NCBI RefSeq assembly: GCF_014200395.1
Contig: NZ_JACHBS010000001.1
Location: 868,001-932,000 of the forward strand
Length of the DNA stretch: 64,000 bases
From: Microcella frigidaquae
GTDB lineage: Bacteria; Actinomycetota; Actinomycetes; Actinomycetales; Microbacteriaceae
Reading direction: 5' to 3'
The notes beneath the pieces were generated by a model. That model was not told the origin of the DNA. It made no database searches and saw only the letters and a list, made by a program, of their open reading frames with translations. Shown here in pieces: positions 1 through 64,000 of this stretch; within the stretch, counting starts at the first letter, position 1; the number at the start of each line of letters is the position of its first letter. Both the position numbers and the translations under genes were made by a program.

Positions 1-86
1 AGCAGGTTTCGGTTGCGGCGCGAGCGCATCAGGTCGCGCACAATGCGGCGCGCGGTCTTGTACTGGCCCACGATCTTCACGCCCAC
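1..86 (-). CDS. 5' fragment of an unidentified basic protein, running off the left edge
   Basis: A reverse-strand reading frame opens at GTG 86 and stays open to the window edge (28 codons). A GGGAG ribosome-binding sequence sits about 5 nt upstream of the GTG. The visible peptide starts MGVKIVGQYKTARRIVRDL and is strongly basic, with several Arg/Lys pairs. It is divergent from the glycerophosphotransferase gene that starts at 181, and the 94-bp gap would hold both promoters. The fragment is too short to assign a family. An alternative is that this is chance open sequence. Confidence 0.4.
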   Translation of the reverse strand, partial: MGVKIVGQYKTARRIVRDLMRSRRNRNL

Positions 87-180
87 GATTCTCCCAGCGG
101 GCTCCGGACCGGCCCGACCAAACGGCGACACCGTTACCGACTTGTTCACACGACACGACGAGGTGACAGAATCGGGCGCG

Positions 181-3030
181 ATGGCCCGCTTCACGTTCAG
201 CGCCGGCAACGCGCGCGCTCTCGCCCGCGCCCCGCTCTACGCGCTGGGGGCGCTGGTCGCGCTGCTCGTGCCGCGGAGCCCGCGGCGCTGGGTGCTGGCC
301 TCGGGCATCGGGCTCGGCGAGGGAGCGCTCGCGCTGCACGATCATGCGCGCGCCGTCGACCCCGCACGGCACCTAACCTGGCTCGCCTCCAGCCGCACCG
401 AGCTCGCGGCGGCGCGGGCGCGCGGCATGCGCGCTCTGCCCAAGCGGGGGCCGCGCGGCCTCTGGGCAACGCTGCGCGCGGGCGTGGTCGTCGTGACGCA
501 CGGCTTCGGCGACGTCAACCGCTTCGGCGTGAGCGGCGCGCGCGTCGTGCAGCTGTGGCACGGCATCCCGCTGAAGCGCCTCCACCTCGACACCGGCGCC
601 GCGTTGCGCCTTCCGCTCATCGGGCGCCTGCCGGGCGTCACCCGCCTCATGGCGGCGCTGTACCGCCGTGCGGGGGCCCAGATCGCGCTGTTCCCGGTGG
701 CCTCCGATCGGGTCGGAGCGCGCATCCGCAGCGCGTTCGGCCTGCCGGCGTCGCGGGTGATCGCGGTCGGTGACCCGCGCGACGACGTGCTGCTGCGCGG
801 CACCGCGGAGTCACGGCGGGAGACGGCCCGTGCTCTCGTCTCGGAGGCCCTGTGCGCGTCGGGCGGCGACGCGCTGCCGGATGCGGGCCCCGTCGTGCTC
901 TACGCCCCGACCTGGCGCGACGGCGCGGTGGATGCCGCGATCCCCTCCCCCGCCGAGTGGCAGGCAATCGCGGCCTGGGCCGACCGCACCGGCGCGACGC
1001 TGCTGATCCGCTCGCACCCGCTCGGCCAGGGCTCGTATGCGGAGGGCGCCGCCCGCTCGCCGCGCATCCGGCTGCTCGGCCGCGATGCCCTCACCGACGT
1101 GACCCCGGCGCTGCCGGCCGTGGACCTCGTCGTCACGGACTACAGCTCGATCGCCTTCGACGCCGCCATCGCCGACGTGCCCAGCGTCTTCTTCGCCCCC
1201 GACCTGCCGCAGTACCTGGCGACCCGCGGGCTGTACCAGCCCTACCGCGAGTTCAGCGGCGGCGAGCCCGCGACGACGTGGGCCGAGACGCTCGACCGCA
1301 TCGATGCCGCGCTCGACGGCCCGGGCCGGGAGGCCGCGCTCGCGCACGCCCGCTGGCTGCGGGACGAGCTCGTCGACCACCTCGATGGCCGTGCGACCGA
1401 GCGCGTGCACGCGGCCATCCTCGGGGTGCTCGGCGAGCCGGTACCCGCCGCGGACAACGACTCGGGCGCGATCACGCGCGCCGCACGGCGGCTCATCGTC
1501 GACTATGCCGAGGTCGACCACACCACCGTCGCGTTTCGCGGCACCGCTCCGGCTCGCATCGCCCGGATCTCACTGGTCGGACCACGGCAGACGATCGCCC
1601 TGCAGCACGACCAGGTCGGCAACAGCTTCTCGGCCGGGGCGAGCCTGTTCGGCGAGCGCTGGGGCATCGCCGACCTCCCGCCCCGCAGCGACGACTACCG
1701 CCTCGAGGTGCTGTTCGAGGGCGACGAGCGCCCGAGCACGCGCGCGACCGTCGTGGCATCGCTCGACCCTGCCTTCCGCACCGACTGGCTGCGGGCCGAG
1801 CTGCGCGCCGACGCGGGCACCCTCGTGCTGCGCGTCGAGCCGCCGCTCGCGGACGACGAGCGGGGGGCATCCGCCCAGAAGCGCCTCGAGAAGGCGTACC
1901 GGCGTCGCCCCGCGACACCCGAGAACGCCGTGTTCTTCGAGAGCTTCTACAGCCAGACCGTCGCCTGCAACCCGCTCGCGATCGACCGCGAGCTCGCGCG
2001 AGTGCGCCCCGACGTGACCCGGTACTGGTCGGTCGTCGATCGTTCGATCGCGGTGCCGGAGGGTGCGATCGCGCTCGTCGAGGGCTCGGCCGAGTGGTGG
2101 CGGGTGCGCGCCGACGCCCGGCTGCTGGTCGTCAACGACTGGCTGCGCAAGCGGTGGATGCCCCGCCCCCACCAGACCGTGCTGCAGACCTGGCACGGCA
2201 CCATGCTGAAGCGGCTCGCGCTCGACCGCGAGGGCGTCAGCCTGCGCACGCGCATCGCCGTGCGGCTCGAGAGCCGCCGGTGGAGCGTCATGCTCGCGCA
2301 GAACGACTACGCCGCCGCGATCTTCCGCCGGGCCTACGCGTTCCACGGCCCGGTATGGATCGAGGGCTACCCGCGGGACGACGTGCTCACCACTCTGAGC
2401 GCGGCTGACCGGGAGTCGCTGCGCTCCCGGCTCGGAGTGCGGCCCGGGCAGCGCGCCGTGCTCTACGCCCCGACCTGGCGCGACGACACCGCCCACATGG
2501 TCGACTACCTCGACCTGCCCGGGCTGCCCGCGGCCCTCGCCGACCTCCCCGGGGAGCACGTCGTGCTCGTGCGCGGGCACAGCCGCACGCTGCGCCACGG
2601 GCGCGACGTCGACGCCGCGGGCCTCATCGACGTGACCACCTACCCCGACATGACCGACCTGCTCGCGGCCGCCGACGTGGTCATCACCGACTACAGCTCG
2701 CTCATGTTCGACATCACCGCCGTCGACACCCCGCTCGTGCTGTTCACCCCCGACCTCGAGCACTACCGGCGCGAGCTCCGCGGCTTCTACTTCGACCTGC
2801 TGGCCGAAGCGCCCGCGCCGGTCGCCCGCACCCGCGCCGAGGTGCTGGCCGAGCTGGCGCGCCTCGCGACGGCGGCGACGGCAGGGGATGGTGCGGCGGC
2901 TGCGGCGCCCGCAGGCCCAACCCCCGCGCTGCTGCGCTGGCGCGAGCGCTTCACCCCGCACGATGACGGTCGGGCCGCCGAGCGGGTCGTGGCGCGCATC
3001 CTCGCCGAGGGGATGCTGCCGCCGGCGTGA
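181..3030 (+). CDS. Two-domain CDP-glycerol:poly(glycerophosphate) glycerophosphotransferase family protein
   Basis: The 949-residue product contains two copies of the TagB/TagF-type glycerophosphotransferase domain. The first shows QLWHGIPLKRL near residue 124, LYAPTWRDG near 241 and VTDYSS near 318. The second shows QTWHGTMLKRL near 669, LYAPTWRDD near 761 and ITDYSS near 834. Family members transfer glycerol phosphate (or another polyol phosphate) from CDP-glycerol to build wall teichoic acid or similar glycopolymers at the inner membrane face. A start further upstream is open, but ATG 181 gives a natural N-terminus (MARFTFSAGN) while the upstream peptide looks non-coding. The tandem arrangement could mean two successive additions by one enzyme; the exact polymer is not deducible. 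A family 2 glycosyltransferase gene converges 28 bp downstream. Confidence 0.85.
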   Translation: MARFTFSAGNARALARAPLYALGALVALLVPRSPRRWVLASGIGLGEGALALHDHARAVDPARHLTWLASSRTELAAARARGMRALPKRGPRGLWATLRAGVVVVTHGFGDVNRFGVSGARVVQLWHGIPLKRLHLDTGAALRLPLIGRLPGVTRLMAALYRRAGAQIALFPVASDRVGARIRSAFGLPASRVIAVGDPRDDVLLRGTAESRRETARALVSEALCASGGDALPDAGPVVLYAPTWRDGAVDAAIPSPAEWQAIAAWADRTGATLLIRSHPLGQGSYAEGAARSPRIRLLGRDALTDVTPALPAVDLVVTDYSSIAFDAAIADVPSVFFAPDLPQYLATRGLYQPYREFSGGEPATTWAETLDRIDAALDGPGREAALAHARWLRDELVDHLDGRATERVHAAILGVLGEPVPAADNDSGAITRAARRLIVDYAEVDHTTVAFRGTAPARIARISLVGPRQTIALQHDQVGNSFSAGASLFGERWGIADLPPRSDDYRLEVLFEGDERPSTRATVVASLDPAFRTDWLRAELRADAGTLVLRVEPPLADDERGASAQKRLEKAYRRRPATPENAVFFESFYSQTVACNPLAIDRELARVRPDVTRYWSVVDRSIAVPEGAIALVEGSAEWWRVRADARLLVVNDWLRKRWMPRPHQTVLQTWHGTMLKRLALDREGVSLRTRIAVRLESRRWSVMLAQNDYAAAIFRRAYAFHGPVWIEGYPRDDVLTTLSAADRESLRSRLGVRPGQRAVLYAPTWRDDTAHMVDYLDLPGLPAALADLPGEHVVLVRGHSRTLRHGRDVDAAGLIDVTTYPDMTDLLAAADVVITDYSSLMFDITAVDTPLVLFTPDLEHYRRELRGFYFDLLAEAPAPVARTRAEVLAELARLATAATAGDGAAAAAPAGPTPALLRWRERFTPHDDGRAAERVVARILAEGMLPPA

Positions 3031-3058
3031 TCGGAGCCCGCGCCGCGCGTGGGGCGCG

Positions 3059-4108
3059 CTATGACTCGATGCGCGACCGGTCGACCGCGTCGCGCGCGCC
3101 GACAGCGACCCCGCGCAGGAACCCTGCCCCCCAGCTCAGATGCATGACCACGATCACGCCGACGAAGGTCAGGCGGTCGGCGAACCGCTCGCCGCTCGAC
3201 CGCCGCACCAGCAGCACGAGCAGCAGGGCGAGGTACAGCACCGGGCCCAGATAGACGGGCGACAGCAGCCACGCCGGCCAGCCCGACACCACGCCGGTCA
3301 GCTCGAGGACGAGCAGCACGAGACTCGCGACGAGCGAGAGCACGAGCGCGGGTGGCGCGAAGTAGCGCAGCGAGTTGCGACCGCCGAGGCGCCGCACGAG
3401 CTCGCCCCGCCAGATGCCGGTCGCGCGGAACTGCCGGGCGAGCTTGCTCCAGGTGTCGCGCGGCCAGTAGGCGACACGCAGTGCCGGATCGAACCAGACC
3501 AGATGACCCGCCGCGCGGAGCCGGAAGTTGAGCTCCCAGTCCTCGCCGCGCTTGAGGCCTTCGTCGTAGAGCCCGACCTGCTCGAGCGGGCCGCGGCGCA
3601 TGATGCCCAGGTAGGCGCTCTCGGCAGGCCCCTCGGATGCGGCGCCGTGGTACGCGCCGCCCCCGAGCCCGAACCGGCTGTTGTAGGCGCGGGCCACCGC
3701 CGTCTGCACCCGTCCGCGCCCGGTCGCCACCATGAGACCGCCGAGGCTCGCTGCGCCGGTGCGCTGCAGGCTCGCCACCCCGAGCGACGTGTAGTCGGCG
3801 GGGAGCTCGGTGTGGGCATCCACGCGGATGATGATGTCGTGCGCCGCGGCCCGGATGCCCCGGTTGAGGCCGACCGGGATCGACAGTTGCGGGTTCTCGA
3901 CGATCGTGATGCGCGGGTCGGCGGCGGCCCGTGCGGCGACCCGCTCGGTCGTGCCGTCGGTCGAGGGGCCGAGCACGACGACCAGCTCGCGGGGCCCCTC
4001 GTAGCGCTGGGCGAGCACGCTGTCGATGGCGGCCTCGATGTAGGCGGCCTCGTTGTAGACGGGCATGACGTAGCTGACGGCGGGATGCGTCGCTGCGGCC
4101 GTGCCCAT
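3059..4108 (-). CDS. Family 2 glycosyltransferase with C-terminal membrane segments (ExoA/succinoglycan-like)
   Basis: A 349-residue GT-A fold glycosyltransferase. The nucleotide-binding start VSYVMPVYNE lies at residues 11-20, the metal-binding DAH (DxD-like) at 97-99, and the acceptor-side GEDWELNFRLRAAG near 187-200. Two hydrophobic helices near residues 252-272 and 279-303 anchor the C-terminus in the membrane, as in ExoA-type transferases. It is convergent with the glycerophosphotransferase gene, so both probably contribute to cell-surface glycan synthesis. A TAGCCT hexamer 8 nt before the ATG suggests a leaderless or near-leaderless transcript. Sugar donor and acceptor are unknown. Confidence 0.85.
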   Translation of the reverse strand: MGTAAATHPAVSYVMPVYNEAAYIEAAIDSVLAQRYEGPRELVVVLGPSTDGTTERVAARAAADPRITIVENPQLSIPVGLNRGIRAAAHDIIIRVDAHTELPADYTSLGVASLQRTGAASLGGLMVATGRGRVQTAVARAYNSRFGLGGGAYHGAASEGPAESAYLGIMRRGPLEQVGLYDEGLKRGEDWELNFRLRAAGHLVWFDPALRVAYWPRDTWSKLARQFRATGIWRGELVRRLGGRNSLRYFAPPALVLSLVASLVLLVLELTGVVSGWPAWLLSPVYLGPVLYLALLLVLLVRRSSGERFADRLTFVGVIVVMHLSWGAGFLRGVAVGARDAVDRSRIES

Positions 4109-4214
4109 AGCTCTCGAGGCTACTGCCTCGCCCGCCGAGACGTCGGCCCCGGCCGAGCCCCCTCTGCGGTGGGGTGCTCGACCGGGACCGGCGCGGCTTC
4201 TGACGTCGCCCGGG

Positions 4215-5600
4215 CTACTGCAGCTCGCCCAGCGTCACCTCGACACGCTGTGCGGCTCCGTCTCGCACGTAGACAAGCTCGGCGTTCGCGCCGCCGGGCA
4301 GCACCCGCACCTGTGCGGTGAGGTCGACGCTGCCGGCGATCGGCACGCCGTTGAACTCGGTGATGATGTCGCCCGCCCGGAGGCCCGCGACCTCGGCCGC
4401 TCCCCCGGGCACGACGCTGTCGATGAGCGCACCGGCGACCTCGCTGCGCGGGTCGTTGAGGGCGTCGGTGACCGTGGCGCCGAGCAGGCCGTGGCTGGCC
4501 GTACCGTTCTCGATCAGCTCGGTCGCGATGCGCTGCGCGAAGTTGGCCGGAATCGAGAAGCCGACGCCGATGCTGCCCGACTGCCCCTGGCCGCCGCCGG
4601 CGGTCGCGATGGCCACGACGATGCCGATCAGCCGGCCCTCGTCGTCGAGCAGCGCACCGCCCGAGTTGCCGGGGTTGATGGCCGCGTCGGTCTGGATCAC
4701 GGGCAGCGAGACGGTGCCCGAGCTGAGCGGGCGCGGGTCGGTCCCCTCGGTGCCGGGAACGTCGAAGTCCCAGAAGTCGAAGGGGGCATCCTGGCCGTTA
4801 TCCGGCTCGGGCGCGACATCGAGCTGCTGCCCGGGCACGGCGGAGGAGCGGACCGTGATGGACCGGTTGAGCGCCGAGACGATGCCGTTCGACACCGAGC
4901 CGGCGAGGCCGAGCGGGGCGCCGATGACGACCGTGCGGTCGCCCACATTGAGCGCGTCGGAGTCGGCGAACTCGATGGTCGGAAGTCCCTCGGCCCCCTC
5001 GAGCTTGACCACCGCGAGGTCTGCGATCGGGTCGCTGCCGACGAGGGTCGCGGGGAAGATGCGGCCGTCGGAGAGGGTCACGCGGATGCTCGGCTCGAGC
5101 GTCGCTCCCTCGAGGGTGGCCACGTGGTTGTTGGTCAGCACGTAGCCGTCTTCGGAGAGGATCACGCCGGAGCCGTTGCCCGACGTTCCGCCGCCGCCGA
5201 CGGTCAGCGTCACGACGGCGGGCATGGCCTTGGCGACCACGGCGGTGACCATCGTGGCGTCGCCCGGGTCGTTGACGGTGATGGTGGAGGGCGCGGCGGG
5301 GACACCGGAGACGGCGCCGGGCTGGCTGGCGAGCACCGCGGCGACGACACCGCCGCCGGCGACGCCGCCGATGAGGGCGCCGACGGTCAGCATGCCGAGC
5401 AGGGGCGCGAGGGCTGGCCGGCTGCGGGTCGGGGTTGCGGGAGCGGGCTCGGAAAGTGCCGGAGCAGGCTCCTCGGCGGGCGCGGCGGCCAGCTCGGATG
5501 CACCGGGCTCGGCGGCAGGCGGTGTCGGCGCGGGAGTGTCGGCCGAAACGGGGTCGACGTCGGGCTCCGGCACCGCGGGGGTCTCGGGGCTGGTGGTCAT
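4215..5600 (-). CDS. Membrane-anchored HtrA/DegP-type serine protease with PDZ domain
   Basis: The 461-residue protein has a Pro/Ala-rich cytoplasmic tail (1-60), one transmembrane helix (about 63-92), a trypsin-like domain and a C-terminal PDZ domain. The catalytic triad is visible as His159 (TNNHVA), Asp194 (IADLAV) and Ser313 (GNSGG). An acidic insert at about 262-295 lies between the two protease lobes. ATG 5600 was chosen over an upstream in-frame ATG at 5648 because AAAGGAG sits 8-9 nt before it. Proteins of this type degrade or refold damaged exported proteins; actinobacterial relatives are PepD and HtrA-like proteases. The gene is followed by a family 2 glycosyltransferase gene 106 bp away on the same strand. 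Confidence 0.93.
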   Translation of the reverse strand: MTTSPETPAVPEPDVDPVSADTPAPTPPAAEPGASELAAAPAEEPAPALSEPAPATPTRSRPALAPLLGMLTVGALIGGVAGGGVVAAVLASQPGAVSGVPAAPSTITVNDPGDATMVTAVVAKAMPAVVTLTVGGGGTSGNGSGVILSEDGYVLTNNHVATLEGATLEPSIRVTLSDGRIFPATLVGSDPIADLAVVKLEGAEGLPTIEFADSDALNVGDRTVVIGAPLGLAGSVSNGIVSALNRSITVRSSAVPGQQLDVAPEPDNGQDAPFDFWDFDVPGTEGTDPRPLSSGTVSLPVIQTDAAINPGNSGGALLDDEGRLIGIVVAIATAGGGQGQSGSIGVGFSIPANFAQRIATELIENGTASHGLLGATVTDALNDPRSEVAGALIDSVVPGGAAEVAGLRAGDIITEFNGVPIAGSVDLTAQVRVLPGGANAELVYVRDGAAQRVEVTLGELQ

Positions 5601-5700
5601 GGGAGGGCTCCTTTCGCCGCTGTCAGCGTCCTCCGCAAACCTGTGCATTCTATTTGCCGCGACTTGGTGGCATCCGACCCTTCGCTCAACCCTCCCTTGG

Positions 5701-6537
5701 TCAGCAGCCCGGCCCGTGCGGCGCCGTGGCGCAGTCGCGATCGACGAGCACCGTGACGGCGCTGCCAGCGACGGCGACGAGGTCGTTGGCGGGCACGACG
5801 AGAACCCCCGTGAGCCCCTGCCACGCTCCGCCGGCGAAGCGGTACTCGGCGGCGAACTCGACGTCGAGCTCGATCACGTAGGTGCCGGCGGCGCGATAGG
5901 TGTGACTGGTGGGGGTGGCGTCGAACTCGCGCAGCCCGAGCGCCTGCCAGGTCGCGCCCGGCGTGGTGAGACGCGCCGCCGAGCTGTCTCCGTAGCGCCA
6001 GCGATACCCGACGGGCGTGAAGCGCACGTCGGCAGGCAAGCCCAGCAGGGTGCCCGAAACGATGTGCGTTCCGGTGCGCGCGTAGATGTTGGTGGGCAGC
6101 CCGACGACCATCCAGCCGTCTGGCTGCATCGACTGCCGTGGCGCCTGCGGCCGGAAGGCGGCGACGTCGCTGAGGGTCAGGGGCGGGATGCTCGGACTCA
6201 CCGTGCCGTCCCCCGGCTTGTCCTGGCCCTCGCCGTAGCAGAGCCCCGCGAAGACCTCCTCGCACGGCATCGGGGGCAGCGGGGAGCCGGCGCCGTTGCC
6301 GCCCCCGGGAGCCGAGCCACCGGACCCGCCCGCGGAGCCGCCCGGCGCGCCGACGAGCGTGAGATCGCCGTTCAGCAGCGCGCTGTCGCCCTCGATGCTG
6401 CCGCCGACGTTCGGGCAGCCAAGCTCCAGAGCCGTCCCAGAACACTGCTCGGGAGTTGTCGCGCTCGCAGGAGGGTCGGGGAGGAGGGCGGCCGTAGCGA
6501 GGCAGGCAGCTAGGAACAAGTAATGCTGTTTGCCCAC
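5701..6537 (-). CDS. Secreted PKD-domain protein
   Basis: A 278-residue exported protein with a cleavable-looking signal peptide (LFLAACLATAALL, cleavage near ASA). It has a Gly/Ser-rich linker near residues 65-90 and a PKD-like beta-sandwich domain in the C-terminal half, where VGYRWRYGDSS, TSHTYRAAGTYVIELDV and a terminal Cys pair are seen. The start is GTG 6537 with GGAGTGAG just upstream. It overlaps the end of the upstream lipoprotein gene by 28 bp, so the two are almost certainly co-translated. PKD domains usually mediate protein or polysaccharide contacts at the surface. Nothing identifies an enzymatic role. Confidence 0.75.
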   Translation of the reverse strand: MGKQHYLFLAACLATAALLPDPPASATTPEQCSGTALELGCPNVGGSIEGDSALLNGDLTLVGAPGGSAGGSGGSAPGGGNGAGSPLPPMPCEEVFAGLCYGEGQDKPGDGTVSPSIPPLTLSDVAAFRPQAPRQSMQPDGWMVVGLPTNIYARTGTHIVSGTLLGLPADVRFTPVGYRWRYGDSSAARLTTPGATWQALGLREFDATPTSHTYRAAGTYVIELDVEFAAEYRFAGGAWQGLTGVLVVPANDLVAVAGSAVTVLVDRDCATAPHGPGC

Positions 6538-7067
6538 AGCTCACTCCGACTTACCAGTAGTTCTTCCTCAGTGGCGCCGGTCAGTTCAACTTCCAGCGTG
6601 GCCGCTGGGGAGCGATCAGCGGGTGTCACGTCGACGCCATCTTCGTCCACTATCCGGGTTCCGGTGACGTCCAAGCACGCGTAGATGGTCACAGCGACCG
6701 AACCGTTCGGCTCCTGGAACCACTGCTGAAGCTCAACACCGACGAGGAGCGATCGGCCTTCGATGGTCCACCCGTTTGCATTCAGCCTTTCCGCGATCGG
6801 CCTCTCGTTTTCCACGAAGTCCGTCGTTGCAACGGACTTCAGGACAGAGAGATCGCGAGGCGGTTTTGCGAGTACCGCATTCGACACAGCGAGGTACTCC
6901 TCGTACGCCTCCGTGGCCGCGGCGAGCGCCTCCTCGTCAGAGGCGAAGAGCGGAGCGCGGGCCGCGGGCTCCTCCGGGGGCGGGAGGCGGGTCGGCTCGG
7001 CGCAGGCACTGAGGGCCGCGATGAGCAGCACGAGCGGGGCGACGGCGAGGCGGAGACGGCGCGGCAT
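6510..7067 (-). CDS. Small predicted lipoprotein, function unknown
   Basis: A 185-residue protein starting MPRRLRLAVAPLVLL with a lipobox LSAC (Cys near residue 20). It is therefore probably exported and lipidated. The mature part has a helical stretch (ATEAYEEYLAVSNAVLAKPP) followed by a beta-rich region, a layout compatible with SnoaL/NTF2-like or related lipoproteins, although I cannot assign a family. The frame is open further upstream, but ATG 7067 is the first start that yields a signal peptide. It is the first gene of a two-gene unit with the overlapping PKD protein. The two may form a surface complex (inference). Confidence 0.75.
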   Translation of the reverse strand: MPRRLRLAVAPLVLLIAALSACAEPTRLPPPEEPAARAPLFASDEEALAAATEAYEEYLAVSNAVLAKPPRDLSVLKSVATTDFVENERPIAERLNANGWTIEGRSLLVGVELQQWFQEPNGSVAVTIYACLDVTGTRIVDEDGVDVTPADRSPAATLEVELTGATEEELLVSRSELWANSITCS

Positions 7068-7201
7068 TGCACCGACGGTAGGACCAGAGCGCGCATCCCG
7101 TGCCCGTTGTCCACACCCTCTCCACACTGCCCCGGGGGCCGTTCTGTACCCCGAATCCCGTCCCCCGAAGACGGGGTGCACAGAATCGTCTGGTGGCCGC
7201 C

Positions 7202-7207
7202 TACACT
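7202..7207 (+). promoter_or_regulatory. Putative -10 element of the TetR-family gene
   Basis: TACACT lies 40 bp before the ATG at 7248 and would give a leader of about 35 nt carrying the AAGGG ribosome-binding sequence. About 40 bp further upstream is a small inverted repeat, CCCGTC (7157-7162) and GACGGG (7170-7175), which could be an autoregulatory operator for this TetR-type repressor or for the divergent lipoprotein gene. Confidence 0.4.
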
Positions 7208-7247
7208 GACGAGACCACCGTCCTACCACCACCCAAGGGCACCTCCA

Positions 7248-7895
7248 ATGACGCAGCCCCACCTGACCGACGTCGAGACGATCCTCGACGCCGCCAGCGA
7301 CATCATCCAGAACGACGGCTACGCGGCGGTCTCGCTGCCGTCGATCGCCCTACGAGCGGGTCTCACCGTCGAGCAGGTCGAGGAGATGTTCCCGAGCGCG
7401 AACGACGCCATGGTCGCGATGCTGAACCGCGAGTTCCACGGCATGTACGGGCTGATCGTCGAGAACATCGAGCGCGATCCGCGGGGCGGGCTGCTGTCGC
7501 GTATGTACACGTACATCCTCAGCGCGGTGTACGAGCGGCCGCTCGCGAAGACGCTGTTCGTGATCGACCGCGAGGCGCTGAACTCGATCATGCGCAACTC
7601 GAGCAGCTACACCTACACGCCGACCATCGGCATCCGGGGGGAGCTCATCGAGGCGCTGCAGTCGGCCGGCATGGTACGGGCCGATGTCGACTCGCGGCAG
7701 ATCTCGAGCATCCTGTCCGTGTGCTCTGCAGGCCTCGCCCTGACAGCGCCACACGATGACCTCGGGCTCATCATCGACGGGCTCTCAACGTTGCTCTCGC
7801 GCGGGGTCGACGCCGACGTCGACGACACCACACCGGGCAAGACGGTCTTCTACGACTGGGCGACCCGGCTGACCCTGCCGAAGAGCGAGAGCTAG
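7248..7895 (+). CDS. TetR-family transcriptional regulator
   Basis: A 215-residue protein with a TetR-type N-terminal helix-turn-helix. Residues about 9-55 include ILDAASDIIQNDGYAAVSL, LRAGLTVEQVEEMF and ANDAMVAML. The C-terminal 150 residues are the helical ligand-binding part. ATG 7248 was chosen because AAGGG lies 9-10 nt upstream and the HTH begins directly after it. The stop codon overlaps the stop of the opposite-strand PAS gene in a shared CTAG. The ligand is unknown. Its position beside the c-di-GMP/exopolysaccharide block makes that block a candidate target, but this is inference. Confidence 0.85.
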   Translation: MTQPHLTDVETILDAASDIIQNDGYAAVSLPSIALRAGLTVEQVEEMFPSANDAMVAMLNREFHGMYGLIVENIERDPRGGLLSRMYTYILSAVYERPLAKTLFVIDREALNSIMRNSSSYTYTPTIGIRGELIEALQSAGMVRADVDSRQISSILSVCSAGLALTAPHDDLGLIIDGLSTLLSRGVDADVDDTTPGKTVFYDWATRLTLPKSES

Positions 7896-8335
7896 GCCGC
7901 CGTCGAGAGCCGCAGTGCGCTCGACGTCGCGTCGACCATGACCACGAGGGCTCCGATGATCGGGCGAGCGTCGCTGAGGGTGTCGCGCAGAGGGTGCAGC
8001 TCGATCGATCGGACAGCCGCCTTGGCACGACCGCCGTGCCACGGCCAGACGGTCTGAGTCCGCCCGTTGAGCACCTGGTGCCACGCCGACTCGATCTCGG
8101 CCGCCGCGAGCCCTCCGGCCAGGCGCGTGACGGGGGCTCCGAGCAGCGGTGCGGCGCCGTCAGCACCGCAGTCGACAAGACGGCCAGCGACATCGACGAG
8201 GAACCACGAGCCTCCGGCACTACCCACGTGCTCATAGAGGCCATTCAGTACGACCGAGAAACGCAGCACGAGCGCGTCCACCGACGACGTCGTTCCCGCG
8301 TTGATCCAGTCGATCGAGCTGGTGGTGGTGTCCAT
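7892..8335 (-). CDS. Stand-alone PAS-like sensory domain protein
   Basis: A 147-residue soluble protein made almost entirely of one PAS-like fold. SWFLVDVAGRLVDCGADGAA resembles the PAS core start, TQTVWPWHGG the central strands and PIIGALVVMVDAT the last strand. ATG 8335 was preferred over ATG 8353 because GAGGAG ends about 7 nt upstream. No DNA-binding, kinase, GGDEF or EAL part is attached, so it may act by docking to another protein. The gene is divergent from the PilZ glycosyltransferase gene at 8637 and lies in the c-di-GMP block, which suggests a signalling role (inference). It shares a CTAG overlap with the TetR gene stop. Confidence 0.6.
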   Translation of the reverse strand: MDTTTSSIDWINAGTTSSVDALVLRFSVVLNGLYEHVGSAGGSWFLVDVAGRLVDCGADGAAPLLGAPVTRLAGGLAAAEIESAWHQVLNGRTQTVWPWHGGRAKAAVRSIELHPLRDTLSDARPIIGALVVMVDATSSALRLSTAA

Positions 8336-8383
8336 CGTGGTCTCCTCGAACATCGTGTGCAGCCGGCACGCCTGTGTGGATGC

Positions 8384-8418
8384 GCCGGCGGCCGGCCGAG
8401 AAACGACCGGCCGCCGGC
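8384..8418. repeat. 12-bp inverted repeat in a 301-bp divergent intergenic region
   Basis: GCCGGCGGCCGG at 8384-8395 and its exact complement at 8407-8418 are separated by 11 nt (loop CCGAGAAACGA). The intergenic region 8336-8636 separates the PAS gene from the PilZ glycosyltransferase gene. It is unusually long for this window and contains no gene I can support. The hairpin may lie in a leader RNA or be a protein-binding site. Confidence 0.5.
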
Positions 8419-8636
8419 ACCGCACGACCCGCTCTGGGGGGGATGGAGGGGCGGCGTGCCAGTACCAGGGTGAGGGTGACAGGCAGAACGGGCAAACGGC
8501 CGGCACGAACGCTGTTCGCATTGCGTCAGTGGACGAGCGGGCGATCTCGAACGGGCTTCGTGAAAGCGCGACCATGGACGAGACGTTCGCATCTCGGCCA
8601 GCGTGGCCCGACCGCGACGTCGGAAGGACGCAACCG

Positions 8637-10910
8637 ATGATCCCGCGCGGAACCGTCGTGTCGGGGCCCTACGCCCCCATCCCATCCTCGGTAACGCGCA
8701 CCTCCGTTCGGCTCGGCAGCTGGTTCCAGCGCCACGACGGGGTGGCCCGCGCGCTCGCGGCCGTTGCCACGGTCCTCGGTGCGACGTACCTCGTGTGGAG
8801 GGTGATCGTGACGTCGACCGGGGTGGACCCCTGGCTGTTCTGGCCGCTACTCGCAGCCGAGGCCGTCGGGTATGCCAGCTTCGTCATCATGGTCGTCGAG
8901 ACCTGGCGACTGCCCCCGACGCCGCGTCCGCCCGCACTCGACACGACCGTCGACATCGTCATCGCGACCTACAACGAAGAGCTCGACATCGTCGAGCCGA
9001 CCCTCATCGGGGCGCTCGCCGTGCGCGGTCGCACCACCGTCTACCTCTGCGATGACGGACGTCGCCCCGAGATGCGTGCCCTCACCGAGCGCCTCGGCGC
9101 GGTCTACGTCACCCGGCCCGACAACTCTCACGCCAAGGCGGGCAACATCAACGCCGTATTGCCCCGGCTTCAGGGTGAGCTGCTGCTCGTGCTCGATGCC
9201 GACCATGTCGCCGCGCCCGACATCCTCGAAGCGATGACCGGCTACTTCGCCGACGATCGTGTGGCGCTCGTGCAGTCCGCACACTCGTTCCGCAATCACA
9301 ACTCCGTCATGCACCACGAGTCGGGCCGACACGAGCAGTCGCTGTTCTTCGACGTGCTGCTTCCCGGCCGCAACCGCCTGCGATCGGTCTTCTGGTGCGG
9401 CTCGGCAGCCGTCATCCGGCTCAGCGCGCTGCGCGAGGTTGGCGGCATCGCGACGGTGACCTCGACGGAGGACTTCGAGACCTCCCTGCTGCTCCAGAAA
9501 GCCGGATACACCCTGCTGTACCACAACGAGCATCTGGTCCAGGGGCTCGCGCCGGACAACCTGGCGGCGTACACGGTTCAACGCGCCCGCTGGGCCGAGG
9601 GCACGCTCTCCGCCTTCCACTGGCGGCTTCGCATGCCCTTCGGGCGAGGCGTGAGCGCTTCGCAGAAACTCTCGTACGTGGGCACCCTCCTGCACTACCT
9701 GACTCCGGTGCAGCGCCTGACGTTTGCCGTCTATGTCGTGCTCGTCGGCGCCTACGGACTCGTTCCCGTCGCGATGCCCGGCATCGAGGGCGTCGCCTTC
9801 TGGGCGGCCTGGATGCTCATCGCGGGTCTTACCGCCACCGCGCTGCATCGGGGGGTGACCGGGCGGGTCGAAGGCGTGCGCTCGCTGATGCTGTCGCTCG
9901 AGCCGCACCTGCGCGCCCTGCCGGCGCTGATCACCCGGCGCCCGATGCGCTTCCACGTCACCCCGAAGAACGAGCCCGACCTCGGCGGCTGGGAGGCCGT
10001 GCGCTTCGTGCGCCTGCCGCTCATCGTCGCCCTCACCCTTCTCGCGGTGCTCGTCGCGCGCGGAGTCGACACGGTGGGGATCGCGCTTGGCGGGCCCGCC
10101 GTACTACCGCCGCTATCACTCGGGGCGTTCGCGGTGATCAGCGTCTTCAGCGTGCTCGATATCGCGGTGACGGTGCAGCTGGCGGTGCGCGCGCACCGTC
10201 GCCGCCAGCACCGCACACTGTGGCGCTTTCCCGTCTCCTTGCCCGCGCGCGTCGAGGGCCTCGTCGGGCAGTGTGTCGATCTGCACCAGCGCGGCGCTGC
10301 CGTGGTGGTCGACCGCGCCGCCGCCGAGTTCGCGACCTCCGTCGAGCTCGAGGTCGAGTGCCGTTCGGTCACCGGTGGGCCCGCGACGGCGCGCGGCGTG
10401 TTGACCATCACCTCTCGCGCTGCCGTCGGACCCTCGGGCGCGCGTCTGCGCATCGGCGGACCGGTCGTCTGGCACGACGACGCATCGCGCGACTCTGTGA
10501 GCGAGCACTGCTACGTGGTCGAGCCGTACCAGGCCCGCAACCGGGTGTGGACGCGGCGGGCTCCCCGCGTACCGGTGAACCTCACGGCGATAGTCGGGGC
10601 GAGCGACTCGACCTGCGTCGACGTCAGCATCGGCGGGGCGGCCTTCCTCACTCGTTCGGCAGAAGTTGCGCTGAACCAGCGGGTGCCGATCGAGCTGATG
10701 CTCGACCGCGGAGAGCGCGTGAGCGGCCAGCTCCAGGTTCGCAACGTCACCGCCGTCAGCGGAGGGCTCCTGCGCGTCGGCGGTGTCGCCGACTGGAGTC
10801 ACACGGCCTGGCTCGCGCGCTACGGGGCTGTCGTGCACACCCCAGGGTCACGGGAGCGCGCACGGTCGCAGTCGCTGCGCAGCTCGAGAGTGCCCGTCAG
10901 CGGCCGCTGA
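8637..10910 (+). CDS. Cellulose-synthase-like processive glycosyltransferase with C-terminal PilZ (c-di-GMP-binding) region
   Basis: The 757-residue protein has N-terminal transmembrane helices (about 41-95) and a GT2 catalytic domain with DIVIATYNEE, CDDGRR, DAD (187-189), TED (277-279) and QRARW (315-319). That is the full D,D,D,QxxRW set of processive beta-glycan synthases such as BcsA. More membrane helices follow (about 360-500). A C-terminal PilZ domain carries RxxxR (640-644) and DVSIGG (662-667), the known c-di-GMP contacts. Before it lies a second, degenerate PilZ-like unit with RTLWR at 526-530 but DLHQRG in place of DxSxxG. ATG 8637 was chosen for GGAAGGAC 9-10 nt upstream; ATG 8574 is possible. 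No BcsB homologue is visible. The gene converges on the c-di-GMP operon and overlaps its last gene by 14 bp. Confidence 0.88.
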   Translation: MIPRGTVVSGPYAPIPSSVTRTSVRLGSWFQRHDGVARALAAVATVLGATYLVWRVIVTSTGVDPWLFWPLLAAEAVGYASFVIMVVETWRLPPTPRPPALDTTVDIVIATYNEELDIVEPTLIGALAVRGRTTVYLCDDGRRPEMRALTERLGAVYVTRPDNSHAKAGNINAVLPRLQGELLLVLDADHVAAPDILEAMTGYFADDRVALVQSAHSFRNHNSVMHHESGRHEQSLFFDVLLPGRNRLRSVFWCGSAAVIRLSALREVGGIATVTSTEDFETSLLLQKAGYTLLYHNEHLVQGLAPDNLAAYTVQRARWAEGTLSAFHWRLRMPFGRGVSASQKLSYVGTLLHYLTPVQRLTFAVYVVLVGAYGLVPVAMPGIEGVAFWAAWMLIAGLTATALHRGVTGRVEGVRSLMLSLEPHLRALPALITRRPMRFHVTPKNEPDLGGWEAVRFVRLPLIVALTLLAVLVARGVDTVGIALGGPAVLPPLSLGAFAVISVFSVLDIAVTVQLAVRAHRRRQHRTLWRFPVSLPARVEGLVGQCVDLHQRGAAVVVDRAAAEFATSVELEVECRSVTGGPATARGVLTITSRAAVGPSGARLRIGGPVVWHDDASRDSVSEHCYVVEPYQARNRVWTRRAPRVPVNLTAIVGASDSTCVDVSIGGAAFLTRSAEVALNQRVPIELMLDRGERVSGQLQVRNVTAVSGGLLRVGGVADWSHTAWLARYGAVVHTPGSRERARSQSLRSSRVPVSGR

Positions 10911-13248
10911 GCATCGCCGCTCTGCTTGCCGCCCACGTCGGGAGCTCATCGATCGGCATCGCCTTGGCCGCCCACCACCCCTGGCCGTAGTGCACGCCCA
11001 GGTTGCGCAACTGCTCGGCGAGCTCCTCCGTCTCGATCCCCTCCGCCGTCACCGCCAAGCCGAGTGTGTTCGCGATGGACACGATGTCGCGGATGATCGC
11101 CGACTGCTGAGCGTCGAGCTGCGGGTCGGGCAGGAAGCTGCGGTCGAGCTTCAGCACGTCGAGCGGCAGCGCGTTCGCCTGCGCGAGACTCGAATACCCG
11201 GTGCCGAAGTCGTCAAGGGCAACGCGCACGCCGCGCGCCCGGAGCTTCTCCAGTTGGGTGAGCGCCCCCTCCCCGACGAGCAGCGCGTGCTCCGTCACCT
11301 CGACCACGAGAGAGGTCAGGGGGAGACCATTGCGTTCAGCGGCGTTGACCAGGTAGTCGGAGAGCGTCGGAACCGCCAGCTGGGCGGCGTCGAGATTGAT
11401 CGACACCGCAAGCCCGTCGAGTGCGCCCTCGGCCGCGGCCCGCTCAGTACCCCAGGCCGTCAGCGTTCCGTCGATGATCTGCCACCCGAGCTCGACCGTC
11501 AGCCCCGCACGCGCGATCGCGGGCAGGAACTCGTCCGGGCGCACGAGCCCGACTCCGGGCCTGTTCCAGCGCACCAGAGCCTCGCACGCCGCGATCGCCC
11601 CCGATTCGAGGTCGATGATCGGCTGCACATGGGTGACGAACTCCCCCGAGCGGAGCGCCGAACGCAGTGCCGACTCCTCGCGCATCGCGTCGAGCAGGTG
11701 AGCGTCTCGGTCGGCGATGAAGTACCGCACGGCCGGTCGCGGCTCGGTCGCCTGCGCCGCAGCGAGTGCCGCGGCGGCGCGCTGCACGAGGGCATCCGGC
11801 TGCTGGTCTGCCGCCCCGTCGATGACGGCGCCGATCGTCGCCGATACGGCCACCTGCTCACCGACGACCTCGTGCGTGCGCGTCAGCGCGGCCGACAGCG
11901 CCGCGACGGCGCGCTCGGCTGCAGCGGTGGTCGCATGGGTTCCGACCACGGCGAACTCGTCGGCGGAAAGCCGGAGGACCTCCCCTCCAGGTCGACTGTG
12001 CTGCACAAGGATGCGGGAAACGGCGACGAGTAGACGATCGCCCTCGGCGGCGCCGTAGGCGAGGTTGAAGTCGGCGAATCGATTCATGTCGACGAGAGCG
12101 AGAGTGACGACACGCGGTGATCGACTGCGGCGAACCCTGTCGGTCGCGGCGGCCACCGCAGGTTGCAGGTGCTGGCGGTTAGGGAGCTGCGTGAGGGGGT
12201 CGAACCGACGAGCCCGGTCAAGCGCCTGCTCCTGGTGGTCACGCACGTGCACGAGGTGCAGGATCTCATTGACGCGATCGATCGCGGCGAGAGCATCCTC
12301 ATCCTCGATCACGTGGGCATCCCCGTCCGCTGAGGTCCCCGTGGGGGCGGACCGAGAGTCCGCGGCAACGCGCTCGATGCGCGCGGGAGCACCGGGAGTC
12401 TCCACGACGCGCACGGTCAAGCCGGGTGCCAGCTCCGCCAGGTCAGCGAGCGCCGTGCTCATGATGGACGGGGTGTCGACGCCCGCTGCCACCGACTGAC
12501 TCCAGGTTCCTGAGAGGTCGGCGAGGCGCTGACGCAGCTCGAGTCGGCGACGGGCCTGGTCGAGCCGGGCCGTCTCGACCCGCAGCCTCTCGGTGGCTTC
12601 GCGGTATGTGGACCGAATGTCAGAGGCGATCCACCCGGCCAGGCCCACCCCGAGCAGGATGATGATGCCCGCGAGGAGGGCCTGGGTCTGCTCGGTGATC
12701 GCTCGACGGTTGATGGCCTCGGCCGCACGTGCGCGGGTGATCTCCTGGAAGACCGTGCTGAGTTCGCGCGTGCGCACTTCGAACGCGTCCACGACATCAT
12801 CGGCTGCGCGGCGCTGATCGACCCGTTGCTCGACGGGGACATCATCGAGCGAACGGACGAGGTCGTCCATCGCGGCAAGACTCGCGCGAAAAGGTTCGTC
12901 GGTGAGCTCGTATGTGGTGACCTCAGACGCCGTACGCACCTGCAACCGCTGACCGAGGAGCGCCCGCGCGATCTGCACGTCGCGTGCGGTGGCATCGCCG
13001 CGCGACCACCGGTCGAGCTCGATGATGAGCCCGAATGACTCGCGCTGCACGAAGGTCATTGCCGTGCCGTCGGCCTCCTCGCTGTACAGCCCCTGCAGCT
13101 CGTCATCGTGGGCCGCGACGGAGATGACCGAGGTCAGGAAGAGTGCCACGACCGCGGCCATGAGCACGGCGAGCAGGCCGTACTGTCGCCGCTTCAGACC
13201 GAGAAGTCGCCTGCCCGACACCGTGTTCTCTCCGCCCCCGGATTCCAT
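10897..13248 (-). CDS. Membrane GGDEF-EAL protein, predicted c-di-GMP phosphodiesterase with degenerate GGDEF
   Basis: A 783-residue protein with two transmembrane helices (about 19-43 and 198-220) flanking an extracytoplasmic helical sensor. A coiled-coil linker, a GGDEF domain and an EAL domain follow. The GGDEF signature reads SADEF (428-432) and the inhibitory-site Asp is missing, so cyclase activity is unlikely. The EAL domain looks complete: EAL at 556-558, then SINLD, EVTEHA, LDDFGTGYSS, LKLDRSF and TAEGIET. I predict c-di-GMP hydrolysis. ATG 13248 starts 8 bp after the upstream gene's stop, with AGGGGAT as ribosome-binding sequence. It is the last gene of the five-gene operon that starts at the hybrid kinase. 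Confidence 0.9.
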   Translation of the reverse strand: MESGGGENTVSGRRLLGLKRRQYGLLAVLMAAVVALFLTSVISVAAHDDELQGLYSEEADGTAMTFVQRESFGLIIELDRWSRGDATARDVQIARALLGQRLQVRTASEVTTYELTDEPFRASLAAMDDLVRSLDDVPVEQRVDQRRAADDVVDAFEVRTRELSTVFQEITRARAAEAINRRAITEQTQALLAGIIILLGVGLAGWIASDIRSTYREATERLRVETARLDQARRRLELRQRLADLSGTWSQSVAAGVDTPSIMSTALADLAELAPGLTVRVVETPGAPARIERVAADSRSAPTGTSADGDAHVIEDEDALAAIDRVNEILHLVHVRDHQEQALDRARRFDPLTQLPNRQHLQPAVAAATDRVRRSRSPRVVTLALVDMNRFADFNLAYGAAEGDRLLVAVSRILVQHSRPGGEVLRLSADEFAVVGTHATTAAAERAVAALSAALTRTHEVVGEQVAVSATIGAVIDGAADQQPDALVQRAAAALAAAQATEPRPAVRYFIADRDAHLLDAMREESALRSALRSGEFVTHVQPIIDLESGAIAACEALVRWNRPGVGLVRPDEFLPAIARAGLTVELGWQIIDGTLTAWGTERAAAEGALDGLAVSINLDAAQLAVPTLSDYLVNAAERNGLPLTSLVVEVTEHALLVGEGALTQLEKLRARGVRVALDDFGTGYSSLAQANALPLDVLKLDRSFLPDPQLDAQQSAIIRDIVSIANTLGLAVTAEGIETEELAEQLRNLGVHYGQGWWAAKAMPIDELPTWAASRAAMLSGR

Positions 13249-13256
13249 GTGATCCC

Positions 13257-13790
13257 CTAGTCGACCACGGCGATCGTGCGGAGGCTCCAGTTCCACGCGT
13301 CGAGCAGATCGAAAGCGGGAGAGTCGGCGGCGAACACGATGCGGATCGGCCCGCCCTGGTCCATCGGTATGAGCTCACCATCGCGGAGAACGGCAAGGAG
13401 AGCACCGTTCTCAGTCCACTGAGCGACCGTATCGGCGTACCGGTAATCATTGAGGGCAATCGTCTCAATGCGGGCGTCCGCCGCAATGCCGGCGGCGGAC
13501 AGCAGGTCGGCGAGCGGCACCCCCGTGAAGCTCTGCTGCTCCTCGACGAACGGCTCGACGATGTCGATCTCGACGGTTGCGAGATCCTGCAATTCACCGT
13601 AGGTGAAGTCAACGGTCGTGCCGCCCTCGATCGTCAGCACAACCTCATCGGTCGCGGGTGGGTCGACGGCGAAACCGCCGTAGGCGCTCTCGCTCGACGG
13701 CTCTGGCGCTGGCTCGGCGTTCGAGGTGCACCCGACGAGTGCCAGGGCGACGACGGTCGTGGCGGCCATGAGGCGGAGGGAGGAAATCAT
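13257..13790 (-). CDS. Lipoprotein with oxidoreductase molybdopterin-binding (sulfite-oxidase-type) fold
   Basis: A 177-residue lipoprotein with signal peptide and lipobox ALVGC (Cys at 21). The mature part resembles small stand-alone versions of the molybdopterin-binding oxidoreductase domain: VDFTYGELQDL, FTGVPLADLLSAAGI, IALNDYRYA, MDQGGPIRIVF and a terminal LDAWNWSLRTIAV. The Cys that binds molybdenum in true sulfite oxidases is not present, since the only Cys is the lipid anchor. It is therefore probably a binding or sensing module, not an enzyme. It lies 8 bp upstream of the EAL gene and 48 bp downstream of the cyclase gene, so it may pass a periplasmic signal to the membrane EAL protein (inference). 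Confidence 0.7.
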   Translation of the reverse strand: MISSLRLMAATTVVALALVGCTSNAEPAPEPSSESAYGGFAVDPPATDEVVLTIEGGTTVDFTYGELQDLATVEIDIVEPFVEEQQSFTGVPLADLLSAAGIAADARIETIALNDYRYADTVAQWTENGALLAVLRDGELIPMDQGGPIRIVFAADSPAFDLLDAWNWSLRTIAVVD

Positions 13791-13838
13791 CGGCGTAACT
13801 CTCTTCTCGGGTTCGGACGGCGGGAACGGCGGGTCGGG

Positions 13839-15470
13839 TCAGCCGGGGTCGAGAGCCCGCACGACCGCACTTGCACCCCACGCGCGAAGGGTGTCGTCAG
13901 AGATCTCGGCGGAGGGTTCGACGATCACCAGCGGGGCGGCGGCGGTCTCAGCCAGAGCCGCGGCGAGTCGGGCGACCAGGCCGGCGGGGCTGGTACGGGT
14001 GAGGTTCAGCACGGCCTCGTGGTCAAGACAGAGAAGGGTCGGGGCGACCTGCGCGATCATCCGCAGGTCGCCGGCGTGTCCGGCACCGATACCACCGAGC
14101 GCAACGGTGACGAGACCGAGCGCCCGCAGCTCGTCCGCCACCAGTCGAAGTTCGAGGGACGAGGGCTGGGCATCGACGAGCAGCGTGATGCTGGATGCGG
14201 GCTGCCGCTCGCGCAGCGCATCGACGAGCTCAGCCAGGACACCATCGCGGGCCCACCCGCGGCCGCGCGGTTCGAGAACGAGCACAGCGGGGCGCTCGCG
14301 GTCGATCCCTCGCAGTGCATCGAGAACCGTGTCGGCCGCCTCCCCAGCGTGGGCCGTGCAGAGCTCTCCGCGCAGCACCACGTGCGCGCCGGCGTCGACG
14401 GCATCGCTGAGCGGCACGAGCGGCAGTGCACGTACGGGGGCACGTCCGCGCTCGACCTCTTCAGGAACCGCGCGGCCGTCGAGCGGGTCGCGGACGAGAA
14501 TACGACCGCCGGCATCCTGCATGGCGATGCCGCCGCCGATGCGCTTGGCTTCGTACATGAGACCGTCGGCGGTCGCGATGATCGATTCGAGGGTCTCGCC
14601 CTCCGGCCACAGCGCGACGCCGGCGCTCGCGGCGACGGCCACGACCGCGCCCGACTCGAGCACGAGGTCGTGCGAGACGGCGCCGATGACCCGCTGCGAC
14701 AGCGACACCACCGAGGCCTCGTCGAGAACCTGTTCGGCGACGATGACGAACTCATCACCGCCGAGTCGGGCAACGAGGTCATGGGGTCGCACTTGGGCGA
14801 TGAGCCGCTGTGCGGCCCCGACCAGCACCTCGTCTCCAGCACCATGACCGTGCGCATCATTGACGGCCTTGAACCCGTCGAGGTCGAGGTAGACAACGGC
14901 TCGCAGCTGAGACCCGGTCGGCCGCTGAGCAGCCAGTTCCTCGAGCCCAGCGCGATTGAGAAGCCCGGTCAACGGGTCGCGCAGGGCTCCGAGCCGCAAG
15001 GCGTCGCGCTCCCCTTCCTGCCGGATCAGGGTCGGCAGCAGCGCCGCGCCGGTGCGCAGCGCCTCGATGCCGTCGGGTGAACGGCGCTGGGTCGAATCGA
15101 CCGCGAAGACCAGACGGAGGTCGAACGGTCCGACCCCGGCGACATCGACAACGATCAGCTCGTCCACACCGGCGGCGGCGAAGTCGTCAGCGATGGCGCG
15201 CGTGCAGCGCACCTCTGACACCGGGACGATCGCGGGAGCGGGATACCGTTCCGTCCCCGGGTCGACGGGGTCGACCGGGTCGGTGTGCCGGCGCAAGGGG
15301 TCAAGGGCGGAAGGTGCCGCATCGGACACCCGCCAGGGATCGATGACCATACCGCGCTCATCGACCCAGGCAGCGCGCGCAGCCCACCACCCGCGTTGCG
15401 CGAGAAAATCATCGAGGAATGCCGCGACGAGCTCGCGCGAGCGGTTCTGGGTCAGGCGGTCACGATACAA
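13839..15470 (-). CDS. Diguanylate cyclase with degenerate C-terminal EAL domain (TTG start)
   Basis: A 543-residue soluble protein with an N-terminal PAS/GAF-like part (1-170), a GGDEF domain with intact GGDEF at 237-241, and RPHD exactly five residues before it (the RxxD inhibitory site). This predicts an active, product-inhibited c-di-GMP synthase. The C-terminal third has the length and rhythm of an EAL domain but lacks its catalytic residues: RGEL, LGGIGAG and VEPSAEI stand where EAL, DDFGTG and EGIE would be. The frame is open upstream, but TTG 15470 has GGGGGAGG 6 nt before it and overlaps the response-regulator stop by 11 bp. The upstream extension would be shadow sequence of that gene. 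Confidence 0.85.
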   Translation of the reverse strand: MYRDRLTQNRSRELVAAFLDDFLAQRGWWAARAAWVDERGMVIDPWRVSDAAPSALDPLRRHTDPVDPVDPGTERYPAPAIVPVSEVRCTRAIADDFAAAGVDELIVVDVAGVGPFDLRLVFAVDSTQRRSPDGIEALRTGAALLPTLIRQEGERDALRLGALRDPLTGLLNRAGLEELAAQRPTGSQLRAVVYLDLDGFKAVNDAHGHGAGDEVLVGAAQRLIAQVRPHDLVARLGGDEFVIVAEQVLDEASVVSLSQRVIGAVSHDLVLESGAVVAVAASAGVALWPEGETLESIIATADGLMYEAKRIGGGIAMQDAGGRILVRDPLDGRAVPEEVERGRAPVRALPLVPLSDAVDAGAHVVLRGELCTAHAGEAADTVLDALRGIDRERPAVLVLEPRGRGWARDGVLAELVDALRERQPASSITLLVDAQPSSLELRLVADELRALGLVTVALGGIGAGHAGDLRMIAQVAPTLLCLDHEAVLNLTRTSPAGLVARLAAALAETAAAPLVIVEPSAEISDDTLRAWGASAVVRALDPG

Positions 15471-16140
15471 GACTGGCCTCCCCCCTGCTGGAACTGCGCA
15501 CGCGGATACGGCCAGACTGCCAGAGCCGAATCGCCTCGACCCGCGGGTTGGAGTCGCGGCTGGTGTCAAGGCCGAGCACGGCGTACAGACGGACAAGAAG
15601 GCTCTCGGCGGCGCGCACCGAGGTGCCGCGCGCCTCGGCGAGGGCCCGCGTCGTCGCGCCAGCGGCGAGCATCCGCAGCACCTGCGCCTGGGCCGCATTG
15701 ATGATGATGACCGCCTCATCATCGTGCTCTGACGCTTCAAGCTCAGAGCCGGTCATAGCCGCGTGAACAGCATCGACAATCTGGTCGACCGACCGCACCA
15801 TCGACTTCACGAGGTAGACGACATCCTTCGGCAACAGGTTTCCGTCGGCGACGGCGAGTTCAGGAGACCGGTGGTTCGACAGCACGACGCAGGCGACCCA
15901 GGGGCGCTGCCCCCGTACCTCGCTGATGAACGCAGCACCCGACTGTCCGTCGGTGAAGTTGAGATCGCAGATCAGCAGGTGCGGATCGACATCGCCGAGC
16001 ACAAGTCGCGCCTCGTCGGGCGACGAGGAGACGACAACGTCATGACCATGAAGGCGCAACCCGTCACCGACAAGAGCGGCGATGAGCGCGTCGTCGTCGA
16101 CGACGAGGATCCGCCAGCAGCTAGGCGAACGATCGGTCAT
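15460..16140 (-). CDS. Response regulator, REC domain plus LuxR-type helix-turn-helix
   Basis: A 226-residue protein. The N-terminal receiver domain carries the acidic pair in VVDDD (14-17), phospho-acceptor Asp59 (LLICDLNF), a Ser near 87 (VVLSN) and Lys near 104. The C-terminal half is a LuxR-type HTH (AAQAQVLRMLAAGATTRALA followed by TSVRAAESLLVRLYAVLG). ATG 16140 overlaps the hybrid kinase stop (ATGA), which fixes the start and implies translational coupling. The kinase is its obvious partner. The regulator probably controls transcription of this operon or of the exopolysaccharide gene, but no target site was identified. Confidence 0.88.
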   Translation of the reverse strand: MTDRSPSCWRILVVDDDALIAALVGDGLRLHGHDVVVSSSPDEARLVLGDVDPHLLICDLNFTDGQSGAAFISEVRGQRPWVACVVLSNHRSPELAVADGNLLPKDVVYLVKSMVRSVDQIVDAVHAAMTGSELEASEHDDEAVIIINAAQAQVLRMLAAGATTRALAEARGTSVRAAESLLVRLYAVLGLDTSRDSNPRVEAIRLWQSGRIRVRSSSRGEASLVS

Positions 16141-18857
16141 GCGCGGACTCCTCTCGGGTCGCGGTCGAAAGCGGTGTGCAGTGCCGTGAGCAACGCCGAC
16201 GTGGTGAGCGGCTTGACGAGGAATCCGGAGCATCGCGCGCGCACCTCCTCGGGGATCGATCCGGCATCCTCGCGGCCGCTCATCAGCACGACCGGCTGGG
16301 ATGCTCCCGTCGCCATCAGCCATCGGACGAGGTCGACACCGTCGCCGTCGGCCATCGTGACATCGCTGAGCACCACATCGACCGGTGGAGCGGCCGCCAG
16401 TTGACGCTGCGCCTCGTCGCCGCTGGAGGCGACGACGACGCGATACCCGTGGTCGACGAGCAGCTGGCGCACGAGCCCACGGATCGCCGGTTCGTCATCG
16501 ACGACGAGCACTGTGCGGCCGTCGCCGCGCGCGGACTCGGCATCGACCGCGATCGGGGTGGAAGGCGCCGCCACCTCATCGACCGGCAGCGTGAGCGTGA
16601 ATCGCGAGCCCGTGCGACCGTCACTGTCGACGTCGATCGAGCCGCCGTGGGCGCGGATGATCGCCGCGACCATGGGCAGGCCGAGCCCGGTGCCCTTGCC
16701 GACGGGTTTGGTGGTGAAGAACGGCTCCCACAGGCGGGCCATGACGTCGGGGCTCATGCCGTGCCCGGTGTCGACGATATCGACGACCAGAGAGCGGCCG
16801 CTGGCGTCCTCCCGCGGTTCGAGGCGCGCATCCACCATGATCGTGCCGGGCGCCGTGATGGCATCGTTGGCGTTGCTGATCAGATTCGCGAGAACCTGCA
16901 GAAGCTGCGTGGCGTCACCGATGACGACGGTGCCCGCGGGCGGAGGCGTGACCGTGAGCGCGACGCCGTCGGCAAGGGTCTCGCCAACCATGCGCTCGAG
17001 CTCGGCAAGGAGCGCCACGACGTCGACGCGGTCGGTGCCGCTCTCGACCCCGCGCGCGAAGGTGAGCACCTGCCGCACCATCCCCGCCCCGCGCCGGGCG
17101 GCCGTCTCGATCATCTCGGCAGTGTCTGCCTCGGGGCTGCCCGCCAGCGTCTGCCGGAGCAGCTGCGCCGCCAGGGTGATGGGCGTCAGCACGTTGTTCA
17201 GGTCGTGCGCGATACCGCCGGCGAAGGTGCCGAGCGACTCGAGGCGCTCCGCCCGACGCAGGGCCTCCTCACGAGCGAGCTCCTCAGTGACGTCGACGCT
17301 CACCGACAGGATCGACTCCGGCGCACCGGACTCGTCGCGCATGAGCTGCCAACGCGAGGCGATGATGAGATCGCGGCCGTCGTGGGTTCGCACCGCGATG
17401 TGGCCGGACCAGTGACCATGGGCGAGGACGGCCTCGGTCGCCTGCGCGCGCCGTTCGCGATCGACGTTGAGCAGCTGGTCTGCAGTGGCGCCGATCACGG
17501 TGTCGGCATCCCAGCCGTAGAGAGCGATCGCGCCAGCATTGGCGTAGCGGATGCGGTGCTCGAGATCGCGCACGATGATGGCATCCCTCGAGATGTCGAG
17601 AAGTCCACCCAGGGTGGCCAGCTCCTCCTGCGCCTTCTCGTAGGCCTGCCGCGCCAGCTCGGTCTCCGTGATATCGCGCAGGTGCACGGCGAGGCCCTGG
17701 CCGGTCGGGTACGCCGTGACGTCGATCCAGATGCCGCGCTCGGCCCACCAGCCCCGCGCCTGCACGGTCGACGACTGTTCGACCGCATCGCGGAACGGTC
17801 GCTCGAACTCGCTCCCGACGATCTCGGGCATCACGGTCCACAGCGACTCGCCGATGATGGCGGCGCGGTCGCGGCCGACAAACTCGACCATCCGGTCGTT
17901 GACGAAGCTCACGTGCCATTGCTCATCGATGACCGCGAAGCCGTCGGTCATGGCGTTGACCGTGCTCGACAGCAGCTCCTCGACGGCGACGCGCTGCCGC
18001 TGCTCGACGACAACCGCAGTCACATCGTGCGCGGCACCGCTCATGACGCGGTTTCCGTCGGGCGAGCTGGAGGAGACGCGTCCGACGAGCCGCAGGTGAC
18101 GTTCGGTGCCCGTGGAGGCACCGCCGGGGAGCAATGGGCCCGCTGCAGGGGTGCGTCCTCTTTCCAGGACGAGCGCAACCGTGATGTCGAGGGTGCGCTG
18201 CTCCCGGGCGCACCGCTCCAGCGAGCGCGCCAGGCGGGCTGCGTCCGCCCTGTTGAGCATGGCCGTGAGTGAGACGAGATCATGCGGTGTGCGCCCGCGC
18301 AGTTCAGGAAGCTCCCCGGACCAGCCGAGTGCACCGGTCGCGAGGTCCAGTGTCCAGCCCACCACTCCGGCGACCCGGCTCGCGAGTTCCAACAGGGCAG
18401 TGTCGCGCTGGCGGTCGCGCTCGGCCTCGGATGCTTCGCTGAGGTTCTGCGTGATAACGAGGGCCCCGACGACGGTGCGATCGTCGTCGAAGAGCGGCAC
18501 GAAGGTGATCGCGAGGTCACACGGCTCGCCCGAGCGCTTGATGCCGTCGGCACGCGCCCGCACCCCGTCGCCCGCGAGCATGTCGTCGATCGCTGCCCGG
18601 ATTCGGCGACGTTGGGCAGGCACGACGACATCGACCATCGGTCGGCCGAGGAGCTCACTCCGGCTGTATCCGGTTCGACGGCTGAGCGCGAGGTTGCCGT
18701 CGACAATGACGCCCTCGGCATCGATGACCATGACGCCGTCGTCTTGGCTGTCGGCGAGGAAGCTATCGAGCCGGGCAGCGTGCAGTGCACGGAAGACGGG
18801 ATGCGAATCGCCGCCATCGGTCAGCGCGTGCCACTTCTCGTAGGCGAGCGGCATCAT
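16137..18857 (-). CDS. Hybrid sensor histidine kinase with four PAS-like domains and C-terminal receiver
   Basis: A 906-residue soluble kinase with PAS-like units near 30-145, 155-275, 285-400 and 410-530. The dimerisation/phospho-acceptor helix has His551 (GGIAHDLNN). The ATPase domain has N-box NLISNANDAI, G1 DTGHGM and G2 GKGTGLGLPMV. The C-terminal receiver has VVDDE and Asp832 (VLSDVTM). No transmembrane segment is visible, so the signal is probably cytosolic (redox, ligand or gas through PAS). ATG 18857 and 18854 are adjacent alternatives without a strong ribosome-binding sequence. It is the first gene of the operon kinase, regulator, cyclase, lipoprotein, EAL protein, and is divergent from the aminotransferase gene. 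Confidence 0.9.
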   Translation of the reverse strand: MMPLAYEKWHALTDGGDSHPVFRALHAARLDSFLADSQDDGVMVIDAEGVIVDGNLALSRRTGYSRSELLGRPMVDVVVPAQRRRIRAAIDDMLAGDGVRARADGIKRSGEPCDLAITFVPLFDDDRTVVGALVITQNLSEASEAERDRQRDTALLELASRVAGVVGWTLDLATGALGWSGELPELRGRTPHDLVSLTAMLNRADAARLARSLERCAREQRTLDITVALVLERGRTPAAGPLLPGGASTGTERHLRLVGRVSSSSPDGNRVMSGAAHDVTAVVVEQRQRVAVEELLSSTVNAMTDGFAVIDEQWHVSFVNDRMVEFVGRDRAAIIGESLWTVMPEIVGSEFERPFRDAVEQSSTVQARGWWAERGIWIDVTAYPTGQGLAVHLRDITETELARQAYEKAQEELATLGGLLDISRDAIIVRDLEHRIRYANAGAIALYGWDADTVIGATADQLLNVDRERRAQATEAVLAHGHWSGHIAVRTHDGRDLIIASRWQLMRDESGAPESILSVSVDVTEELAREEALRRAERLESLGTFAGGIAHDLNNVLTPITLAAQLLRQTLAGSPEADTAEMIETAARRGAGMVRQVLTFARGVESGTDRVDVVALLAELERMVGETLADGVALTVTPPPAGTVVIGDATQLLQVLANLISNANDAITAPGTIMVDARLEPREDASGRSLVVDIVDTGHGMSPDVMARLWEPFFTTKPVGKGTGLGLPMVAAIIRAHGGSIDVDSDGRTGSRFTLTLPVDEVAAPSTPIAVDAESARGDGRTVLVVDDEPAIRGLVRQLLVDHGYRVVVASSGDEAQRQLAAAPPVDVVLSDVTMADGDGVDLVRWLMATGASQPVVLMSGREDAGSIPEEVRARCSGFLVKPLTTSALLTALHTAFDRDPRGVRA

Positions 18858-19060
18858 GGCTGTGCTTCACGCTCGGGAGAGTGGTTGGTCACGGTGCGTC
18901 GACTCCGGGTTCGGGTAGGTGAGCTGTCCGTCGCGAGGTGCTCCGGTTCTCCAGTGTGCGCTTTGCGTCAATGTTCGCCAAATGGGGGACATGGAGGGAT
19001 GTACGCATTGCGACAACTGCCCGTGATGTTTCACCTTTCGGGGGCGAACGATCCCCCGGC

Positions 19061-19066
19061 TACGCT
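19061..19066 (+). promoter_or_regulatory. -10 element TACGCT, leaderless aminotransferase transcript
   Basis: TACGCT ends 6 nt before ATG 19073 and no ribosome-binding sequence precedes that ATG. This spacing puts the transcription start at or next to the start codon, the arrangement of leaderless actinobacterial genes. Confidence 0.55.
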
Positions 19067-19072
19067 GGCGCC

Positions 19073-20287
19073 ATGACAGTCGACGGGGCCGCTGCCGACC
19101 GGCCGTGGATGCGCGCCGCCCGCGCGGCGGGACTGCTCGACGACGACGACACCGCGCGGCCGACGATCTTCGCCGAGATGTCGGCGCTGGCCGCCGAGCA
19201 CGGCGCCATCAACCTCGGCCAGGGATTCCCCGACGATGGTGCGCCCGCCGCCGTGCTCGAGGCCGCGGTCGCGGCGATCGAGGCCGGCGTCAACCAGTAC
19301 CCTCCGGGGCGCGGCATCGCCGACCTGCGCCACGCGATCGCGGAGCACCAGCAGCGCTTCTACGGCCTGACCCTCGACCCCGAGCGCGAGGTGCTGGTCA
19401 CCGCTGGCGCGACCGAGGCGCTCGCGGCGAGCCTCCTCGCCCTCGCCGGCCCCGGCGACGACGTCGTCACGCTCGAACCGTTCTACGACGCCTACGCGGC
19501 CGTCACCGGGCTCGCCGGCGCTCGGCACGTCACGATCCCGCTGAGCGAGCCCGGATTCCAGCCCAGCGCCACCGCGATCGACGCGGCCATCACCGACCGC
19601 ACGCGCGTCATCGTGCTGAACTCGCCGCACAACCCGACCGGCTCGATACTCGCCGCCGAGCACGTCGAGCGCATCATCGCTCTCGCCGCCCGCCACGACG
19701 CGGTCATCGTCAGCGACGAGGTCTACGAGCACCTCGTCTACGACGGTGGCCGCCACGTGCCCGTCGCGACCTATCCGGGGGCCGCTGACCGTACCCTGAC
19801 GATCTCGAGCGCTGCCAAGACCTTCGCCGTCACCGGTTGGAAGATCGGCTGGGTCACGGGTCCGGCCGCGCTCATCGAGGCGGTCATCGGCGTCAAGCAG
19901 TGGCTCACCTACGTGAACGGTGCGCCGTTCCAGGGCGCGGTCGCGACCGGCCTCCGGATGCCCGACGACACCTTCGCCGCCCTGCAGGCCACCCTGCAGC
20001 ACCGGCGCGACCTGCTCGCCGCCGGGCTCGTCGACGCCGGCTTCACCATCAGCCCGACCGCGGGCTCGTACTTCATCGTCGCCGAGCCGCCAGCCGCTCT
20101 CGGGCTGGGCGACGCCGCGTCGAGCGCGCGGGCGCTCGCGGCCGACCCCGGGGTCGTGTCGATCCCGCTCAGCGCCTTCGGCCGCCCGGGCGGGCCGGTC
20201 AGCCCCACCGCACTGCGGTTCGCGTTCTGCAAGCCCGAAGCCTCGATCGCCGAGGCGGCGCGGCGGCTGCAGCAGCACCGCCGCTAG
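19073..20287 (+). CDS. Class I/II PLP-dependent aminotransferase
   Basis: A 404-residue fold-type I aminotransferase. Visible landmarks are the N-terminal INLGQGFPD, substrate-side NQYPPGRG, the nucleotide/PLP-binding NSPHNPTGS, DEVYEHLVYD, and the Schiff-base Lys in SSAAKTFAVTGWKIGW. The pattern fits the kynurenine/glutamine/methionine aminotransferase and DapC-like group. The opposite-strand neighbour is a nitrilase-superfamily amidase. Glutamine (or methionine) transaminases are known to pair with omega-amidase of that superfamily, so a transaminase/omega-amidase pair is plausible here. The exact substrate is not readable from sequence. Its TAG stop shares a CTAG with the stop of that amidase gene. 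Confidence 0.88.
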   Translation: MTVDGAAADRPWMRAARAAGLLDDDDTARPTIFAEMSALAAEHGAINLGQGFPDDGAPAAVLEAAVAAIEAGVNQYPPGRGIADLRHAIAEHQQRFYGLTLDPEREVLVTAGATEALAASLLALAGPGDDVVTLEPFYDAYAAVTGLAGARHVTIPLSEPGFQPSATAIDAAITDRTRVIVLNSPHNPTGSILAAEHVERIIALAARHDAVIVSDEVYEHLVYDGGRHVPVATYPGAADRTLTISSAAKTFAVTGWKIGWVTGPAALIEAVIGVKQWLTYVNGAPFQGAVATGLRMPDDTFAALQATLQHRRDLLAAGLVDAGFTISPTAGSYFIVAEPPAALGLGDAASSARALAADPGVVSIPLSAFGRPGGPVSPTALRFAFCKPEASIAEAARRLQQHRR

Positions 20288-21102
20288 GCAGGCGCGCCCG
20301 GTTCGACTCGGAACCGCCGCAGCCGCAGGGCCGGGTTGACCCCGCGGACCTCGTCGAGATGCTCGCGGCTCAGCACGGCCACGACGGCGTCGGTCTCGTC
20401 GTCGAGTGCCGCGAGCAGCTCGCCGCGAGCATCCACGATCATGCTCGCCCCGACGCCGACGGGCGGCGGGTGGTCGGCAGCGGCCAGATACACCGTGTTC
20501 TCGATCGCGCGCGCGGTGACGAGGGTGCGCCAGGCGTGCCGCTTGTGCGGACCCGCCACCCACTCGCTCGGCACCAGCACGAGCTCGACCCCGGCATCGA
20601 CCAGGCGGCGGGTCACCTCGGGGAACCGCAGGTCGTAGCAGGTCTGGATGCCCACGCGCAGACCCTGGGGCCCGAGCGCGAACAGCTGCGGCGGTTCGAT
20701 CGCTCCCGGCTCGGCCCACGCCGACTCGGTCGCGCCGAACGCGTCGTACAGGTGCAGCTTGCGCGAGACGGCGAGCAGCCCACCATCGGGCCCGACGGCC
20801 GCGATCGTGTTGCGGAACCGGTCGTCGCGGGTGCCGACCTCGATGAACCCCGCCACGATGATCGCGCCGACCTCGGCCGCGATGTCCCCCAGCCCGGCGA
20901 CGAAGCCGCCGTCGAGCGGCTCGGCCGCGGCGAGCCAGTCGGCGCCCATCGTCGGCGTGAAGTACGACGCGTACTCGGGGAACACGACGAGGTCGGCGCC
21001 CTGCTCGACGGCGCGGAGGGCGAGGGCGCGCATCCCGGCCAGGTTCGCGGTGCGATCGGCGCCCGGCGCGAACTGGGCGACGGCGACGGATGCGGAGCTC
21101 AC
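20284..21102 (-). CDS. Carbon-nitrogen hydrolase (nitrilase superfamily, Nit2/omega-amidase-like)
   Basis: A 272-residue hydrolase with the Glu-Lys-Cys triad of the superfamily: Glu43 (VVFPEYA), Lys115 (SRKLHLYD) and Cys155 (IQTCYDLRFPE). Length and motifs fit the Nit/omega-amidase branch, which deamidates alpha-ketoglutaramate-type products. The start is GTG 21102: the reading frame is open far upstream, but a -10 hexamer TACGCT ends 7 nt before this GTG, and the encoded start VSSASVAVAQF matches the family's first strand. It is convergent with the aminotransferase gene, with a 4-bp CTAG stop overlap. Confidence 0.87.
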   Translation of the reverse strand: MSSASVAVAQFAPGADRTANLAGMRALALRAVEQGADLVVFPEYASYFTPTMGADWLAAAEPLDGGFVAGLGDIAAEVGAIIVAGFIEVGTRDDRFRNTIAAVGPDGGLLAVSRKLHLYDAFGATESAWAEPGAIEPPQLFALGPQGLRVGIQTCYDLRFPEVTRRLVDAGVELVLVPSEWVAGPHKRHAWRTLVTARAIENTVYLAAADHPPPVGVGASMIVDARGELLAALDDETDAVVAVLSREHLDEVRGVNPALRLRRFRVEPGAPA

Positions 21103-21109
21103 GCCTCCC

Positions 21110-21115
21110 AGCGTA
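21110..21115 (-). promoter_or_regulatory. -10 element TACGCT, leaderless amidase transcript
   Basis: On the reverse strand TACGCT ends 7 nt before GTG 21102. The GGGAGG between them is too close (1 nt) to act as a normal ribosome-binding sequence, so a leaderless transcript is the better reading. Confidence 0.5.
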
Positions 21116-21132
21116 CGCCGCGGCCCCTCCGC

Positions 21133-21138
21133 CACACT
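21133..21138 (+). promoter_or_regulatory. -10-like element CACACT, leaderless DoxX-family gene
   Basis: CACACT ends 6 nt before ATG 21145, with no ribosome-binding sequence. It shows the same geometry as the other leaderless genes in this window. Confidence 0.4.
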
Positions 21139-21144
21139 GAGGGC

Positions 21145-21597
21145 ATGACCGCCGACACCTCCGCCGCTGGCGCGACCTGGCCGCAGCGCATCGCGCGCTG
21201 GCTGCTCGGCGCGGCCCTGCTGTTCGCCGGCACCAGCCACCTCACGGTCGCCCGGGCCGAGTTCCTGGCCCAGGTGCCGCCGTGGCTCCCGGTCGATCCC
21301 GATCTCGTGGTCGTGGCCTCGGGCGTGGTGGAGATCGCGCTCGGCCTGGCCCTGCTGATCGCGCGGGGGCGGGCCCGAGTCTGGGTCGGCTGGGCAGTGG
21401 CGCTGTTCTTCCTCGCGATCTTCCCCGGCAACATCGCCCAGTTCACCGAGGGCCGCGACGGGTTCGGGCTCGACACCGACCTGGCCCGGGGCATCCGCCT
21501 GCTGTTCCAGCCGGTGCTCGTCGCCTGGGCGCTGTGGTCGACGGGCGCGTGGCGGGCATGGCGCGAGTCGCGCACGCGCCGCGCGCGGCCGGAATGA
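21145..21597 (+). CDS. DoxX-like four-helix membrane protein
   Basis: A 150-residue membrane protein with four hydrophobic helices: about 14-32, 52-70, 76-96 and 120-140. The loop AGTSHLTVARAEFLAQVPPW is characteristic of the DoxX-like family. Family members sit in the inner membrane and are linked to redox or thiol stress, but their biochemical role is not settled. The start at ATG 21145 follows a leaderless-type -10. Ribokinase follows 21 bp downstream on the same strand, so they may be co-transcribed. Confidence 0.8.
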   Translation: MTADTSAAGATWPQRIARWLLGAALLFAGTSHLTVARAEFLAQVPPWLPVDPDLVVVASGVVEIALGLALLIARGRARVWVGWAVALFFLAIFPGNIAQFTEGRDGFGLDTDLARGIRLLFQPVLVAWALWSTGAWRAWRESRTRRARPE

Positions 21598-21618
21598 CCG
21601 CTCTGCCACGATAGGCAC

Positions 21619-22503
21619 ATGGTCGCCTCGCTCATCGTCCTCGGCTCTGCCAACACCGACTACACCGTGCTCGTCGACCGGCACCCGCTGCCCGGCGAGA
21701 CGCTGCTCGGCGACGAGCTCGTCGTGGCGACCGGGGGCAAGGGAGCCAATCAAGCACTGGCCGCGGCCCGCTCGGGCGCGATGCCGGTCTTCCTCGGCGC
21801 GGTCGGCGCCGACGGCAACGGTCGGCAGCTGCTCGACGCCCTCGGCTCGGGCGGCGTCGACGTCTCCAGCGTCGCAGTCGTCGACGATGCCCCCACCGGC
21901 ATCGCCCTCATCACCGTCTCGCGCGACGGCGAGAACACGATCGTCGTCGCCGCCGGGGCGAACGGCCGCGTCAACGCGCACGAGGTCGAGGCCGACATCC
22001 GCGCGGTCGGCGGCACGGGCACCGTGCTGCTCGCCCAGCTGGAGATCCCTCTCGCCGCCGTGCGCATCGGTGCCGAGACGATCGCCGAGCTCGGGGGCCG
22101 CACCGTGCTCAACCTCTCCCCCAGCCGCGCGGTGCCCGACGAGCTGCTGGCGCTGTGCGATCCGCTCGTCGTCAACGAGGCGGAGGCGCACGACCTCACC
22201 GGCCTGCCCGTCGGCTCGGTCGACGAGGCGCGCGCCGCCGCGACCGCGCTACGCGAGCGCTGCCGCAGCGTCGTCATCACCCTCGGCGGTGACGGCGCCG
22301 TCTGGGCCGATCAGACGGATGCGGGGCACCAGGCCGCGCCCCGCGTCACGGTGGTCGACACCACCGGGGCCGGCGACGCCTTCGCCGGCGCCCTCGCCGC
22401 GGCCCTCGCCGACGGCGAGAGCCTCTCAGCAGCGGTCGAGCGCGGCGTGGCCGCCGGGGCCGCCGCGGTGCAGTGGCTCGGCGCACAGCCGCCGCGCGAC
22501 TGA
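21619..22503 (+). CDS. rbsK: Ribokinase (PfkB-family sugar kinase)
   Basis: A 294-residue PfkB-family kinase. It phosphorylates ribose (or a close sugar) at O5 with ATP. The first PfkB signature reads GGKGANQALAAARSG (residues about 38-52). The second reads DTTGAGDAFAGALAAAL with catalytic Asp in GAGD near 253. The early GSANTDYTV and loop HPLPGETLLG fit ribokinase. No ribose transporter or RbsR is adjacent, so the physiological sugar is not certain. It follows the DoxX-like gene closely. Confidence 0.85.
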   Translation: MVASLIVLGSANTDYTVLVDRHPLPGETLLGDELVVATGGKGANQALAAARSGAMPVFLGAVGADGNGRQLLDALGSGGVDVSSVAVVDDAPTGIALITVSRDGENTIVVAAGANGRVNAHEVEADIRAVGGTGTVLLAQLEIPLAAVRIGAETIAELGGRTVLNLSPSRAVPDELLALCDPLVVNEAEAHDLTGLPVGSVDEARAAATALRERCRSVVITLGGDGAVWADQTDAGHQAAPRVTVVDTTGAGDAFAGALAAALADGESLSAAVERGVAAGAAAVQWLGAQPPRD

Positions 22504-22607
22504 CCCCGCCGCTCAGCGAAGGCCCTTCGGCCCTGCCGCCCGCGAGCGTGCGGGTGCTACCGTGACGCAACCCGTCGGGAGCATCCGGCGCACGAAGGAG
22601 TGACGGC

Positions 22608-23411
22608 ATGGCGAAGAAGGTCTACACCCCCGAGCAGCAGATCGACCGGCTGCGCATCTACAACATCGTCGCGGGCAGCCTGCACCTGCTGCAGGCCATC
22701 GGCTTCGCGGTGATCCTGACGATGCTCAGCACCCAGGTGCTGTTCGCGGTCACCGCCGACTACCTCGCCGGCCCTCCCGGGGTGCCGCTGCCGCCCGAGC
22801 GCGTCACGCTGTTCGAGGTGAACATCGGCGTCGGCGTCGTCGCCTTCCTCGCGCTGAGCGCCTTCTTCCACTTCCTGATCTCGAGCCCGTGGTTCTACCC
22901 GCGCTACAAGAACGGGCTGCTGGCCAACCGCAACTACTTCCGCTGGACGGAGTACGCGCTCAGCTCGTCGATCATGATCTGGCTGATCCTCGCCATCAAC
23001 GGCGTCACCGACGTCGGCGCGCTCATGGCCGTGTTCGCCGTCAACGCGGCGATGATCCTGTTCGGTGCGCTGCAGGAGAAGTACGAGCAGCCCGGCTCGG
23101 GCGGCCTGCTGCCGTTCATCTTCGGGTCGATGGTGGGCCTCGTGCCCTGGCTCGTGATCCTCGTCTACTTCCTGCGCATCGGCAGCGAGAGCGAGGTCGA
23201 GACCCCGGGCTTCGTCATCGGCATCGTCATCTCGCTCTTCGTGTTCTTCAACACCTTCGCCATCAACCAGTGGCTGCAGTACAAGCAGGTCGGCAAGTGG
23301 AAGAGCTACCTGCAGGGCGAGCGCAGCTACATCACGCTGAGCCTCGTGGCGAAGACGGCGCTGGCCTGGCAGGTGTTCTCGGGCGCGATCATCCCGGCGA
23401 TCGCCAGCTGA
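22608..23411 (+). CDS. Heliorhodopsin (retinal-binding seven-helix photoreceptor)
   Basis: A 267-residue protein with seven hydrophobic helices and heliorhodopsin landmarks. Lys249 in TYITLSLVAKTALAWQ-type helix 7 context is the retinal Schiff-base lysine, and Glu115 in RWTEYALSSS of helix 3 is the counterion. His26 (GSLHLLQ) and His88 (FHFL) match the conserved pair of the founding 48C12 protein (His23, His80, Glu107, Lys241 there). Helices 4-5 show NAAMILFGALQEKYEQ and PWLVILVYF. Heliorhodopsins are inverted relative to other rhodopsins and do not pump ions in the cases studied; their roles are debated. ATG 22608 has GAAGGAG 8-9 nt upstream, and a TACCGT -10 candidate lies at 22558. A lipoprotein gene follows 31 bp later. 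No retinal synthesis gene is in the window. Confidence 0.92.
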   Translation: MAKKVYTPEQQIDRLRIYNIVAGSLHLLQAIGFAVILTMLSTQVLFAVTADYLAGPPGVPLPPERVTLFEVNIGVGVVAFLALSAFFHFLISSPWFYPRYKNGLLANRNYFRWTEYALSSSIMIWLILAINGVTDVGALMAVFAVNAAMILFGALQEKYEQPGSGGLLPFIFGSMVGLVPWLVILVYFLRIGSESEVETPGFVIGIVISLFVFFNTFAINQWLQYKQVGKWKSYLQGERSYITLSLVAKTALAWQVFSGAIIPAIAS

Positions 23412-23442
23412 CGCGGCGGCCGGAGGAGAGGGGCATCCGACG

Positions 23443-23997
23443 ATGATCACGCATCACCCGCACCGACCGGTGATGCTCGCCCTCGCGAGCGGACTCATGA
23501 CCATCGGGCTGCTGGCCGGATGCTCGCCGGCGGCCCCCGCCCCGAGCGCGTCGCCCGTGGCCTCGCCGGAGCCGACGACGGCGAGCGCGACACCGAGCGC
23601 GAGCCCCACGCCCAGCGCGCCGGAAGTCGACCCGGCGGCGGTCGCGGCCGCCCGCGAGTCGCTCGCCGCCAGCATCTCCAGCGGCAACACGGCCGCGCTG
23701 GCCAGCTGGGCGACCGACCCGATCCGGGTCGTCATCGCCGCCTCCAGCTTCTCGGAGGACCTCTCGCCCGACGACGCGGCCCTGCAGGCGGACTACATCG
23801 TCGATCTGACGGCGACCTGGGACTTCGCGCTGCCCGAGGCGACGATCGACCAGTACCGGGCGGGCGACTACGCCGCCTACTTCCCCGCGGACGTCCTGGT
23901 GGGGCGCTCGAGCACGGGGGGCGTGGTCGCGTTCACCCTGACGGGCGACCACGCGAGCACGATGTTCATGTGCATCGACGAGATGCTGCTGCTGTAG
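23443..23997 (+). CDS. Lipoprotein in the heliorhodopsin operon, function unknown
   Basis: A 184-residue exported lipoprotein with lipobox LLAGC (Cys near 27), a Pro/Ser/Thr-rich linker (30-65) and a compact C-terminal domain containing TATWDFALPEATIDQYRAGD and a last segment with one Cys (MFMCIDEML). No family recognised. It starts 31 bp after the heliorhodopsin stop on the same strand, with no promoter visible between them, and an 18-bp hairpin follows 80 bp downstream. Co-transcription with the rhodopsin is therefore likely. A functional link, such as an extracytoplasmic partner, is inference. Confidence 0.75.
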   Translation: MITHHPHRPVMLALASGLMTIGLLAGCSPAAPAPSASPVASPEPTTASATPSASPTPSAPEVDPAAVAAARESLAASISSGNTAALASWATDPIRVVIAASSFSEDLSPDDAALQADYIVDLTATWDFALPEATIDQYRAGDYAAYFPADVLVGRSSTGGVVAFTLTGDHASTMFMCIDEMLLL

Positions 23998-24076
23998 CAG
24001 AACCGCTGTTCGCGCGGCCCTGCTGTCGTGCGCACTCTGTTTCGCGAGCGGTGCTGCCTCCGCATCCGACGGAGGT

Positions 24077-24119
24077 GGTCGATGCCCTGAGCCAACCCGA
24101 ATGGCTCGGGGCATCGACC
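24077..24119 (+). terminator. 18-bp hairpin after the heliorhodopsin-lipoprotein genes
   Basis: GGTCGATGCCCTGAGCCA at 24077-24094 pairs with 24102-24119 (one G:U position) across a 7-nt loop. It lies 80 bp after the lipoprotein stop and is the best candidate for the end of the heliorhodopsin transcript, although no T-run follows. The gap 23998-24351 otherwise holds the terminator at 24301-24332 and no supported gene. Confidence 0.55.
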
Positions 24120-24300
24120 GTGCCGGGCGGCGTGCTCTCACTGACCTGAAGGGGGGCGTTCGCACGCCGGGGCGGGTCCCCGAACCCGGCCCCTCCATGG
24201 TCGCTCTCGCTGGTCTTGCCAGCAACCGAGCGGAACCCCGGGGATTCGCTCTGCGAACATGACCGCCGGCGATGGCGCACGGGGAACGGCCGCGGAAACG

Positions 24301-24332
24301 GCGAAGGCCCGGTCTGACGACCGGGCCTTCGC
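24301..24332 (-). terminator. 14-bp perfect hairpin, probably the displaced terminator of the initiator tRNA
   Basis: GCGAAGGCCCGGTC (24301-24314) and its exact complement (24319-24332) flank a TGAC loop. Read on the reverse strand it is followed by CGTTTCC, a weak T-tract. If the insertion sequence and one target duplication are removed, this hairpin lies about 20 nt after the tRNA 3' end, as expected for a tRNA terminator. Confidence 0.65.
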
Positions 24333-24351
24333 TCACCGGATGACCGGCGAC

Positions 24352-24366
24352 TGGTTGCGGGGGCAG
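24352..24366. repeat. Left 15-bp target-site duplication of the insertion sequence
   Basis: TGGTTGCGGGGGCAG is identical to 25698-25712. The right copy is the 3' end of the initiator tRNA gene including its encoded CCA. Confidence 0.9.
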
Positions 24367-25697
24367 TGTCTAGTTTCAGGACATAGGAAACCCCTGTCTC
24401 ACGACATAGGAAACATCCCGACACCCTCAAGGACGTGTCCAAAGCGCGCCTGATCATCACCGCCATCACCATCCAGGGCCTGTCGCAAGCCGAAGCAGCC
24501 CGCACCTACGGCGTCTCACCCGGATGGGTGTCAAAACTCATGGCCCGCTGGCGCATCGACGGCGACGCGGCGCTGGAGCCGCGCTCCCGCCGCCCCCGCA
24601 CCACCCCGAACGCGATCCCTCCGACCACTGTTGAGCTGATCGTGCAGCTGCGCGAGCAGCTCACGCGGAAAGGTCTCGACGCCGGCGCCCACACCATCGC
24701 CTGGCACCTGCACCACCACCACGACACGGTCGTATCGCCGGCGACGATCTGGCGCACCCTGAAACGGCAAGGCCTCATCGAGCCCGAACCGAAGAAACGC
24801 CCCAAGTCCTCCTATGTCCGCTTCGAAGCCGCGCTGCCCAACGAACGCTGGCAGTCCGACGTCACCCACTATCGTCTCGACGGCGACGGCGACGGCGACG
24901 GCGCGAACGCCGAGATCCTGACCTGGCTGGATGACTGCACCCGCCTCGCCCTCTCGGTGACCGCCCACCAGGCGGTCACCACCCCGATCGTGGTCACCAC
25001 CTTCCGAGCTGCCGCCGAAAAGCACGGCGATCCCGCGTCAACGCTGACCGACAACGGCATGATCTTCACCGTCAAGCACTCCGGATACGGGCGCCGAGGA
25101 GGCCGCAACGCCTTCGAAACGGAACTGCGCAACCGGAACATCGTGCAGAAGAACGGCTCCCCCTCGCACCCGCAAACGCAGGGCAAGGTCGAACGGTTCC
25201 AGCAGACGATGAAGAACTGGCTCCGAGCGCAGACCCCGCAACCGGCGACGCTTCAGCAGCTGCAACAGCTGCTGGATGAGTTCGTCGAGGAATACAACTT
25301 TCGCCGCCCGCATCGGTCCCTGCCCCACCACGCGACCCCCGCAGCCCGCTACCAAGCCTTACCGAAAGCCTCCCCGACCCCCGGCGCACGAGACGCCGAC
25401 CACCACACGCGCATCCGCCACGACCGCATCGACAAGACCGGCTGCATCACCCTGCGCATCGCCAGCAGACTGCACCACATCGGCATCGGACGAACCCACA
25501 CCGGAACCCACGTTCTCGTGCTCGTCAACGACCTCGACGTCACCGTGATCAACGCCGCAACCGGCGAGCTGCTGCGCGAGCTCACCATCGACACCAGCCG
25601 CGACTATCAGCCCACCGGACGACCGAAAGGCCCCCAGAAACGAAGGAAACCCCCGAACCAATAGGTTCGAGGGTTTCCTATGTCCTGAGACAGGACA
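24367..25697 (+). mobile_element. Intact IS481-family insertion sequence, 1331 bp
   Basis: The element is bounded by imperfect terminal inverted repeats. The left end begins TGTCTAGTTTCAGGACATAG and the inward-read right end begins TGTCCTGTCTCAGGACATAG, agreeing at 24 of 27 positions through GGAAACCC. It carries one full-length DDE transposase and is flanked by 15-bp direct repeats, a duplication length known for IS481-family elements. ACATAGGAAAC occurs twice near the left end, a likely transposase-binding repeat. Intact ends, intact transposase and identical duplications indicate a recent insertion. Confidence 0.92.
24435..25664 (+). CDS. IS481-family transposase
   Basis: A 409-residue DDE-type transposase. 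It has an N-terminal HTH (GLSQAEAARTYGVSPGWVSK, residues 15-34) and an HTH_29/32-like second part. The rve integrase core has the catalytic triad Asp142 (WQSDVTHY), Asp206 (LTDNGM) and Glu253 (GKVERF). A C-terminal beta-rich extension (about 330-409) is typical of the actinobacterial subgroup. The start is GTG 24435 with AAGGA two nt upstream. A Gly-Asp repeat (DGDGDGDG, 149-156) interrupts the region after the first Asp. No frameshift is seen, so the enzyme should be functional. Confidence 0.93.
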   Translation: MSKARLIITAITIQGLSQAEAARTYGVSPGWVSKLMARWRIDGDAALEPRSRRPRTTPNAIPPTTVELIVQLREQLTRKGLDAGAHTIAWHLHHHHDTVVSPATIWRTLKRQGLIEPEPKKRPKSSYVRFEAALPNERWQSDVTHYRLDGDGDGDGANAEILTWLDDCTRLALSVTAHQAVTTPIVVTTFRAAAEKHGDPASTLTDNGMIFTVKHSGYGRRGGRNAFETELRNRNIVQKNGSPSHPQTQGKVERFQQTMKNWLRAQTPQPATLQQLQQLLDEFVEEYNFRRPHRSLPHHATPAARYQALPKASPTPGARDADHHTRIRHDRIDKTGCITLRIASRLHHIGIGRTHTGTHVLVLVNDLDVTVINAATGELLRELTIDTSRDYQPTGRPKGPQKRRKPPNQ

Positions 25698-25712
25698 TGG
25701 TTGCGGGGGCAG
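25698..25712. repeat. Right 15-bp target-site duplication (overlaps tRNA 3' end)
   Basis: Identical to 24352-24366. Because this copy belongs to the tRNA gene, the insertion left the tRNA sequence complete. Confidence 0.9.
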
Positions 25713-25774
25713 GATTTGAACCTACGACCTCTGGGTTATGAGCCCAGCGAGCTACCGAGCTGCTCCACCCCGCG
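25698..25774 (-). tRNA. Initiator tRNA-Met (CAU), CCA encoded
   Basis: The 77-nt reverse-strand gene folds into a full cloverleaf with acceptor 5' CGCGGGG and 3' CCCCGCA followed by ACCA. The C1:A72 mismatch and three G:C pairs at the base of the anticodon stem (GGG-CTCATAA-CCC) identify the initiator tRNA, not an elongator tRNA-Met. The T-loop GTTCAAATC is canonical. CCA is encoded in the DNA. The insertion sequence begins immediately after the last A of CCA, so the natural 3' trailer and terminator have been replaced by mobile-element sequence. Confidence 0.95.
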
Positions 25775-25815
25775 GCGTGCTTCCAGGGTAGCAGGCCCGG
25801 CGGGGCGGCCGCGAA

Positions 25816-27159
25816 TCAGGCCACGACCGAGGCCACCGCCGCGCTCGCCGTCGACGCCGTCGCAGGGCTGGCGATGACCGGGCTCGTGGGCGCACCGGCG
25901 ATCCAGGTGGGCACGGCGAGCGACTGGGTGTGGAGGACCTCTTCCACCTTCTCCGCGAGGCGGCGGAGGGTCGCCAGCTCGTCGGCGCTGGTGTGATTGC
26001 GCGGCTTCGTATCGATGACGCACAGCGCGCCGATGCGGCGACCGAACTCGTCCTCGATCGGCACTCCCGCGTAGTAGCGCAGTCCGGCATCGGTGACGAG
26101 CGGGTTCGCGGCGAAGCGCGGGTCGTGCGGAGCATCCGGAACCACCATGCCGTCCTCCTGCCGCACGGCGACGGCGCAGAACGACTGCTCGATCGGCACC
26201 GACTCGAGGTCGAGACCGAACCGGGAGACATGCCACTGCGTGTCGGGGCCGAGCACGGTGACGACGGCGGTGGGCACGTTGAGTGCGGCGGCGGCGATCG
26301 TGACGATGCGCTCGAGGCTCGGCGCGCGCTCGTCGAGGATGCCAGCGATGCGCTCAGCGTCGTCGACCCCGGAGGTGAGCCGCTCGACGGGAGCGCGCCC
26401 GCTCTCGCCGTCGCGCAGCGGCGCGGGCAGGTGCTCGACGAGCTCGGCGGCGAGTTGACCGGCCCAGAGCGTGTGCGTCTCGGTCGTGACGCGGCCAGCG
26501 GCACGCTGGGCGAGCGGCAGAACCGAGGTGAGTACGGTCAGCTGCCCGCAGGCGGGCGAGGCATCACGGACCCCGACGGCCTCCTCCACCACCTCGTCGG
26601 TAATCGCGTTGAGGGAGGGGGAGAACGCGTCGACGAGCCGGCCGTGAGCGACGCCGACACCCGGCTCGTCCCGCAAGGAGGGAATTCCGGTGATGAGCAG
26701 GGCGCGGCTGTCGCCCACCCGCGCTCGCCACACATCGACGACCGTTGCCACACGCTCACGCCACTCCGACCGGTCGATGCCGCGCAGGGCATCGACGTCA
26801 CCGACGGTGGTGATGACAGCGTCGTAGCGGCCGAGGTCGACCGTGGTGAGCACGGCGGCGAGCCCGGCGATCGTCATGAGGGGGTCAGCGATCACGTCGA
26901 CGACGACGCCGCGGCGGGTGCGCGCCCGCAGTGCGCGAGCCAGGGCACCGGGAAGTGCGAGGTCGTGGGAGGTCTGCCCGCGACCGACGGCGGCACCGCC
27001 CCCGACGAGGAGGATGCGGTCGGCGGCAGGGCCGTCGGCGACCGCGCGCGGCTGGTCGACCGGGCGCGGCTCAGCAGCGAACGCGCGCGTAGCGTGCTCA
27101 GCCCACTCGGCGATGGCCGGACGGGCGATGTGCAGTGCAGCGGCAGATAGTGCCGACAC
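25816..27159 (-). CDS. Degenerate SGNH-hydrolase-like domain fused to a GAF domain
   Basis: A 447-residue protein. The N-terminal 230 residues have the layout of SGNH/GDSL hydrolases, but the nucleophile block is RILLVGGGAAVGRG (48-61) where GDS with a catalytic Ser is expected. ITTVGDVDALRGIDRSEW stands for the GxND block. The C-terminal domain (about 270-425) is GAF: FCAVAVRQEDGMVVPDAPHD, FAANPLV, LRYYAGVPI, IGALCVIDT. An Ala/Ser/Thr-rich tail follows. GTG 27159 was chosen because GGAAGGAAG lies 4-5 nt upstream and the peptide then starts VSALSAAALH; ATG 27255 is possible. It is probably a sensory or regulatory protein and not an esterase. Confidence 0.72.
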   Translation of the reverse strand: MSALSAAALHIARPAIAEWAEHATRAFAAEPRPVDQPRAVADGPAADRILLVGGGAAVGRGQTSHDLALPGALARALRARTRRGVVVDVIADPLMTIAGLAAVLTTVDLGRYDAVITTVGDVDALRGIDRSEWRERVATVVDVWRARVGDSRALLITGIPSLRDEPGVGVAHGRLVDAFSPSLNAITDEVVEEAVGVRDASPACGQLTVLTSVLPLAQRAAGRVTTETHTLWAGQLAAELVEHLPAPLRDGESGRAPVERLTSGVDDAERIAGILDERAPSLERIVTIAAAALNVPTAVVTVLGPDTQWHVSRFGLDLESVPIEQSFCAVAVRQEDGMVVPDAPHDPRFAANPLVTDAGLRYYAGVPIEDEFGRRIGALCVIDTKPRNHTSADELATLRRLAEKVEEVLHTQSLAVPTWIAGAPTSPVIASPATASTASAAVASVVA

Positions 27160-27285
27160 GAGGCTTCCTTCCAAGCCCCCCTTCACCGTCCACGGTAGGG
27201 CGGAAAGGTGACGGCGCGTCATCCCCCGAGGAGGGCATCCCCGAATGGGGGACACACCGGGCGGTCTCCCCCCGCACTGCGCGGG

Positions 27286-28167
27286 CTAGCCTCGGCGGGT
27301 CGCGCCGAGGCTCATGCCGAGTGGCAGCCAGCGCGTGCCGGGCCACTGCCAGAGCCCGTCGCCGCGCGGCTCGAGAGCCTCGAACATCCGGTACGGCACC
27401 GCATCGTGCTCGTGCACGAAATCGAGGGTCAGCCCGGCGTCGATGAGGGCGGTCAGCGTCTGCCCCAGCGGGTGCATGAACTCGATGGTGCGGGTGATCG
27501 CGAGCTCCGCATCCGGATCGGCGTAATCGCCCGCCTCATCGATCTCGAGCGGGGCCGTCTCGAAGTACGAGAACCGCGGCGCCGGGAAGAGCGCGGGGCC
27601 GCCGTCGAGCAGGGCCGCGGGGGCGCCCTCGGGCACCTCGTCGAAGACGAAGGCCGACGGATGCCCGTCCGCGAAGTACAGCCGCCCGCCGGGCTTCAGG
27701 AACCAGGCGATGATGCGCGCCCACTCGGCGATGTCGGGCAGCCAGCCGATCGTTCCCCAGGTCGTGAACACGACGTCGAAGCCCTCCGGATCGGGCAGGG
27801 CGTGGCGGGCGTCGTAGAGATCGGCGCAGACGAAGCGGCTGCGGTCGCCCAACCCGAGCTCGTCGGCGATCGCCCGCGCCTGCTTCACCGCGGGCATCGA
27901 GAAGTCGAGCCCGACGACCGCGGCGCCGCGCTGAGCGAGCACGAGCGTGTCTGCCCCGAAGTGGCACTGCAGGTGCAGCACCCGGAGTCCCTCCCAGCCG
28001 TCGGGCGCGATGCGCCCCAGCTCGGCCTCCTCGATCGGGTAGAGCCGCCCGCGCCCCTCGCGCAGCGGGGTCAGGTCGTAGAAGTCGCTCGCGACGTGCA
28101 CGGGCACGACGGCATCCCAGTGGGCCCGGTTGAGCCGGGCCCACTCGGGTTCGTCGGTCTGCGCCAT
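27286..28167 (-). CDS. SAM-dependent class I methyltransferase
   Basis: A 293-residue protein with the Rossmann SAM-binding order: motif I VLHLQCHFGADTLVLAQRG (about 66-84), GLDFSMPAV after strand 2, CADLYDARHALP, and DVVFTTWGTIGWLPD at strand 4, followed by LKPGGRLYFADGHP. This is the small-molecule methyltransferase type (Methyltransf_11/25). The substrate is unknown. It sits between the SGNH-GAF gene and the UPF0182 gene on the same strand, 42 bp from the latter. The start is ATG 28167 (MAQTDEPEWARLN). Confidence 0.85.
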   Translation of the reverse strand: MAQTDEPEWARLNRAHWDAVVPVHVASDFYDLTPLREGRGRLYPIEEAELGRIAPDGWEGLRVLHLQCHFGADTLVLAQRGAAVVGLDFSMPAVKQARAIADELGLGDRSRFVCADLYDARHALPDPEGFDVVFTTWGTIGWLPDIAEWARIIAWFLKPGGRLYFADGHPSAFVFDEVPEGAPAALLDGGPALFPAPRFSYFETAPLEIDEAGDYADPDAELAITRTIEFMHPLGQTLTALIDAGLTLDFVHEHDAVPYRMFEALEPRGDGLWQWPGTRWLPLGMSLGATRRG

Positions 28168-28209
28168 GGGCGGAGTCGGATCGCCTGCCGGTCGGCCTCC
28201 TCGGTCGGG

Positions 28210-31098
28210 CTACTCGCTCAGCGCGAGAGCCCGCTCGAGGGCCTCCTGGAGGCGCTGGTCGGCCTCGGCCGCCGCGACCAGATCGTTGTCCGCGTACGCC
28301 TGCTGGCGCTCGAGCAGAGCCTGGCGGGCATCCTGCAGCGCCGCTGCCAGCTCAGCCGAGATCTCGACACCGGGCTCGGTCGGGTCGGTCGGCTCCGTGG
28401 GGTCGGTCGGGTCGGTCGGGTCGGTCGGGTCCGTGGGGTCGACGTCGCCGTCGCCGGCGTTCGCCCCCGAGTCGCCGCCGAACAGCACGTCGAGCGCCTC
28501 GTCGAGCGTGTCCTCGAAGGCGATCCGCTCGCCGAAGGCCACCAGCACCTTGCGGAGCAGTGGGAAGCTCGTCTCACCCGTCGAGCGCACGTAGACCGGC
28601 TGCACGTACAGGAAGCCTCCGCCGACCGGGAGGGTCAGCAGGTTGCCCTGCAGCACCTCGGTCTCGCCGCGCTGCAGCAGCGCCAGCTGGTTCGCCACCT
28701 CGGTGTCGGAGTTGAACTGGTTCTGCACCTGGCCGGGGCCGGGGATCGTCTGCGACGGGAGCGTGAGCAGCGTCAGCTTGCCGTAGTCCTCCCCCGCATC
28801 CGCGTTCGCCGCGAGGTAGCCGGTGAGAACGTTGCGCTCGTTCTCGCTCGCAGTGCGCGGAATGAAGGTCGAGTACAGGGTGAAGCCGGGAGCATCAGCG
28901 CCGGGCACCTGCATGGTCAGGTAGTACGGCGGCTGCAGCGTCGGCGCGGCCGCGAGCGACGTCGGGTCGTTCGGCGTGCGCCACTCGTCGTCGGTCGAGA
29001 AGAACGAGCCCGGGTCGGTCACGTGGTACGCGCCGAGGATGTTGCGCTGCACCTTGAACAGGTCAGCCGGGTAGCGCACGTGCGACAGCAGCTGCTCGCT
29101 CATCTCCGACGCCGGCTCGAGGGTGGTCGGGAAGATCTTCTGCCAGGTCTGCAGGATCGGATCCTCGGTGTCCCACGCATACAGGGTCACACTGCCGTCA
29201 TACGCGTCGACCGTCGCCTTCACCGAGTTGCGGATGTAGTTGATCTGGTCGAGCGGGAACGCCGGGGCGGGGGTGTACGTGTCGGCGATAGCTTCGCTGA
29301 GCGCCACCGTCGTCGAGTACGGGTAGTTCGCCGTGGTCGTGTAGCCGTCGACCACCCAGACGATGCGCCCGTCGACGATCGCCGGGTACGGGTCGTTGTC
29401 GAGCGTCAGGTACGGCGCCGCCTTCTGCACACGGTCGAGCGGGTTGCGGTCGTAGAGGATCTGCGACTCGTCGGTGACCGCCTCCGAGAGGAAGATCTGC
29501 TCCGACTGGAACTTGATCGCGTACAGCAGGCGCTTGAACACGTTGTCGAGCGCCGGGCCGCCGTCACCGGTGAAGGTGTAGGTGGCGTTGCCCTCCTGAT
29601 CGGCGCTGCCCTCGGATGGGAAGTCGAGCTCGAGGTTGTCGCCGCCGCCCACGATCGAATAGGTGGGCGAGAACTCGCCGAAGTAGATGCGCGGCTGGTA
29701 CTCGCCGAGCTCGTCGGTGAGCAGACCGTTGGCGGGGATGCCGCCCTCGAGGAACTGCGGTCGGCCGTCGTCGGTGCGCTGGTTGCCGTAGGCCGCGACC
29801 ACGCCGTAGCCGTGCGTGAACACGATCGTGTTGTTGTACCAGTTCTGCGAGGTCTGGCCGGCGGGGTTGAGCTCGCGCAGCGAGATGACCGTGTCCTGCG
29901 TGCGGCCGTCGATCTCGTAGCGGCCCACGTCGAGGAACTCGGGGAACTGGTAGTACTGCCGGAACTGCTCGAGCTGCGCGAAGGCGTCGCTCACCAGGGC
30001 GGGGTCGATGATGCGGATGTTCGCCGTGGTCTCCGCGTCCTCCCGCAGTGCACCCTGCTCGGCGTCGGTGACCGCGTCGTAACTGATCTCCTCGATGCCG
30101 GAGACGTTGTAGGCGTCGCGCGTGGCCTCGATGTTGCGCTCGATGTAGGGCGCCTCGACCGTGCGGGCGCTCGGCTCGACCTGGAAGCGCTGCACGATCC
30201 AGGGGTAGACGCTGCCGATCAGCAGGCCGCTGATGACCAGCAGGGCGGTGCCGACGATCGGCAGGCGCCAGCGGCCGATGACCGCCGTGACGAGGAAGAG
30301 CACGGCGACGAGCATCGCGATGCCGGCGAGGATCGCGCGGCCCGGGATCGTCGCGTTGACCTCGGTGAAGCCCGCACCGATCGCGAGGAAGCCGTCGCTG
30401 GGCTGGATCACGGTCGCGTACTGGTCGAGCCAGATGCTGACCCCCTGCAGGGCCGCATACAGCGCCGCGAGGATGGCGAGCTGGATGCGCGCCGTGCGCG
30501 AGATGCGGATCTCGCGCCCGTTGACGCTGATCGCGCCGTAGAGGTAGCTCGTGGCGAGCGCCGCCAGGCCGGCGAGCAGGATCACGGCCGAGGCGAAGGC
30601 CACGACGCCGCGCCAGAAGGGCAGCTCCCAGACGAAGAAGGAGACGTCGAGGCCGAACTGCGGGTCGGTCTGGCCGAACGGCGTGCGGTTCCACCACTGC
30701 AGCACGAGCTGCCACTGCCCGGCCGCGGTGACACCGGCGAACAGGCCGAGCACCGCCGGAATACCTAGCATGGCGACCTTGCGTAGCGGCTCGACGACCT
30801 CCTGGTAGCGGTCGAGCTGCGAGTTGAGCTTCGCGTAGACGGGTCGCGAGCGGTAGGCGATCTGGAGGCTCGCCCACACGGGCAGGAACATGCCGAGGAA
30901 GCCGACGAGGAACATGGCGCCGGTGGCGATCCACTGCGTCGTCAGAACGGGAAGGAACCCGAGCTGGTCGAACCAGAGGATGTCGGTGTACACGTTCGCG
31001 AAGACGAAGAACAGCACGACCAGCGCGCCGAGGATGGCGGCGGAGATCGCGAGGGTCGAACGGGAACGGTTGGCGGGCGGCGCTGCGGTGGTCGTCAC
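28210..31098 (-). CDS. UPF0182 family large membrane protein
   Basis: A 962-residue protein with seven N-terminal transmembrane helices (first near 19-35; others through about residue 305), then a large extracytoplasmic domain. Family features include SFFVWELPFWRG, NWYNNTIVFTHGYG, VDGYTTTANYPYSTT and IPRTASENERNVLTGYLAAN. It is present across actinobacteria, with no settled function. The C-terminus carries a Thr-Asp-Pro repeat region (about 888-907) before a final coiled helix. The gene neighbours the PDZ/Lon-like protease gene, as in mycobacteria. Confidence 0.93.
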   Translation of the reverse strand: MTTTAAPPANRSRSTLAISAAILGALVVLFFVFANVYTDILWFDQLGFLPVLTTQWIATGAMFLVGFLGMFLPVWASLQIAYRSRPVYAKLNSQLDRYQEVVEPLRKVAMLGIPAVLGLFAGVTAAGQWQLVLQWWNRTPFGQTDPQFGLDVSFFVWELPFWRGVVAFASAVILLAGLAALATSYLYGAISVNGREIRISRTARIQLAILAALYAALQGVSIWLDQYATVIQPSDGFLAIGAGFTEVNATIPGRAILAGIAMLVAVLFLVTAVIGRWRLPIVGTALLVISGLLIGSVYPWIVQRFQVEPSARTVEAPYIERNIEATRDAYNVSGIEEISYDAVTDAEQGALREDAETTANIRIIDPALVSDAFAQLEQFRQYYQFPEFLDVGRYEIDGRTQDTVISLRELNPAGQTSQNWYNNTIVFTHGYGVVAAYGNQRTDDGRPQFLEGGIPANGLLTDELGEYQPRIYFGEFSPTYSIVGGGDNLELDFPSEGSADQEGNATYTFTGDGGPALDNVFKRLLYAIKFQSEQIFLSEAVTDESQILYDRNPLDRVQKAAPYLTLDNDPYPAIVDGRIVWVVDGYTTTANYPYSTTVALSEAIADTYTPAPAFPLDQINYIRNSVKATVDAYDGSVTLYAWDTEDPILQTWQKIFPTTLEPASEMSEQLLSHVRYPADLFKVQRNILGAYHVTDPGSFFSTDDEWRTPNDPTSLAAAPTLQPPYYLTMQVPGADAPGFTLYSTFIPRTASENERNVLTGYLAANADAGEDYGKLTLLTLPSQTIPGPGQVQNQFNSDTEVANQLALLQRGETEVLQGNLLTLPVGGGFLYVQPVYVRSTGETSFPLLRKVLVAFGERIAFEDTLDEALDVLFGGDSGANAGDGDVDPTDPTDPTDPTDPTEPTDPTEPGVEISAELAAALQDARQALLERQQAYADNDLVAAAEADQRLQEALERALALSE
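28378..28440. repeat. Tandem 9-bp repeats coding for Thr-Asp-Pro units
   Basis: A run of near-identical GGTCGGTCG-type nonamers encodes a T-D-P / T-E-P tract in the C-terminal region of the UPF0182 protein. It is in frame and coding, so copy-number change would alter linker length without a frameshift. Confidence 0.75.
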
Positions 31099-31210
31099 GG
31101 GGGCTCCCAGAGTCGGCGGGCGAACCCCGTCAGACTATCGGGCCGAGTCTTGGAAGCACCCTCGACCGGGGGCTCTGTTCGCCGTCAGCGTTCGCCGTCA
31201 GCGCTCGCCG

Positions 31211-32350
31211 TCAGCGCTCGCAGCGCGCGAGCTCGTCGAGCCCCTCGTCGTCGGCGATGGCCTGCAGCACGCCGATGGCCTCATCGAGGGTCGCCACCGC
31301 GAACACCTCCAGACCGTTCGGGATGCTCCCCGCAACCTCGTCGCAGTTGTCGACAGGCGCCAGGAACCAGTCGGCACCGAACCCGACCGCACCGTGCATC
31401 TTCTGCACGATGCCGCCGATCGGCCCGACGGTGCCGTCGGCCGCGATCGTGCCCGTGCCGGCGACCTCCGCACCGCCCGCGAGCGAGCCGGGCGTCAGCT
31501 TGTCGATGACCCCGAGGGCGAACATCATGCCCGCGCTCGGGCCGCCCACGTTCTCGAGCTCGATGTCGACCTCGAAGGGGAAGACGTACTCGCCCGCGAT
31601 GAGCACCCCGATCACCGGCACGCGCGGCTCGACGTCGCTGAGGCGCGGGACGACCTCGATGGTGCGCTCCGACCCGCCGCGCAGCACGAGGAGCGACGCG
31701 GAGTCGGCCGTGCCGTTGTCGGCGATCGCGGCGCGGAGCGCCGTGACATCCCGAACCGGCTCGTCGTTCACGGCGAGGATGATGTCGTCGGCCCGCACCA
31801 GGCCGGTCGCCGGGCTGTCGTCGAGCGTCTCGACCACGCGCAGCTGGCTCTCGTAGGGCTCGCCGAGGGCGCGCAGCGCGGCGGCCACGGCCTCCTGCTG
31901 CGAGTTCTCCATGTCGATGCGGCTCTGCTCGCGGCGGTCTTCGGAGGACACCCCGGGCGGGAAGACCGCGTCGATCGGCACGACGGCCTGGCTCGGGTCG
32001 ACCCAGGCCCGGATCACCTCGAACCAGGAGGGCGGCTGCTCCCGGTTGCCGTAGATGTTGACCGTGGTCAGGCTCAGCGAACCGGGGGTGTCGTAGGTGG
32101 GCTCGCCCGGGATCGAGATGAGGGGCAGCTCGTCCTCCCCGACCGTGACGGAGCCGAGGGTGTTGAACACCGGGCCGGGCCGCTCGATGACGTACGGCGA
32201 GGGCAGCACCGCGAGGCCGAAGACACCGAACAGGGTGAGCGCGAGCAGCAGCCAGCCGACTCGGCGGCCCCGCTGACGCGCATCCAGCACCACGGGGTCG
32301 TCGTCGGGGTCGAGCGCGTCGCCGCGGGCATCGACGGTGAACAGGCTCAC
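31211..32350 (-). CDS. PDZ-domain Lon-like (S16) membrane protease, YlbL type
   Basis: A 379-residue protein. It has one transmembrane helix near residues 27-47 (VGWLLLALTLFGVFGLAVL), a PDZ domain near 165-235 (ATGLVRADDIILAVNDEPV) and a C-terminal S16 peptidase domain with the Ser272 (GGPSAG) and Lys317 (GIVQKM) dyad. The active domain faces outside. GTG 32350 was chosen because GAGAGGAG lies 5 nt upstream. It is divergent from the DUF2342 gene and upstream of UPF0182, the order known from actinobacterial genomes. It probably degrades or processes membrane or exported proteins. Confidence 0.9.
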   Translation of the reverse strand: MSLFTVDARGDALDPDDDPVVLDARQRGRRVGWLLLALTLFGVFGLAVLPSPYVIERPGPVFNTLGSVTVGEDELPLISIPGEPTYDTPGSLSLTTVNIYGNREQPPSWFEVIRAWVDPSQAVVPIDAVFPPGVSSEDRREQSRIDMENSQQEAVAAALRALGEPYESQLRVVETLDDSPATGLVRADDIILAVNDEPVRDVTALRAAIADNGTADSASLLVLRGGSERTIEVVPRLSDVEPRVPVIGVLIAGEYVFPFEVDIELENVGGPSAGMMFALGVIDKLTPGSLAGGAEVAGTGTIAADGTVGPIGGIVQKMHGAVGFGADWFLAPVDNCDEVAGSIPNGLEVFAVATLDEAIGVLQAIADDEGLDELARCER

Positions 32351-32469
32351 CGGGCTCCTCTCGAGGGCTCTGCGGGGCCTCGACGGGCCTCGGGCGGGTG
32401 TTCGCCCACGGCGCAGAGCCGCGGGGGTCAGCCTAGGCGAAAACCCATCGGGCACCGAGGCATGCCCGT

Positions 32470-32475
32470 TAGCGT
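32470..32475 (+). promoter_or_regulatory. -10 element TAGCGT of the DUF2342 gene
   Basis: TAGCGT ends 7 nt before ATG 32483, which predicts a leaderless transcript. AGGAG also lies between them but only 2 nt from the ATG. Confidence 0.5.
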
Positions 32476-32482
32476 AGGAGCC

Positions 32483-33913
32483 ATGGCTGAGGATCCCCTA
32501 GGCGGGCCGGACGACGAGTTCCGCGAGCTGCTGCGCCGCTTCCTCTCCGGGCAGGGCGACCTCGACCCGGCGAAGCTCGCGGGCGCGGCCGGGCTCCCCA
32601 CTGACCCGCTCATGGTGGCGCGGCTCTTGGGCCAGCTGCAGAAGGCGATGAACGCCAGCGGCGACGGCGTCGACTGGTCGCTCGCTCGCGACGAGTCCGG
32701 GCGCATCGCCGCCCAGGGGTCGATCCGCAGCAGCGCGGCCGAGTTGGAGCAGCTGCGCCAGGCCCTCAACGTGGCCGCGCTGTGGCTCGACGAGGCCACG
32801 AGCATCACGCAGTTGACGGCGGAGCCCACCCTCATCACACGCGCCGACTGGGCGCGTCTCACTCTGCCGGTGTGGACGCAGCTCGCCGAGCCGGTCGCCG
32901 ACTCCATCGCCGCCTCACTCACCAGCGCCCTCGACCAGCAGGTGCCGGAGGAGCTGAAGGGCATGGTGGCGAACGCCGGCCAGGTCATGCGCTCGCTCGG
33001 CGGCACGCTGTTCTCGCTGCAGCTCGGCCACGTCGTCGGGCAGCTCTCGGCCGAGGTGGTCTCGGGCGGCGACATCGGCATCCCGCTGCTGCCGGGCCGC
33101 GACGACACCGACGTGCAGGCCGCCCTGCTGCCGCAGAACGTGTCGGCGTTCGGGGTCGGCCTCGACATCGCCGCCGATCAGGTGCAGCTGTACCTCGCGG
33201 TGCGCGAGCTCGCGCATGCCCGTCTGTTCCGGCACGCCCGCTGGCTGCGGCAGCACCTCGTCAGCGCCATCACCGACTACGCCCGCGGCATCAGCATCGA
33301 TACCTCCCGCATCGAGTCGCTCGCCGCCGAGTTCGACCCCGCGAACCCCGAGAGCCTGCGCGAGGCCCTCACCAGCGGCGCGCTGATCCCGCCGAAGACG
33401 GATGCTCAGCTCGCCGCCCTCGGCCGCCTCGAGACCACCCTGGCCCTCATCGACGGCTGGGTCGACGTCGTGACCGCGCGGGCGACGGCGCGCCTGCCGA
33501 AGGCGGACGCGATCGCCGAGACGGTACGGCGTCGCCGCGCCGCTGGCGGGCCGGCCGAGAGCGCCTTCGCCACGCTCGTCGGCCTCGAGCTGCGCCCGCG
33601 CCGACTGCGCGAGGCCGCCGCCTTCTGGGCGCGGATCACCGACGAAGCGGGGGCCGACGCCCGCGACAGCCTGTGGGCCCACCCCGATCTGCTGCCCACC
33701 GCCGACGACATCGACGATCCGAGCCGGGTGCTCGCCGTGCTCGCCGGGGACACGACGGCCGCTCCGGACGCGCTCGACGAGGCGCTCAGTGCGCTACTCG
33801 CCGACGAGACCGGCGATCGGCCGATCGAGCGCGGGCCGGGCGAGGCGCCGGCCGAGCCCGACGCTTCCGACAGTCCCGACGATCAGGACGGGCCGGCCGA
33901 GCCGACCGGCTGA
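32483..33913 (+). CDS. DUF2342 / zincin-like protein (predicted metalloprotease family)
   Basis: A 476-residue, largely alpha-helical protein of the family annotated as zinc-dependent metalloprotease or F420-biosynthesis-associated protein. The family core VQLYLAVRELAHARLFRHAR is present near residues 234-253. A canonical HExxH is absent; the nearest match is AHARLFRH, so protease activity should not be assumed. An acidic, Pro-rich tail (about 440-476) closes the protein. It is divergent from the PDZ/Lon-like protease gene and upstream of the ThiF-like gene, as in the conserved actinobacterial cluster. A longer upstream frame exists, but the -10 position supports ATG 32483. Confidence 0.85.
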   Translation: MAEDPLGGPDDEFRELLRRFLSGQGDLDPAKLAGAAGLPTDPLMVARLLGQLQKAMNASGDGVDWSLARDESGRIAAQGSIRSSAAELEQLRQALNVAALWLDEATSITQLTAEPTLITRADWARLTLPVWTQLAEPVADSIAASLTSALDQQVPEELKGMVANAGQVMRSLGGTLFSLQLGHVVGQLSAEVVSGGDIGIPLLPGRDDTDVQAALLPQNVSAFGVGLDIAADQVQLYLAVRELAHARLFRHARWLRQHLVSAITDYARGISIDTSRIESLAAEFDPANPESLREALTSGALIPPKTDAQLAALGRLETTLALIDGWVDVVTARATARLPKADAIAETVRRRRAAGGPAESAFATLVGLELRPRRLREAAAFWARITDEAGADARDSLWAHPDLLPTADDIDDPSRVLAVLAGDTTAAPDALDEALSALLADETGDRPIERGPGEAPAEPDASDSPDDQDGPAEPTG

Positions 33914-33991
33914 AGTGTCGCGGCGCGGCGCGGCGCGCCGCACTGTGGACGCCCCGCACCCTCCGCCGCGGTGCCGCCCATCATGTGCGGC

Positions 33992-34894
33992 ATGACCGAC
34001 CCCACCGCTTCCGCCGTGCTCCGTCTCGACCCGCGCCGCTGCATCCTGTGGCGCGACCCGACCACCCTGCAGATCGGCATGGACCCGGCCCTCGCCGTGC
34101 TCGAGGGCGTCGACGGCGCCGAGCTGCGGCTGGTCGACGCGCTCGCGGTCGGGATCACCCGTGAGCGCCTGGAGGGCCTCGCGGGGCACCTGGATGTGCC
34201 CCGCGAGCTGGTCGGCAGGATGCTCACCCGTCTCGCCCCGGCCCTCGAACCGGCGCCGCAGAACCCGGCGAGCGCCGAACCGATCGCCGTCGTCGGTCAC
34301 GGGCTCGGGGCCGAGCGGGTGGCGGCGGTGCTGGCCGAGAGCGGGCATCCCGTCGCCCTCATGGCGCCCGGCACACCCCTCGCCCGCCGTACGCGCGTGG
34401 GCGTGCTGGTGAGCACTCACGTCATCGACCCGCTCGAGCACGCCCGCTGGCTGCGGCGCGACCGCCCGCACCTGCCCGTCGTCTTCGGCGAGGTGGCCGT
34501 CACGGTCGGCCCCGTGGTGATCCCGGGGGAGACGGCCTGCCTGCGGTGCGTCGAGCAGTGGCGCGCAAGCGAGGATCCGGCGCGCACCGTGCTCGCGACC
34601 CAGCTCTGGGGCCGCCCTGCCGCCGCCGAGACGGCGACGACCGCCCTCGCCGCCGGCCTCGCCGTGCGCGGGATGCTGCGCACAGGCCCGGCCGGCGCGA
34701 GCCTGTGCATCGACGCCCTGACGGGAGCGACAGCCTCCGCCGAGTGGAGCCCCCACCCCGCGTGCGGCTGCCGCGAGCTCAGCTCTCGCGCGGCGCCCGC
34801 AGCTCGTCGAGGAACCGGCTCGGCGCCCGCTCGGCCCGCGTCGGCGCGGGCCGCTGCGCCCACGACAGCGCCAGCTCTCGCCGGGCTCGGGTGA
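33992..34894 (+). CDS. ThiF/E1-like Rossmann protein with tetra-Cys zinc site
   Basis: A 300-residue protein. The N-terminal 90 residues resemble a RiPP-recognition/winged-helix part. A Rossmann segment follows (PIAVVGHGLGAERVAAVLAE, 97-116), then zinc ligands CLRC (183-186) and CGC (258-260). This matches E1-like/TOMM leader-binding type proteins that occur next to DUF2342 and UvrD in actinobacteria. No adenylation Arg finger or precursor peptide is visible, so activity is unknown. The last 40 residues are Ala/Arg/Pro-rich and encoded antisense to the uvrD-like 3' end (116-bp convergent overlap). The start is ATG 33992, with CATCAT 7 nt upstream as a possible leaderless -10. Confidence 0.72.
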   Translation: MTDPTASAVLRLDPRRCILWRDPTTLQIGMDPALAVLEGVDGAELRLVDALAVGITRERLEGLAGHLDVPRELVGRMLTRLAPALEPAPQNPASAEPIAVVGHGLGAERVAAVLAESGHPVALMAPGTPLARRTRVGVLVSTHVIDPLEHARWLRRDRPHLPVVFGEVAVTVGPVVIPGETACLRCVEQWRASEDPARTVLATQLWGRPAAAETATTALAAGLAVRGMLRTGPAGASLCIDALTGATASAEWSPHPACGCRELSSRAAPAARRGTGSAPARPASARAAAPTTAPALAGLG

Positions 34895-36476
34895 TGCCGA
34901 CGTAGAGCAGGCGGCGCTCCTCGTCGATCGCCTCGAGCCCCTGGGCGAACACGATCGGCAGCTGGCCCTCGCCGAGGCCGACGAGGTGCACGACGTCCCA
35001 CTCGAGGCCCTTCGCCGCGTGGATCGTCGACAGGGTCACTGCCGAGCGCGTCGGGGCATGCTTCTGCTCCTGCCGCCGCTGCAGCTCGCGGACGAAGTCG
35101 GGCAGGGTTGTGCCCGCGGGCGCCTCCTCGGCGAGGGTGAGCAGGGCGTTGAGCGCCTCCCACCGAGCGCGCTCCGCGCCGCCGCCAGCCGGAGGGTCCT
35201 GCCGCCAGCCGACGCCGCGCAACACGTCGCTGACGCTCTTGAACAGCGGCTCGTCGGTGATCGATATCGACGCGCCGCGCAGCAGCATGATCGCCTGCCG
35301 CACTTCCGGCTGGTCGAAGTAGCGACTGTCGGCGCGCGACTGCACCGGCACCCCGTGCCGCGAGAGCGCCGACTCGAGCGCGATGGACTGCGTGTTGATG
35401 CGGTACAGCACGGCGATCGACTCGGGCGCAGTGCCGTCGGCGATGCGGCGGGCGATCGCCGCGGCGACCGCCTCGGCCTCGGCGGCATCGTCGGCATGGC
35501 GGGAGATCGACGGCGTCGGCCCGCGCTCGGCCCCCTCCCCCGCCGCGTGCAGCGTGAGCGCGCCCGGCCGGCCGCGCATGAGCCGGTTCGCGAGCTGGAT
35601 GATCGGGCCGGTCGAGCGGTAGTTCTCGTCGAGGCGCACGATGCGGGCATCCGGATACGCGGTACCGAACCGCACCAGGTAGTCGCTCGTCGCCCCCGCG
35701 AACGAGTAGATGGTCTGCGAGGCGTCGCCGACCACGCACAGCTCGCGGCGACCGCCGAGCCAGAGCATGAGCAGGTCGTGCTGGAGGGGCGAGACGTCTT
35801 GGAACTCGTCGACGACGAAGAAGCGGTACTGCGCCCGCACCTCCTCCGCGACGCGCGGCTCGTTCTCGATCATGCCCGCCGTCGCGAGAAGCACGTCCTC
35901 GAAGTCGATCTGGCGGCGCTCGTCCTTCAGGGTCTCGTACTGCTTCTGCAGGGCCGCCATCTGGTCGATCGTGAGCCGGCCGGGCATCGGGCGGCTCGCG
36001 GCCGCGCGCGTGTAGGCCTCGATCGAGAGCCGGGAGACCTTGCGCCACTCGATCTCGGCAGCGGCATCCCGCAGCGCCGCCGTGTCGAGGCCGAGCTTCA
36101 GCGACGACGCGGCCTGGCCCAGCAGGGCGCCCTTGCTGTCGAGCACGCGCGGCGGGGTTCCGCCGACGACGGTCGGCCAGAAGTAGTGCAGCTGCCGCAG
36201 CGCGGCGGCGTGGAACGTGCGGGCGGCCACGCCCTCGGCGCCGAGCGCCCGCAGCCGGCCCAGCAGCTCACCGGCCGCGCGGGTCGTGAACGTCAGCGCC
36301 ATCACCCGCCGCGGGTCGTAGGCGCCGGTGGCGACGCCGTAGGCGATGCGGTGCGTGATGGCCCGCGTCTTGCCCGTTCCGGCGCCCGCGAGCACGCAGA
36401 CCGGGCCGAGCAGCGACTCGGCCACCTGCCGCTGGTTCTCGTCGAGGGCGGCGAGGAGGCGCTCAGCACCGGTCAC
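34779..36476 (-). CDS. UvrD/PcrA-type superfamily 1 DNA helicase (UvrD2-like, short)
   Basis: A 565-residue 3'-5' helicase. Motif I is VLAGAGTGKTRAI (28-40), motif Ia TFTTRAAGEL, motif II VVDEFQDV (near 208), motif III GDASQTIYSFAGA, motif IV VRLDENYRSTGPI, motif V TIHAAKGLEWDVV and motif VI LLYVGITRARREL. It lacks the C-terminal HRDC-type part of mycobacterial UvrD2 (about 700 residues). GTG 36476 overlaps the nudC stop (GTGA), fixing the start. Its 3' end overlaps the ThiF-like gene by 116 bp. Likely role: DNA unwinding in repair or replication-conflict resolution. Confidence 0.9.
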   Translation of the reverse strand: MTGAERLLAALDENQRQVAESLLGPVCVLAGAGTGKTRAITHRIAYGVATGAYDPRRVMALTFTTRAAGELLGRLRALGAEGVAARTFHAAALRQLHYFWPTVVGGTPPRVLDSKGALLGQAASSLKLGLDTAALRDAAAEIEWRKVSRLSIEAYTRAAASRPMPGRLTIDQMAALQKQYETLKDERRQIDFEDVLLATAGMIENEPRVAEEVRAQYRFFVVDEFQDVSPLQHDLLMLWLGGRRELCVVGDASQTIYSFAGATSDYLVRFGTAYPDARIVRLDENYRSTGPIIQLANRLMRGRPGALTLHAAGEGAERGPTPSISRHADDAAEAEAVAAAIARRIADGTAPESIAVLYRINTQSIALESALSRHGVPVQSRADSRYFDQPEVRQAIMLLRGASISITDEPLFKSVSDVLRGVGWRQDPPAGGGAERARWEALNALLTLAEEAPAGTTLPDFVRELQRRQEQKHAPTRSAVTLSTIHAAKGLEWDVVHLVGLGEGQLPIVFAQGLEAIDEERRLLYVGITRARRELALSWAQRPAPTRAERAPSRFLDELRAPRES

Positions 36477-37441
36477 GGGGCGTCCAGCGGCCCGCCGTAC
36501 CAGTCCTCGATGATGGCGCGGGCGATCGAGGTGCGCCCGGGCAGCAGCACCTCGCCGAGGCTGTCGGCGAGCTCGGCGCGCGAGAACCAGCGCAGATCGA
36601 GGATCTCCGCGCCGTCCGGCCGCAGCTCGCCGGCGTGCGCCGGGTCGAGGCGCGCGCGGAAGCCGAGCATGAGGGATGCGGGGAACGGCCACGGCTGCGA
36701 CCCGACGTACACGGGGTCGACGACGCGCAGGCCCGCCTCCTCGTGCACCTCGCGCACGACCGCCGCCTCCAGGGACTCGCCCGGCTCGACGAAGCCGGCG
36801 AGGAGCGAGAAGCGGTTCGACTCCCAGAGCGCGTTGCTGCCCAGCACGAGCCGGTCGTCGGCATCGGTGACACCCACGATGATCGCGGCGTCGGTGCGCG
36901 GAAACAGCTCGGCCCCGGTCTCGACGTCGACCCGCACCCAGCCGGCGCGGCCGGAGACGGTGGGGTTGCCGGTGCGCGGGGAGAACTGGTGGGTGGCGTG
37001 CCAGTTGGCCATGCCGAGGGCCTCGATCGCGAGCCCCGCGTCGCGGTCGCCCAACCGGTGGCCGAGCGTGCGAGGCGAGCCCCAGCGGGTGACATCGGGC
37101 TCGAGGGCGGGGCCGCTCTCGTCGCCCAGCAGCACGGCGGTCACCGCGGCGCCTGCCGACACCCCGCCCTCGGCCTCGAGCGTGCGCCCCAGGTAGACGC
37201 GCTCCACCCCGGCGGGCACGGCCGACCAGGGCAGGAACGCGAGGGCGGGGGCAGGGGCCGCATCCGCACCCGCACCCCCATCCGGAGCCGCCAGCAGCAC
37301 CTCGCCCCGCCAGACGGCGATGACCCGGGCGGTCGGGTCGGCGGCGAGCTCGTCGAACAGTCCGGGCCGGGCGCGGCTCACATCGTCGCGATCGATGCGG
37401 TACCGCGACAGCGGCAGACTCGCGGTGAGCGAGCGATGCAT
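36473..37441 (-). CDS. nudC: NAD(+)/NADH diphosphatase, NudC-like Nudix hydrolase lacking the zinc ribbon cysteines
   Basis: A 322-residue Nudix hydrolase. The Nudix box GFVEPGESLEAAVVREVHEE runs over 216-235 and the NudC-specific SQPWPFP lies at 248-254. NudC cleaves NAD(H), and NAD caps on RNA, into NMN and AMP. The zinc-ribbon region present in canonical NudC is altered: the spacing around residues 148-182 is kept (WHATHQFSPRTG and ELFPRTDAA), but the four Cys are gone. Metal binding there is therefore not expected. The gene overlaps the helicase gene by 4 bp (GTGA). The start is ATG 37441 with GAGAGGGT upstream. Confidence 0.9.
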   Translation of the reverse strand: MHRSLTASLPLSRYRIDRDDVSRARPGLFDELAADPTARVIAVWRGEVLLAAPDGGAGADAAPAPALAFLPWSAVPAGVERVYLGRTLEAEGGVSAGAAVTAVLLGDESGPALEPDVTRWGSPRTLGHRLGDRDAGLAIEALGMANWHATHQFSPRTGNPTVSGRAGWVRVDVETGAELFPRTDAAIIVGVTDADDRLVLGSNALWESNRFSLLAGFVEPGESLEAAVVREVHEEAGLRVVDPVYVGSQPWPFPASLMLGFRARLDPAHAGELRPDGAEILDLRWFSRAELADSLGEVLLPGRTSIARAIIEDWYGGPLDAP

Positions 37442-37550
37442 CGGCGACCCTCTCGGCTGTGGCGGCGGACGGCGGCGGCGAACGGTGGCGGCGGAGAGCG
37501 GCGTCTGCCGCCCGTCGCGTGGCGCGGGGCCCTGGCGGGCGGTGGCGACC

Positions 37551-37556
37551 TACCCT
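37551..37556 (+). promoter_or_regulatory. -10 element TACCCT, leaderless phosphotransferase-fold gene
   Basis: TACCCT ends 6 nt before ATG 37563 with no ribosome-binding sequence. The preceding 100 bp are GGC-repeat-rich. Confidence 0.5.
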
Positions 37557-37562
37557 GAAGGC

Positions 37563-38570
37563 ATGGTCCGCCGCTCGCCTCTCACTCTAGCCGCGCTCGC
37601 GACCTCGGCCGTGCCCGGTCTCGCGGTCACGAGCGCCGCCCCGCTGGGCGGCACGGGCGGTGACGTCGACAGTGCCCTGCTGACGGCGAGCGACGGCCGC
37701 ACGCTCGTGATCCGCGTGCCGCGCACGCCCGCCGCCGAGAGCGAGCAGTCGGCCGACCTGGTCGCGGTGCGCGCTCTCAGCGACGGCGTCCGGGCCCGCC
37801 TGCCGTTCGGGGTGCCCCGCATGGTCGGGCAGGCTCCCGTCGACGGCACCCGCGCGATCGTCTCGGAGTTCGTCGATGGCGTGCCGGTGCGCCTCGGCGA
37901 GCTCACACCCGGTCTGGCCGCCTCGATCGGCCGGGCGATCGCGGCGATCCACGCCCTGCCCACGAACGTTGTCGCCGACGTGGGTCTGCCGCAGCTGCGC
38001 GCCATCGACGTCATGCGCGAGGCCGTCACGACCCTCGATCGTGCCGCCGCGACCGGACTCGTGCCCGCCGGACTGCTGCAGCGCTGGGAGCTCGCCGCCG
38101 ACGATGCGGCCCTGTGGCAGTTCACCCCCACGGTCGTCAACGGCGCTCTCTCGGCGAGCTCGTTCCTCAGCGTCGGCGACTCGGTCACCGGCCTGCTCGG
38201 CTGGGCGCGCCTGCACGTCGGCGACCCTGCGCGCGACCTGTTCTGGCTGCTCGGTGCCGACGACTCCGAGGTGCCCGAGGTGGCCTTCGACGCCTACCAC
38301 CAGGCGCGGGGGGTGCACGACCGCGATATCGCGCGCCGGGCGACCTTCGCCGCCGAGCTCGAGCTGGCCCGCTGGCTGCTGCATGGCGCCGACCAGCGCT
38401 CGACCGAGATCGTCGACGATGCGGTCGGGATGCTGCACGCGCTGCTCGACCGCGTCGGCGGTGACCTCGTGAACCCGCTGGCCGGCGAGGCGACGGCTCC
38501 GAGCGGCATGGCCGAGGTCGACGAGCTGCTCGAGCGCGGCGTGCCGCGCGGCCCCGGCTCGGCCGCCTAG
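37563..38570 (+). CDS. Aminoglycoside-phosphotransferase-fold protein, probable pseudokinase
   Basis: A 335-residue protein of the APH/choline-kinase fold. The N-lobe has GRTLVIRVPRTPAAESEQ (45-62) and a hinge AIVSEFVDGVPV. The helix AASIGRAIAAIHALP (119-133) is followed by the catalytic-loop region. There, the usual HGD..N reads VVNGALSASSFL (191-202), and the DFD/DWE metal site reads LLGWARLHVGDPARDLFWLL (211-230). The catalytic Asp and a metal Asp are therefore missing. ATP transfer is unlikely; a binding or scaffold role is inferred. It lies next to nudC as in related actinobacteria. Confidence 0.78.
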   Translation: MVRRSPLTLAALATSAVPGLAVTSAAPLGGTGGDVDSALLTASDGRTLVIRVPRTPAAESEQSADLVAVRALSDGVRARLPFGVPRMVGQAPVDGTRAIVSEFVDGVPVRLGELTPGLAASIGRAIAAIHALPTNVVADVGLPQLRAIDVMREAVTTLDRAAATGLVPAGLLQRWELAADDAALWQFTPTVVNGALSASSFLSVGDSVTGLLGWARLHVGDPARDLFWLLGADDSEVPEVAFDAYHQARGVHDRDIARRATFAAELELARWLLHGADQRSTEIVDDAVGMLHALLDRVGGDLVNPLAGEATAPSGMAEVDELLERGVPRGPGSAA

Positions 38571-38592
38571 CCGCCGCGAGCGGCGTGGCCGC

Positions 38593-39297
38593 TCAGCGCG
38601 CCGCGGCCGCGACCAGGGCCGCGAACAGCCGCAGGTCGTCGGGCGACTCCTCGGGATGCCACTGCACGGCCACCCCGAACCGCGCGCCGTCGATGTCGAC
38701 GGCCTGCACCACGCCGTCGTCGCCGCGCGCGCTGACGGTGAGCCCGTCGGCGACCCGGTCGACGGCCTGGTGGTGGTAGCTCTTGACGGTCAGCTCCGGC
38801 CCGAGCATCCCGGCGATGCGCGTGCCCGGCACAGTGTGCACCGGGTTGTCGGCGAACGTCGCGTTGCCGTAGCTGTAGCGGGTCGAGCCGATGACGTCGG
38901 GCAGGTGCTGGATCAGCGTGCCGCCGAGGGCCACGTTGAGCACCTGCAGGCCGCGGCAGATGCCGAGGAAGGGCAGGTCGCGCTCGATGGCGGCGCGAAC
39001 GAGGGCGATCTCCCAGGCGTCGCGGTCGGGGCGCGGTGCGTCGTTCTCGGGATGCGGCTCCTGACCGTAGAGCCGCGCATCGACGTCTTTGCCGCCGGTG
39101 ATGATGAGCCCGTCGACGGCGTCGAGCACGCGGGCCACCGCGGCGGGAGTCGGCGGCTGGGGCGGCAGGGCCAGCACGACGCCGCCCGCCGCGATGACGC
39201 AGTCGGTGTAAACCTTCGGCAGCACCGTCGCGGAGCGCTTCCACAGCCCCATCTCGGTGTGCTCGAGGTAGGTGCTGAGCCCGATGGCGACGGTCAC
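38593..39297 (-). CDS. Gamma-glutamyl-GABA hydrolase-like class I amidotransferase (PuuD family)
   Basis: A 234-residue peptidase C26/PuuD-like enzyme. It has IITGGKDVDARLYG (65-78), nucleophile Cys114 (LGICRGLQVLNV), SYHHQAV, and the His/Glu pair in QWHPEES. In the Puu polyamine route this enzyme releases GABA from gamma-glutamyl-GABA. Here it could hydrolyse another gamma-glutamyl amide made by the GS-like ligase 3 kb away. It starts at GTG 39297, overlapping the stop of the small HTH gene (GTGA), so the two are translationally coupled. No CGTT-N8-AACG site was found in front of this pair. Confidence 0.88.
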   Translation of the reverse strand: MTVAIGLSTYLEHTEMGLWKRSATVLPKVYTDCVIAAGGVVLALPPQPPTPAAVARVLDAVDGLIITGGKDVDARLYGQEPHPENDAPRPDRDAWEIALVRAAIERDLPFLGICRGLQVLNVALGGTLIQHLPDVIGSTRYSYGNATFADNPVHTVPGTRIAGMLGPELTVKSYHHQAVDRVADGLTVSARGDDGVVQAVDIDGARFGVAVQWHPEESPDDLRLFAALVAAAAR

Positions 39298-39581
39298 GCG
39301 GTACCGCCGTCGGCGTCGGCGCCGTGGCCGTGCTCGCGGGCGATGATGGCGCGGGCGCGCTGGAGGGCGCGGACGAGTTCGGGCTGGCGGATGCCGAGCT
39401 CCTGGCTCACGTCGCTGTAGGTGCGGCCCTGCAGCAGCACGCCGGTGGCGGCGGCAACCAGGTCGTGCGGCAGGGCGGCGACCGACCGCTCGAGGGCGGA
39501 GCGGTCGAGTGCGGCGACGACCTGCTCGTGGCGGGCATCCGCGTGCGCGATCACATCGAGGTCGAAGTCGTCGTCGCGCAT
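39294..39581 (-). CDS. Small HTH protein with sigma-region-4-like helices
   Basis: A 95-residue acidic protein. Residues about 40-80 (LVAAATGVLLQGRTYSDVSQ and then ELGIRQPELVRALQRARAII) look like a helix-turn-helix of the sigma-70 region 4 or LuxR kind. It could be a DNA-binding regulator of the coupled gamma-glutamyl hydrolase gene, but no known family was assigned. ATG 39581 has GGAGACCC a few nt upstream on the reverse strand. It lies 110 bp downstream of the permease gene on the same strand. Confidence 0.6.
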   Translation of the reverse strand: MRDDDFDLDVIAHADARHEQVVAALDRSALERSVAALPHDLVAAATGVLLQGRTYSDVSQELGIRQPELVRALQRARAIIAREHGHGADADGGTA

Positions 39582-39691
39582 GAGGGTCTCCGTTCGAGCG
39601 TGCGGGCGGTTCGGGTCGTGCCGATGAAGCGGGTGGTTCCCGTGGAGCGCGGGGCGGCCGCCGTGACGACCGCCCCGCAGGAGTCAGCGGA

Positions 39692-41194
39692 TCAGGATGC
39701 GAAGTCCTTGACCAGCTTCTCGTTCTCCTTCTTGTTGATGAGCGCCACCACGTAGCCGATCACCAGGAAGATGAACGGCAGCAGCACCAGGAACCAGCCG
39801 AGCGGGTTCAGGAGCCACGCCGACTCGGGCAGCGACGGGTCGACCCCGTCGGGCACGGTGCCGGCCAGCAGGTTGAAGCGCGACATCACCAGGTAGAGAC
39901 CGATCGCCAGAAGCACGATCGAGACCGCCGGGGCGATGACCGTCTTCCAGAGCGACCCGCCGCCCTCGCGTCGGAAGTACACGATGACCGCGATCGAGAC
40001 GAGGATCTCGACGACGATCACCGACATCGCCGTGATCGAGCTCATCCAGAAGAACAGGTTGCCGACCGGGTCGAGACCCGCGACCGCGAACACGATCATC
40101 ACGATGGCGGCGAGAGCCGAGGTGATGACGACGCCGCCCACCGGGGCGCCGGCGCCGTTGGTCACCGCGGCACGGGCCGGAAGCACGCCGCCGCGCCCGA
40201 GGGCGAAGAAGTACCGCGAGGCCGCGTTCTGGAAGGCCAGCAGGCCGGCGAACAGGCTCGTGATGACGAGGATGGTCATGATCGTCACCAGCCACGAGCC
40301 GACGTACTGCTCGGTGAGGCTGAAGAGCACGCCGGCCGGGTTGGCCAGCACGTTGCCATCGGCATCCATCGAGCGCTCGACGACCTGGTCGATGATGCCG
40401 CTCGCGCCCATGCCCGTCACCATGCCGAACGACACGATGGCGAACAGGATGCTGATGGTCGAGATCGCGATGTAGGTGGCGAGCGGCACGGTGCGCTTCG
40501 GGTCCTTCGACTCCTCGCCGTAGATGGCGGTCGCCTCGAAGCCGATGAAGCTGGCGAGGGCGAAGGCGAGGGCGATGCCCGCCCCGCCCGCGAAGCCGCC
40601 GGCGAAGATGTTCTCGGGGCTGAACGACGCGGCGAGGTTCCAGCCCTCGGGGCCGCCGTTGGCGAGCATGACGATCGCGGCGATGAGCAGCGACAGGATC
40701 TCGAGCACCAGCAGCACGCCGAGAACCTTTGCGCCGATGTCGACGCTGAGCAGCGAGAGGCCGGTGACGAGGAGCCAGGCGATGAACGCCCAGACGTACC
40801 AGGGCAGGTCGACGCCGAGCTCGGCCATCGTGCCGGACACGAGACCGCCGAAGAAGCCGTAGATGGCGAGCTGGATCGTCACGTAGGTGAGCACGGACAC
40901 GAATGCCGATGCGACACCGGCGTTCACCCCCAGACCCTTGCCTACGTAGGCGAAGAACGCGCCCGAGTTGGTGACCTTCTGGCTCATCGTCGCGTAGCCG
41001 ACGCTGAACAGCAGGAGGGTCAGGCCGACGACGAGGTAGGCGCCGGGCGTGCCCGCGCCGTTGCCCACGAGCATCGCGACGGGCACGGCACCGGTGATGC
41101 CGACGAGCGGGGCCGACGCGGCGACCACGAAGAAGACGACGCCGATGACGCCGAGACGACCCTTGCGAAGGGTCGATTGGGGGGTGTCAGTCAT
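39692..41194 (-). CDS. APC-superfamily amino acid/amine permease
   Basis: A 500-residue transporter with about 12-14 membrane helices. The first helix carries the APC substrate-site motif FFVVAASAPLVGITGAVPV. GYATMSQKVTNSGAFFAYVG matches helix 2-3, and ALASFIGFEATAIYGEESKD-type sequence with PKRTVPLATYIAI marks helix 6. It probably imports an amino acid or amine by proton symport or exchange. ATG 41194 has GGAG 12 nt upstream; an in-frame ATG at 41212 is possible. It is divergent from the acetoacetate-decarboxylase-family gene, with two candidate MarR sites in the 172-bp gap. It is the likely uptake step of the catabolic regulon. Confidence 0.88.
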   Translation of the reverse strand: MTDTPQSTLRKGRLGVIGVVFFVVAASAPLVGITGAVPVAMLVGNGAGTPGAYLVVGLTLLLFSVGYATMSQKVTNSGAFFAYVGKGLGVNAGVASAFVSVLTYVTIQLAIYGFFGGLVSGTMAELGVDLPWYVWAFIAWLLVTGLSLLSVDIGAKVLGVLLVLEILSLLIAAIVMLANGGPEGWNLAASFSPENIFAGGFAGGAGIALAFALASFIGFEATAIYGEESKDPKRTVPLATYIAISTISILFAIVSFGMVTGMGASGIIDQVVERSMDADGNVLANPAGVLFSLTEQYVGSWLVTIMTILVITSLFAGLLAFQNAASRYFFALGRGGVLPARAAVTNGAGAPVGGVVITSALAAIVMIVFAVAGLDPVGNLFFWMSSITAMSVIVVEILVSIAVIVYFRREGGGSLWKTVIAPAVSIVLLAIGLYLVMSRFNLLAGTVPDGVDPSLPESAWLLNPLGWFLVLLPFIFLVIGYVVALINKKENEKLVKDFAS

Positions 41195-41227
41195 GGATCC
41201 GGAACTCCTCATTGAGTTGGGGTGAAT

Positions 41228-41243
41228 CGTTCGTGTCGAAACG
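41228..41243. promoter_or_regulatory. Candidate MarR operator 1 (permease side)
   Basis: CGTT-CGTGTCGA-AACG, 34 bp before the permease start. It matches the CGTT-N8-AACG pattern shared by five sites in the regulon. Confidence 0.5.
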
Positions 41244-41332
41244 ACCTTCGTTCAGGGTGGCGCACGTGCCCGCGCGCGTCAAGCACCGGGGGTGCCCGAT
41301 CGGCGCGGGGCGAACATCCCGAAACTGCCTAT

Positions 41333-41348
41333 CGTTTGTTCACGAATG
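41333..41348. promoter_or_regulatory. Candidate MarR operator 2 (acetoacetate-decarboxylase-family gene)
   Basis: CGTT-TGTTCACG-AATG. It ends 6 bp before the TAACCT -10 hexamer and so covers the -35 position of the leaderless promoter of the gene at 41367. Confidence 0.5.
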
Positions 41349-41354
41349 ATTCGG

Positions 41355-41360
41355 TAACCT
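41355..41360 (+). promoter_or_regulatory. -10 element TAACCT, leaderless gene at 41367
   Basis: TAACCT ends 6 nt before ATG 41367 and no ribosome-binding sequence is present. Confidence 0.55.
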
Positions 41361-41366
41361 GGCCGC

Positions 41367-42179
41367 ATGGCTGACCTCACCGGATTCCTCGCCCCGAAGA
41401 CCCCCAGCGGCGCGAGCGCGATCGTGCCCGACATGCCCTGGTACTACTCGGGCACGCTGCTCACCGCCGAGTACCGCACCGACCCGGCCAACGTCGCCGC
41501 CCTATTGCCCGAGGGTCTCGAGCTCGCCGATGACGACCCGGGCGCCGTCGCGCTCATTTGGGCCGACTGGCAGTCGTGCTCGGCCTCCGGCGCCGAGCTG
41601 CTCGACCCGCAGCGGTCGCAGTACCTCGAGACCTTCGCCGTCGTGCGCGTCAAGCACGAGGGCGTCACCTACTCGCGATGCGTCGCCATCTGGGTGACGA
41701 AAGACTTCGCGATCGCCCGCGGGTGGTTCCAGGGCTACCCCAAGAAGCTCGGGTCGATGGCCGTCACGCGCGTCATGAACGTCGGCCGCGCGGCGCCGCG
41801 CCTCGAGCCCGGCGCTAAGCTCGGCGCTTCGCTCGCCGCCTACGACCACCGCCTCGCCTCGCTCGTCGTGACCCTGCGCGAGCCGAGCGACACGAACGGC
41901 TTCGTCAATGGGCACGCGATGCTGCATTCGCGGTGGATGCCCTCCATCACCCCCGGTGCCGGCAACAGCCTCGACCAGCTCATCACCATGGGGGGCGTCG
42001 ACGCCGAGATCGGCGCCACCTGGGTGGGCGACTTCGAGCTCGAGCTGCACGACTCGCCCTGGGACGAGCTCGCGTCGATCCTGCCCGTGCAGGAGAAGAT
42101 CGCGGCGTACTACCGCGAGGTCGGCGTGACGTTCAACGGCGGAAAGCTCGTCGCGGATCGGTCGAACCCGACCGTGTAA
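41367..42179 (+). CDS. Acetoacetate decarboxylase (ADC) family protein
   Basis: A 270-residue ADC-superfamily protein. Its landmarks are AALLPEGLELADDDPG (44-59), YLETFAVVRVKHEGV and FQGYPKKLGSM (121-131). The Lys pair 126-127 occupies the place of the Schiff-base Lys and its neighbour in acetoacetate decarboxylase. Family members act on acetoacetate or on larger keto acids by aldol/dehydration chemistry. The substrate here is unknown. It is divergent from the permease and controlled by the same candidate operator type, so it probably serves the same catabolic route. It converges on the GS-like gene; an inverted repeat lies between the two. Confidence 0.82.
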   Translation: MADLTGFLAPKTPSGASAIVPDMPWYYSGTLLTAEYRTDPANVAALLPEGLELADDDPGAVALIWADWQSCSASGAELLDPQRSQYLETFAVVRVKHEGVTYSRCVAIWVTKDFAIARGWFQGYPKKLGSMAVTRVMNVGRAAPRLEPGAKLGASLAAYDHRLASLVVTLREPSDTNGFVNGHAMLHSRWMPSITPGAGNSLDQLITMGGVDAEIGATWVGDFELELHDSPWDELASILPVQEKIAAYYREVGVTFNGGKLVADRSNPTV

Positions 42180-42214
42180 GCCCCCGGGCCAGTCGGGGCC
42201 CGCGCTGCTGCGTG

Positions 42215-42295
42215 ACAAATCACGGATGTAGGGCACCTTCTCTGCCGCGCATCCGCAACGAAAAGGGGGCGAACGGCTCGAAGTCCGTGATTTGT
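42215..42295. repeat. 12-bp inverted repeat between convergent genes
   Basis: ACAAATCACGGA (42215-42226) and its exact complement (42284-42295) enclose 57 nt in the 159-bp gap between the ADC-family and GS-like gene ends. It may terminate transcription in both directions or be a small palindromic element. Confidence 0.55.
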
Positions 42296-42338
42296 GGCGC
42301 GCACGCGAGGAGCGCGAGGGAGCGCTGCGCCTCTCGGC

Positions 42339-43688
42339 TCAGAGATCCAGGAAGTACTCCCGCACCTCCCACGGGGTGACGTCGCGGGTCGTCGGGTCGG
42401 GCACCTCTGCGGCGTAGCGCTCGATCTCGTCGCGCTTCATGACCTCGAAGACGTTGACGAGGTCGCCGCCGAGCAGCTCGATGAGGGCGCTGTCGGCGCG
42501 GAGGGCATCCAGAGCCTCGCCCAGCGACATGGGGAGCACGGCCTGCGACTCGTCCTCGTAGCTGTAGCCGACGGCGGCCGGCGGGGCGGCGAGCTGGCGG
42601 CGGATGCCGTCGAGACCGGCGGCGAGCAGGGCCGCGGTCATGAGGTACGCGTTGGCCGCGCCGTCGCCGAGGCGCATCTCGAGGCGGGTGCCGCCGCCGC
42701 GCTCCGGCGGAACGCGCAGCATCGCGCTGCGGTTGTCGTAGCCCCAGTTGGCGCGGTACGGCGCGAGCGTGTCGGGGCCGAGGCGCTTGAAGGCGTTGAT
42801 GGTCGGGTTGCAGAAGGCGGTGAGGGCCGCGGCGTGCTCCACGATGCCCGCGATCATGTGCTGGGCGAGCGCGCTCAGCTTGTCTCCGTCGTGCATGAGG
42901 TTCTCGCCCTTGGCGTCGACGAGGGACATATGCAGGTGGAACCCGCTGCCGCCCTCGTCGCTCCACGGCTTGCCGGCGAAGGTCGCCGCCTGGCCGACGC
43001 GCGCGATGACGTCCTTCACACCAGCCTTGAGCATGAAGGCTCGGTCGCAGGCGTCGAGCGCCTCGCCGTGCCAGATGTTGATCTCGTACTGGCTCGGGCT
43101 GAACTCGTGGTTGCCGGCGAAGACGCCGATGCGCAGCTGGTCGAGCATGCGCAGCAGGTGCAGGAAGGTGCCCTTGGGGTCGACCGTCGCGCCCGTCGTG
43201 TAGACGCGGCCGGGCTGCGTGAGCGCCCGGCTGAAGCCGCCCTCGGGGTTGCGGTCGGCGATGTAGAACTCGAGCTCGGGGCCGACGAGCGGGGTGTAGC
43301 CGAGCTTCGCGTACTCGCCCACGATGCGCTCGAGCAGCACCCGCGGCGAAAGCGGGCTCGGCTGGCCGTCGGGGTTGTTGGCGCCGGCGACGACGAAGGC
43401 CACGCCGGGCTCCCACGGCAGGGCGCGCCAGCTGCCCGGAACGATCTGGCTGATGAAGTCTTCGAGCCCGTTGCTGAGCACGTCGGCACCGTCGAGCACG
43501 CCGCCCTGCGTCGTCGTCACCCACACGCCCTGGCAGAACGCCGGGCCGCCGTGGCTGATCTTGTCGAGCTCGCTGACGAGCAGGTCTTTCGACCGCACGG
43601 TGCCGATGATGTCGGCGTAGATGACGCGCAGCACGTCGATCTTGGCCGAGAGCAGCTCGCTCTGCAGGGCGGACAGGCTGTGGCTCAT
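42339..43688 (-). CDS. Glutamine-synthetase-like gamma-glutamyl-amine ligase (PuuA/GlnA4 type)
   Basis: A 449-residue GS-fold enzyme. It has the N-terminal beta-grasp (VLRVIYADIIGTVRSKDL), the metal-binding GPELEFYIADRNP, NHEFSPSQYEINI and GSGFHLHMSLVD, and the ATP/Glu-binding NPTINAFKRLGPDTLAPY with RLEMRLGDGAANAYL. This pattern is that of gamma-glutamylpolyamine or gamma-glutamylamide synthetases, not housekeeping GlnA, whose adenylylation region is absent. It probably couples glutamate to an amine with ATP. ATG 43688 has AAGGAG 8 nt upstream. It is divergent from the amidotransferase gene across a shared operator. Confidence 0.88.
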   Translation of the reverse strand: MSHSLSALQSELLSAKIDVLRVIYADIIGTVRSKDLLVSELDKISHGGPAFCQGVWVTTTQGGVLDGADVLSNGLEDFISQIVPGSWRALPWEPGVAFVVAGANNPDGQPSPLSPRVLLERIVGEYAKLGYTPLVGPELEFYIADRNPEGGFSRALTQPGRVYTTGATVDPKGTFLHLLRMLDQLRIGVFAGNHEFSPSQYEINIWHGEALDACDRAFMLKAGVKDVIARVGQAATFAGKPWSDEGGSGFHLHMSLVDAKGENLMHDGDKLSALAQHMIAGIVEHAAALTAFCNPTINAFKRLGPDTLAPYRANWGYDNRSAMLRVPPERGGGTRLEMRLGDGAANAYLMTAALLAAGLDGIRRQLAAPPAAVGYSYEDESQAVLPMSLGEALDALRADSALIELLGGDLVNVFEVMKRDEIERYAAEVPDPTTRDVTPWEVREYFLDL

Positions 43689-43750
43689 GTGCGACTCCTT
43701 CGTGGCACTGGTGTTGGCGCGGATGGCCCGCAGGCGGCTCGAACGAAAAT

Positions 43751-43766
43751 CGTTCGGACTCAAACG
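43751..43766. promoter_or_regulatory. Candidate MarR operator 3 (GS-like / amidotransferase)
   Basis: CGTT-CGGACTCA-AACG in the divergent gap. It ends 6 bp before TAGACT (43773-43778), the likely -10 of the amidotransferase gene, so a bound repressor would block both promoters. Confidence 0.55.
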
Positions 43767-43804
43767 AGATAGTAGACTACCGACCGACTCGATGGGGAGG
43801 TCTG

Positions 43805-44521
43805 ATGCGCGCTCTGTTCATCCAGCACGATCACGTGAGCCCGCTGGGCCCGGTCGGCGAGCGATTCGCCCACCACGGCTTCGAGATCGACACGCACCTG
43901 GTCGTGCCCGAGGGCTCGTTCGCGAACCCCAACATCGAGACCGCCTTCCCGAACGCCGCCGACTACGACGTGCTCATCCCGCTCGGTGCCCCCTGGGGCG
44001 CGTGGGACGACGCCTGCATCGGCCGCTGGCTGCTGCCCGAGGTCGCGTGGCTGGGCGACGCCGTTCGCAGCGGGATGCCCGTCCTGGGCATCTGCTTCGG
44101 CGGCCAGCTGCTCGCGCGCGCCCTCGGCGGCTCGGTCGCGCCGGGCCCGCGCGGCGAGATCGGGTGGACCGCCATCTGGAGCGACCAGCCGGCCCTGGTC
44201 GGCGAGGGCCCGTGGTTCCAGTTCCACTACGACCGCTGGGTCGTGCCGCCCGGCGCCGTCGAGATCGCGCGCACGCCGTCGGCCTCGCAGGCCTTCGTCG
44301 TCGAGCGCGCGCTGGCCGTGCAGTTTCACCCCGAGCTCGATGCGGCGGGGCTGCGGGGGTGGCTCGACTGGGGAGGAGCATCCAAGGTGCGCGACGACGG
44401 TCAAGACCCCGACGTCATGCTCGCGCAGACGGTCGCGACCGCCGCGGCGGCCCGCGCGCGCACGTTCGCGCTCGTCGACGCCTTCCTCACCGACGTCGCG
44501 GGGCTCCTCCCCCGCGCCTGA
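43805..44521 (+). CDS. Class I glutamine-amidotransferase-like protein
   Basis: A 238-residue GATase with the triad Cys97 (LGICFGGQLLARALGG), His175 and Glu177 (AVQFHPE). Stand-alone class I GATases of this kind occur beside GS-like genes in aniline-degradation clusters (AtdA1/AtdA2, TdnQ/TdnT), where the GS-like enzyme makes gamma-glutamylanilide. The same pairing here suggests a role in gamma-glutamyl amide turnover or amine release. GGGGAGG lies 4-5 nt before ATG 43805. It is convergent with the P450 gene; the intervening gap holds two large hairpins. Confidence 0.83.
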   Translation: MRALFIQHDHVSPLGPVGERFAHHGFEIDTHLVVPEGSFANPNIETAFPNAADYDVLIPLGAPWGAWDDACIGRWLLPEVAWLGDAVRSGMPVLGICFGGQLLARALGGSVAPGPRGEIGWTAIWSDQPALVGEGPWFQFHYDRWVVPPGAVEIARTPSASQAFVVERALAVQFHPELDAAGLRGWLDWGGASKVRDDGQDPDVMLAQTVATAAAARARTFALVDAFLTDVAGLLPRA

Positions 44522-44539
44522 CCGTCGTCGAGGGCGCCG

Positions 44540-44591
44540 ATCGGTCACTCGTTGGCGTTGCTCGGCGGCGACACCGTAACGAGTGACCGAT
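44540..44591. repeat. Palindromic repeat, copy 1
   Basis: ATCGGTCACTCGTT (44540-44553) and its complement (44578-44591) enclose 24 nt, directly after the amidotransferase stop. The same core recurs at 44730-44795. The 326-bp gap 44522-44847 contains these two copies and no gene I can support. Confidence 0.7.
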
Positions 44592-44729
44592 AGGCGGGGA
44601 TGTCGACATGGACGGCAGCGCGCAGCGAACCCGACAACGCACACCCCTGCCGCGGCACCGCGACACGGGGCGCGGGATGCGTGCTCGCGATCGCGGCGCC
44701 GTGCGAGCATCCCGCCCCACTCGTTCGAG

Positions 44730-44795
44730 AGCGTCGATCGGTCACTCGTTGCGCCGTCGACGAGTACGAACCGCAACGAGTGACCGATCGACGCT
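44730..44795. repeat. Palindromic repeat, copy 2 (24-bp perfect arms)
   Basis: Arms 44730-44753 and 44772-44795 are exact complements with an 18-nt loop. They contain the core of copy 1, and the flanks also match copy 1 in part, so one copy probably arose from the other. It lies just before the P450 3' end. Confidence 0.75.
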
Positions 44796-44847
44796 GCGGA
44801 GCGCACGCGGGGGCACCAGCAGGACGCGGCGCCCCTGCGGTGGCGGC

Positions 44848-46089
44848 TCAGACCACGCGGACGGGCATCCGCTTGATGCCGTGCACGAAGTTGCTGCGGA
44901 GGAAGTCGACGTCGCCGGCGGGTGCGAGGGTGACGTCGCGGGTCAGCAGGTCTTCGAACATGATGCGCAGCTCGATGCGGGCCAGAGCGTTGCCGAGACA
45001 CATGTGCGGGCCGCCGCGCCCGAACGACATGTGCTCGTTCGGGTTGCGGGTCACGTCGAAGCGGTAGGGCTCGTCGAAGACGGCGTCATCGCGGTTGCCC
45101 GAGGCGAACCAGACGACGACCTTGTCGCCCTCGGCGATCTGCGTGCCCGAGAACTCGACGTCCTTCGTCGCCGTGCGACGGAAGTGGTACACCGGCGAGG
45201 CGTAGCGCAGGAACTCCTCGACCGCCCAGGGGATGAGCGAGGGGTCGTTGCGCAGGATGTCGAGCTGCTCGGGGTTCGCCATGAGGTTCTTCATGGTGTG
45301 GGTGATCGTGTGCCGCGTGGTCTCGTTGCCCGCGACGACGAGCAGCAGGAAGTTCGTGTTGAACTCGTGCTCGGTGAGCTTCTGCCCGTCGCTCGGCTCG
45401 CCATCGGCGAGCAGCGTCACCAGGTCGGTGCCGCCCTTGCCGCGCCGCTCGGCGGCGAGGTGCTTGCCGTACTCGTAGACCTCGATCGCGGCCGGCGAGC
45501 GGAACGGCACGTGCTTGTACTCCTCGCTCTCGGCCGAGTCGATGAGAAGGTCGGCGTGCTCCGGGTCGGTGTTGCCGACCATGCGGTTGCCCCAGTCGAT
45601 GAGCTGCCCGGTGTCGCTGTCGGGCACGCCGAGCAGGCGGGCGAGCACGCGGATCGGGAAGTCGGCGCTGACCTCGTCGACGAAGTCGAACTCCTTCTTC
45701 GCGAGCGCCGCATCGAGGGTCTTCGCCGTGATGCCGCGCAAGAAGGTCTCGTACTTGGCGACCGCCTGCGGGGTGAACTGGCCCTGCAGCATGCGGCGCA
45801 GCGCGCGGTGGCGCAGGCCGTCGGTCTCGAGCAGCGACCGGCGCTGGTCCTGCATCCCCGGGTCGACCTCTTCGAGGTTGGTGAACTTCGTCGAGGTGAA
45901 GGTGTCGGGGTCACGCAGAACGCGCACGATGTCGTGGTACCGCATGACCGACCAGAACCCGTGGTTGGGCGACTCCTCGGTCGACCAGTGGAGACCGGGC
46001 GTCGCGCGCAGCTCGTCGAAGACGCCCCAGGGTGCGCCGTGAGCGAAGAGATCGAGATCGGCCAGGGTGAGAGCGGTCGTGGTCGACAT
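44848..46089 (-). CDS. Cytochrome P450
   Basis: A 413-residue soluble bacterial P450. The I-helix reads LLVVAGNETTRHTI (near 254-267), the ExxR helix AVEEFLRYASPVYHFRR, and the heme loop FGRGGPHMCLG with thiolate Cys364. The overall pattern is close to the CYP124/125/142-like actinobacterial groups, but I cannot name a subfamily. Electrons probably come from the [3Fe-4S] ferredoxin and reductase encoded at 50149-51570 in the neighbouring operon. It is divergent from the marR gene with a candidate operator between them. It is the presumed oxygenating step of the cluster; the substrate is unknown. Confidence 0.92.
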   Translation of the reverse strand: MSTTTALTLADLDLFAHGAPWGVFDELRATPGLHWSTEESPNHGFWSVMRYHDIVRVLRDPDTFTSTKFTNLEEVDPGMQDQRRSLLETDGLRHRALRRMLQGQFTPQAVAKYETFLRGITAKTLDAALAKKEFDFVDEVSADFPIRVLARLLGVPDSDTGQLIDWGNRMVGNTDPEHADLLIDSAESEEYKHVPFRSPAAIEVYEYGKHLAAERRGKGGTDLVTLLADGEPSDGQKLTEHEFNTNFLLLVVAGNETTRHTITHTMKNLMANPEQLDILRNDPSLIPWAVEEFLRYASPVYHFRRTATKDVEFSGTQIAEGDKVVVWFASGNRDDAVFDEPYRFDVTRNPNEHMSFGRGGPHMCLGNALARIELRIMFEDLLTRDVTLAPAGDVDFLRSNFVHGIKRMPVRVV

Positions 46090-46116
46090 GGGCGCCTGCT
46101 TTCGTAGGAAGCGATT

Positions 46117-46132
46117 TGTTCGGATGCTAACG
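46117..46132. promoter_or_regulatory. Candidate MarR operator 4 (P450 / marR)
   Basis: On the reverse strand the site reads CGTT-AGCATCCG-AACA. It lies 28 bp before the P450 start and 102 bp before the marR start, placed to control both. Confidence 0.5.
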
Positions 46133-46234
46133 AACTTCGGCGCGCGAGTCGAGCCTCAGCGTGCTTCGGGCCCGAATGAGTGAGGATAGAGCCCGGGATC
46201 GCGGCCGTGCACGGCCGCACCGAGGGGAGCAGAG

Positions 46235-46735
46235 ATGCCGAGTCCGCACACGCTGGCCGAGACCGAGGAGCAGGTCGCCGGCAAGGTCGGAAGCCTGCCG
46301 CTCGACGTCGAGGCGATGGCGGTCATCTCCAACCTGTTCCGCGCCGCCAACGCGACCCGTAACTACCTCGAGCGCAGCGTGCTCGCCGCGAGCGGCCTGT
46401 CGTGGACGGCCTTCGTCGTGCTCTGGGTCACCTGGATCTGGGAGCCCATCGAAACCCGGCAGATCGCCGAGGAGGGCGGCTTCTCGAAGGCGACTCTCAC
46501 CGGGGTGCTCGGCACCCTCGAAGCGAAGGGCTACCTGTTGCGGGCGCGCAGCGAGCGCGACGGCCGCCTGGTCGACGTGACGATGACCCCCGAGGGTCGC
46601 GCCCTCATGAGCACCCTCTTCCCCGCCTTCAACCAGCACGAGTCGACGCTGACCGGCAGCCTCTCGAGCGCTCAGCGCCGCGAGCTGGCCGACATGCTGC
46701 GGGCGATCACGCACATCGCCGAGAACGATCGGTAG
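46235..46735 (+). CDS. MarR-family transcriptional regulator
   Basis: A 166-residue regulator with dimerisation helices and a winged HTH. The recognition region runs TRQIAEEGGFSKATLTGVLG (about 70-89), and the wing is RARSERDGRLVDVTMTPEG (about 100-118). MarR proteins bind palindromes as dimers and are usually released by aromatic ligands. GGGGAG lies 7-8 nt before ATG 46235. It sits between the P450 gene and the aldehyde-dehydrogenase operon, and CGTT-N8-AACG sites at five surrounding promoters make it the likely local repressor. Confidence 0.88.
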   Translation: MPSPHTLAETEEQVAGKVGSLPLDVEAMAVISNLFRAANATRNYLERSVLAASGLSWTAFVVLWVTWIWEPIETRQIAEEGGFSKATLTGVLGTLEAKGYLLRARSERDGRLVDVTMTPEGRALMSTLFPAFNQHESTLTGSLSSAQRRELADMLRAITHIAENDR

Positions 46736-46817
46736 CGCATCCGCTTCAGGATGCGGCGCTGGGGTCGTACCGATCCCCTACCGCTCGACACCCCGGGTCG
46801 GTTAGTATCGCCCAGAA

Positions 46818-46833
46818 CGTTCGTATCCGAACG
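46818..46833. promoter_or_regulatory. Candidate MarR operator 5 (meta-cleavage operon), best palindrome
   Basis: CGTTCG-TATC-CGAACG is a perfect 6+6 inverted repeat. It starts 10 bp after TAGTAT (46803-46808), the probable -10, and so would sit on the transcription start of the operon beginning at GTG 46860. Confidence 0.65.
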
Positions 46834-46859
46834 ACTCGCGACAGCAAGGGAGCAACCGC

Positions 46860-48323
46860 GTGCATCAGGTTGAGTTGGCCGGCCTCACCGTCGACACCCG
46901 GCACTACATCGGCGGCCAGCGGTTCGCGAGCGAGCAGACGTTCGAGAGCATCTCCCCTATCGACGGCACCGTGCTCGCCCATGTCGCCCGCGGCGGCGCG
47001 GGCGAGGCCGACGCCGCCGTCTGGGCCGCCCGCAACGCGTTCCCCGGCTGGCGCGACCTCGGCCCCCAGAGTCGCGGCGCCATCCTGCACCGACTCGCCG
47101 ACCTCATCGAGGCGAACATCGAGCCGCTCGCGCAGCTCGAGACCCTCGACAACGGATCGCTGCTGCGCAGCCACCGCCGCGGCGTCATGCCGCGCGTGGC
47201 CATGAACATCCGCTTCTTCGCCGACTGGGCGATGCAGAGGCTCGAGCACCCGGTCTGGCAGACCCGCGGGCACGACAACGTCGTCACGTGGGACCCCTCG
47301 GGCGTCGCCGCGATCATCACCCCCTGGAACGCGCCGCTCATGCTCGCCACCTGGCGCATCGGCCCGGCCCTCGCCGCCGGGGACACGGTCGTGCTGAAGC
47401 CCGCGGAGTGGACGCCGCTGACCGCGAGCGTTTTCGCCGATCTGGCCGAGCAGGCCGGGATGCCCCCGGGCGTGTTCAACGTCGTGCAGGGCTACGGCGC
47501 CGAGGTCGGTGCGGCCCTCGTGGCGCATCCCGGAATCGCCCGCATCGCGTTCACCGGCTCGGTGCCGACCGCGAAGGCGATCATGCGCTCGGCGGCCGAC
47601 AACCTCACCCCCGTCAGCTTCGAGCTCGGCGGCAAGAGCCCGTTCATCGTCACCGACGACGCCGACCTCGACCTCGCCGTCGATCTGGCGATCGAGCAGT
47701 ACGACAACGCCGGCCAGGTGTGCCTCTCGGGCACGCGCCTGCTCGTGCACGAGAAGATCGCCGACGCCTTCGCCGAGCGCGTCGCGGCCCGCGCCGCGCA
47801 GATCGTGCAGGGCGACCCGCGCGACGAGGCGACGCAGATCGGCCCGCAGATCCACCGCGTGCACCTCGAGCGGGTCGCCGGCTTCGTCGAGCGCGCGCAG
47901 GCCGACGGGGCGCAGATCGCCTTCGGGGGCGGGCCCAACGACGATCTCGGCGGCCTGTACTTCCGGCCCACCCTCATCACCGGCGCGAAGCCGGGCAGCG
48001 AGATCCTCACCGCCGAGGTGTTCGGCCCCGTACTCGCGATGCAGACCTTCGCCACCGACGAGGAGGCCGTCGAGGTCGCCAACGCGACCGAGTATGGCCT
48101 CGCCGCCGTCGTCGTCTGCGGCGACCGCGAGCGCGCCGAACGGCTGACGAAGAATCTCGTCGCCGGCACCATCTGGGTCAACTGCTTCTTCGTCCGCGAC
48201 CTCGCCGCCCCCTTCGGCGGCAGCAAGAAGAGCGGCATCGGCCGCGAAGGCGGCGTGTGGTCGTTCGACTTCTACGCCGACGTCAAGAACACCGTCTACG
48301 CACCCGCAGGGTGGAAGGAGTAA
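46860..48323 (+). CDS. Aldehyde dehydrogenase, probable 5-carboxymethyl-2-hydroxymuconate semialdehyde dehydrogenase
   Basis: A 487-residue NAD(P)-dependent aldehyde dehydrogenase. It shows IITPWNAPLM (152-161), KPAEWTPLTA, FTGSVPTAKAI, general base Glu255 (FELGGKS) and nucleophile Cys288 (NAGQVCLSG). The dioxygenase gene next to it (3-bp gap) and the FAH-family gene after that are the HpaD and HpaG steps of homoprotocatechuate degradation, so the HpaE step is the best functional guess. The start is GTG 46860 with AAGGGAGC 8 nt upstream. It is the first gene of a five-gene operon. Confidence 0.87.
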   Translation: MHQVELAGLTVDTRHYIGGQRFASEQTFESISPIDGTVLAHVARGGAGEADAAVWAARNAFPGWRDLGPQSRGAILHRLADLIEANIEPLAQLETLDNGSLLRSHRRGVMPRVAMNIRFFADWAMQRLEHPVWQTRGHDNVVTWDPSGVAAIITPWNAPLMLATWRIGPALAAGDTVVLKPAEWTPLTASVFADLAEQAGMPPGVFNVVQGYGAEVGAALVAHPGIARIAFTGSVPTAKAIMRSAADNLTPVSFELGGKSPFIVTDDADLDLAVDLAIEQYDNAGQVCLSGTRLLVHEKIADAFAERVAARAAQIVQGDPRDEATQIGPQIHRVHLERVAGFVERAQADGAQIAFGGGPNDDLGGLYFRPTLITGAKPGSEILTAEVFGPVLAMQTFATDEEAVEVANATEYGLAAVVVCGDRERAERLTKNLVAGTIWVNCFFVRDLAAPFGGSKKSGIGREGGVWSFDFYADVKNTVYAPAGWKE

Positions 48324-48326
48324 GTC

Positions 48327-49259
48327 ATGGGAAAGGTCGTCGGCGCCGCGATCCTCGCGCACGTGCCCACCATCATGCTGCCGCAGGACGTGCGGTACGA
48401 CTTGAACGAGGGCAAGGAGATCACTCTCGTTCCCGGTCTCAAGCGCCTGCGCGCGGAGGTCATGGAGACCCTCGACTACGACACCGTCGTCGTGCTCGAC
48501 TCGCACTGGGCGACCACGGTCGAGTTCGTCATCACCGCGCAGGCAGAGCGCAGCGGGCTCTTCACGAGCGAGGAGCTGCCGCGCGGCATGTCGCAGATCC
48601 CCTACGCCTTCAAGGGCGACCCCGAGCTCGCCCGCGCCGTCGCGAACTACGACGAGAAGAACGGCACCTGGGTCACGCCGATCAGCGACCCGCACCTGCC
48701 GATCTTCTACGCCACCGTCAACCTCTGGCACTACCTCGGGCGCGGGCTCGACAAGCGCTGGGTGAGCATGTCGGTCTGCCAGACGGCGACCACCGACGAC
48801 TTCCTGCGGGCCGGCCGTGCGCTCGGCGAGGCCATTCGCGACAGCGACCGCAAGGTGCTGCTGCTCGCCTCCGGCGCGCTGTCGCACACCTTCTACAAGC
48901 TGCGCGACCTGCGCAAGCACGAGGCCAGTGACCCGAAGCACATCTACAGCCCGGAGGCGCGCGAGGCCGACCTCGAGCGCATCGAGCGGATGAAGGCCGG
49001 CGACCACAAGCGCATCCTCGACACCATGGACGAGTTCAAGAAGTTCAAGCCCGAGGCCAACTTCAGCCACTGGCTCACCATGGCCGGCGCGACCGGCGAG
49101 GAGGCCAACACGGCCAAGGGCGTCATGTACTCCGAGTACGAAAACTCGATCGGCACCGGCCAGGTGCACATCTACTTCCCCGAGCCGGAGGGCGGCTTCC
49201 CGCTGCCGAAGGACGTCACCCTGTCGCGCGACGATTCTGTCGAGGCGGGTGCCGCGTGA
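48327..49259 (+). CDS. hpaD: Class III extradiol dioxygenase, homoprotocatechuate 2,3-dioxygenase type
   Basis: A 310-residue LigB-type extradiol dioxygenase. It aligns by eye with E. coli HpaD through the N-terminal GAAILAHVPTIMLP (His12), VVVLDSHWATT (His60), ASGALSHTFYK and the C-terminal GTGQVHIYFPEP. The two His and a distal Glu would hold Fe(II). HpaD cleaves 3,4-dihydroxyphenylacetate at the 2,3 bond to 5-carboxymethyl-2-hydroxymuconate semialdehyde, the substrate expected for the upstream dehydrogenase. ATG 48327 lies 3 bp after that gene's stop, and the next gene overlaps by 4 bp. Confidence 0.88.
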   Translation: MGKVVGAAILAHVPTIMLPQDVRYDLNEGKEITLVPGLKRLRAEVMETLDYDTVVVLDSHWATTVEFVITAQAERSGLFTSEELPRGMSQIPYAFKGDPELARAVANYDEKNGTWVTPISDPHLPIFYATVNLWHYLGRGLDKRWVSMSVCQTATTDDFLRAGRALGEAIRDSDRKVLLLASGALSHTFYKLRDLRKHEASDPKHIYSPEAREADLERIERMKAGDHKRILDTMDEFKKFKPEANFSHWLTMAGATGEEANTAKGVMYSEYENSIGTGQVHIYFPEPEGGFPLPKDVTLSRDDSVEAGAA

Positions 49260-50149
49260 CCGAGTACCGCCGCATCCTCCTCGACGGGGCGGCCGTGCAG
49301 GTGGTGCGGCACGGCGACGAGCTGCGCGCATCCGATGGCCGCACGGTCGGGGTCGACGAGGCGGTGCACCTGCCGCCCACCGAGCCGACCAAGATCATCG
49401 CGGTGCACCTGAACTACCCGAGCCGCAGCGACGAGTTCATGACGAAGCTGCCGCCGGCACCCACGTACTTCCACAAGCCGATCACGGCGCTCAACAGCCA
49501 CAAGGGCGCCGTCGTGCGTCCGCGCGGCTGCCAGTGGCTCAACTACGAGGGCGAGATTGTCATCATCATAGGCAAGACCTGCCGCAACGTCTCCCCCGCC
49601 GAGGCGGGCGACTACATCGCCGGGTACTCCGTGGGCAACGACTTCGGTCTGCACGACTTCCGCGACACGGATGCGGGCTCGATGCTGCGCGTCAAGGGCA
49701 GCGACACGCTCGCCCCCGTCGGGCCGGGGCTCGTGACCGACTGGGACTTCCGCGGCAAGACGATCCGCACCCTCGTGAACGGCAAGGTCGTCCAGGAGGA
49801 CTCGACCGACACCATGGAGTGGGACATGCACTACCTGGTGGCCGACCTCGCCCGCACGATCACGCTCGTGCCGGGCGACATGATCTACTCGGGCACGCCC
49901 GCGAACTCGCGGCCGGTGCAGCCGGGCGACATCGTCGAGGTGGAGGTCGACGGCCTCGGCCGCCTCACCAACCACGTCGTCGAGGGCCCCGAGCCGATCC
50001 GCACCGACGTGGGCGCCCAGCCGACCTCGAGCGAGGAGGTCGTCTCGACCGCGCTCGGCGGCGACTGGGAGTTCCGCGGCATCCGCACCCCGTCGAAAGA
50101 CCTGTACCCGTCCCGTATCGAGGAAGCCAGCACCGAGGAGAAGAACTGA
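49256..50149 (+). CDS. Fumarylacetoacetate-hydrolase-family protein, HpaG-like isomerase/decarboxylase
   Basis: A 297-residue FAH-fold protein. It has HLNYPSRSDEF, FHKPITALNSHKG, the metal-binding YEGEIVIIIGK, DYIAGYSVGNDFGLHDFRD and the C-terminal VPGDMIYSGTPAN with PGDIVEVEVDGLG. In the homoprotocatechuate route FAH-fold HpaG decarboxylates and isomerises the oxidised ring-cleavage product, which fits the order dehydrogenase, dioxygenase, FAH protein. The start is GTG 49256, overlapping the dioxygenase stop (GTGA). The last base of the stop codon overlaps the ferredoxin ATG. Confidence 0.85.
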   Translation: MTEYRRILLDGAAVQVVRHGDELRASDGRTVGVDEAVHLPPTEPTKIIAVHLNYPSRSDEFMTKLPPAPTYFHKPITALNSHKGAVVRPRGCQWLNYEGEIVIIIGKTCRNVSPAEAGDYIAGYSVGNDFGLHDFRDTDAGSMLRVKGSDTLAPVGPGLVTDWDFRGKTIRTLVNGKVVQEDSTDTMEWDMHYLVADLARTITLVPGDMIYSGTPANSRPVQPGDIVEVEVDGLGRLTNHVVEGPEPIRTDVGAQPTSSEEVVSTALGGDWEFRGIRTPSKDLYPSRIEEASTEEKN

Positions 50150-50343
50150 TGATCAAGATCTACGTCGACATGGACAAGTGCCAGCACTACGGCCAGTGCG
50201 TGTTCGAGGCTCCCGAGGTGTTCCAGCTGAATGCCGACGACAAGCTCGAGTACCAGGCCGAGGCGCCCGATGACATGCTCGCCGACCTCGAGTCGGCGGC
50301 CGACGTCTGCCCCATGCAGGCGATCTTCCTCACCAAGGAGTAG
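50149..50343 (+). CDS. [3Fe-4S] ferredoxin, P450 electron carrier type
   Basis: A 64-residue acidic ferredoxin with Cys11, Cys17 and Cys54 (DKCQHYGQC and DVCPMQA). This is the three-Cys, [3Fe-4S] pattern of ferredoxins that feed actinobacterial P450s; the fourth Cys of a [4Fe-4S] cluster is absent. ATG 50149 overlaps the preceding stop (TGATG). It is followed 6 bp later by its presumed reductase. The P450 at 44848-46089 is the only visible acceptor. Confidence 0.9.
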   Translation: MIKIYVDMDKCQHYGQCVFEAPEVFQLNADDKLEYQAEAPDDMLADLESAADVCPMQAIFLTKE

Positions 50344-50349
50344 TCGGCG

Positions 50350-51570
50350 ATGACGGATGCTCCGCTGCTGATCGTCGGAGCCTCGATGGCGGGCCTGCGC
50401 ACCGCCGAGGGTGCGCGGCGCGCCGGCTATGCGGGGCCCATCACCTTCCTCGGGGCCGAGGCGCACGCGCCGTACAACCGGCCGCCGCTGTCGAAGGAGC
50501 TTCTGCAGACCGAGGGGCAGGGTCACGCCGACGTGGCCTTCCCGATCCGCTCGGCCCTCGAGGAGGGCGTGGAGTGGGTGCTCGGCCGGGCGGCCACCGC
50601 GCTCGATGTCGAGCAGCGCGTGGTGGTCGACGAGACCGGGCAGGAGCATCCGTACCGCGCGCTCGTGATCGCGACGGGGCTGCGCCCGAAGCCGCTGCCG
50701 ATCGAAACCCACGGGCTCGGCGGCATCCACGTGCTGCGCACGCTCGACGACGCCGTCGCCCTGCGGGCCGCGCTGCGACCGGGCGCGAACGTCGTCATTC
50801 TCGGCTCGGGCTTCGTCGGCTGCGAGATCGCGGCGACGGCGGCGAAGAACGGCGCGAACGTCTCGATAGTGTCGCAGAGCCGCGTGCCGCTGCAGCGCGC
50901 GCTCGGCGCCCAGCTCGGCGCCGAGATGCGGCGACGGCACGAGGCGCACGGGGTGCGCTTCTTCTGCGGCGAGTCGCTGTTCGGCCTGGTCGGCGAACCC
51001 GATGTCGAGCGCGTCATCCTGACGAGCGGCGTGATGCTCGAGTGCGACGTGCTGGTCGTCGCGATCGGCAGCGACCCGAACACCGAGTGGCTGCAGGGCT
51101 CGGGTCTCGACGCGACCGACGGTGTGCTCGTCGACGCGGGCCTGCGCGCCATCGGTGTCGATGGCACCGTGCACCCCGAGATCGTCGCCGTCGGCGATGT
51201 CGCCCGCTATGCGAACCCGCTGTTCGACGACGTTCCGCGTCGGGTCGAGCACTGGAACCTGCCGACCGAGACGGGCAAGCGCGCGGGCGCGATCCTCGCC
51301 GCGCAGCTCGCCGGCCAAGACTGCGCACCGCTCGTCGCCGAGGGCTTCGCCCCGCTGCCCTCGTTCTGGAGCGACCAATACGACGCCCACGTTCTCGCCT
51401 TCGGCATGACGTACCTCGCCGACCGCAGCGAGCTCGTCGCGGGCGCGCTCGACGACGAGTGCGTGCTCGAGTACTACCGCGGCGACGAGCTCGTCGGCGT
51501 CTGCGGCATCGGGATGCGGAGCCTCGTGCAGAGCTACCGCACGCGCTTCGCCGCGCCCGCGCGGGCGTAG
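50350..51570 (+). CDS. FAD-dependent NAD(P)H:ferredoxin reductase
   Basis: A 406-residue pyridine nucleotide-disulfide oxidoreductase-type reductase of the putidaredoxin-reductase group. The FAD site is LLIVGASMAGLRTAEGARR (7-25), the NAD site NVVILGSGFVGCEIAATAAK (near 142-161), and the second FAD contact EIVAVGDVARYANPLF. A C-terminal reductase domain follows. It would pass electrons from NAD(P)H to the adjacent ferredoxin and on to the P450. It is the last gene of the operon; the next gene has its own leaderless-type promoter. Confidence 0.9.
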   Translation: MTDAPLLIVGASMAGLRTAEGARRAGYAGPITFLGAEAHAPYNRPPLSKELLQTEGQGHADVAFPIRSALEEGVEWVLGRAATALDVEQRVVVDETGQEHPYRALVIATGLRPKPLPIETHGLGGIHVLRTLDDAVALRAALRPGANVVILGSGFVGCEIAATAAKNGANVSIVSQSRVPLQRALGAQLGAEMRRRHEAHGVRFFCGESLFGLVGEPDVERVILTSGVMLECDVLVVAIGSDPNTEWLQGSGLDATDGVLVDAGLRAIGVDGTVHPEIVAVGDVARYANPLFDDVPRRVEHWNLPTETGKRAGAILAAQLAGQDCAPLVAEGFAPLPSFWSDQYDAHVLAFGMTYLADRSELVAGALDDECVLEYYRGDELVGVCGIGMRSLVQSYRTRFAAPARA

Positions 51571-51617
51571 CCCGGCAGAGCGTTCTCGTCCGTTCCGACC
51601 CCCGGGCAGCGCCGACG

Positions 51618-51623
51618 TACTGT
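51618..51623 (+). promoter_or_regulatory. -10 element TACTGT, leaderless acyltransferase gene
   Basis: TACTGT ends 6 nt before ATG 51630 with no ribosome-binding sequence. Confidence 0.5.
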
Positions 51624-51629
51624 TGTCGC

Positions 51630-52205
51630 ATGGTCTTCCGTCGCTTCGTCGCGCGCATCTTCTGGACGTTCAGCCGCTGGAGACTGGTGAGCGAGCCGGC
51701 CCCCGACCGCCCGACGGTGCTCATCGGTGCCCCGCACACGTCGAACTGGGATTTCGTGTTCATGCTCGGCATCGCGTGGAAGCTCGACATGCGCTTCCGC
51801 TGGCTCGGCAAGAAGAGCTTGTTCCGCGGCTGGCGGGGGCCGATCATGCGCGGCCTCGGCGGCATCCCCGTCGACCGCGAGTCGCCGGCTGCGGTCGTCG
51901 GGGAGGTGCTGGAGCGCATCCGCGCCGGAGAGATCTTCGGCCTCGTCGTCACCCCCGACGGCACCCGCAAGGGCCACACGCACTGGAAGTCGGGCTTCTA
52001 CCGCATCGCGCGCGAGGCGGGCCTGCCCGTCACGCTCGGTTACGTCGACCGCACCACGATGACGACCGGCCTCGGGCCGACGATCGAGCTGACGGGGGAT
52101 GTCGCTGCCGACATGACCGTGATCCGCGCGTTCTACGCCGACAAGTCGGGCGTGCGCCCGGAGCACCGGGTCGAGCCGCGTCTGCGCGAGGAGCTCGCGT
52201 CCTAG
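51630..52205 (+). CDS. 1-acylglycerol-3-phosphate O-acyltransferase family protein (PlsC-like)
   Basis: A 191-residue acyltransferase with the HX4D motif at His36-Asp41 (PHTSNWD), RWLGKKSLFRG, GGIPVDRE and TPDGTRKGHTHWKSGFYRI as blocks II-IV. The PDGTR (in place of EGTR) with WKSGFYRIA is typical of short PlsC-like proteins in many bacteria. It would acylate a lysophospholipid or another lipid acceptor at the membrane. The start ATG 51630 follows a leaderless -10. Its TAG stop shares a CTAG with the vapC stop on the other strand. Confidence 0.83.
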   Translation: MVFRRFVARIFWTFSRWRLVSEPAPDRPTVLIGAPHTSNWDFVFMLGIAWKLDMRFRWLGKKSLFRGWRGPIMRGLGGIPVDRESPAAVVGEVLERIRAGEIFGLVVTPDGTRKGHTHWKSGFYRIAREAGLPVTLGYVDRTTMTTGLGPTIELTGDVAADMTVIRAFYADKSGVRPEHRVEPRLREELAS

Positions 52206-52567
52206 CTGCCGTGTGAGCGACCACGTCGCTCGGCCGCGCGCTGCAACCTCTTATCTCGAGTCCAGAGGGTCGCCCCCGGCGCCAGCGTGACCGAGGCGAG
52301 CAGGTGAACGTCGACGAGGCTCAACCCCTGGCCATACAGCTCGTGCGCATCGACGAACCGCGCGACCTCGCCGTGGCTGGCCACCGGTGACGCTGGCAGG
52401 TTCGCGAGCATCCCCAGCACGGTGTCGCGGTCGCGCAGGGTCCCGAGTGAGAGCTCTCCGATAACCATGGGGTGCTGCAGCACGGCGCCGCGACCGAGCG
52501 CATCGACCAGGGCTGGCTCTGAGTGGTGGAGGTGGTCGATCCAGATCGACGTGTCGACGACGATCAC
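52202..52567 (-). CDS. vapC: VapC-type PIN-domain toxin
   Basis: A 121-residue PIN domain. The acidic residues of the Mg-dependent RNase site are visible in VVDTSIWIDHL (Asp5), VIGELSLGTL (Glu) and LSLVDVHLLAS (Asp), with TLWTRDKRL at the last conserved block. VapC toxins cleave tRNA or rRNA until bound by VapB. The start is GTG 52567, 3 bp after the antitoxin stop, so the pair is coupled. Its TAG stop overlaps that of the acyltransferase gene. Confidence 0.9.
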   Translation of the reverse strand: MIVVDTSIWIDHLHHSEPALVDALGRGAVLQHPMVIGELSLGTLRDRDTVLGMLANLPASPVASHGEVARFVDAHELYGQGLSLVDVHLLASVTLAPGATLWTRDKRLQRAAERRGRSHGS

Positions 52568-52570
52568 GAC

Positions 52571-52765
52571 TCAGGCGACGTCGCGATGCCGCGGTGCCGC
52601 GCTCGCCGACGGGTCGCTGCCGCCGAGAAGAGCGAGTCGACGAGCGCTCTCGCGCTCGATCAGCGCGGTGAGACCCTCGCGGAGCAGCGCAGTGCGCTCG
52701 GTCGTCCCGCTCAGCTCAGCCGCCTTCGCGAGCAGGTCGTCGTCGAGCGTGACCGTCGTTCTCAT
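52571..52765 (-). CDS. vapB: VapB-type ribbon-helix-helix antitoxin
   Basis: A 64-residue protein with an N-terminal ribbon (MRTTVTLDDDLLAKAAELSG) and helices (TERTALLREGLTALIERESA) of the RHH/VapB family used for DNA binding and autoregulation. The C-terminal 20 residues should wrap the toxin. It is immediately upstream of vapC. It lies just after the 52864-52907 palindrome, which insulates it from the preceding gene. Confidence 0.88.
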   Translation of the reverse strand: MRTTVTLDDDLLAKAAELSGTTERTALLREGLTALIERESARRLALLGGSDPSASAAPRHRDVA

Positions 52766-52863
52766 GCACGCAGATTAGCACCAGATGATGCGCTGTGCCA
52801 TGCCTACTCGTACTCGGGTGTGCGTGGACACCTCGCCCTCACCGCGGTGCCGAATCGCGCTGT

Positions 52864-52907
52864 TGCAATGTGCCTCTCGCGGCACGTGCCGCGAGAGGCA
52901 CATTGCA
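52864..52907. repeat. 44-bp perfect palindrome, copy A
   Basis: The sequence is fully self-complementary around a central CACGTG, with arms TGCAATGTGCCTCTCGCGGC and complement. It lies 8 bp after the 3' end of the acidic protein gene (reverse strand) and upstream of vapB, where it could terminate transcription. Its 40-bp core recurs at 56230-56277 with one base change. Confidence 0.85.
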
Positions 52908-52915
52908 GCAGAGGA

Positions 52916-53209
52916 CTATGCAGTCTGGTGCCAGCGGGCGTGGACTCGCTCGATGAATGGCAACTCATCCGCCGCGGTCGCCCTGTCCAGTCCGTAGTGC
53001 GAGCGAAGCGCCGCTGCGAACACCTCACTCAGCTCCGCAGACGACAGGCCGCCATCGAGACCGTCACGCAGAGTGCTGACGAGGTCGTCGTACTCCTCGT
53101 CGTCATCCGGGCGAATGTCTGCGTCGTCGTAGACCCCGAGAAGGTCGTACTCGAAGAGCAGGTCGGCCAGCAGCATCGAGCGGTCGTCGAAGCGATCGCG
53201 CAGGCTCAT
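52916..53209 (-). CDS. Acidic 97-residue protein, function unknown
   Basis: A small, strongly acidic protein (MSLRDRFDDRSMLLADLLFE; DDADIRPDDDEEYDDLV) with two or three predicted helices. No family recognised. The ATG lies 6 bp after the ychF stop with CAGAGG between them, so it is probably translated from the ychF message. The following palindrome would end that transcript. An immunity-like or regulatory role is possible, but nothing in the sequence shows it. Confidence 0.65.
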   Translation of the reverse strand: MSLRDRFDDRSMLLADLLFEYDLLGVYDDADIRPDDDEEYDDLVSTLRDGLDGGLSSAELSEVFAAALRSHYGLDRATAADELPFIERVHARWHQTA

Positions 53210-53215
53210 CCTCTG

Positions 53216-54289
<1,074 letters not shown>

Positions 54290-54342
54290 GAGGGACCAGC
54301 CTACCGGCGGGACGGCGGGCGGGTGGGTGGAGCGGGCGTGGC

Positions 54343-54348
54343 TAGCGT
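54343..54348 (+). promoter_or_regulatory. -10 element TAGCGT, leaderless gamma-glutamyltransferase gene
   Basis: TAGCGT ends 6 nt before ATG 54355 with no ribosome-binding sequence. Confidence 0.5.
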
Positions 54349-54354
54349 GGGGGC

Positions 54355-56199
54355 ATGAGCTCCACCGCCTCCGCCGACTTCACTTCGCCGCCCGCCGACC
54401 GCACCCGCCCCGAGCTGCGCGGCACGTTCGGCATGGCGGCGAGCACGCACTGGCTCGCGACCGCGACCGCGCAGTCGGTGCTCGAGCGCGGCGGCACCGC
54501 CGTCGACGCCGCCGTCGCCGCAGCGTTCGTGCTGCACGTCGTCGAGCCGCACCTCAACGGACCGGGCGGAGACCTGACGGCGATCGTGGCGCCCGCGGGA
54601 GAGCATCCGTTCGTGCTCGCCGGTCAGGGCGCCGCCCCTGCCGCAGCGACCATCGAGCACTACCGCGGGCTGGGGCTCGACGAGATCCCGGGCGCGGGGC
54701 CGCTCGCCGCCGCCGTGCCCGGCTCGGTCGTCGCCTGGCTGCACCTGCTGGCGACGCGCGGCACCTGGGAGCTGCGCGACGTGCTCGCCCCGGCGATCGG
54801 CTACGCGCGCGACGGGCACCCCGTGCACGAGAACGTGGTGCGCACGATCCGCGCGGTCGCGCCGCTGTTCAAGCAGCACTGGCCGACGTCCGCGGCGCAG
54901 TGGATGCCCTCCGGCCGCATCCCGGAGCCCGGCGACATGATCACCAACGCCCCCTGGGCCGCCCTGCTCGAGCGCCTCACGGCTGCGGGCGACCCCGCCG
55001 GCACACGCGAGGCCCGCGTGCACGCGGCCATCACGCTTTGGACGCAGGTCGTGGGCGAGGCGGTCGAAGAGTTCGTGGGGACGCCCGTGCGGCACTCGAT
55101 CGGCGGCGAGCTGCCCGGCGTGCTGACGGCCGCCGACCTCGTGGCGTACGCGCCCGCCGAGGAGGAGCCGGCGTCGCTGACCTTCCGCGGCGTGCAGGTG
55201 CTCAAGGCCGGTCTGTGGACGCAGGGGCCGGCCCTGCTGCAGTCGCTCGCGATTCTCGACGCGGTCGCTGCCGAGCGGGGCGACGTGGGGCTCGACCCCT
55301 CGACGGCGCTCGGCGTGCACACGATCACCGAGGCGCTCAAGCTCGCGCTCGCGGATCGCGACGCCTGGTTCGCCGACCCCGCTGCACTCGTCGCGCGCAG
55401 GATCGACCCCGCCTCACTGCTCGCCGACCTGCTCGACCCGGCCTACGCCGCCGAGCGTGCCGCCCTCATCGGCGAGACCGCCTCACGCGAGGTGAGACCC
55501 GGTCGCCCCGGCGGGCGCGAGCCCTGGATGCCGCCGGTGCGCGAGGCGGGCACCGCCGCCGCTCCCCTGCCGGGCTCGGGCGAGCCGACGCTCGACCGCG
55601 CGGGGCGTCAGCGCGGCGACACCTGCCACCTCGACGTCGTCGACTGCCACGGCACGCTGATCTCGGCGACGCCGTCGGGCGGCTGGCTGCAGTCGTCGCC
55701 GACGATCCCCGCGCTCGGCTTCTCCCTGGGCACGCGCCTGCAGATGATGTGGCTCGACGCCGCGTCTCCGTCGGCGCTCGAGCCGGGCATCCGCCCCCGC
55801 AGCACGCTGTCGCCGACGATTCTCGCGCGCGAGGGGCGCGTGGTCGAGGCGCTCGGCACGCCGGGCGGCGACCAGCAGGACCAGTGGCAACTGCTCTACC
55901 TGCTGCGCCGTATCGTCGGCGGCTACGAGCCGCAGCAGGCGATCGATGCGCCCATGTTCCACACCGACGCCATGGTCGCCTCGTTCGAGCCGCGCACCGT
56001 GCAGACCGCGTCGCTGACGGTCGAGTCGCGACTCGGCGACGCGGTGATCGACGAGCTGCGGGCCCGCGGGCACGCCGTCACCGTCATGGGCCCGTGGAGC
56101 CTCGGCCGCCTCAGTGCCGTCGGCATCGACCCCGATCGAGGGTGGATGTTCGCCGCGGCCAACTCGCGGGGCCACCAGGGCTACGCTGCGGGCCGCTGA
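54355..56199 (+). CDS. Gamma-glutamyltransferase family protein (Ntn hydrolase)
   Basis: A 614-residue GGT-fold proenzyme. It shows MAASTHWLATATAQSVLERG, PHLNGPGGD, and the autoprocessing site at RGDTCHLDVVD with nucleophile Thr423. The second Thr of the usual TTH is Cys424 here. SGGWLQSSPTIPALGFSLG and GTPGGDQQDQWQL match the small-subunit substrate loop. No signal peptide is visible, so it is probably cytosolic, unlike periplasmic GGT; some members are acylases or hydrolyse other gamma-glutamyl amides. It could act on gamma-glutamyl products of the cluster at 38-51 kb, but the distance makes this speculative. Confidence 0.87.
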   Translation: MSSTASADFTSPPADRTRPELRGTFGMAASTHWLATATAQSVLERGGTAVDAAVAAAFVLHVVEPHLNGPGGDLTAIVAPAGEHPFVLAGQGAAPAAATIEHYRGLGLDEIPGAGPLAAAVPGSVVAWLHLLATRGTWELRDVLAPAIGYARDGHPVHENVVRTIRAVAPLFKQHWPTSAAQWMPSGRIPEPGDMITNAPWAALLERLTAAGDPAGTREARVHAAITLWTQVVGEAVEEFVGTPVRHSIGGELPGVLTAADLVAYAPAEEEPASLTFRGVQVLKAGLWTQGPALLQSLAILDAVAAERGDVGLDPSTALGVHTITEALKLALADRDAWFADPAALVARRIDPASLLADLLDPAYAAERAALIGETASREVRPGRPGGREPWMPPVREAGTAAAPLPGSGEPTLDRAGRQRGDTCHLDVVDCHGTLISATPSGGWLQSSPTIPALGFSLGTRLQMMWLDAASPSALEPGIRPRSTLSPTILAREGRVVEALGTPGGDQQDQWQLLYLLRRIVGGYEPQQAIDAPMFHTDAMVASFEPRTVQTASLTVESRLGDAVIDELRARGHAVTVMGPWSLGRLSAVGIDPDRGWMFAAANSRGHQGYAAGR

Positions 56200-56229
56200 G
56201 CCGCGATCAGCCCAGGGGCCTTTCCTCTG

Positions 56230-56277
56230 GAGCCAATGTGCCTCTCGCGGCACGTGCCGCGGGAGGCACATTGGCTC
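56230..56277. repeat. 48-bp near-perfect palindrome, copy B
   Basis: It shares a 40-bp core (CAATGTGCC...GGCACATTG around CACGTG) with copy A at 52864-52907. The outer bases differ (GAGC/GCTC here) but still pair. One internal position is G:U-type. It starts 31 bp after the gamma-glutamyltransferase stop and probably ends that transcript. Confidence 0.82.
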
Positions 56278-56316
56278 AGCAGAACATTCGCCACCGCGGC
56301 CGAGCACCCTCAAAGG

Positions 56317-56322
56317 TATGAT
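56317..56322 (+). promoter_or_regulatory. -10 element TATGAT, leaderless GH36-like gene
   Basis: TATGAT, a near-consensus -10, ends 7 nt before ATG 56330 with no ribosome-binding sequence. Confidence 0.6.
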
Positions 56323-56329
56323 CTAACTC

Positions 56330-58189
56330 ATGCCCCACGGCTTCGAGCGCATCGTCGCGCACCCCGAGCGTCCTGCCCACTCCGGAGATCGCATCGGCGC
56401 GCTGCCCGGCGACACGATCGCCGCCCGCCTGCGGCTCGACGACTGGCACGACGTGACCGTGCGGGTGCTGCACCCCTTCACGTGGGACGCGAAGTTCCGC
56501 GGCTTCCGCATCGACGAGCTCGCCGTCACCCCGGCCAGGCCGCGCACCCTCGTGAGCGGCGCCTACTCGGTCGCCGACGCCGCCGTGCTCAACCACGACG
56601 ACGTGCGCGGCACCCTGACCCCCTTCGACTTCCCCGAGGGCGAGCGGCACGACGGCGTGCTCTACCGCACGGTCGGGCACTCCCCCGAGCCGCACGAGCG
56701 TTACCAGGACGCCGCCGGCTGGTGCACCGCCGCCGGCCGCGACGCCGACGGCCGGCCGGTCGCCCTCGCAACGGCGCTCGACCGCAGCGACTGCGTGCTG
56801 CTCGACCTGCTCGCCGACGACCACGGGCTCACCGTGCAGACGCGCCTGCCCTGGCAGACCTTCCGGCCCGCCGAGCTCCCGGCAACGGATGCCCTCCCGG
56901 GCCTGCTCGTGCGCCACGGGCTCGGCGACCACGAGGCTGCCGAGGGCTGGCTGCGCGCGCTGCTCGCGGCGAGCATCCCGAACCGCGCCGCCGACATGTC
57001 GCCGCCGCTCATCGCCGACACCTGGGGCTTCGGCACTGACATCGACCCTCAGAGGGTGACGGCGTTCTTCGACGTCGCCGCCGACCTCGGCGTCGAGGTC
57101 GTGACGGTCGACAAGGGCTGGGAGGACCACGTCGGCGACTGGAACGCCCAGGCCGGCTACACGGGCGGCGTCGCCGGCATCGCCGCGCTCGCGCACGACC
57201 GCGGCATGAAGCTCGGGCTGTGGGTGGGCGCGGGCAACGCGGCTCCCGACTCGGCGGTCGCGACGGCGCACCCCGACTGGCTCGCCACCTGGAACGGCCG
57301 CCCGCAGATCGTGTCGCACCGCACCCACTCGCTATGCCTCGGGCACGAGCCCGCGCGCGACCACGTGCTCGCCTGCCTCGACCGCCTCGTGCGCGACGGC
57401 GTCGACTGGCTGCTGCATGACTTCGAGACGATCAGCCGTTGCGACGCCGACCACCACACCCACGACCCCGGCGCGGGCGAGGCGGCGGGCGTGAGCGGCT
57501 GGTACCACGTGCTCGCGACGCTGCGCGAGCGGCACCCGCACCTGCTCATCGAGAACTGCTGGAACGGCGGCAAGCCCCTCGACCTCCAGATGATCGCCCA
57601 CCACGACACGACGATCGGCGACGACTGGTGCCGGTCAGAAGAGAACCGGCTCGCGGCCCTCGGCCTCGGCACGTACCTACCGTCGTCGTGGACCAGCAAG
57701 TACATGGGCGACGAGCCGCACCTGCCGTTGCGCGCGCAGCTCGCGCCCTACCTCGTGGGCGGCCCCTGGATCCTCATGGGCGACCTGCCGGGCTGGAGCG
57801 CCGAGCACCGCGACACGATCGCGCGCGGTGTCGAGATCTACCGCGCCTGGCGCACCGCGGCGACGGATGCTCGCGCGGTGCCACCCGTGCTCTCGGGCCC
57901 TCCCGCTGGGGTGTGGGGCTCGGCGGCCGGCGTCACCGGACTCGCCTACAGCCCCCGGCCCGACGGCGCGCAGCTCGCCGCCTTCGCGGTCTCCGACGTC
58001 GGGATCGGGCAGGTCGTGCGGTGGCATCCCGCGCTCGACGCGAGCGGATCGGCGGCGGTCGACGCGTGGATCGTGCGGGACGAGTGGAGCGGCGCCGAGC
58101 ATCGAGTCTCCGCGGCCGAGCTTGCCGCGGGCATCCCGCTCGACACGGCGCGCGCCGACGGCCTCGCCCTCAGCGTGCGCCCCGCCTGA
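56330..58189 (+). CDS. Alpha-galactosidase-like glycoside hydrolase (GH36/clan GH-D)
   Basis: A 619-residue cytosolic glycosidase. An N-terminal beta domain is followed by a (beta/alpha)8 barrel with WGFGTDIDPQRVTAFFDVAA, VVTVDKGWEDHVGDWNAQ, MKLGLWVGAG and the putative nucleophile Asp364 (LLHDFETIS). ENCWNGG and putative acid/base Asp431/432 (TIGDDWCRSEE) follow. The GDD context differs from the SDNTD of typical GH36 alpha-galactosidases, so the preferred sugar may differ. A C-terminal beta domain ends the protein. No transporter or sugar regulator is adjacent. Confidence 0.82.
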   Translation: MPHGFERIVAHPERPAHSGDRIGALPGDTIAARLRLDDWHDVTVRVLHPFTWDAKFRGFRIDELAVTPARPRTLVSGAYSVADAAVLNHDDVRGTLTPFDFPEGERHDGVLYRTVGHSPEPHERYQDAAGWCTAAGRDADGRPVALATALDRSDCVLLDLLADDHGLTVQTRLPWQTFRPAELPATDALPGLLVRHGLGDHEAAEGWLRALLAASIPNRAADMSPPLIADTWGFGTDIDPQRVTAFFDVAADLGVEVVTVDKGWEDHVGDWNAQAGYTGGVAGIAALAHDRGMKLGLWVGAGNAAPDSAVATAHPDWLATWNGRPQIVSHRTHSLCLGHEPARDHVLACLDRLVRDGVDWLLHDFETISRCDADHHTHDPGAGEAAGVSGWYHVLATLRERHPHLLIENCWNGGKPLDLQMIAHHDTTIGDDWCRSEENRLAALGLGTYLPSSWTSKYMGDEPHLPLRAQLAPYLVGGPWILMGDLPGWSAEHRDTIARGVEIYRAWRTAATDARAVPPVLSGPPAGVWGSAAGVTGLAYSPRPDGAQLAAFAVSDVGIGQVVRWHPALDASGSAAVDAWIVRDEWSGAEHRVSAAELAAGIPLDTARADGLALSVRPA

Positions 58190-58201
58190 CCCGACCGCTC
58201 C

Positions 58202-59239
58202 CTACGCGAGCGAGGGCACGACCTCCGCGTCGACCACGGGCATGATGTCGCGCACGATCGCCTCGAGGATGCGGGCGTTGAACTCGACGCCGAGCTGGTT
58301 GGGCACCGTGACGAGCAGGGTGTCCGCATCCCGCACCGCCTGATCGCGCGCCAGCTCCGCGGCGATCACGTCGGGCTCGCCGATGTACGAGCGGCCGAAG
58401 CGCGAGCGCGCGCCATCGAGCATGCCGACCTGGTCGCGCTGCTCGCCCTGCGCCTGCACGCCGAAGTAGTAGGCGGTCTCTTCGTCGATGATCGGCAGGA
58501 TGCTCCTGCTGACCGACACGCGGGGCTCCCGCGTCCAGCCGCGGGTCGCCCAGGTCTCGCGGAACATCGCGATCTGCTCGGCCTGCAGCTCATCGAACGG
58601 AACCCCGGTGTCCTCCGTGAGCAGGGTCGAGCTCATGAGGTTCATGCCCTGCTCGGCCGTCCACACGGCGGTCGCGCGGGTGCCGGCGCCCCACCAGATG
58701 CGGTCGTATAGACCCTCCGACTGCGGGGTGACCGCCTGCGGGCGGTCGGTGCCGATCATGCGCGGGTTGCCCGGCGCGAAGCCCTCGCCGTCGATCGCGC
58801 GGCGGAACAGGTCGGTGTGCTCGCGGGCCATGTCCGCATCCGTCTGCCCGTCGGCCGGCTCATAGCCGAAGTACCGCCAGCCGTCGACGACCGTCTCGGG
58901 TGACCCTCGGCTGATGCCGAGCTGCAGGCGGCCGCCGCTGATGAGGTCGGTCGCGCCCGCCTGCTCGGCGAGCGACCAGGGGTTCTCGTAGCGCATGTCG
59001 ATGACGCCGGTGCCGAGCTCGATGCGGCTCGTGCGAGCAGCCGCGGCCGCCATCATCGGGAAGGGGTTGGAGTGGTTCTGGGCGAAGTGGTGCACGCGGT
59101 AGTACGCGCCGTCGACGCCGACCTCCTCGGCCGCCACCGCGAGCTCGATGCCCTGCAGCAGGGCATCGGCGCCCGAGCGCGTGCGCGATCCGGCGACACC
59201 CATCCAGTTGCCGAACGACAGGAACCCCAGCTTCGTCAT
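58202..59239 (-). CDS. LLM-class flavin-dependent oxidoreductase
   Basis: A 345-residue luciferase-like (beta/alpha)8 protein. It shows MTKLGFLSFGNWMG, AYYRVHHFAQNHSNPFPM, TSRIELGTGVIDMRYENPWS, LQLGISRGSPETVVDGWRYF and WGAGTRATAVWTAEQGMNLM, as in bacterial-luciferase-like monooxygenases using FMN or F420. The substrate is unknown. ATG 59239 gives the family N-terminus; the frame is open to 59299. It is convergent with the GH36-like gene (12-bp gap) and downstream of the EamA transporter gene on the same strand. Confidence 0.87.
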   Translation of the reverse strand: MTKLGFLSFGNWMGVAGSRTRSGADALLQGIELAVAAEEVGVDGAYYRVHHFAQNHSNPFPMMAAAAARTSRIELGTGVIDMRYENPWSLAEQAGATDLISGGRLQLGISRGSPETVVDGWRYFGYEPADGQTDADMAREHTDLFRRAIDGEGFAPGNPRMIGTDRPQAVTPQSEGLYDRIWWGAGTRATAVWTAEQGMNLMSSTLLTEDTGVPFDELQAEQIAMFRETWATRGWTREPRVSVSRSILPIIDEETAYYFGVQAQGEQRDQVGMLDGARSRFGRSYIGEPDVIAAELARDQAVRDADTLLVTVPNQLGVEFNARILEAIVRDIMPVVDAEVVPSLA

Positions 59240-59267
59240 GCTCGGGTCAATGCGTGTGCATGCAGAA

Positions 59268-60218
59268 CTATTCCCGCGCGGGCGCCTCGGCAGCCGCATC
59301 CGACGCGGACAGCGCTGGCCCGGACCGAACGGGCCCCGGAATCGTCGCCCCCGGCCGCGTCGTCAGGTACACGCCGGCCAGCACGATGAGGCCGCCGATC
59401 ACCTGCCAGATCGTCAGTTGGTCGCCGAGCGCGACCGCGATGACCGCGGTGAACACCGGCAGCAGGTTCAGGAAGACGCCCGTGCGCGAGGGGCCGAGCT
59501 GGGTGACGGCGACGTTCCAGAGCAGGTACGCGAGCGCGCTCGGGAAGACGATGATGATCGCGAGCCCCCACCAGCCCTCGGTCGAGGGCTGCGCCTGGAT
59601 GCCCACGAGTGCCATGACGGGAGCGAGCATGAGGGCGCTCATGCCGACCTGCACGGTCGTCGCCGTGATCGGCGGGGTCTGGATGCGGCGGCTGATGATC
59701 ACGTAGGCCGTCCAGGCGAGGATCGCGCCGAGGATCAGCAGGTCGCCGATCGCGACGGTCACCCCGGCGGGGCCGGCCGGGCCGCCGAGCAGCACGACGA
59801 TGACGACGCCGACGAACGAGATCGCGATGCCGAGCACACCCCCGCGACGGATGCGCTCCCCCAGCACCACGACCGCCGCGAGCGCAATCACCGCGGGGTT
59901 GATGGCGCTGATCACGCTCGCGTTGACCGCCGAGGTGGTGTCGAGCGCTGCATAGAGCAGCAGGGTGTACCCGACCATGCCCAGCACGGCCTGGACGATG
60001 TGGATCCACCACTCCTTCGCCGCGAGCTTCCACTTGTCGAGCTGGTCGCGCTCGATCCACAGCGTGATGACGAGCAGGATCGGGAACGCCCCGAGCCAGC
60101 GGAAGAAGGTGAGCTCGAGCGGGGTGAACTCGGCGATCACGCGGTCGCCGACGACGAAGTTCATCGCCCAGAACAGCTGGGCGAGCACGGCGGGCGAGTA
60201 GCGGCGGAGCAGGTGCAC
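59268..60218 (-). CDS. EamA/DMT-superfamily transporter
   Basis: A 316-residue membrane protein with ten helices in two EamA repeats. The first runs from AVLAQLFWAMNFVVGDRVIA, and repeat junction sequence INPAVIALAAVVVLGERIR is diagnostic. The second ends LLPVFTAVIAVALGDQLTIWQ. DMT exporters move amino acids, purines or drugs; the cargo cannot be read. The start is GTG 60218 behind a leaderless-type TAGCCT. The C-terminal 30 residues are an Ala/Pro-rich cytosolic tail. Confidence 0.87.
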   Translation of the reverse strand: MHLLRRYSPAVLAQLFWAMNFVVGDRVIAEFTPLELTFFRWLGAFPILLVITLWIERDQLDKWKLAAKEWWIHIVQAVLGMVGYTLLLYAALDTTSAVNASVISAINPAVIALAAVVVLGERIRRGGVLGIAISFVGVVIVVLLGGPAGPAGVTVAIGDLLILGAILAWTAYVIISRRIQTPPITATTVQVGMSALMLAPVMALVGIQAQPSTEGWWGLAIIIVFPSALAYLLWNVAVTQLGPSRTGVFLNLLPVFTAVIAVALGDQLTIWQVIGGLIVLAGVYLTTRPGATIPGPVRSGPALSASDAAAEAPARE

Positions 60219-60224
60219 CCGTCA

Positions 60225-60230
60225 AGGCTA
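60225..60230 (-). promoter_or_regulatory. -10 element TAGCCT, leaderless EamA gene
   Basis: On the reverse strand TAGCCT ends 6 nt before GTG 60218. Confidence 0.5.
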
Positions 60231-60307
60231 GAGCCGTCATGCATCCGCTCCCCCGCGCGCGAGCCCGCGCATCCGCGCGCCGGGAGGGCGGCGTCGGCGG
60301 CCCGTGC

Positions 60308-60313
60308 CACCAT
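60308..60313 (+). promoter_or_regulatory. -10-like element CACCAT, leaderless exonuclease gene
   Basis: CACCAT ends 6 nt before GTG 60320. It is weaker than the TAnnnT boxes, but the spacing is the same. Confidence 0.35.
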
Positions 60314-60319
60314 CGAGGG

Positions 60320-60934
60320 GTGCCGCTGGACTTCACCGCGATCGACTTCGAGACCGCCAACAACCACGCGGCCTCGGCGTGCTCGGTCGGGCTCGTGAAG
60401 GTGCGCGAGGGTCGCGTCGTCGACACGGCCAGTTGGCTGATCCGCCCGCCGTTCGGCTTCGACGACATGCTCGAGTGGAACACCCGCATCCACGGCATCA
60501 CGGCGGCCGACATCGTCGACGCGCCCCTGTGGGCCGATCAGGTGGATGCTCTGCTGGAGTTCGTCGACGGCGACACCCTCGCCGCCCACAACGCGGGGTT
60601 CGACATGGGCGTGCTGACCGCGGCGCAGCAGGCGAGCGGGCTCACGGTGCCGAGCCTGTCGTACGTGTGCAGCCTGCGGGTCGCCCGTAGGACGTACCAC
60701 CTCGACTCGTACCGGCTGCCCGTGGCGGCGATGGCCGCGGGCTTCGAGGACTTCCCGCACCACGACGCCCTCGCCGATGCCGAGGCGTGCGCCGCGATCA
60801 TCGTGCACGCGGCGAAGCGGCACGACGTGACCGAGCTGGCCGACCTGGCGCGGGCATGCGGCACGGCCGTCGGGCGCACCGGCGTGGCGGCCGAGGCCGA
60901 GGCGGCCGACCGTCGGCCGGCCGCGCTGGCCTAG
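60320..60934 (+). CDS. DEDDh 3'-5' exonuclease (DnaQ/epsilon-like)
   Basis: A 204-residue exonuclease with ExoI FTAIDFETANN (Asp/Glu), ExoII LAAHNAGFDMGVL (Asp) and ExoIII HHDALADAEACA (His, Asp). This is the DEDDh set of DnaQ, RNase T and related proofreading-type enzymes. No BRCT or polymerase part is attached, so it is a stand-alone nuclease acting on DNA or RNA ends. GTG 60320 was chosen because the family starts with this strand. It is divergent from the EamA transporter gene. Confidence 0.86.
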   Translation: MPLDFTAIDFETANNHAASACSVGLVKVREGRVVDTASWLIRPPFGFDDMLEWNTRIHGITAADIVDAPLWADQVDALLEFVDGDTLAAHNAGFDMGVLTAAQQASGLTVPSLSYVCSLRVARRTYHLDSYRLPVAAMAAGFEDFPHHDALADAEACAAIIVHAAKRHDVTELADLARACGTAVGRTGVAAEAEAADRRPAALA

Positions 60935-60955
60935 GGCCGCGCAAGAACGGGCGGC

Positions 60956-61519
60956 TCAGGCCGTGCGCACGACCGCGCTGACGGGCGTCGGGTTGGCGAA
61001 CAGGTCGAGCACGGGGCAGTGCGCGTCGACGACTTCGCGCAGCTGCTGGTAGCGCTCGTCGCTCTCGGGGCCCGTGATCGTGATCGTGAGCCGCACGTCG
61101 CTGAAGCCGGCCCGCACGGTCTCGTCGATGCCGAACAGGCGGCGCGCATCCAGATCGGCTTCGGCGTCGATGCGGATGTCGTCGACCTCGATGCCGAGCC
61201 CCTGCGCGTAGAGGCGGTAGACGACGATCTGGCACGAGATGAGCGCCCCGAGCGCGTACTCGACGGGGCTCGCGGCCACGTCGTCGCCCGCGAGGGCGCC
61301 CGGCTCGTCGACGAGGAACGTGTGCTTGCCGGCGCGGATGCTCGAGGCGACCGAGCCCTCACCCTCGCCGCTGACACGGTAGGTGAGCTGAGCGGTGGTC
61401 GGGTCGGCGCCGATGCGCGCGCCCCAGGCGGAACCCGCCTCGATGAGTCGAGCCGCGCGCTCGTCGGCGCTGACCTCGGGAACGGACGGGGAGGCGGAGG
61501 GTGCGGTGAGAAGAGTCAT
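60956..61519 (-). CDS. OsmC/Ohr-superfamily protein
   Basis: A 187-residue OsmC-like protein (YhfA type). It shows the N-terminal strand TYRVSGEGEGSVASSIRAG, VDEPGALAGDDVAASPVEYA, the first redox Cys in ALGALISCQIVVYR, and the second in VVDAHCPVLDLFANPTPV. OsmC-superfamily proteins reduce organic hydroperoxides, though for this subgroup the substrate is less clear. It is convergent with the exonuclease gene (21-bp gap). It starts at ATG 61519. Confidence 0.88.
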   Translation of the reverse strand: MTLLTAPSASPSVPEVSADERAARLIEAGSAWGARIGADPTTAQLTYRVSGEGEGSVASSIRAGKHTFLVDEPGALAGDDVAASPVEYALGALISCQIVVYRLYAQGLGIEVDDIRIDAEADLDARRLFGIDETVRAGFSDVRLTITITGPESDERYQQLREVVDAHCPVLDLFANPTPVSAVVRTA

Positions 61520-61631
61520 GAGGGCGACGGTACGAGGGGATGCCCGCCCCGTCGACCCCGCCCGTCACACGGCGTCGCGGCGCGTCACGGGGCGTCACGC
61601 GGCGTCACGAAGCGCAACACAGTATGCGGCT

Positions 61632-62531
61632 TCAGCGGTCGCAGCCGCCCGACTTGTCGGCGCGTGAACCGGGAACGCTGAGGTCGCGCAGGCCCTTGTA
61701 GGCGTAGGGGTCCTCCCCCGCCACCATGACGATGTCGCGGAAGTCGTACTCGGCGAAGTACCGCCCCTCGCTGTTCTGCCACGGCAGCAGCGACTCGGCG
61801 CTCATGTAGTGGTTCACCAGCGCGCGCCGGTAGCCGTGCGTGCCGCTGTTCTCGAGCGAGCGGTGCAGCAGGTAGCCGTTGAAGAAGAGCGCCGCGCCGG
61901 CCGGCACCTCGACGGCGACCGCGTCATCGTCGGTGTAGGGGAACCCGTAGGCCTCGTCGGTGCAGTCGAAGCGCTCGTCGGTCTGCTCGCGGTCGGGGTA
62001 GAGCACGCCGCGCGCGTGCGAGCCGGGCAGCACCCAGAGGCAGCCGTTGTCGGTCGTCGCGTCGTCGAGGGCGATCCAGACCCCGGCGAGCGAGCGGTCG
62101 CGCGTGGGGATGAAGTGCTCGTCCTGATGCCAGGCCTGCCCCGGCTTCCCCTCGCTCTTGATGAACAGCATCGACTGCATGGCCTTGACGTTCGGGCCGA
62201 TCACCCGCGTGAGGCCGTCGACGATCCGAGGGTGCCGCATGATCTGCCGGGCAACGTCGCTGATCTTGTGCGGGTGGTGGATGCAGAGGTACTGCCGCAG
62301 CACGTCGGCGTCGGACTGGCCCGGGTGAGCATCCGCCACCGCGTCGCCCGCGCCGTCGACCGGATTCAGCCCTGCTCGACAGATTCGGAGGGCCTCGGCA
62401 TTGACGGCGTCGACCTCGGCGGGGGTGAGCGCGCCGCGCAGAATCGCGTAGCCGTCGCGGGCGTACTGGGCGACGAAGTACTCGTCGATGCTGTCGTGCA
62501 TCACGAGCGGGGCATGAACGGCCGTGGTCAT
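61632..62531 (-). CDS. Phytanoyl-CoA dioxygenase (PhyH)-family Fe(II)/2-oxoglutarate oxygenase
   Basis: A 299-residue double-stranded beta-helix oxygenase. The facial triad is His135 and Asp137 (AWHQDEHF) with His223 (GYLLHRSLENS). The 2-oxoglutarate-binding Arg follows at YRRALVNHY. GSHARGVLYPDREQ and DNGCLWVLPG are typical of PhyH proteins. The substrate is unknown; bacterial members hydroxylate amino acids, CoA esters or natural products. ATG 62531 was chosen because TATGAT ends 7 nt upstream; the frame is open to 62627. Confidence 0.86.
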   Translation of the reverse strand: MTTAVHAPLVMHDSIDEYFVAQYARDGYAILRGALTPAEVDAVNAEALRICRAGLNPVDGAGDAVADAHPGQSDADVLRQYLCIHHPHKISDVARQIMRHPRIVDGLTRVIGPNVKAMQSMLFIKSEGKPGQAWHQDEHFIPTRDRSLAGVWIALDDATTDNGCLWVLPGSHARGVLYPDREQTDERFDCTDEAYGFPYTDDDAVAVEVPAGAALFFNGYLLHRSLENSGTHGYRRALVNHYMSAESLLPWQNSEGRYFAEYDFRDIVMVAGEDPYAYKGLRDLSVPGSRADKSGGCDR

Positions 62532-62538
62532 GCGATAC

Positions 62539-62544
62539 ATCATA
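62539..62544 (-). promoter_or_regulatory. -10 element TATGAT, leaderless PhyH-family gene
   Basis: On the reverse strand TATGAT ends 7 nt before ATG 62531. It is the same box and spacing as the GH36-like gene. Confidence 0.55.
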
Positions 62545-62627
62545 CCTTTGCGGCTCGGCGGTGGGACTCCGCACAGCCGCGCCTTCGCCCGCAGATTGAC
62601 TCCGAAACGGCGGCTTGAGCAACACAA

Positions 62628-62665
62628 AGCGCCCGTGAGCCCCAGATCTGGGGCTCACGGGCGCT
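62628..62665 (-). terminator. 38-bp perfect palindromic terminator of the methylmalonate-semialdehyde dehydrogenase gene
   Basis: Nineteen bases on each side of the centre pair perfectly, with AGATCT at the middle. On the reverse strand it is followed by TTTGTGTT, and it starts 13 bp after the dehydrogenase stop. This is the clearest Rho-independent terminator in the window. Confidence 0.85.
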
Positions 62666-62678
62666 CGGGGCTTGTCCG

Positions 62679-64000
62679 CTAGTTCTGCGGGAAGCCCAGG
62701 TTGATGCCGCCGTGGCTCGGGTCGAGCCAGCGCGAGGTGATCGCCTTCTCGCGGGTGAAGAACGGGATCGCCTGCGTGCCGTACGCCTTCGCGTCACCGA
62801 ACAGCGAGTTCTTCCAGCCGCCGAACGAGTAGTAGCCGACCGGCACGGGAATGGGCACGTTGATGCCGACCATGCCCACCGTGACCTCGTTCTGGAAGCG
62901 CCGGGCGGCACCGCCGTCATTCGTGAAGATCGCGGTGCCGTTGCCGTACTGCGAGCCGTTGATGAGCGCGAGGCCCTCGTCGTAGCTCTTCACGCGCACG
63001 ACCGACAGCACCGGGCCGAAGATCTCCTCGGTGTAGACCTTCGAGCTGGTCGGCACCTTGTCGATCAGGGTGGGGCCGAGCCAGAAGCCGTTCGGATCGC
63101 CGTCGACCTCGATGCCGCGGCCGTCGACGACGATCTCGGCGCCGTCCTGCTCGGCGATCTCGAGGTAGCTGGCGACCTTGTCGCGGTGCACGTCGGTGAT
63201 GAGCGGGCCCATGTCGCAGTTGCGGGTCCCGTCGCCGACCTTCAGCGTGGCCATGCGCGACTGGATCTTCTCGATGAGTGCGTCGGCGACCGGCTCGACG
63301 GCGACGACGACCGAGATGGCCATGCAGCGCTCACCGGCCGAGCCGAAGCCCGCGTTGACGGCCGAGTCGGCGACCAGGTCGAGGTCGGCGTCGGGCAGCA
63401 CGAGCATGTGGTTCTTCGCGCCGCCGAGCGCCTGCACGCGCTTGCCGTGCTTCGAGGCCGTCTCGTAGATGTACTTGGCGATCGGCGTCGAGCCGACGAA
63501 CGAGATGCTCGCGACGTCGGGGTGCTCGAGCAGAGCATCCACGCTCTCCTTGTCGCCGTTGACGACGTTGAAGACGCCGTCGGGCAGGCCGCACTGCTTG
63601 AACAGCTCGGCCATCCAGATGGCGGCCGACGGGTCCTTCTCCGAGGGCTTCAGCACGACCGTGTTGCCGGCCGCGATCGCGAGCGGGAAGAACCACAGCG
63701 GCACCATGGCCGGGAAGTTGAAGGGGCTGATGATGCCCACCACGCCGAGCGCCTGGCGGATCGAGTACACGTCGACACCGGTCGACACGTTCTCGCTGTA
63801 CTCGCCCTTCATGAGCTGCGGGATGCTGCACGCGAGCTCGACGACCTCGAGGCCGCGCGCGATCTCGCCGCCGGCGTCGCTCAGCACCTTGCCGTGCTCG
63901 TTGGTGAGGATCGCCGCGAGCTCGTCCTTGCGGGCGTTGAGCTGCTCGCGGAACGCGAACATGACCGCCTGGCGCTTCGCGACCGAGGTGCCCGACCAGC
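62679..64000 (-). CDS. mmsA: Methylmalonate-semialdehyde dehydrogenase (CoA-acylating), 5' end beyond the window
   Basis: The visible 440 residues are an aldehyde dehydrogenase of the MmsA/IolA type. They show NEHGKVLSDAGGEIARGLEV, ISPFNFPAMVPLWFFPLAIA, KPSEKDPSAAIWMAELFKQ, the MmsA-type VQALGGAKNHMLVLPDADLD and catalytic Cys in GSAGERCMAISVVV. The enzyme converts (methyl)malonate semialdehyde to propionyl- or acetyl-CoA in valine, beta-alanine or inositol breakdown. The frame runs off the right edge, with WSGTSVAKRQAV upstream matching the family, so an ATG at 63962 is internal. No inositol or valine gene is visible. Confidence 0.93.
   Translation of the reverse strand, partial: WSGTSVAKRQAVMFAFREQLNARKDELAAILTNEHGKVLSDAGGEIARGLEVVELACSIPQLMKGEYSENVSTGVDVYSIRQALGVVGIISPFNFPAMVPLWFFPLAIAAGNTVVLKPSEKDPSAAIWMAELFKQCGLPDGVFNVVNGDKESVDALLEHPDVASISFVGSTPIAKYIYETASKHGKRVQALGGAKNHMLVLPDADLDLVADSAVNAGFGSAGERCMAISVVVAVEPVADALIEKIQSRMATLKVGDGTRNCDMGPLITDVHRDKVASYLEIAEQDGAEIVVDGRGIEVDGDPNGFWLGPTLIDKVPTSSKVYTEEIFGPVLSVVRVKSYDEGLALINGSQYGNGTAIFTNDGGAARRFQNEVTVGMVGINVPIPVPVGYYSFGGWKNSLFGDAKAYGTQAIPFFTREKAITSRWLDPSHGGINLGFPQN

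Follow-up and report, generated by a model that had tools for sequence, protein, structure and literature searches.

A predicted MarR regulon spanning an eleven-gene catabolic cluster in Microcella frigidaquae

MarR-controlled catabolic regulons are a known kind of system, of which the cluster described here is very probably a new member. In Escherichia coli W and Yersinia, the MarR-family repressor HpaR acts on an extradiol meta-cleavage operon through inverted-repeat promoter operators, with the operator given as TTAA-N4-TTAA (PMC7180172). The CouR repressor of p-hydroxycinnamate catabolism in Rhodococcus jostii has the box cATTGA--TCAATg with a 5-bp spacer and is released by p-coumaroyl-CoA, an aromatic pathway intermediate (PMC4737184), while OhrR boxes are described as ACAATTNAATTGT-like (PMC6034001). 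Like CouR, as far as that source describes it, the regulator in this study is an actinobacterial MarR protein whose predicted regulon has an inverted repeat at every promoter, divergent promoters and that of its own gene included; the box and the pathway genes differ. The three ring-cleavage proteins have the enzymes of the hpa meta-cleavage system, HpaD, HpaE and HpaG, among the named families that they match best, but the regulon here adds a permease, a predicted gamma-glutamyl ligase, a cytochrome P450, a ferredoxin and an acetoacetate-decarboxylase (ADC)-family gene. The combination of a glutamine-synthetase (GS)-like ligase, a glutamine amidotransferase (GATase)-like hydrolase and an amino-acid-type permease also resembles amine gamma-glutamylation (Puu for putrescine; 1-naphthylamine; GlnA4 for ethanolamine), although the ligase is linked here with a P450 and with a meta-cleavage operon of the LigB type.

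The window, meaning the whole 64-kb stretch of DNA analysed, contains eleven cluster genes, among which MarR is the sole predicted regulator. Its gene (46235..46735, plus strand), which the sequence-only reading had recognized, encodes 166 aa with a MarR winged-helix domain (Pfam PF01047, 43.1 bits, cut-off 24.6) and no cysteine, so the protein cannot be a cysteine redox switch. Its residues W57, F60, W64, W67 and W69 are invariant and would surround the predicted ligand pocket. It scores below the cut-offs of the HpaR equivalog (TIGR02337; 42.8 versus 121.2 bits) and of OhrR in NCBIfam (45.6 versus 200), and the motif found here, TCGTT-N8-AACGA, is neither the HpaR nor the OhrR box as those sources give them. 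The solved structure scoring best against it by sequence is OhrR 2pfb, and a search for homologous proteins returned generic names and one YwaE among the matches listed (120 of 1730).

On the minus strand are an APC-type amino acid/amine permease (39692..41194; Pfam AA_permease), the GS-like protein, a predicted gamma-glutamyl ligase (42339..43688; Gln-synt_C), and the cytochrome P450 (44848..46089; p450; best-scoring solved chain CYP125MRCA, 8vxi). The plus strand carries an MppR-like protein of the ADC superfamily (41367..42179; ADC; nearest solved chain MppR, 4jm3), the class-I GATase-like hydrolase (43805..44521; GATase) and the ring-cleavage operon. This operon consists of an HpaE-like aldehyde dehydrogenase (ALDH; 46860..48323; Aldedh; TIGR02299, 529.2 bits, cut-off 638.35), an HpaD-like LigB-type extradiol dioxygenase (48327..49259; LigB; TIGR02298, 128.9 bits, cut-off 315.95), an HpaG-like fumarylacetoacetate-hydrolase (FAH) family protein (49256..50149; HpaG, 190.3 bits, cut-off 276.4), and the predicted P450 partners, a ferredoxin (50149..50343; Fer4_15) and a ferredoxin reductase (50350..51570; Pyr_redox_2, Reductase_C). 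All three Hpa-like proteins fall below their equivalog cut-offs and hence are not assigned to homoprotocatechuate meta-cleavage. The GS-like protein, at 232.9 against a cut-off of 650 for gamma-glutamylputrescine synthetase, is likewise not assigned to the Puu type, but it may be some other gamma-glutamyl ligase.

Five palindromes of the form CGTT-N8-AACG had been proposed for this cluster. Each of the five sites was confirmed, but the exact form is restricted to 41228, 43751 and 46818, those at 41333 (CGTTTGTTCACGAATG) and 46117 (TGTTCGGATGCTAACG) being imperfect. The three exact occurrences in the window compare with 0.35 expected, a number reached in 1 of 100 shuffles; across the organism's own 2.55-Mb genome, the literal form is found at 7 places (3 of them in the window) and its reversed control at 8, so that by itself it is weak evidence. 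With two of the five sites missed and a genome-wide frequency no higher than that of its control, it was rejected as the motif, and a search with CGTTCGNNNNCGAACG allowing 3 mismatches proved useless (3501 matches). The motif actually shared is the wider and looser 24-bp dyad aaaTCGTTcGgatcCgAACGAttt. When 5+5 dyads were counted de novo across related loci (249 homologous gaps), TCGTT-N8-AACGA ranked first with 81 of the 249 regions, compared to 3 regions for the best dyad after one shuffle per gap. The consensus TTGTTGAYRYRTCAACWA of RosR, like OhrR a peroxide-sensing MarR protein, has the geometry NNGTT-N8-AACNN, the same as that of the motif here.

A 24-bp matrix whose training loci (L016-L073) all lie outside the group to which the window belongs ranks exactly the five reported sites first to fifth in the window (29.8, 29.6, 27.4, 26.1 and 22.3 bits), with the runner-up at 8.5 bits (position 19034). 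This agrees with the proposal that every promoter gap from the permease to the meta-cleavage operon holds a site. Altogether, 200 simulated 64-kb windows (first-order Markov, dinucleotide content as in the window) yielded 22 sites of at least 12 bits, the best at 21.2, compared to five in the real window, all higher. Among own-genome matches of two degenerate 18-base patterns, the five sites, together with one additional site, score above all the rest; the suspicion that the pattern might be equally common elsewhere was thus not borne out. It is extremely improbable that the dyads serve as transcription terminators or form RNA hairpins, or that GC-rich sequence produced such palindromes by chance. 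The 43750 site does score terminator-like on one strand and the literal form is at control level genome-wide, but a terminator is needless between the starts of divergent genes, which is where four of the five sites are found, and the remaining one immediately precedes the ring-cleavage operon. Moreover, bases and not symmetry alone are conserved between genera, and no simulated site equals the weakest of the five. The terminator or hairpin reading was rejected since both the held-out results and the coding controls (0 of 1060 with a site under the same matrix) contradict it.

The gap between the permease and ADC-family genes contains predicted operators 1 (41227..41244; TCGTTCGTGTCGAAACGA; 22.3 bits) on the permease side and 2 (41332..41349; TCGTTTGTTCACGAATGA; 27.4 bits) just upstream of the -10-like hexamer of the ADC-family gene. 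All 10 held-out loci carry two sites in this gap, and the median distance from the centre of the operator 2 counterparts to the ADC start is 28 bp. Fixed helical phasing of the pair is not claimed, because the two sites lie anywhere between 66 and 151 bp apart and the loci are not independent. Predicted operator 3 (43750..43767; TCGTTCGGACTCAAACGA; 29.8 bits) separates the divergent GS-like and GATase genes, a gap that contains a site in all 13 held-out loci. Predicted operator 4 (46116..46133; TTGTTCGGATGCTAACGA; 29.6 bits) lies between the divergent P450 and marR genes and predicts autoregulation; a site is present in this gap in every locus examined, 15 of 15 held out and 52 of 52 used for training, each locus having been fetched by its MarR. 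On its marR side is a weak second dyad (46162..46179; TGCTTCGGGCCCGAATGA; 6.7 bits, below threshold), possibly a decayed operator. Two sites occur in 22 of the 52 training gaps and 1 of the 15 held-out gaps, and one locus (L005) has its second site at a spacing of 46 bp, the same as that of the weak dyad. Predicted operator 5 (46817..46834; ACGTTCGTATCCGAACGA; 26.1 bits) lies upstream of the ALDH-LigB-FAH-Fd-FdR operon, where 14 of 15 held-out gaps, and 15 of 15 loci by whole-locus scan, carry a site. The gap-by-gap comparison with relatives that had been suggested therefore favours the proposed regulon, and the hydrolase pair also lacks a site as stated, with a best score of -11.4 bits in 39582-39691.

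The -10-like hexamers described earlier were confirmed: TAACCT stands 5 bases past 41349, TAGACT 5 bases past 43767, and TAGTAT lies ahead of 46817. A consensus sigma-70 scan of 41100-46900 returned zero promoters, and the -10 assignments therefore rest on TAnnnT matches, which have no chance control. Of 47 loci, 23 have such a match 5 bases downstream of the site on the ADC side (a raw count), while on the ALDH side of 66 loci it falls within the operator in 49, just upstream in 34 and at the window's own spacing in 16. Sites close to or over these hexamers suit steric repression and make it improbable that MarR binds them mainly as an activator or dual regulator, although activation by this family is known, HpaR activating T6SS4 from a site described as far upstream of the promoter (PMC7180172).

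Conservation beyond the window concerns both the motif and its link with MarR. In 80 loci, 359 sites of at least 13 bits were found, and zero lay inside the matched part of any cluster gene. Among 299 genomes of the family, at least two matches to the strict pattern occur in 36 of 36 MarR-positive genomes compared to 24 of 263 MarR-negative ones (Fisher test applied), and MarR and motif are found together in 12 genera of this one family, a 36%-identical match being excluded. LigB occurs in 32 of the 299 genomes, every one of which also has MarR. Of the 36 MarR genomes, 12 also show at least two matches to the reversed control pattern (148 forward versus 42 control matches in total), genome-wide match counts are not confined to the cluster, and 79 of the 263 MarR-less genomes have at least one match. 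Several MarR-carrying genomes are small (1.2-1.8 Mb). In rearranged clusters (L065, L066, L068), sites precede the relocated P450 and ferredoxin genes; in L060, only two of four gaps have sites. Seven distant loci with MarR 42-46% identical carry 21-29-bit sites in the gap between GS and FAH genes (7 of 7). The records of the distant loci are named Acidimicrobiales/Acidimicrobiaceae, actinobacterium/Actinomycetota and, once, Acidobacteria.

These patterns also bear on whether the dyads serve another transcription factor, such as the 95-aa HTH-like protein encoded beside the cluster (39294-39581) or a regulator encoded elsewhere, which we consider very improbable. The 95-aa protein, the one other candidate regulator noticed near the cluster, adjoins it and is present in 11 of the 299 genomes, all with MarR, but at E 1e-6 it has no match in 25 of the 36 MarR-positive, motif-carrying genomes, and was rejected as the regulator on this ground. 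Furthermore, MarR is the only regulator predicted among the cluster genes, its own promoter gap has a site in 67 of 67 loci, and the motif stays with MarR where ring-cleavage genes are missing, the contigs concerned in G012, G206 and G251 having kept MarR and four sites each (23-35 bits). On the other side, MarR-less genomes of genus g15 carry a similar dyad, which in L162 stands as a tandem pair before a different MarR-family gene, and a 22-bit site precedes a cydA-like gene both in G128, where MarR is present, and in G270, where none was found; the dyad is therefore not exclusive to this MarR. Sites also precede katG-like genes in G059 and G229; these and the cydA-like genes are possible regulon members. 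Taken as a MarR regulon, the locus is well supported by comparative genomics: as in other MarR-family systems, palindromic operator-like sites occupy the regulator's own promoter gap and all target gaps of the window.

Outside the cluster, a sixth predicted operator lies 1.4 Mb away in the same genome, before a luciferase-like monooxygenase gene whose relatives are inside the cluster in 7 loci of other lineages (one in pieces). The original set of five is thus correct but incomplete, given this site and the weak dyad at 46162. Succinate-semialdehyde dehydrogenase (SSADH) was rejected as a general regulon member because sites are rare among SSADH loci outside genus g60. A survey of 38 genomes returned 30 SSADH loci, 8 of the genomes yielding none. 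The four g60 genomes have a 20-24-bit site near SSADH, which begins 77 bp upstream of the ATG in the two that were inspected closely; in the other 26 loci, scores of at least 13 bits occur only in L139 (14.8), L158 (13.5) and L153, whose 23.7-bit site is the one that precedes the luciferase-like gene. The best SSADH locus of the window genome has no site.

It is very likely, judging from these comparisons, that the five dyads are operators of MarR, one predicted repressor that would control all eleven genes, as originally proposed. A MarR homodimer would place one winged helix on each TCGTT/AACGA half-site and cover the -10 or start region of the promoters of the permease, the ADC-family enzyme, the GS-like ligase and GATase, the P450, marR, and the ring-cleavage operon with its ferredoxin and reductase. 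From the arrangement we infer binding by MarR and repression rather than activation, as well as the kind of inducer and substrate: a pathway intermediate, probably aromatic, may release MarR and turn all eleven genes on together. There is an even chance that the cluster encodes an undescribed actinobacterial pathway in which an amine-bearing aromatic compound is taken up, gamma-glutamylated, hydroxylated by the P450 (its ferredoxin and reductase encoded in the ring-cleavage operon) and cleaved in a homoprotocatechuate-like manner. One MarR and one operator, common to Microbacteriaceae and distant actinobacterial lineages, would govern it, and the operator would recruit lineage-specific helper genes: the luciferase-like monooxygenase in trans in the window genome, SSADH in genomes of the Aurantimicrobium type and, in other genomes, a further aldehyde dehydrogenase and an aspartase-like gene. 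A literature search partly aimed at the cluster returned no publication whose title or opening of the abstract concerned a pathway joining gamma-glutamylation, a P450 and homoprotocatechuate-like meta-cleavage. With the calibrated matrix, a motif read by eye becomes a testable regulon. Since the operator joins chromosomally distant genes to one pathway, it may help to locate steps still missing from that pathway, and the regulator may help to identify the inducer and, through it, the substrate.

All five dyads that the sequence-only reading placed at window positions 41228, 41333, 43751, 46117 and 46818 (operators 1 to 5) are present, but the form claimed for them, CGTT-N8-AACG, is exact only at 41228, 43751 and 46818, with imperfect copies at 41333 and 46117. 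Genome-wide, the literal form occurs at seven places (three in the window), versus eight for the reversed control, and is not enriched; as written, it would therefore fail the enrichment test that accompanied it. Unlike the literal form, a wider motif (a 24-bp matrix) passed. Eighty loci with relatives of the MarR gene were collected and the cluster genes then located in them; the top 5+5 dyad in 249 homologous gaps was TCGTT-N8-AACGA, found in 81 regions, compared with 3 for the top dyad of a shuffle (one per gap). The matrix, trained only on fetched loci L016-L073 (MarR 58-71% identical to the window's), converged on aaaTCGTTcGgatcCgAACGAttt. When the window was scanned with it, the five reported sites took ranks 1-5 with 22.3 to 29.8 bits, while the sixth-best match scored 8.5; 200 simulated windows held 22 sites of at least 12 bits in all, with a top score of 21.2. 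The absence of a site before the hydrolase pair, also part of the earlier reading, was confirmed (best score in the gap, -11.4 bits). The window additionally carries two copies (44540-44591 and 44737-44788) of a palindrome that is dispersed through intergenic regions and has ATCGGTCACTCGTT arms; genome-wide, the arm has 16 matches forming eight pairs with starts 36 bp apart, and its reversed control has none.

At a threshold of 12 bits, sites were found in held-out, Microcella-like loci (L001-L015) in 10/10 APC|ADC gaps (two each), 13/13 GS|GAT gaps, 15/15 P450|MarR gaps and 14/15 MarR|ALDH gaps (15/15 in a whole-locus scan at 13 bits), where locus counts are not independent events, several loci being closely related and two having a MarR 94-96% identical to the window's. 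None of 1060 length-matched coding stretches had a site at 12 bits. The loci used for training, and hence not independent of the matrix, had 37/38, 46/47, 52/52 and 27/27 of these gaps occupied, as well as 19/19 of those with a divergent hydrolase gene interposed; the convergent gap between MarR and PuuD, which needs no promoter, was empty (0/13). Over the 80 loci, none of the 359 sites of at least 13 bits lay inside the matched part of any cluster gene. L060 was an exception: two of its four gaps showed no site. The occurrence of dyads in the cluster's promoter gaps is real.

Because the loci were fetched via MarR (window 46235..46735, forward strand), its co-occurrence with the motif was tested separately in 299 family genomes. 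MarR matches were found in 37, one of which (36% identical) was left out as not the same gene. All 36 remaining genomes had at least two strict-pattern matches, counted genome-wide rather than only in the cluster, versus 24 of the other 263 (79 with at least one; Fisher test). The reversed control pattern reached at least two matches in 12 of the 36, with totals of 148 forward versus 42 control. All 32 genomes with LigB were among the MarR genomes, and neither LigB nor the motif was found in G235 and G275, genomes of the same genus with no MarR. Seven distant-lineage loci (L074-L080; MarR 42-46% identical) have a different gene order; all seven show sites of 21-29 bits in the GS|FAH gap, and the four that include the gap upstream of P450 show sites of 19.7-29.2 bits there. 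In three loci with rearranged genes (L065, L066, L068), sites precede the relocated P450 and ferredoxin genes. Reduced clusters (permease, GS, GATase, P450 and MarR, on contigs L165, L166 and L167 of G012, G206 and G251) keep four sites each (23-35 bits); ring-cleavage genes are absent from them, as is any LigB match from these genomes, which are only 77-83% complete. The single-MarR reading is favored by motif conservation and MarR co-occurrence, with binding predicted, and a regulon of one MarR over predicted operators is well supported. Such a regulatory system is ordinary in kind.

The only other candidate regulator noticed near the cluster is a 95-aa HTH-like protein (window 39294-39581) that adjoins the C26 peptidase-type hydrolase gene and has no Pfam match. 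It occurs in 11 of the 299 genomes, all with MarR, and was rejected for lack of a match in 25 of the 36 MarR genomes. Separately, in genus g15, where no match to the window's MarR was found, L160, L161 and L162 carry a dyad very like the operators, twice in tandem, near 1509 and 1539-1541, about 30 bp apart; in L162 the pair stands before a different MarR-family gene.

Two degenerate 18-base patterns were used to search the window's own genome, and the matrix, reduced to its 18-mer core, served to rank the matches. A further strong site was found at 2304035-2304052 of the genome (L119:4036-4053), with a score of 24.0; the lowest-scoring of the five reached 19.7 and the next listed match 16.6, and these six sites outrank every other listed match. 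A luciferase-like monooxygenase gene follows, with its GTG 25 bases beyond the end of the sixth site. G189 has the identical arrangement, and homology of the fetched stretches starts one base before the site. The gene itself was found in only 2 of 38 genomes searched at E 1e-40 (these two). The cluster itself includes a relative of this gene (56-59% identical) in L046, L058, L062, L070, L077 and L080, and a fragmented one in L078; thus, the operator picked out a gene tied by synteny elsewhere to the pathway. Elsewhere, sites lie near succinate-semialdehyde dehydrogenase in four genomes of the Aurantimicrobium-type genus g60 (20-24 bits), upstream of an aspartase-like gene in L024 and L048 (17-21 bits; reading frames, with Pfam for L024), with the matching flanking position occupied in six further loci, and upstream of a second aldehyde dehydrogenase in L022, L029, L031 and L056 (19-23 bits; Pfam for L056). 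Two other genes were named by eye from sequence. A cydA-like gene has a 22-bit site upstream (L125:3758 and L127:3994), found in G128 and in MarR-less G270, possibly reflecting another regulator or a hairpin; a katG-like gene has a 21.5-bit site upstream in G059 (L124:3880), with an identical 18-mer in G229.

In the window, a -10-like hexamer starts 5 bases after each of operators 2 and 3, and operator 5 stands after such a hexamer. Among relatives, and as figures without a chance control, TAnnnT lies 5 bases downstream of the ADC-side site in 23/47, and at the ALDH site it lies inside the operator in 49/66, just upstream in 34/66 and at the same spacing as in the window in 16/66. For CouR, whose boxes overlap -35 elements, steric repression by a dimer has been described (PMC4737184), and the site geometry here would suit the same. 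We infer binding, sign and ligand alike: with sites at -10-like hexamers, a MarR dimer would repress sterically, which the operator geometry suits. The protein has no cysteine, and 52 of its 166 aligned positions are common to the two lineages; a 30-sequence alignment has invariant helix residues (G82, K85, T87, L88, G90, V91) and an invariant aromatic group (W57, F60, W64, W67, W69). One repressor would also couple the P450 gene (operator 4) with the ferredoxin and reductase operon (operator 5), which makes sense biochemically.

The ring-cleavage proteins are HpaD-, HpaE- and HpaG-like, yet under equivalog cut-offs, and LigB also matches 2-aminophenol 1,6-dioxygenase chains. Together, the GS-like ligase, the hydrolases and the permease point to gamma-glutamylation of an amine, and an aromatic amine or amino compound is the favored predicted substrate. 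No paper on the pathway was found in the literature searched. These results are valuable for the calibrated operator, for the sixth target discovered by means of it, and for a pathway that can be tested.
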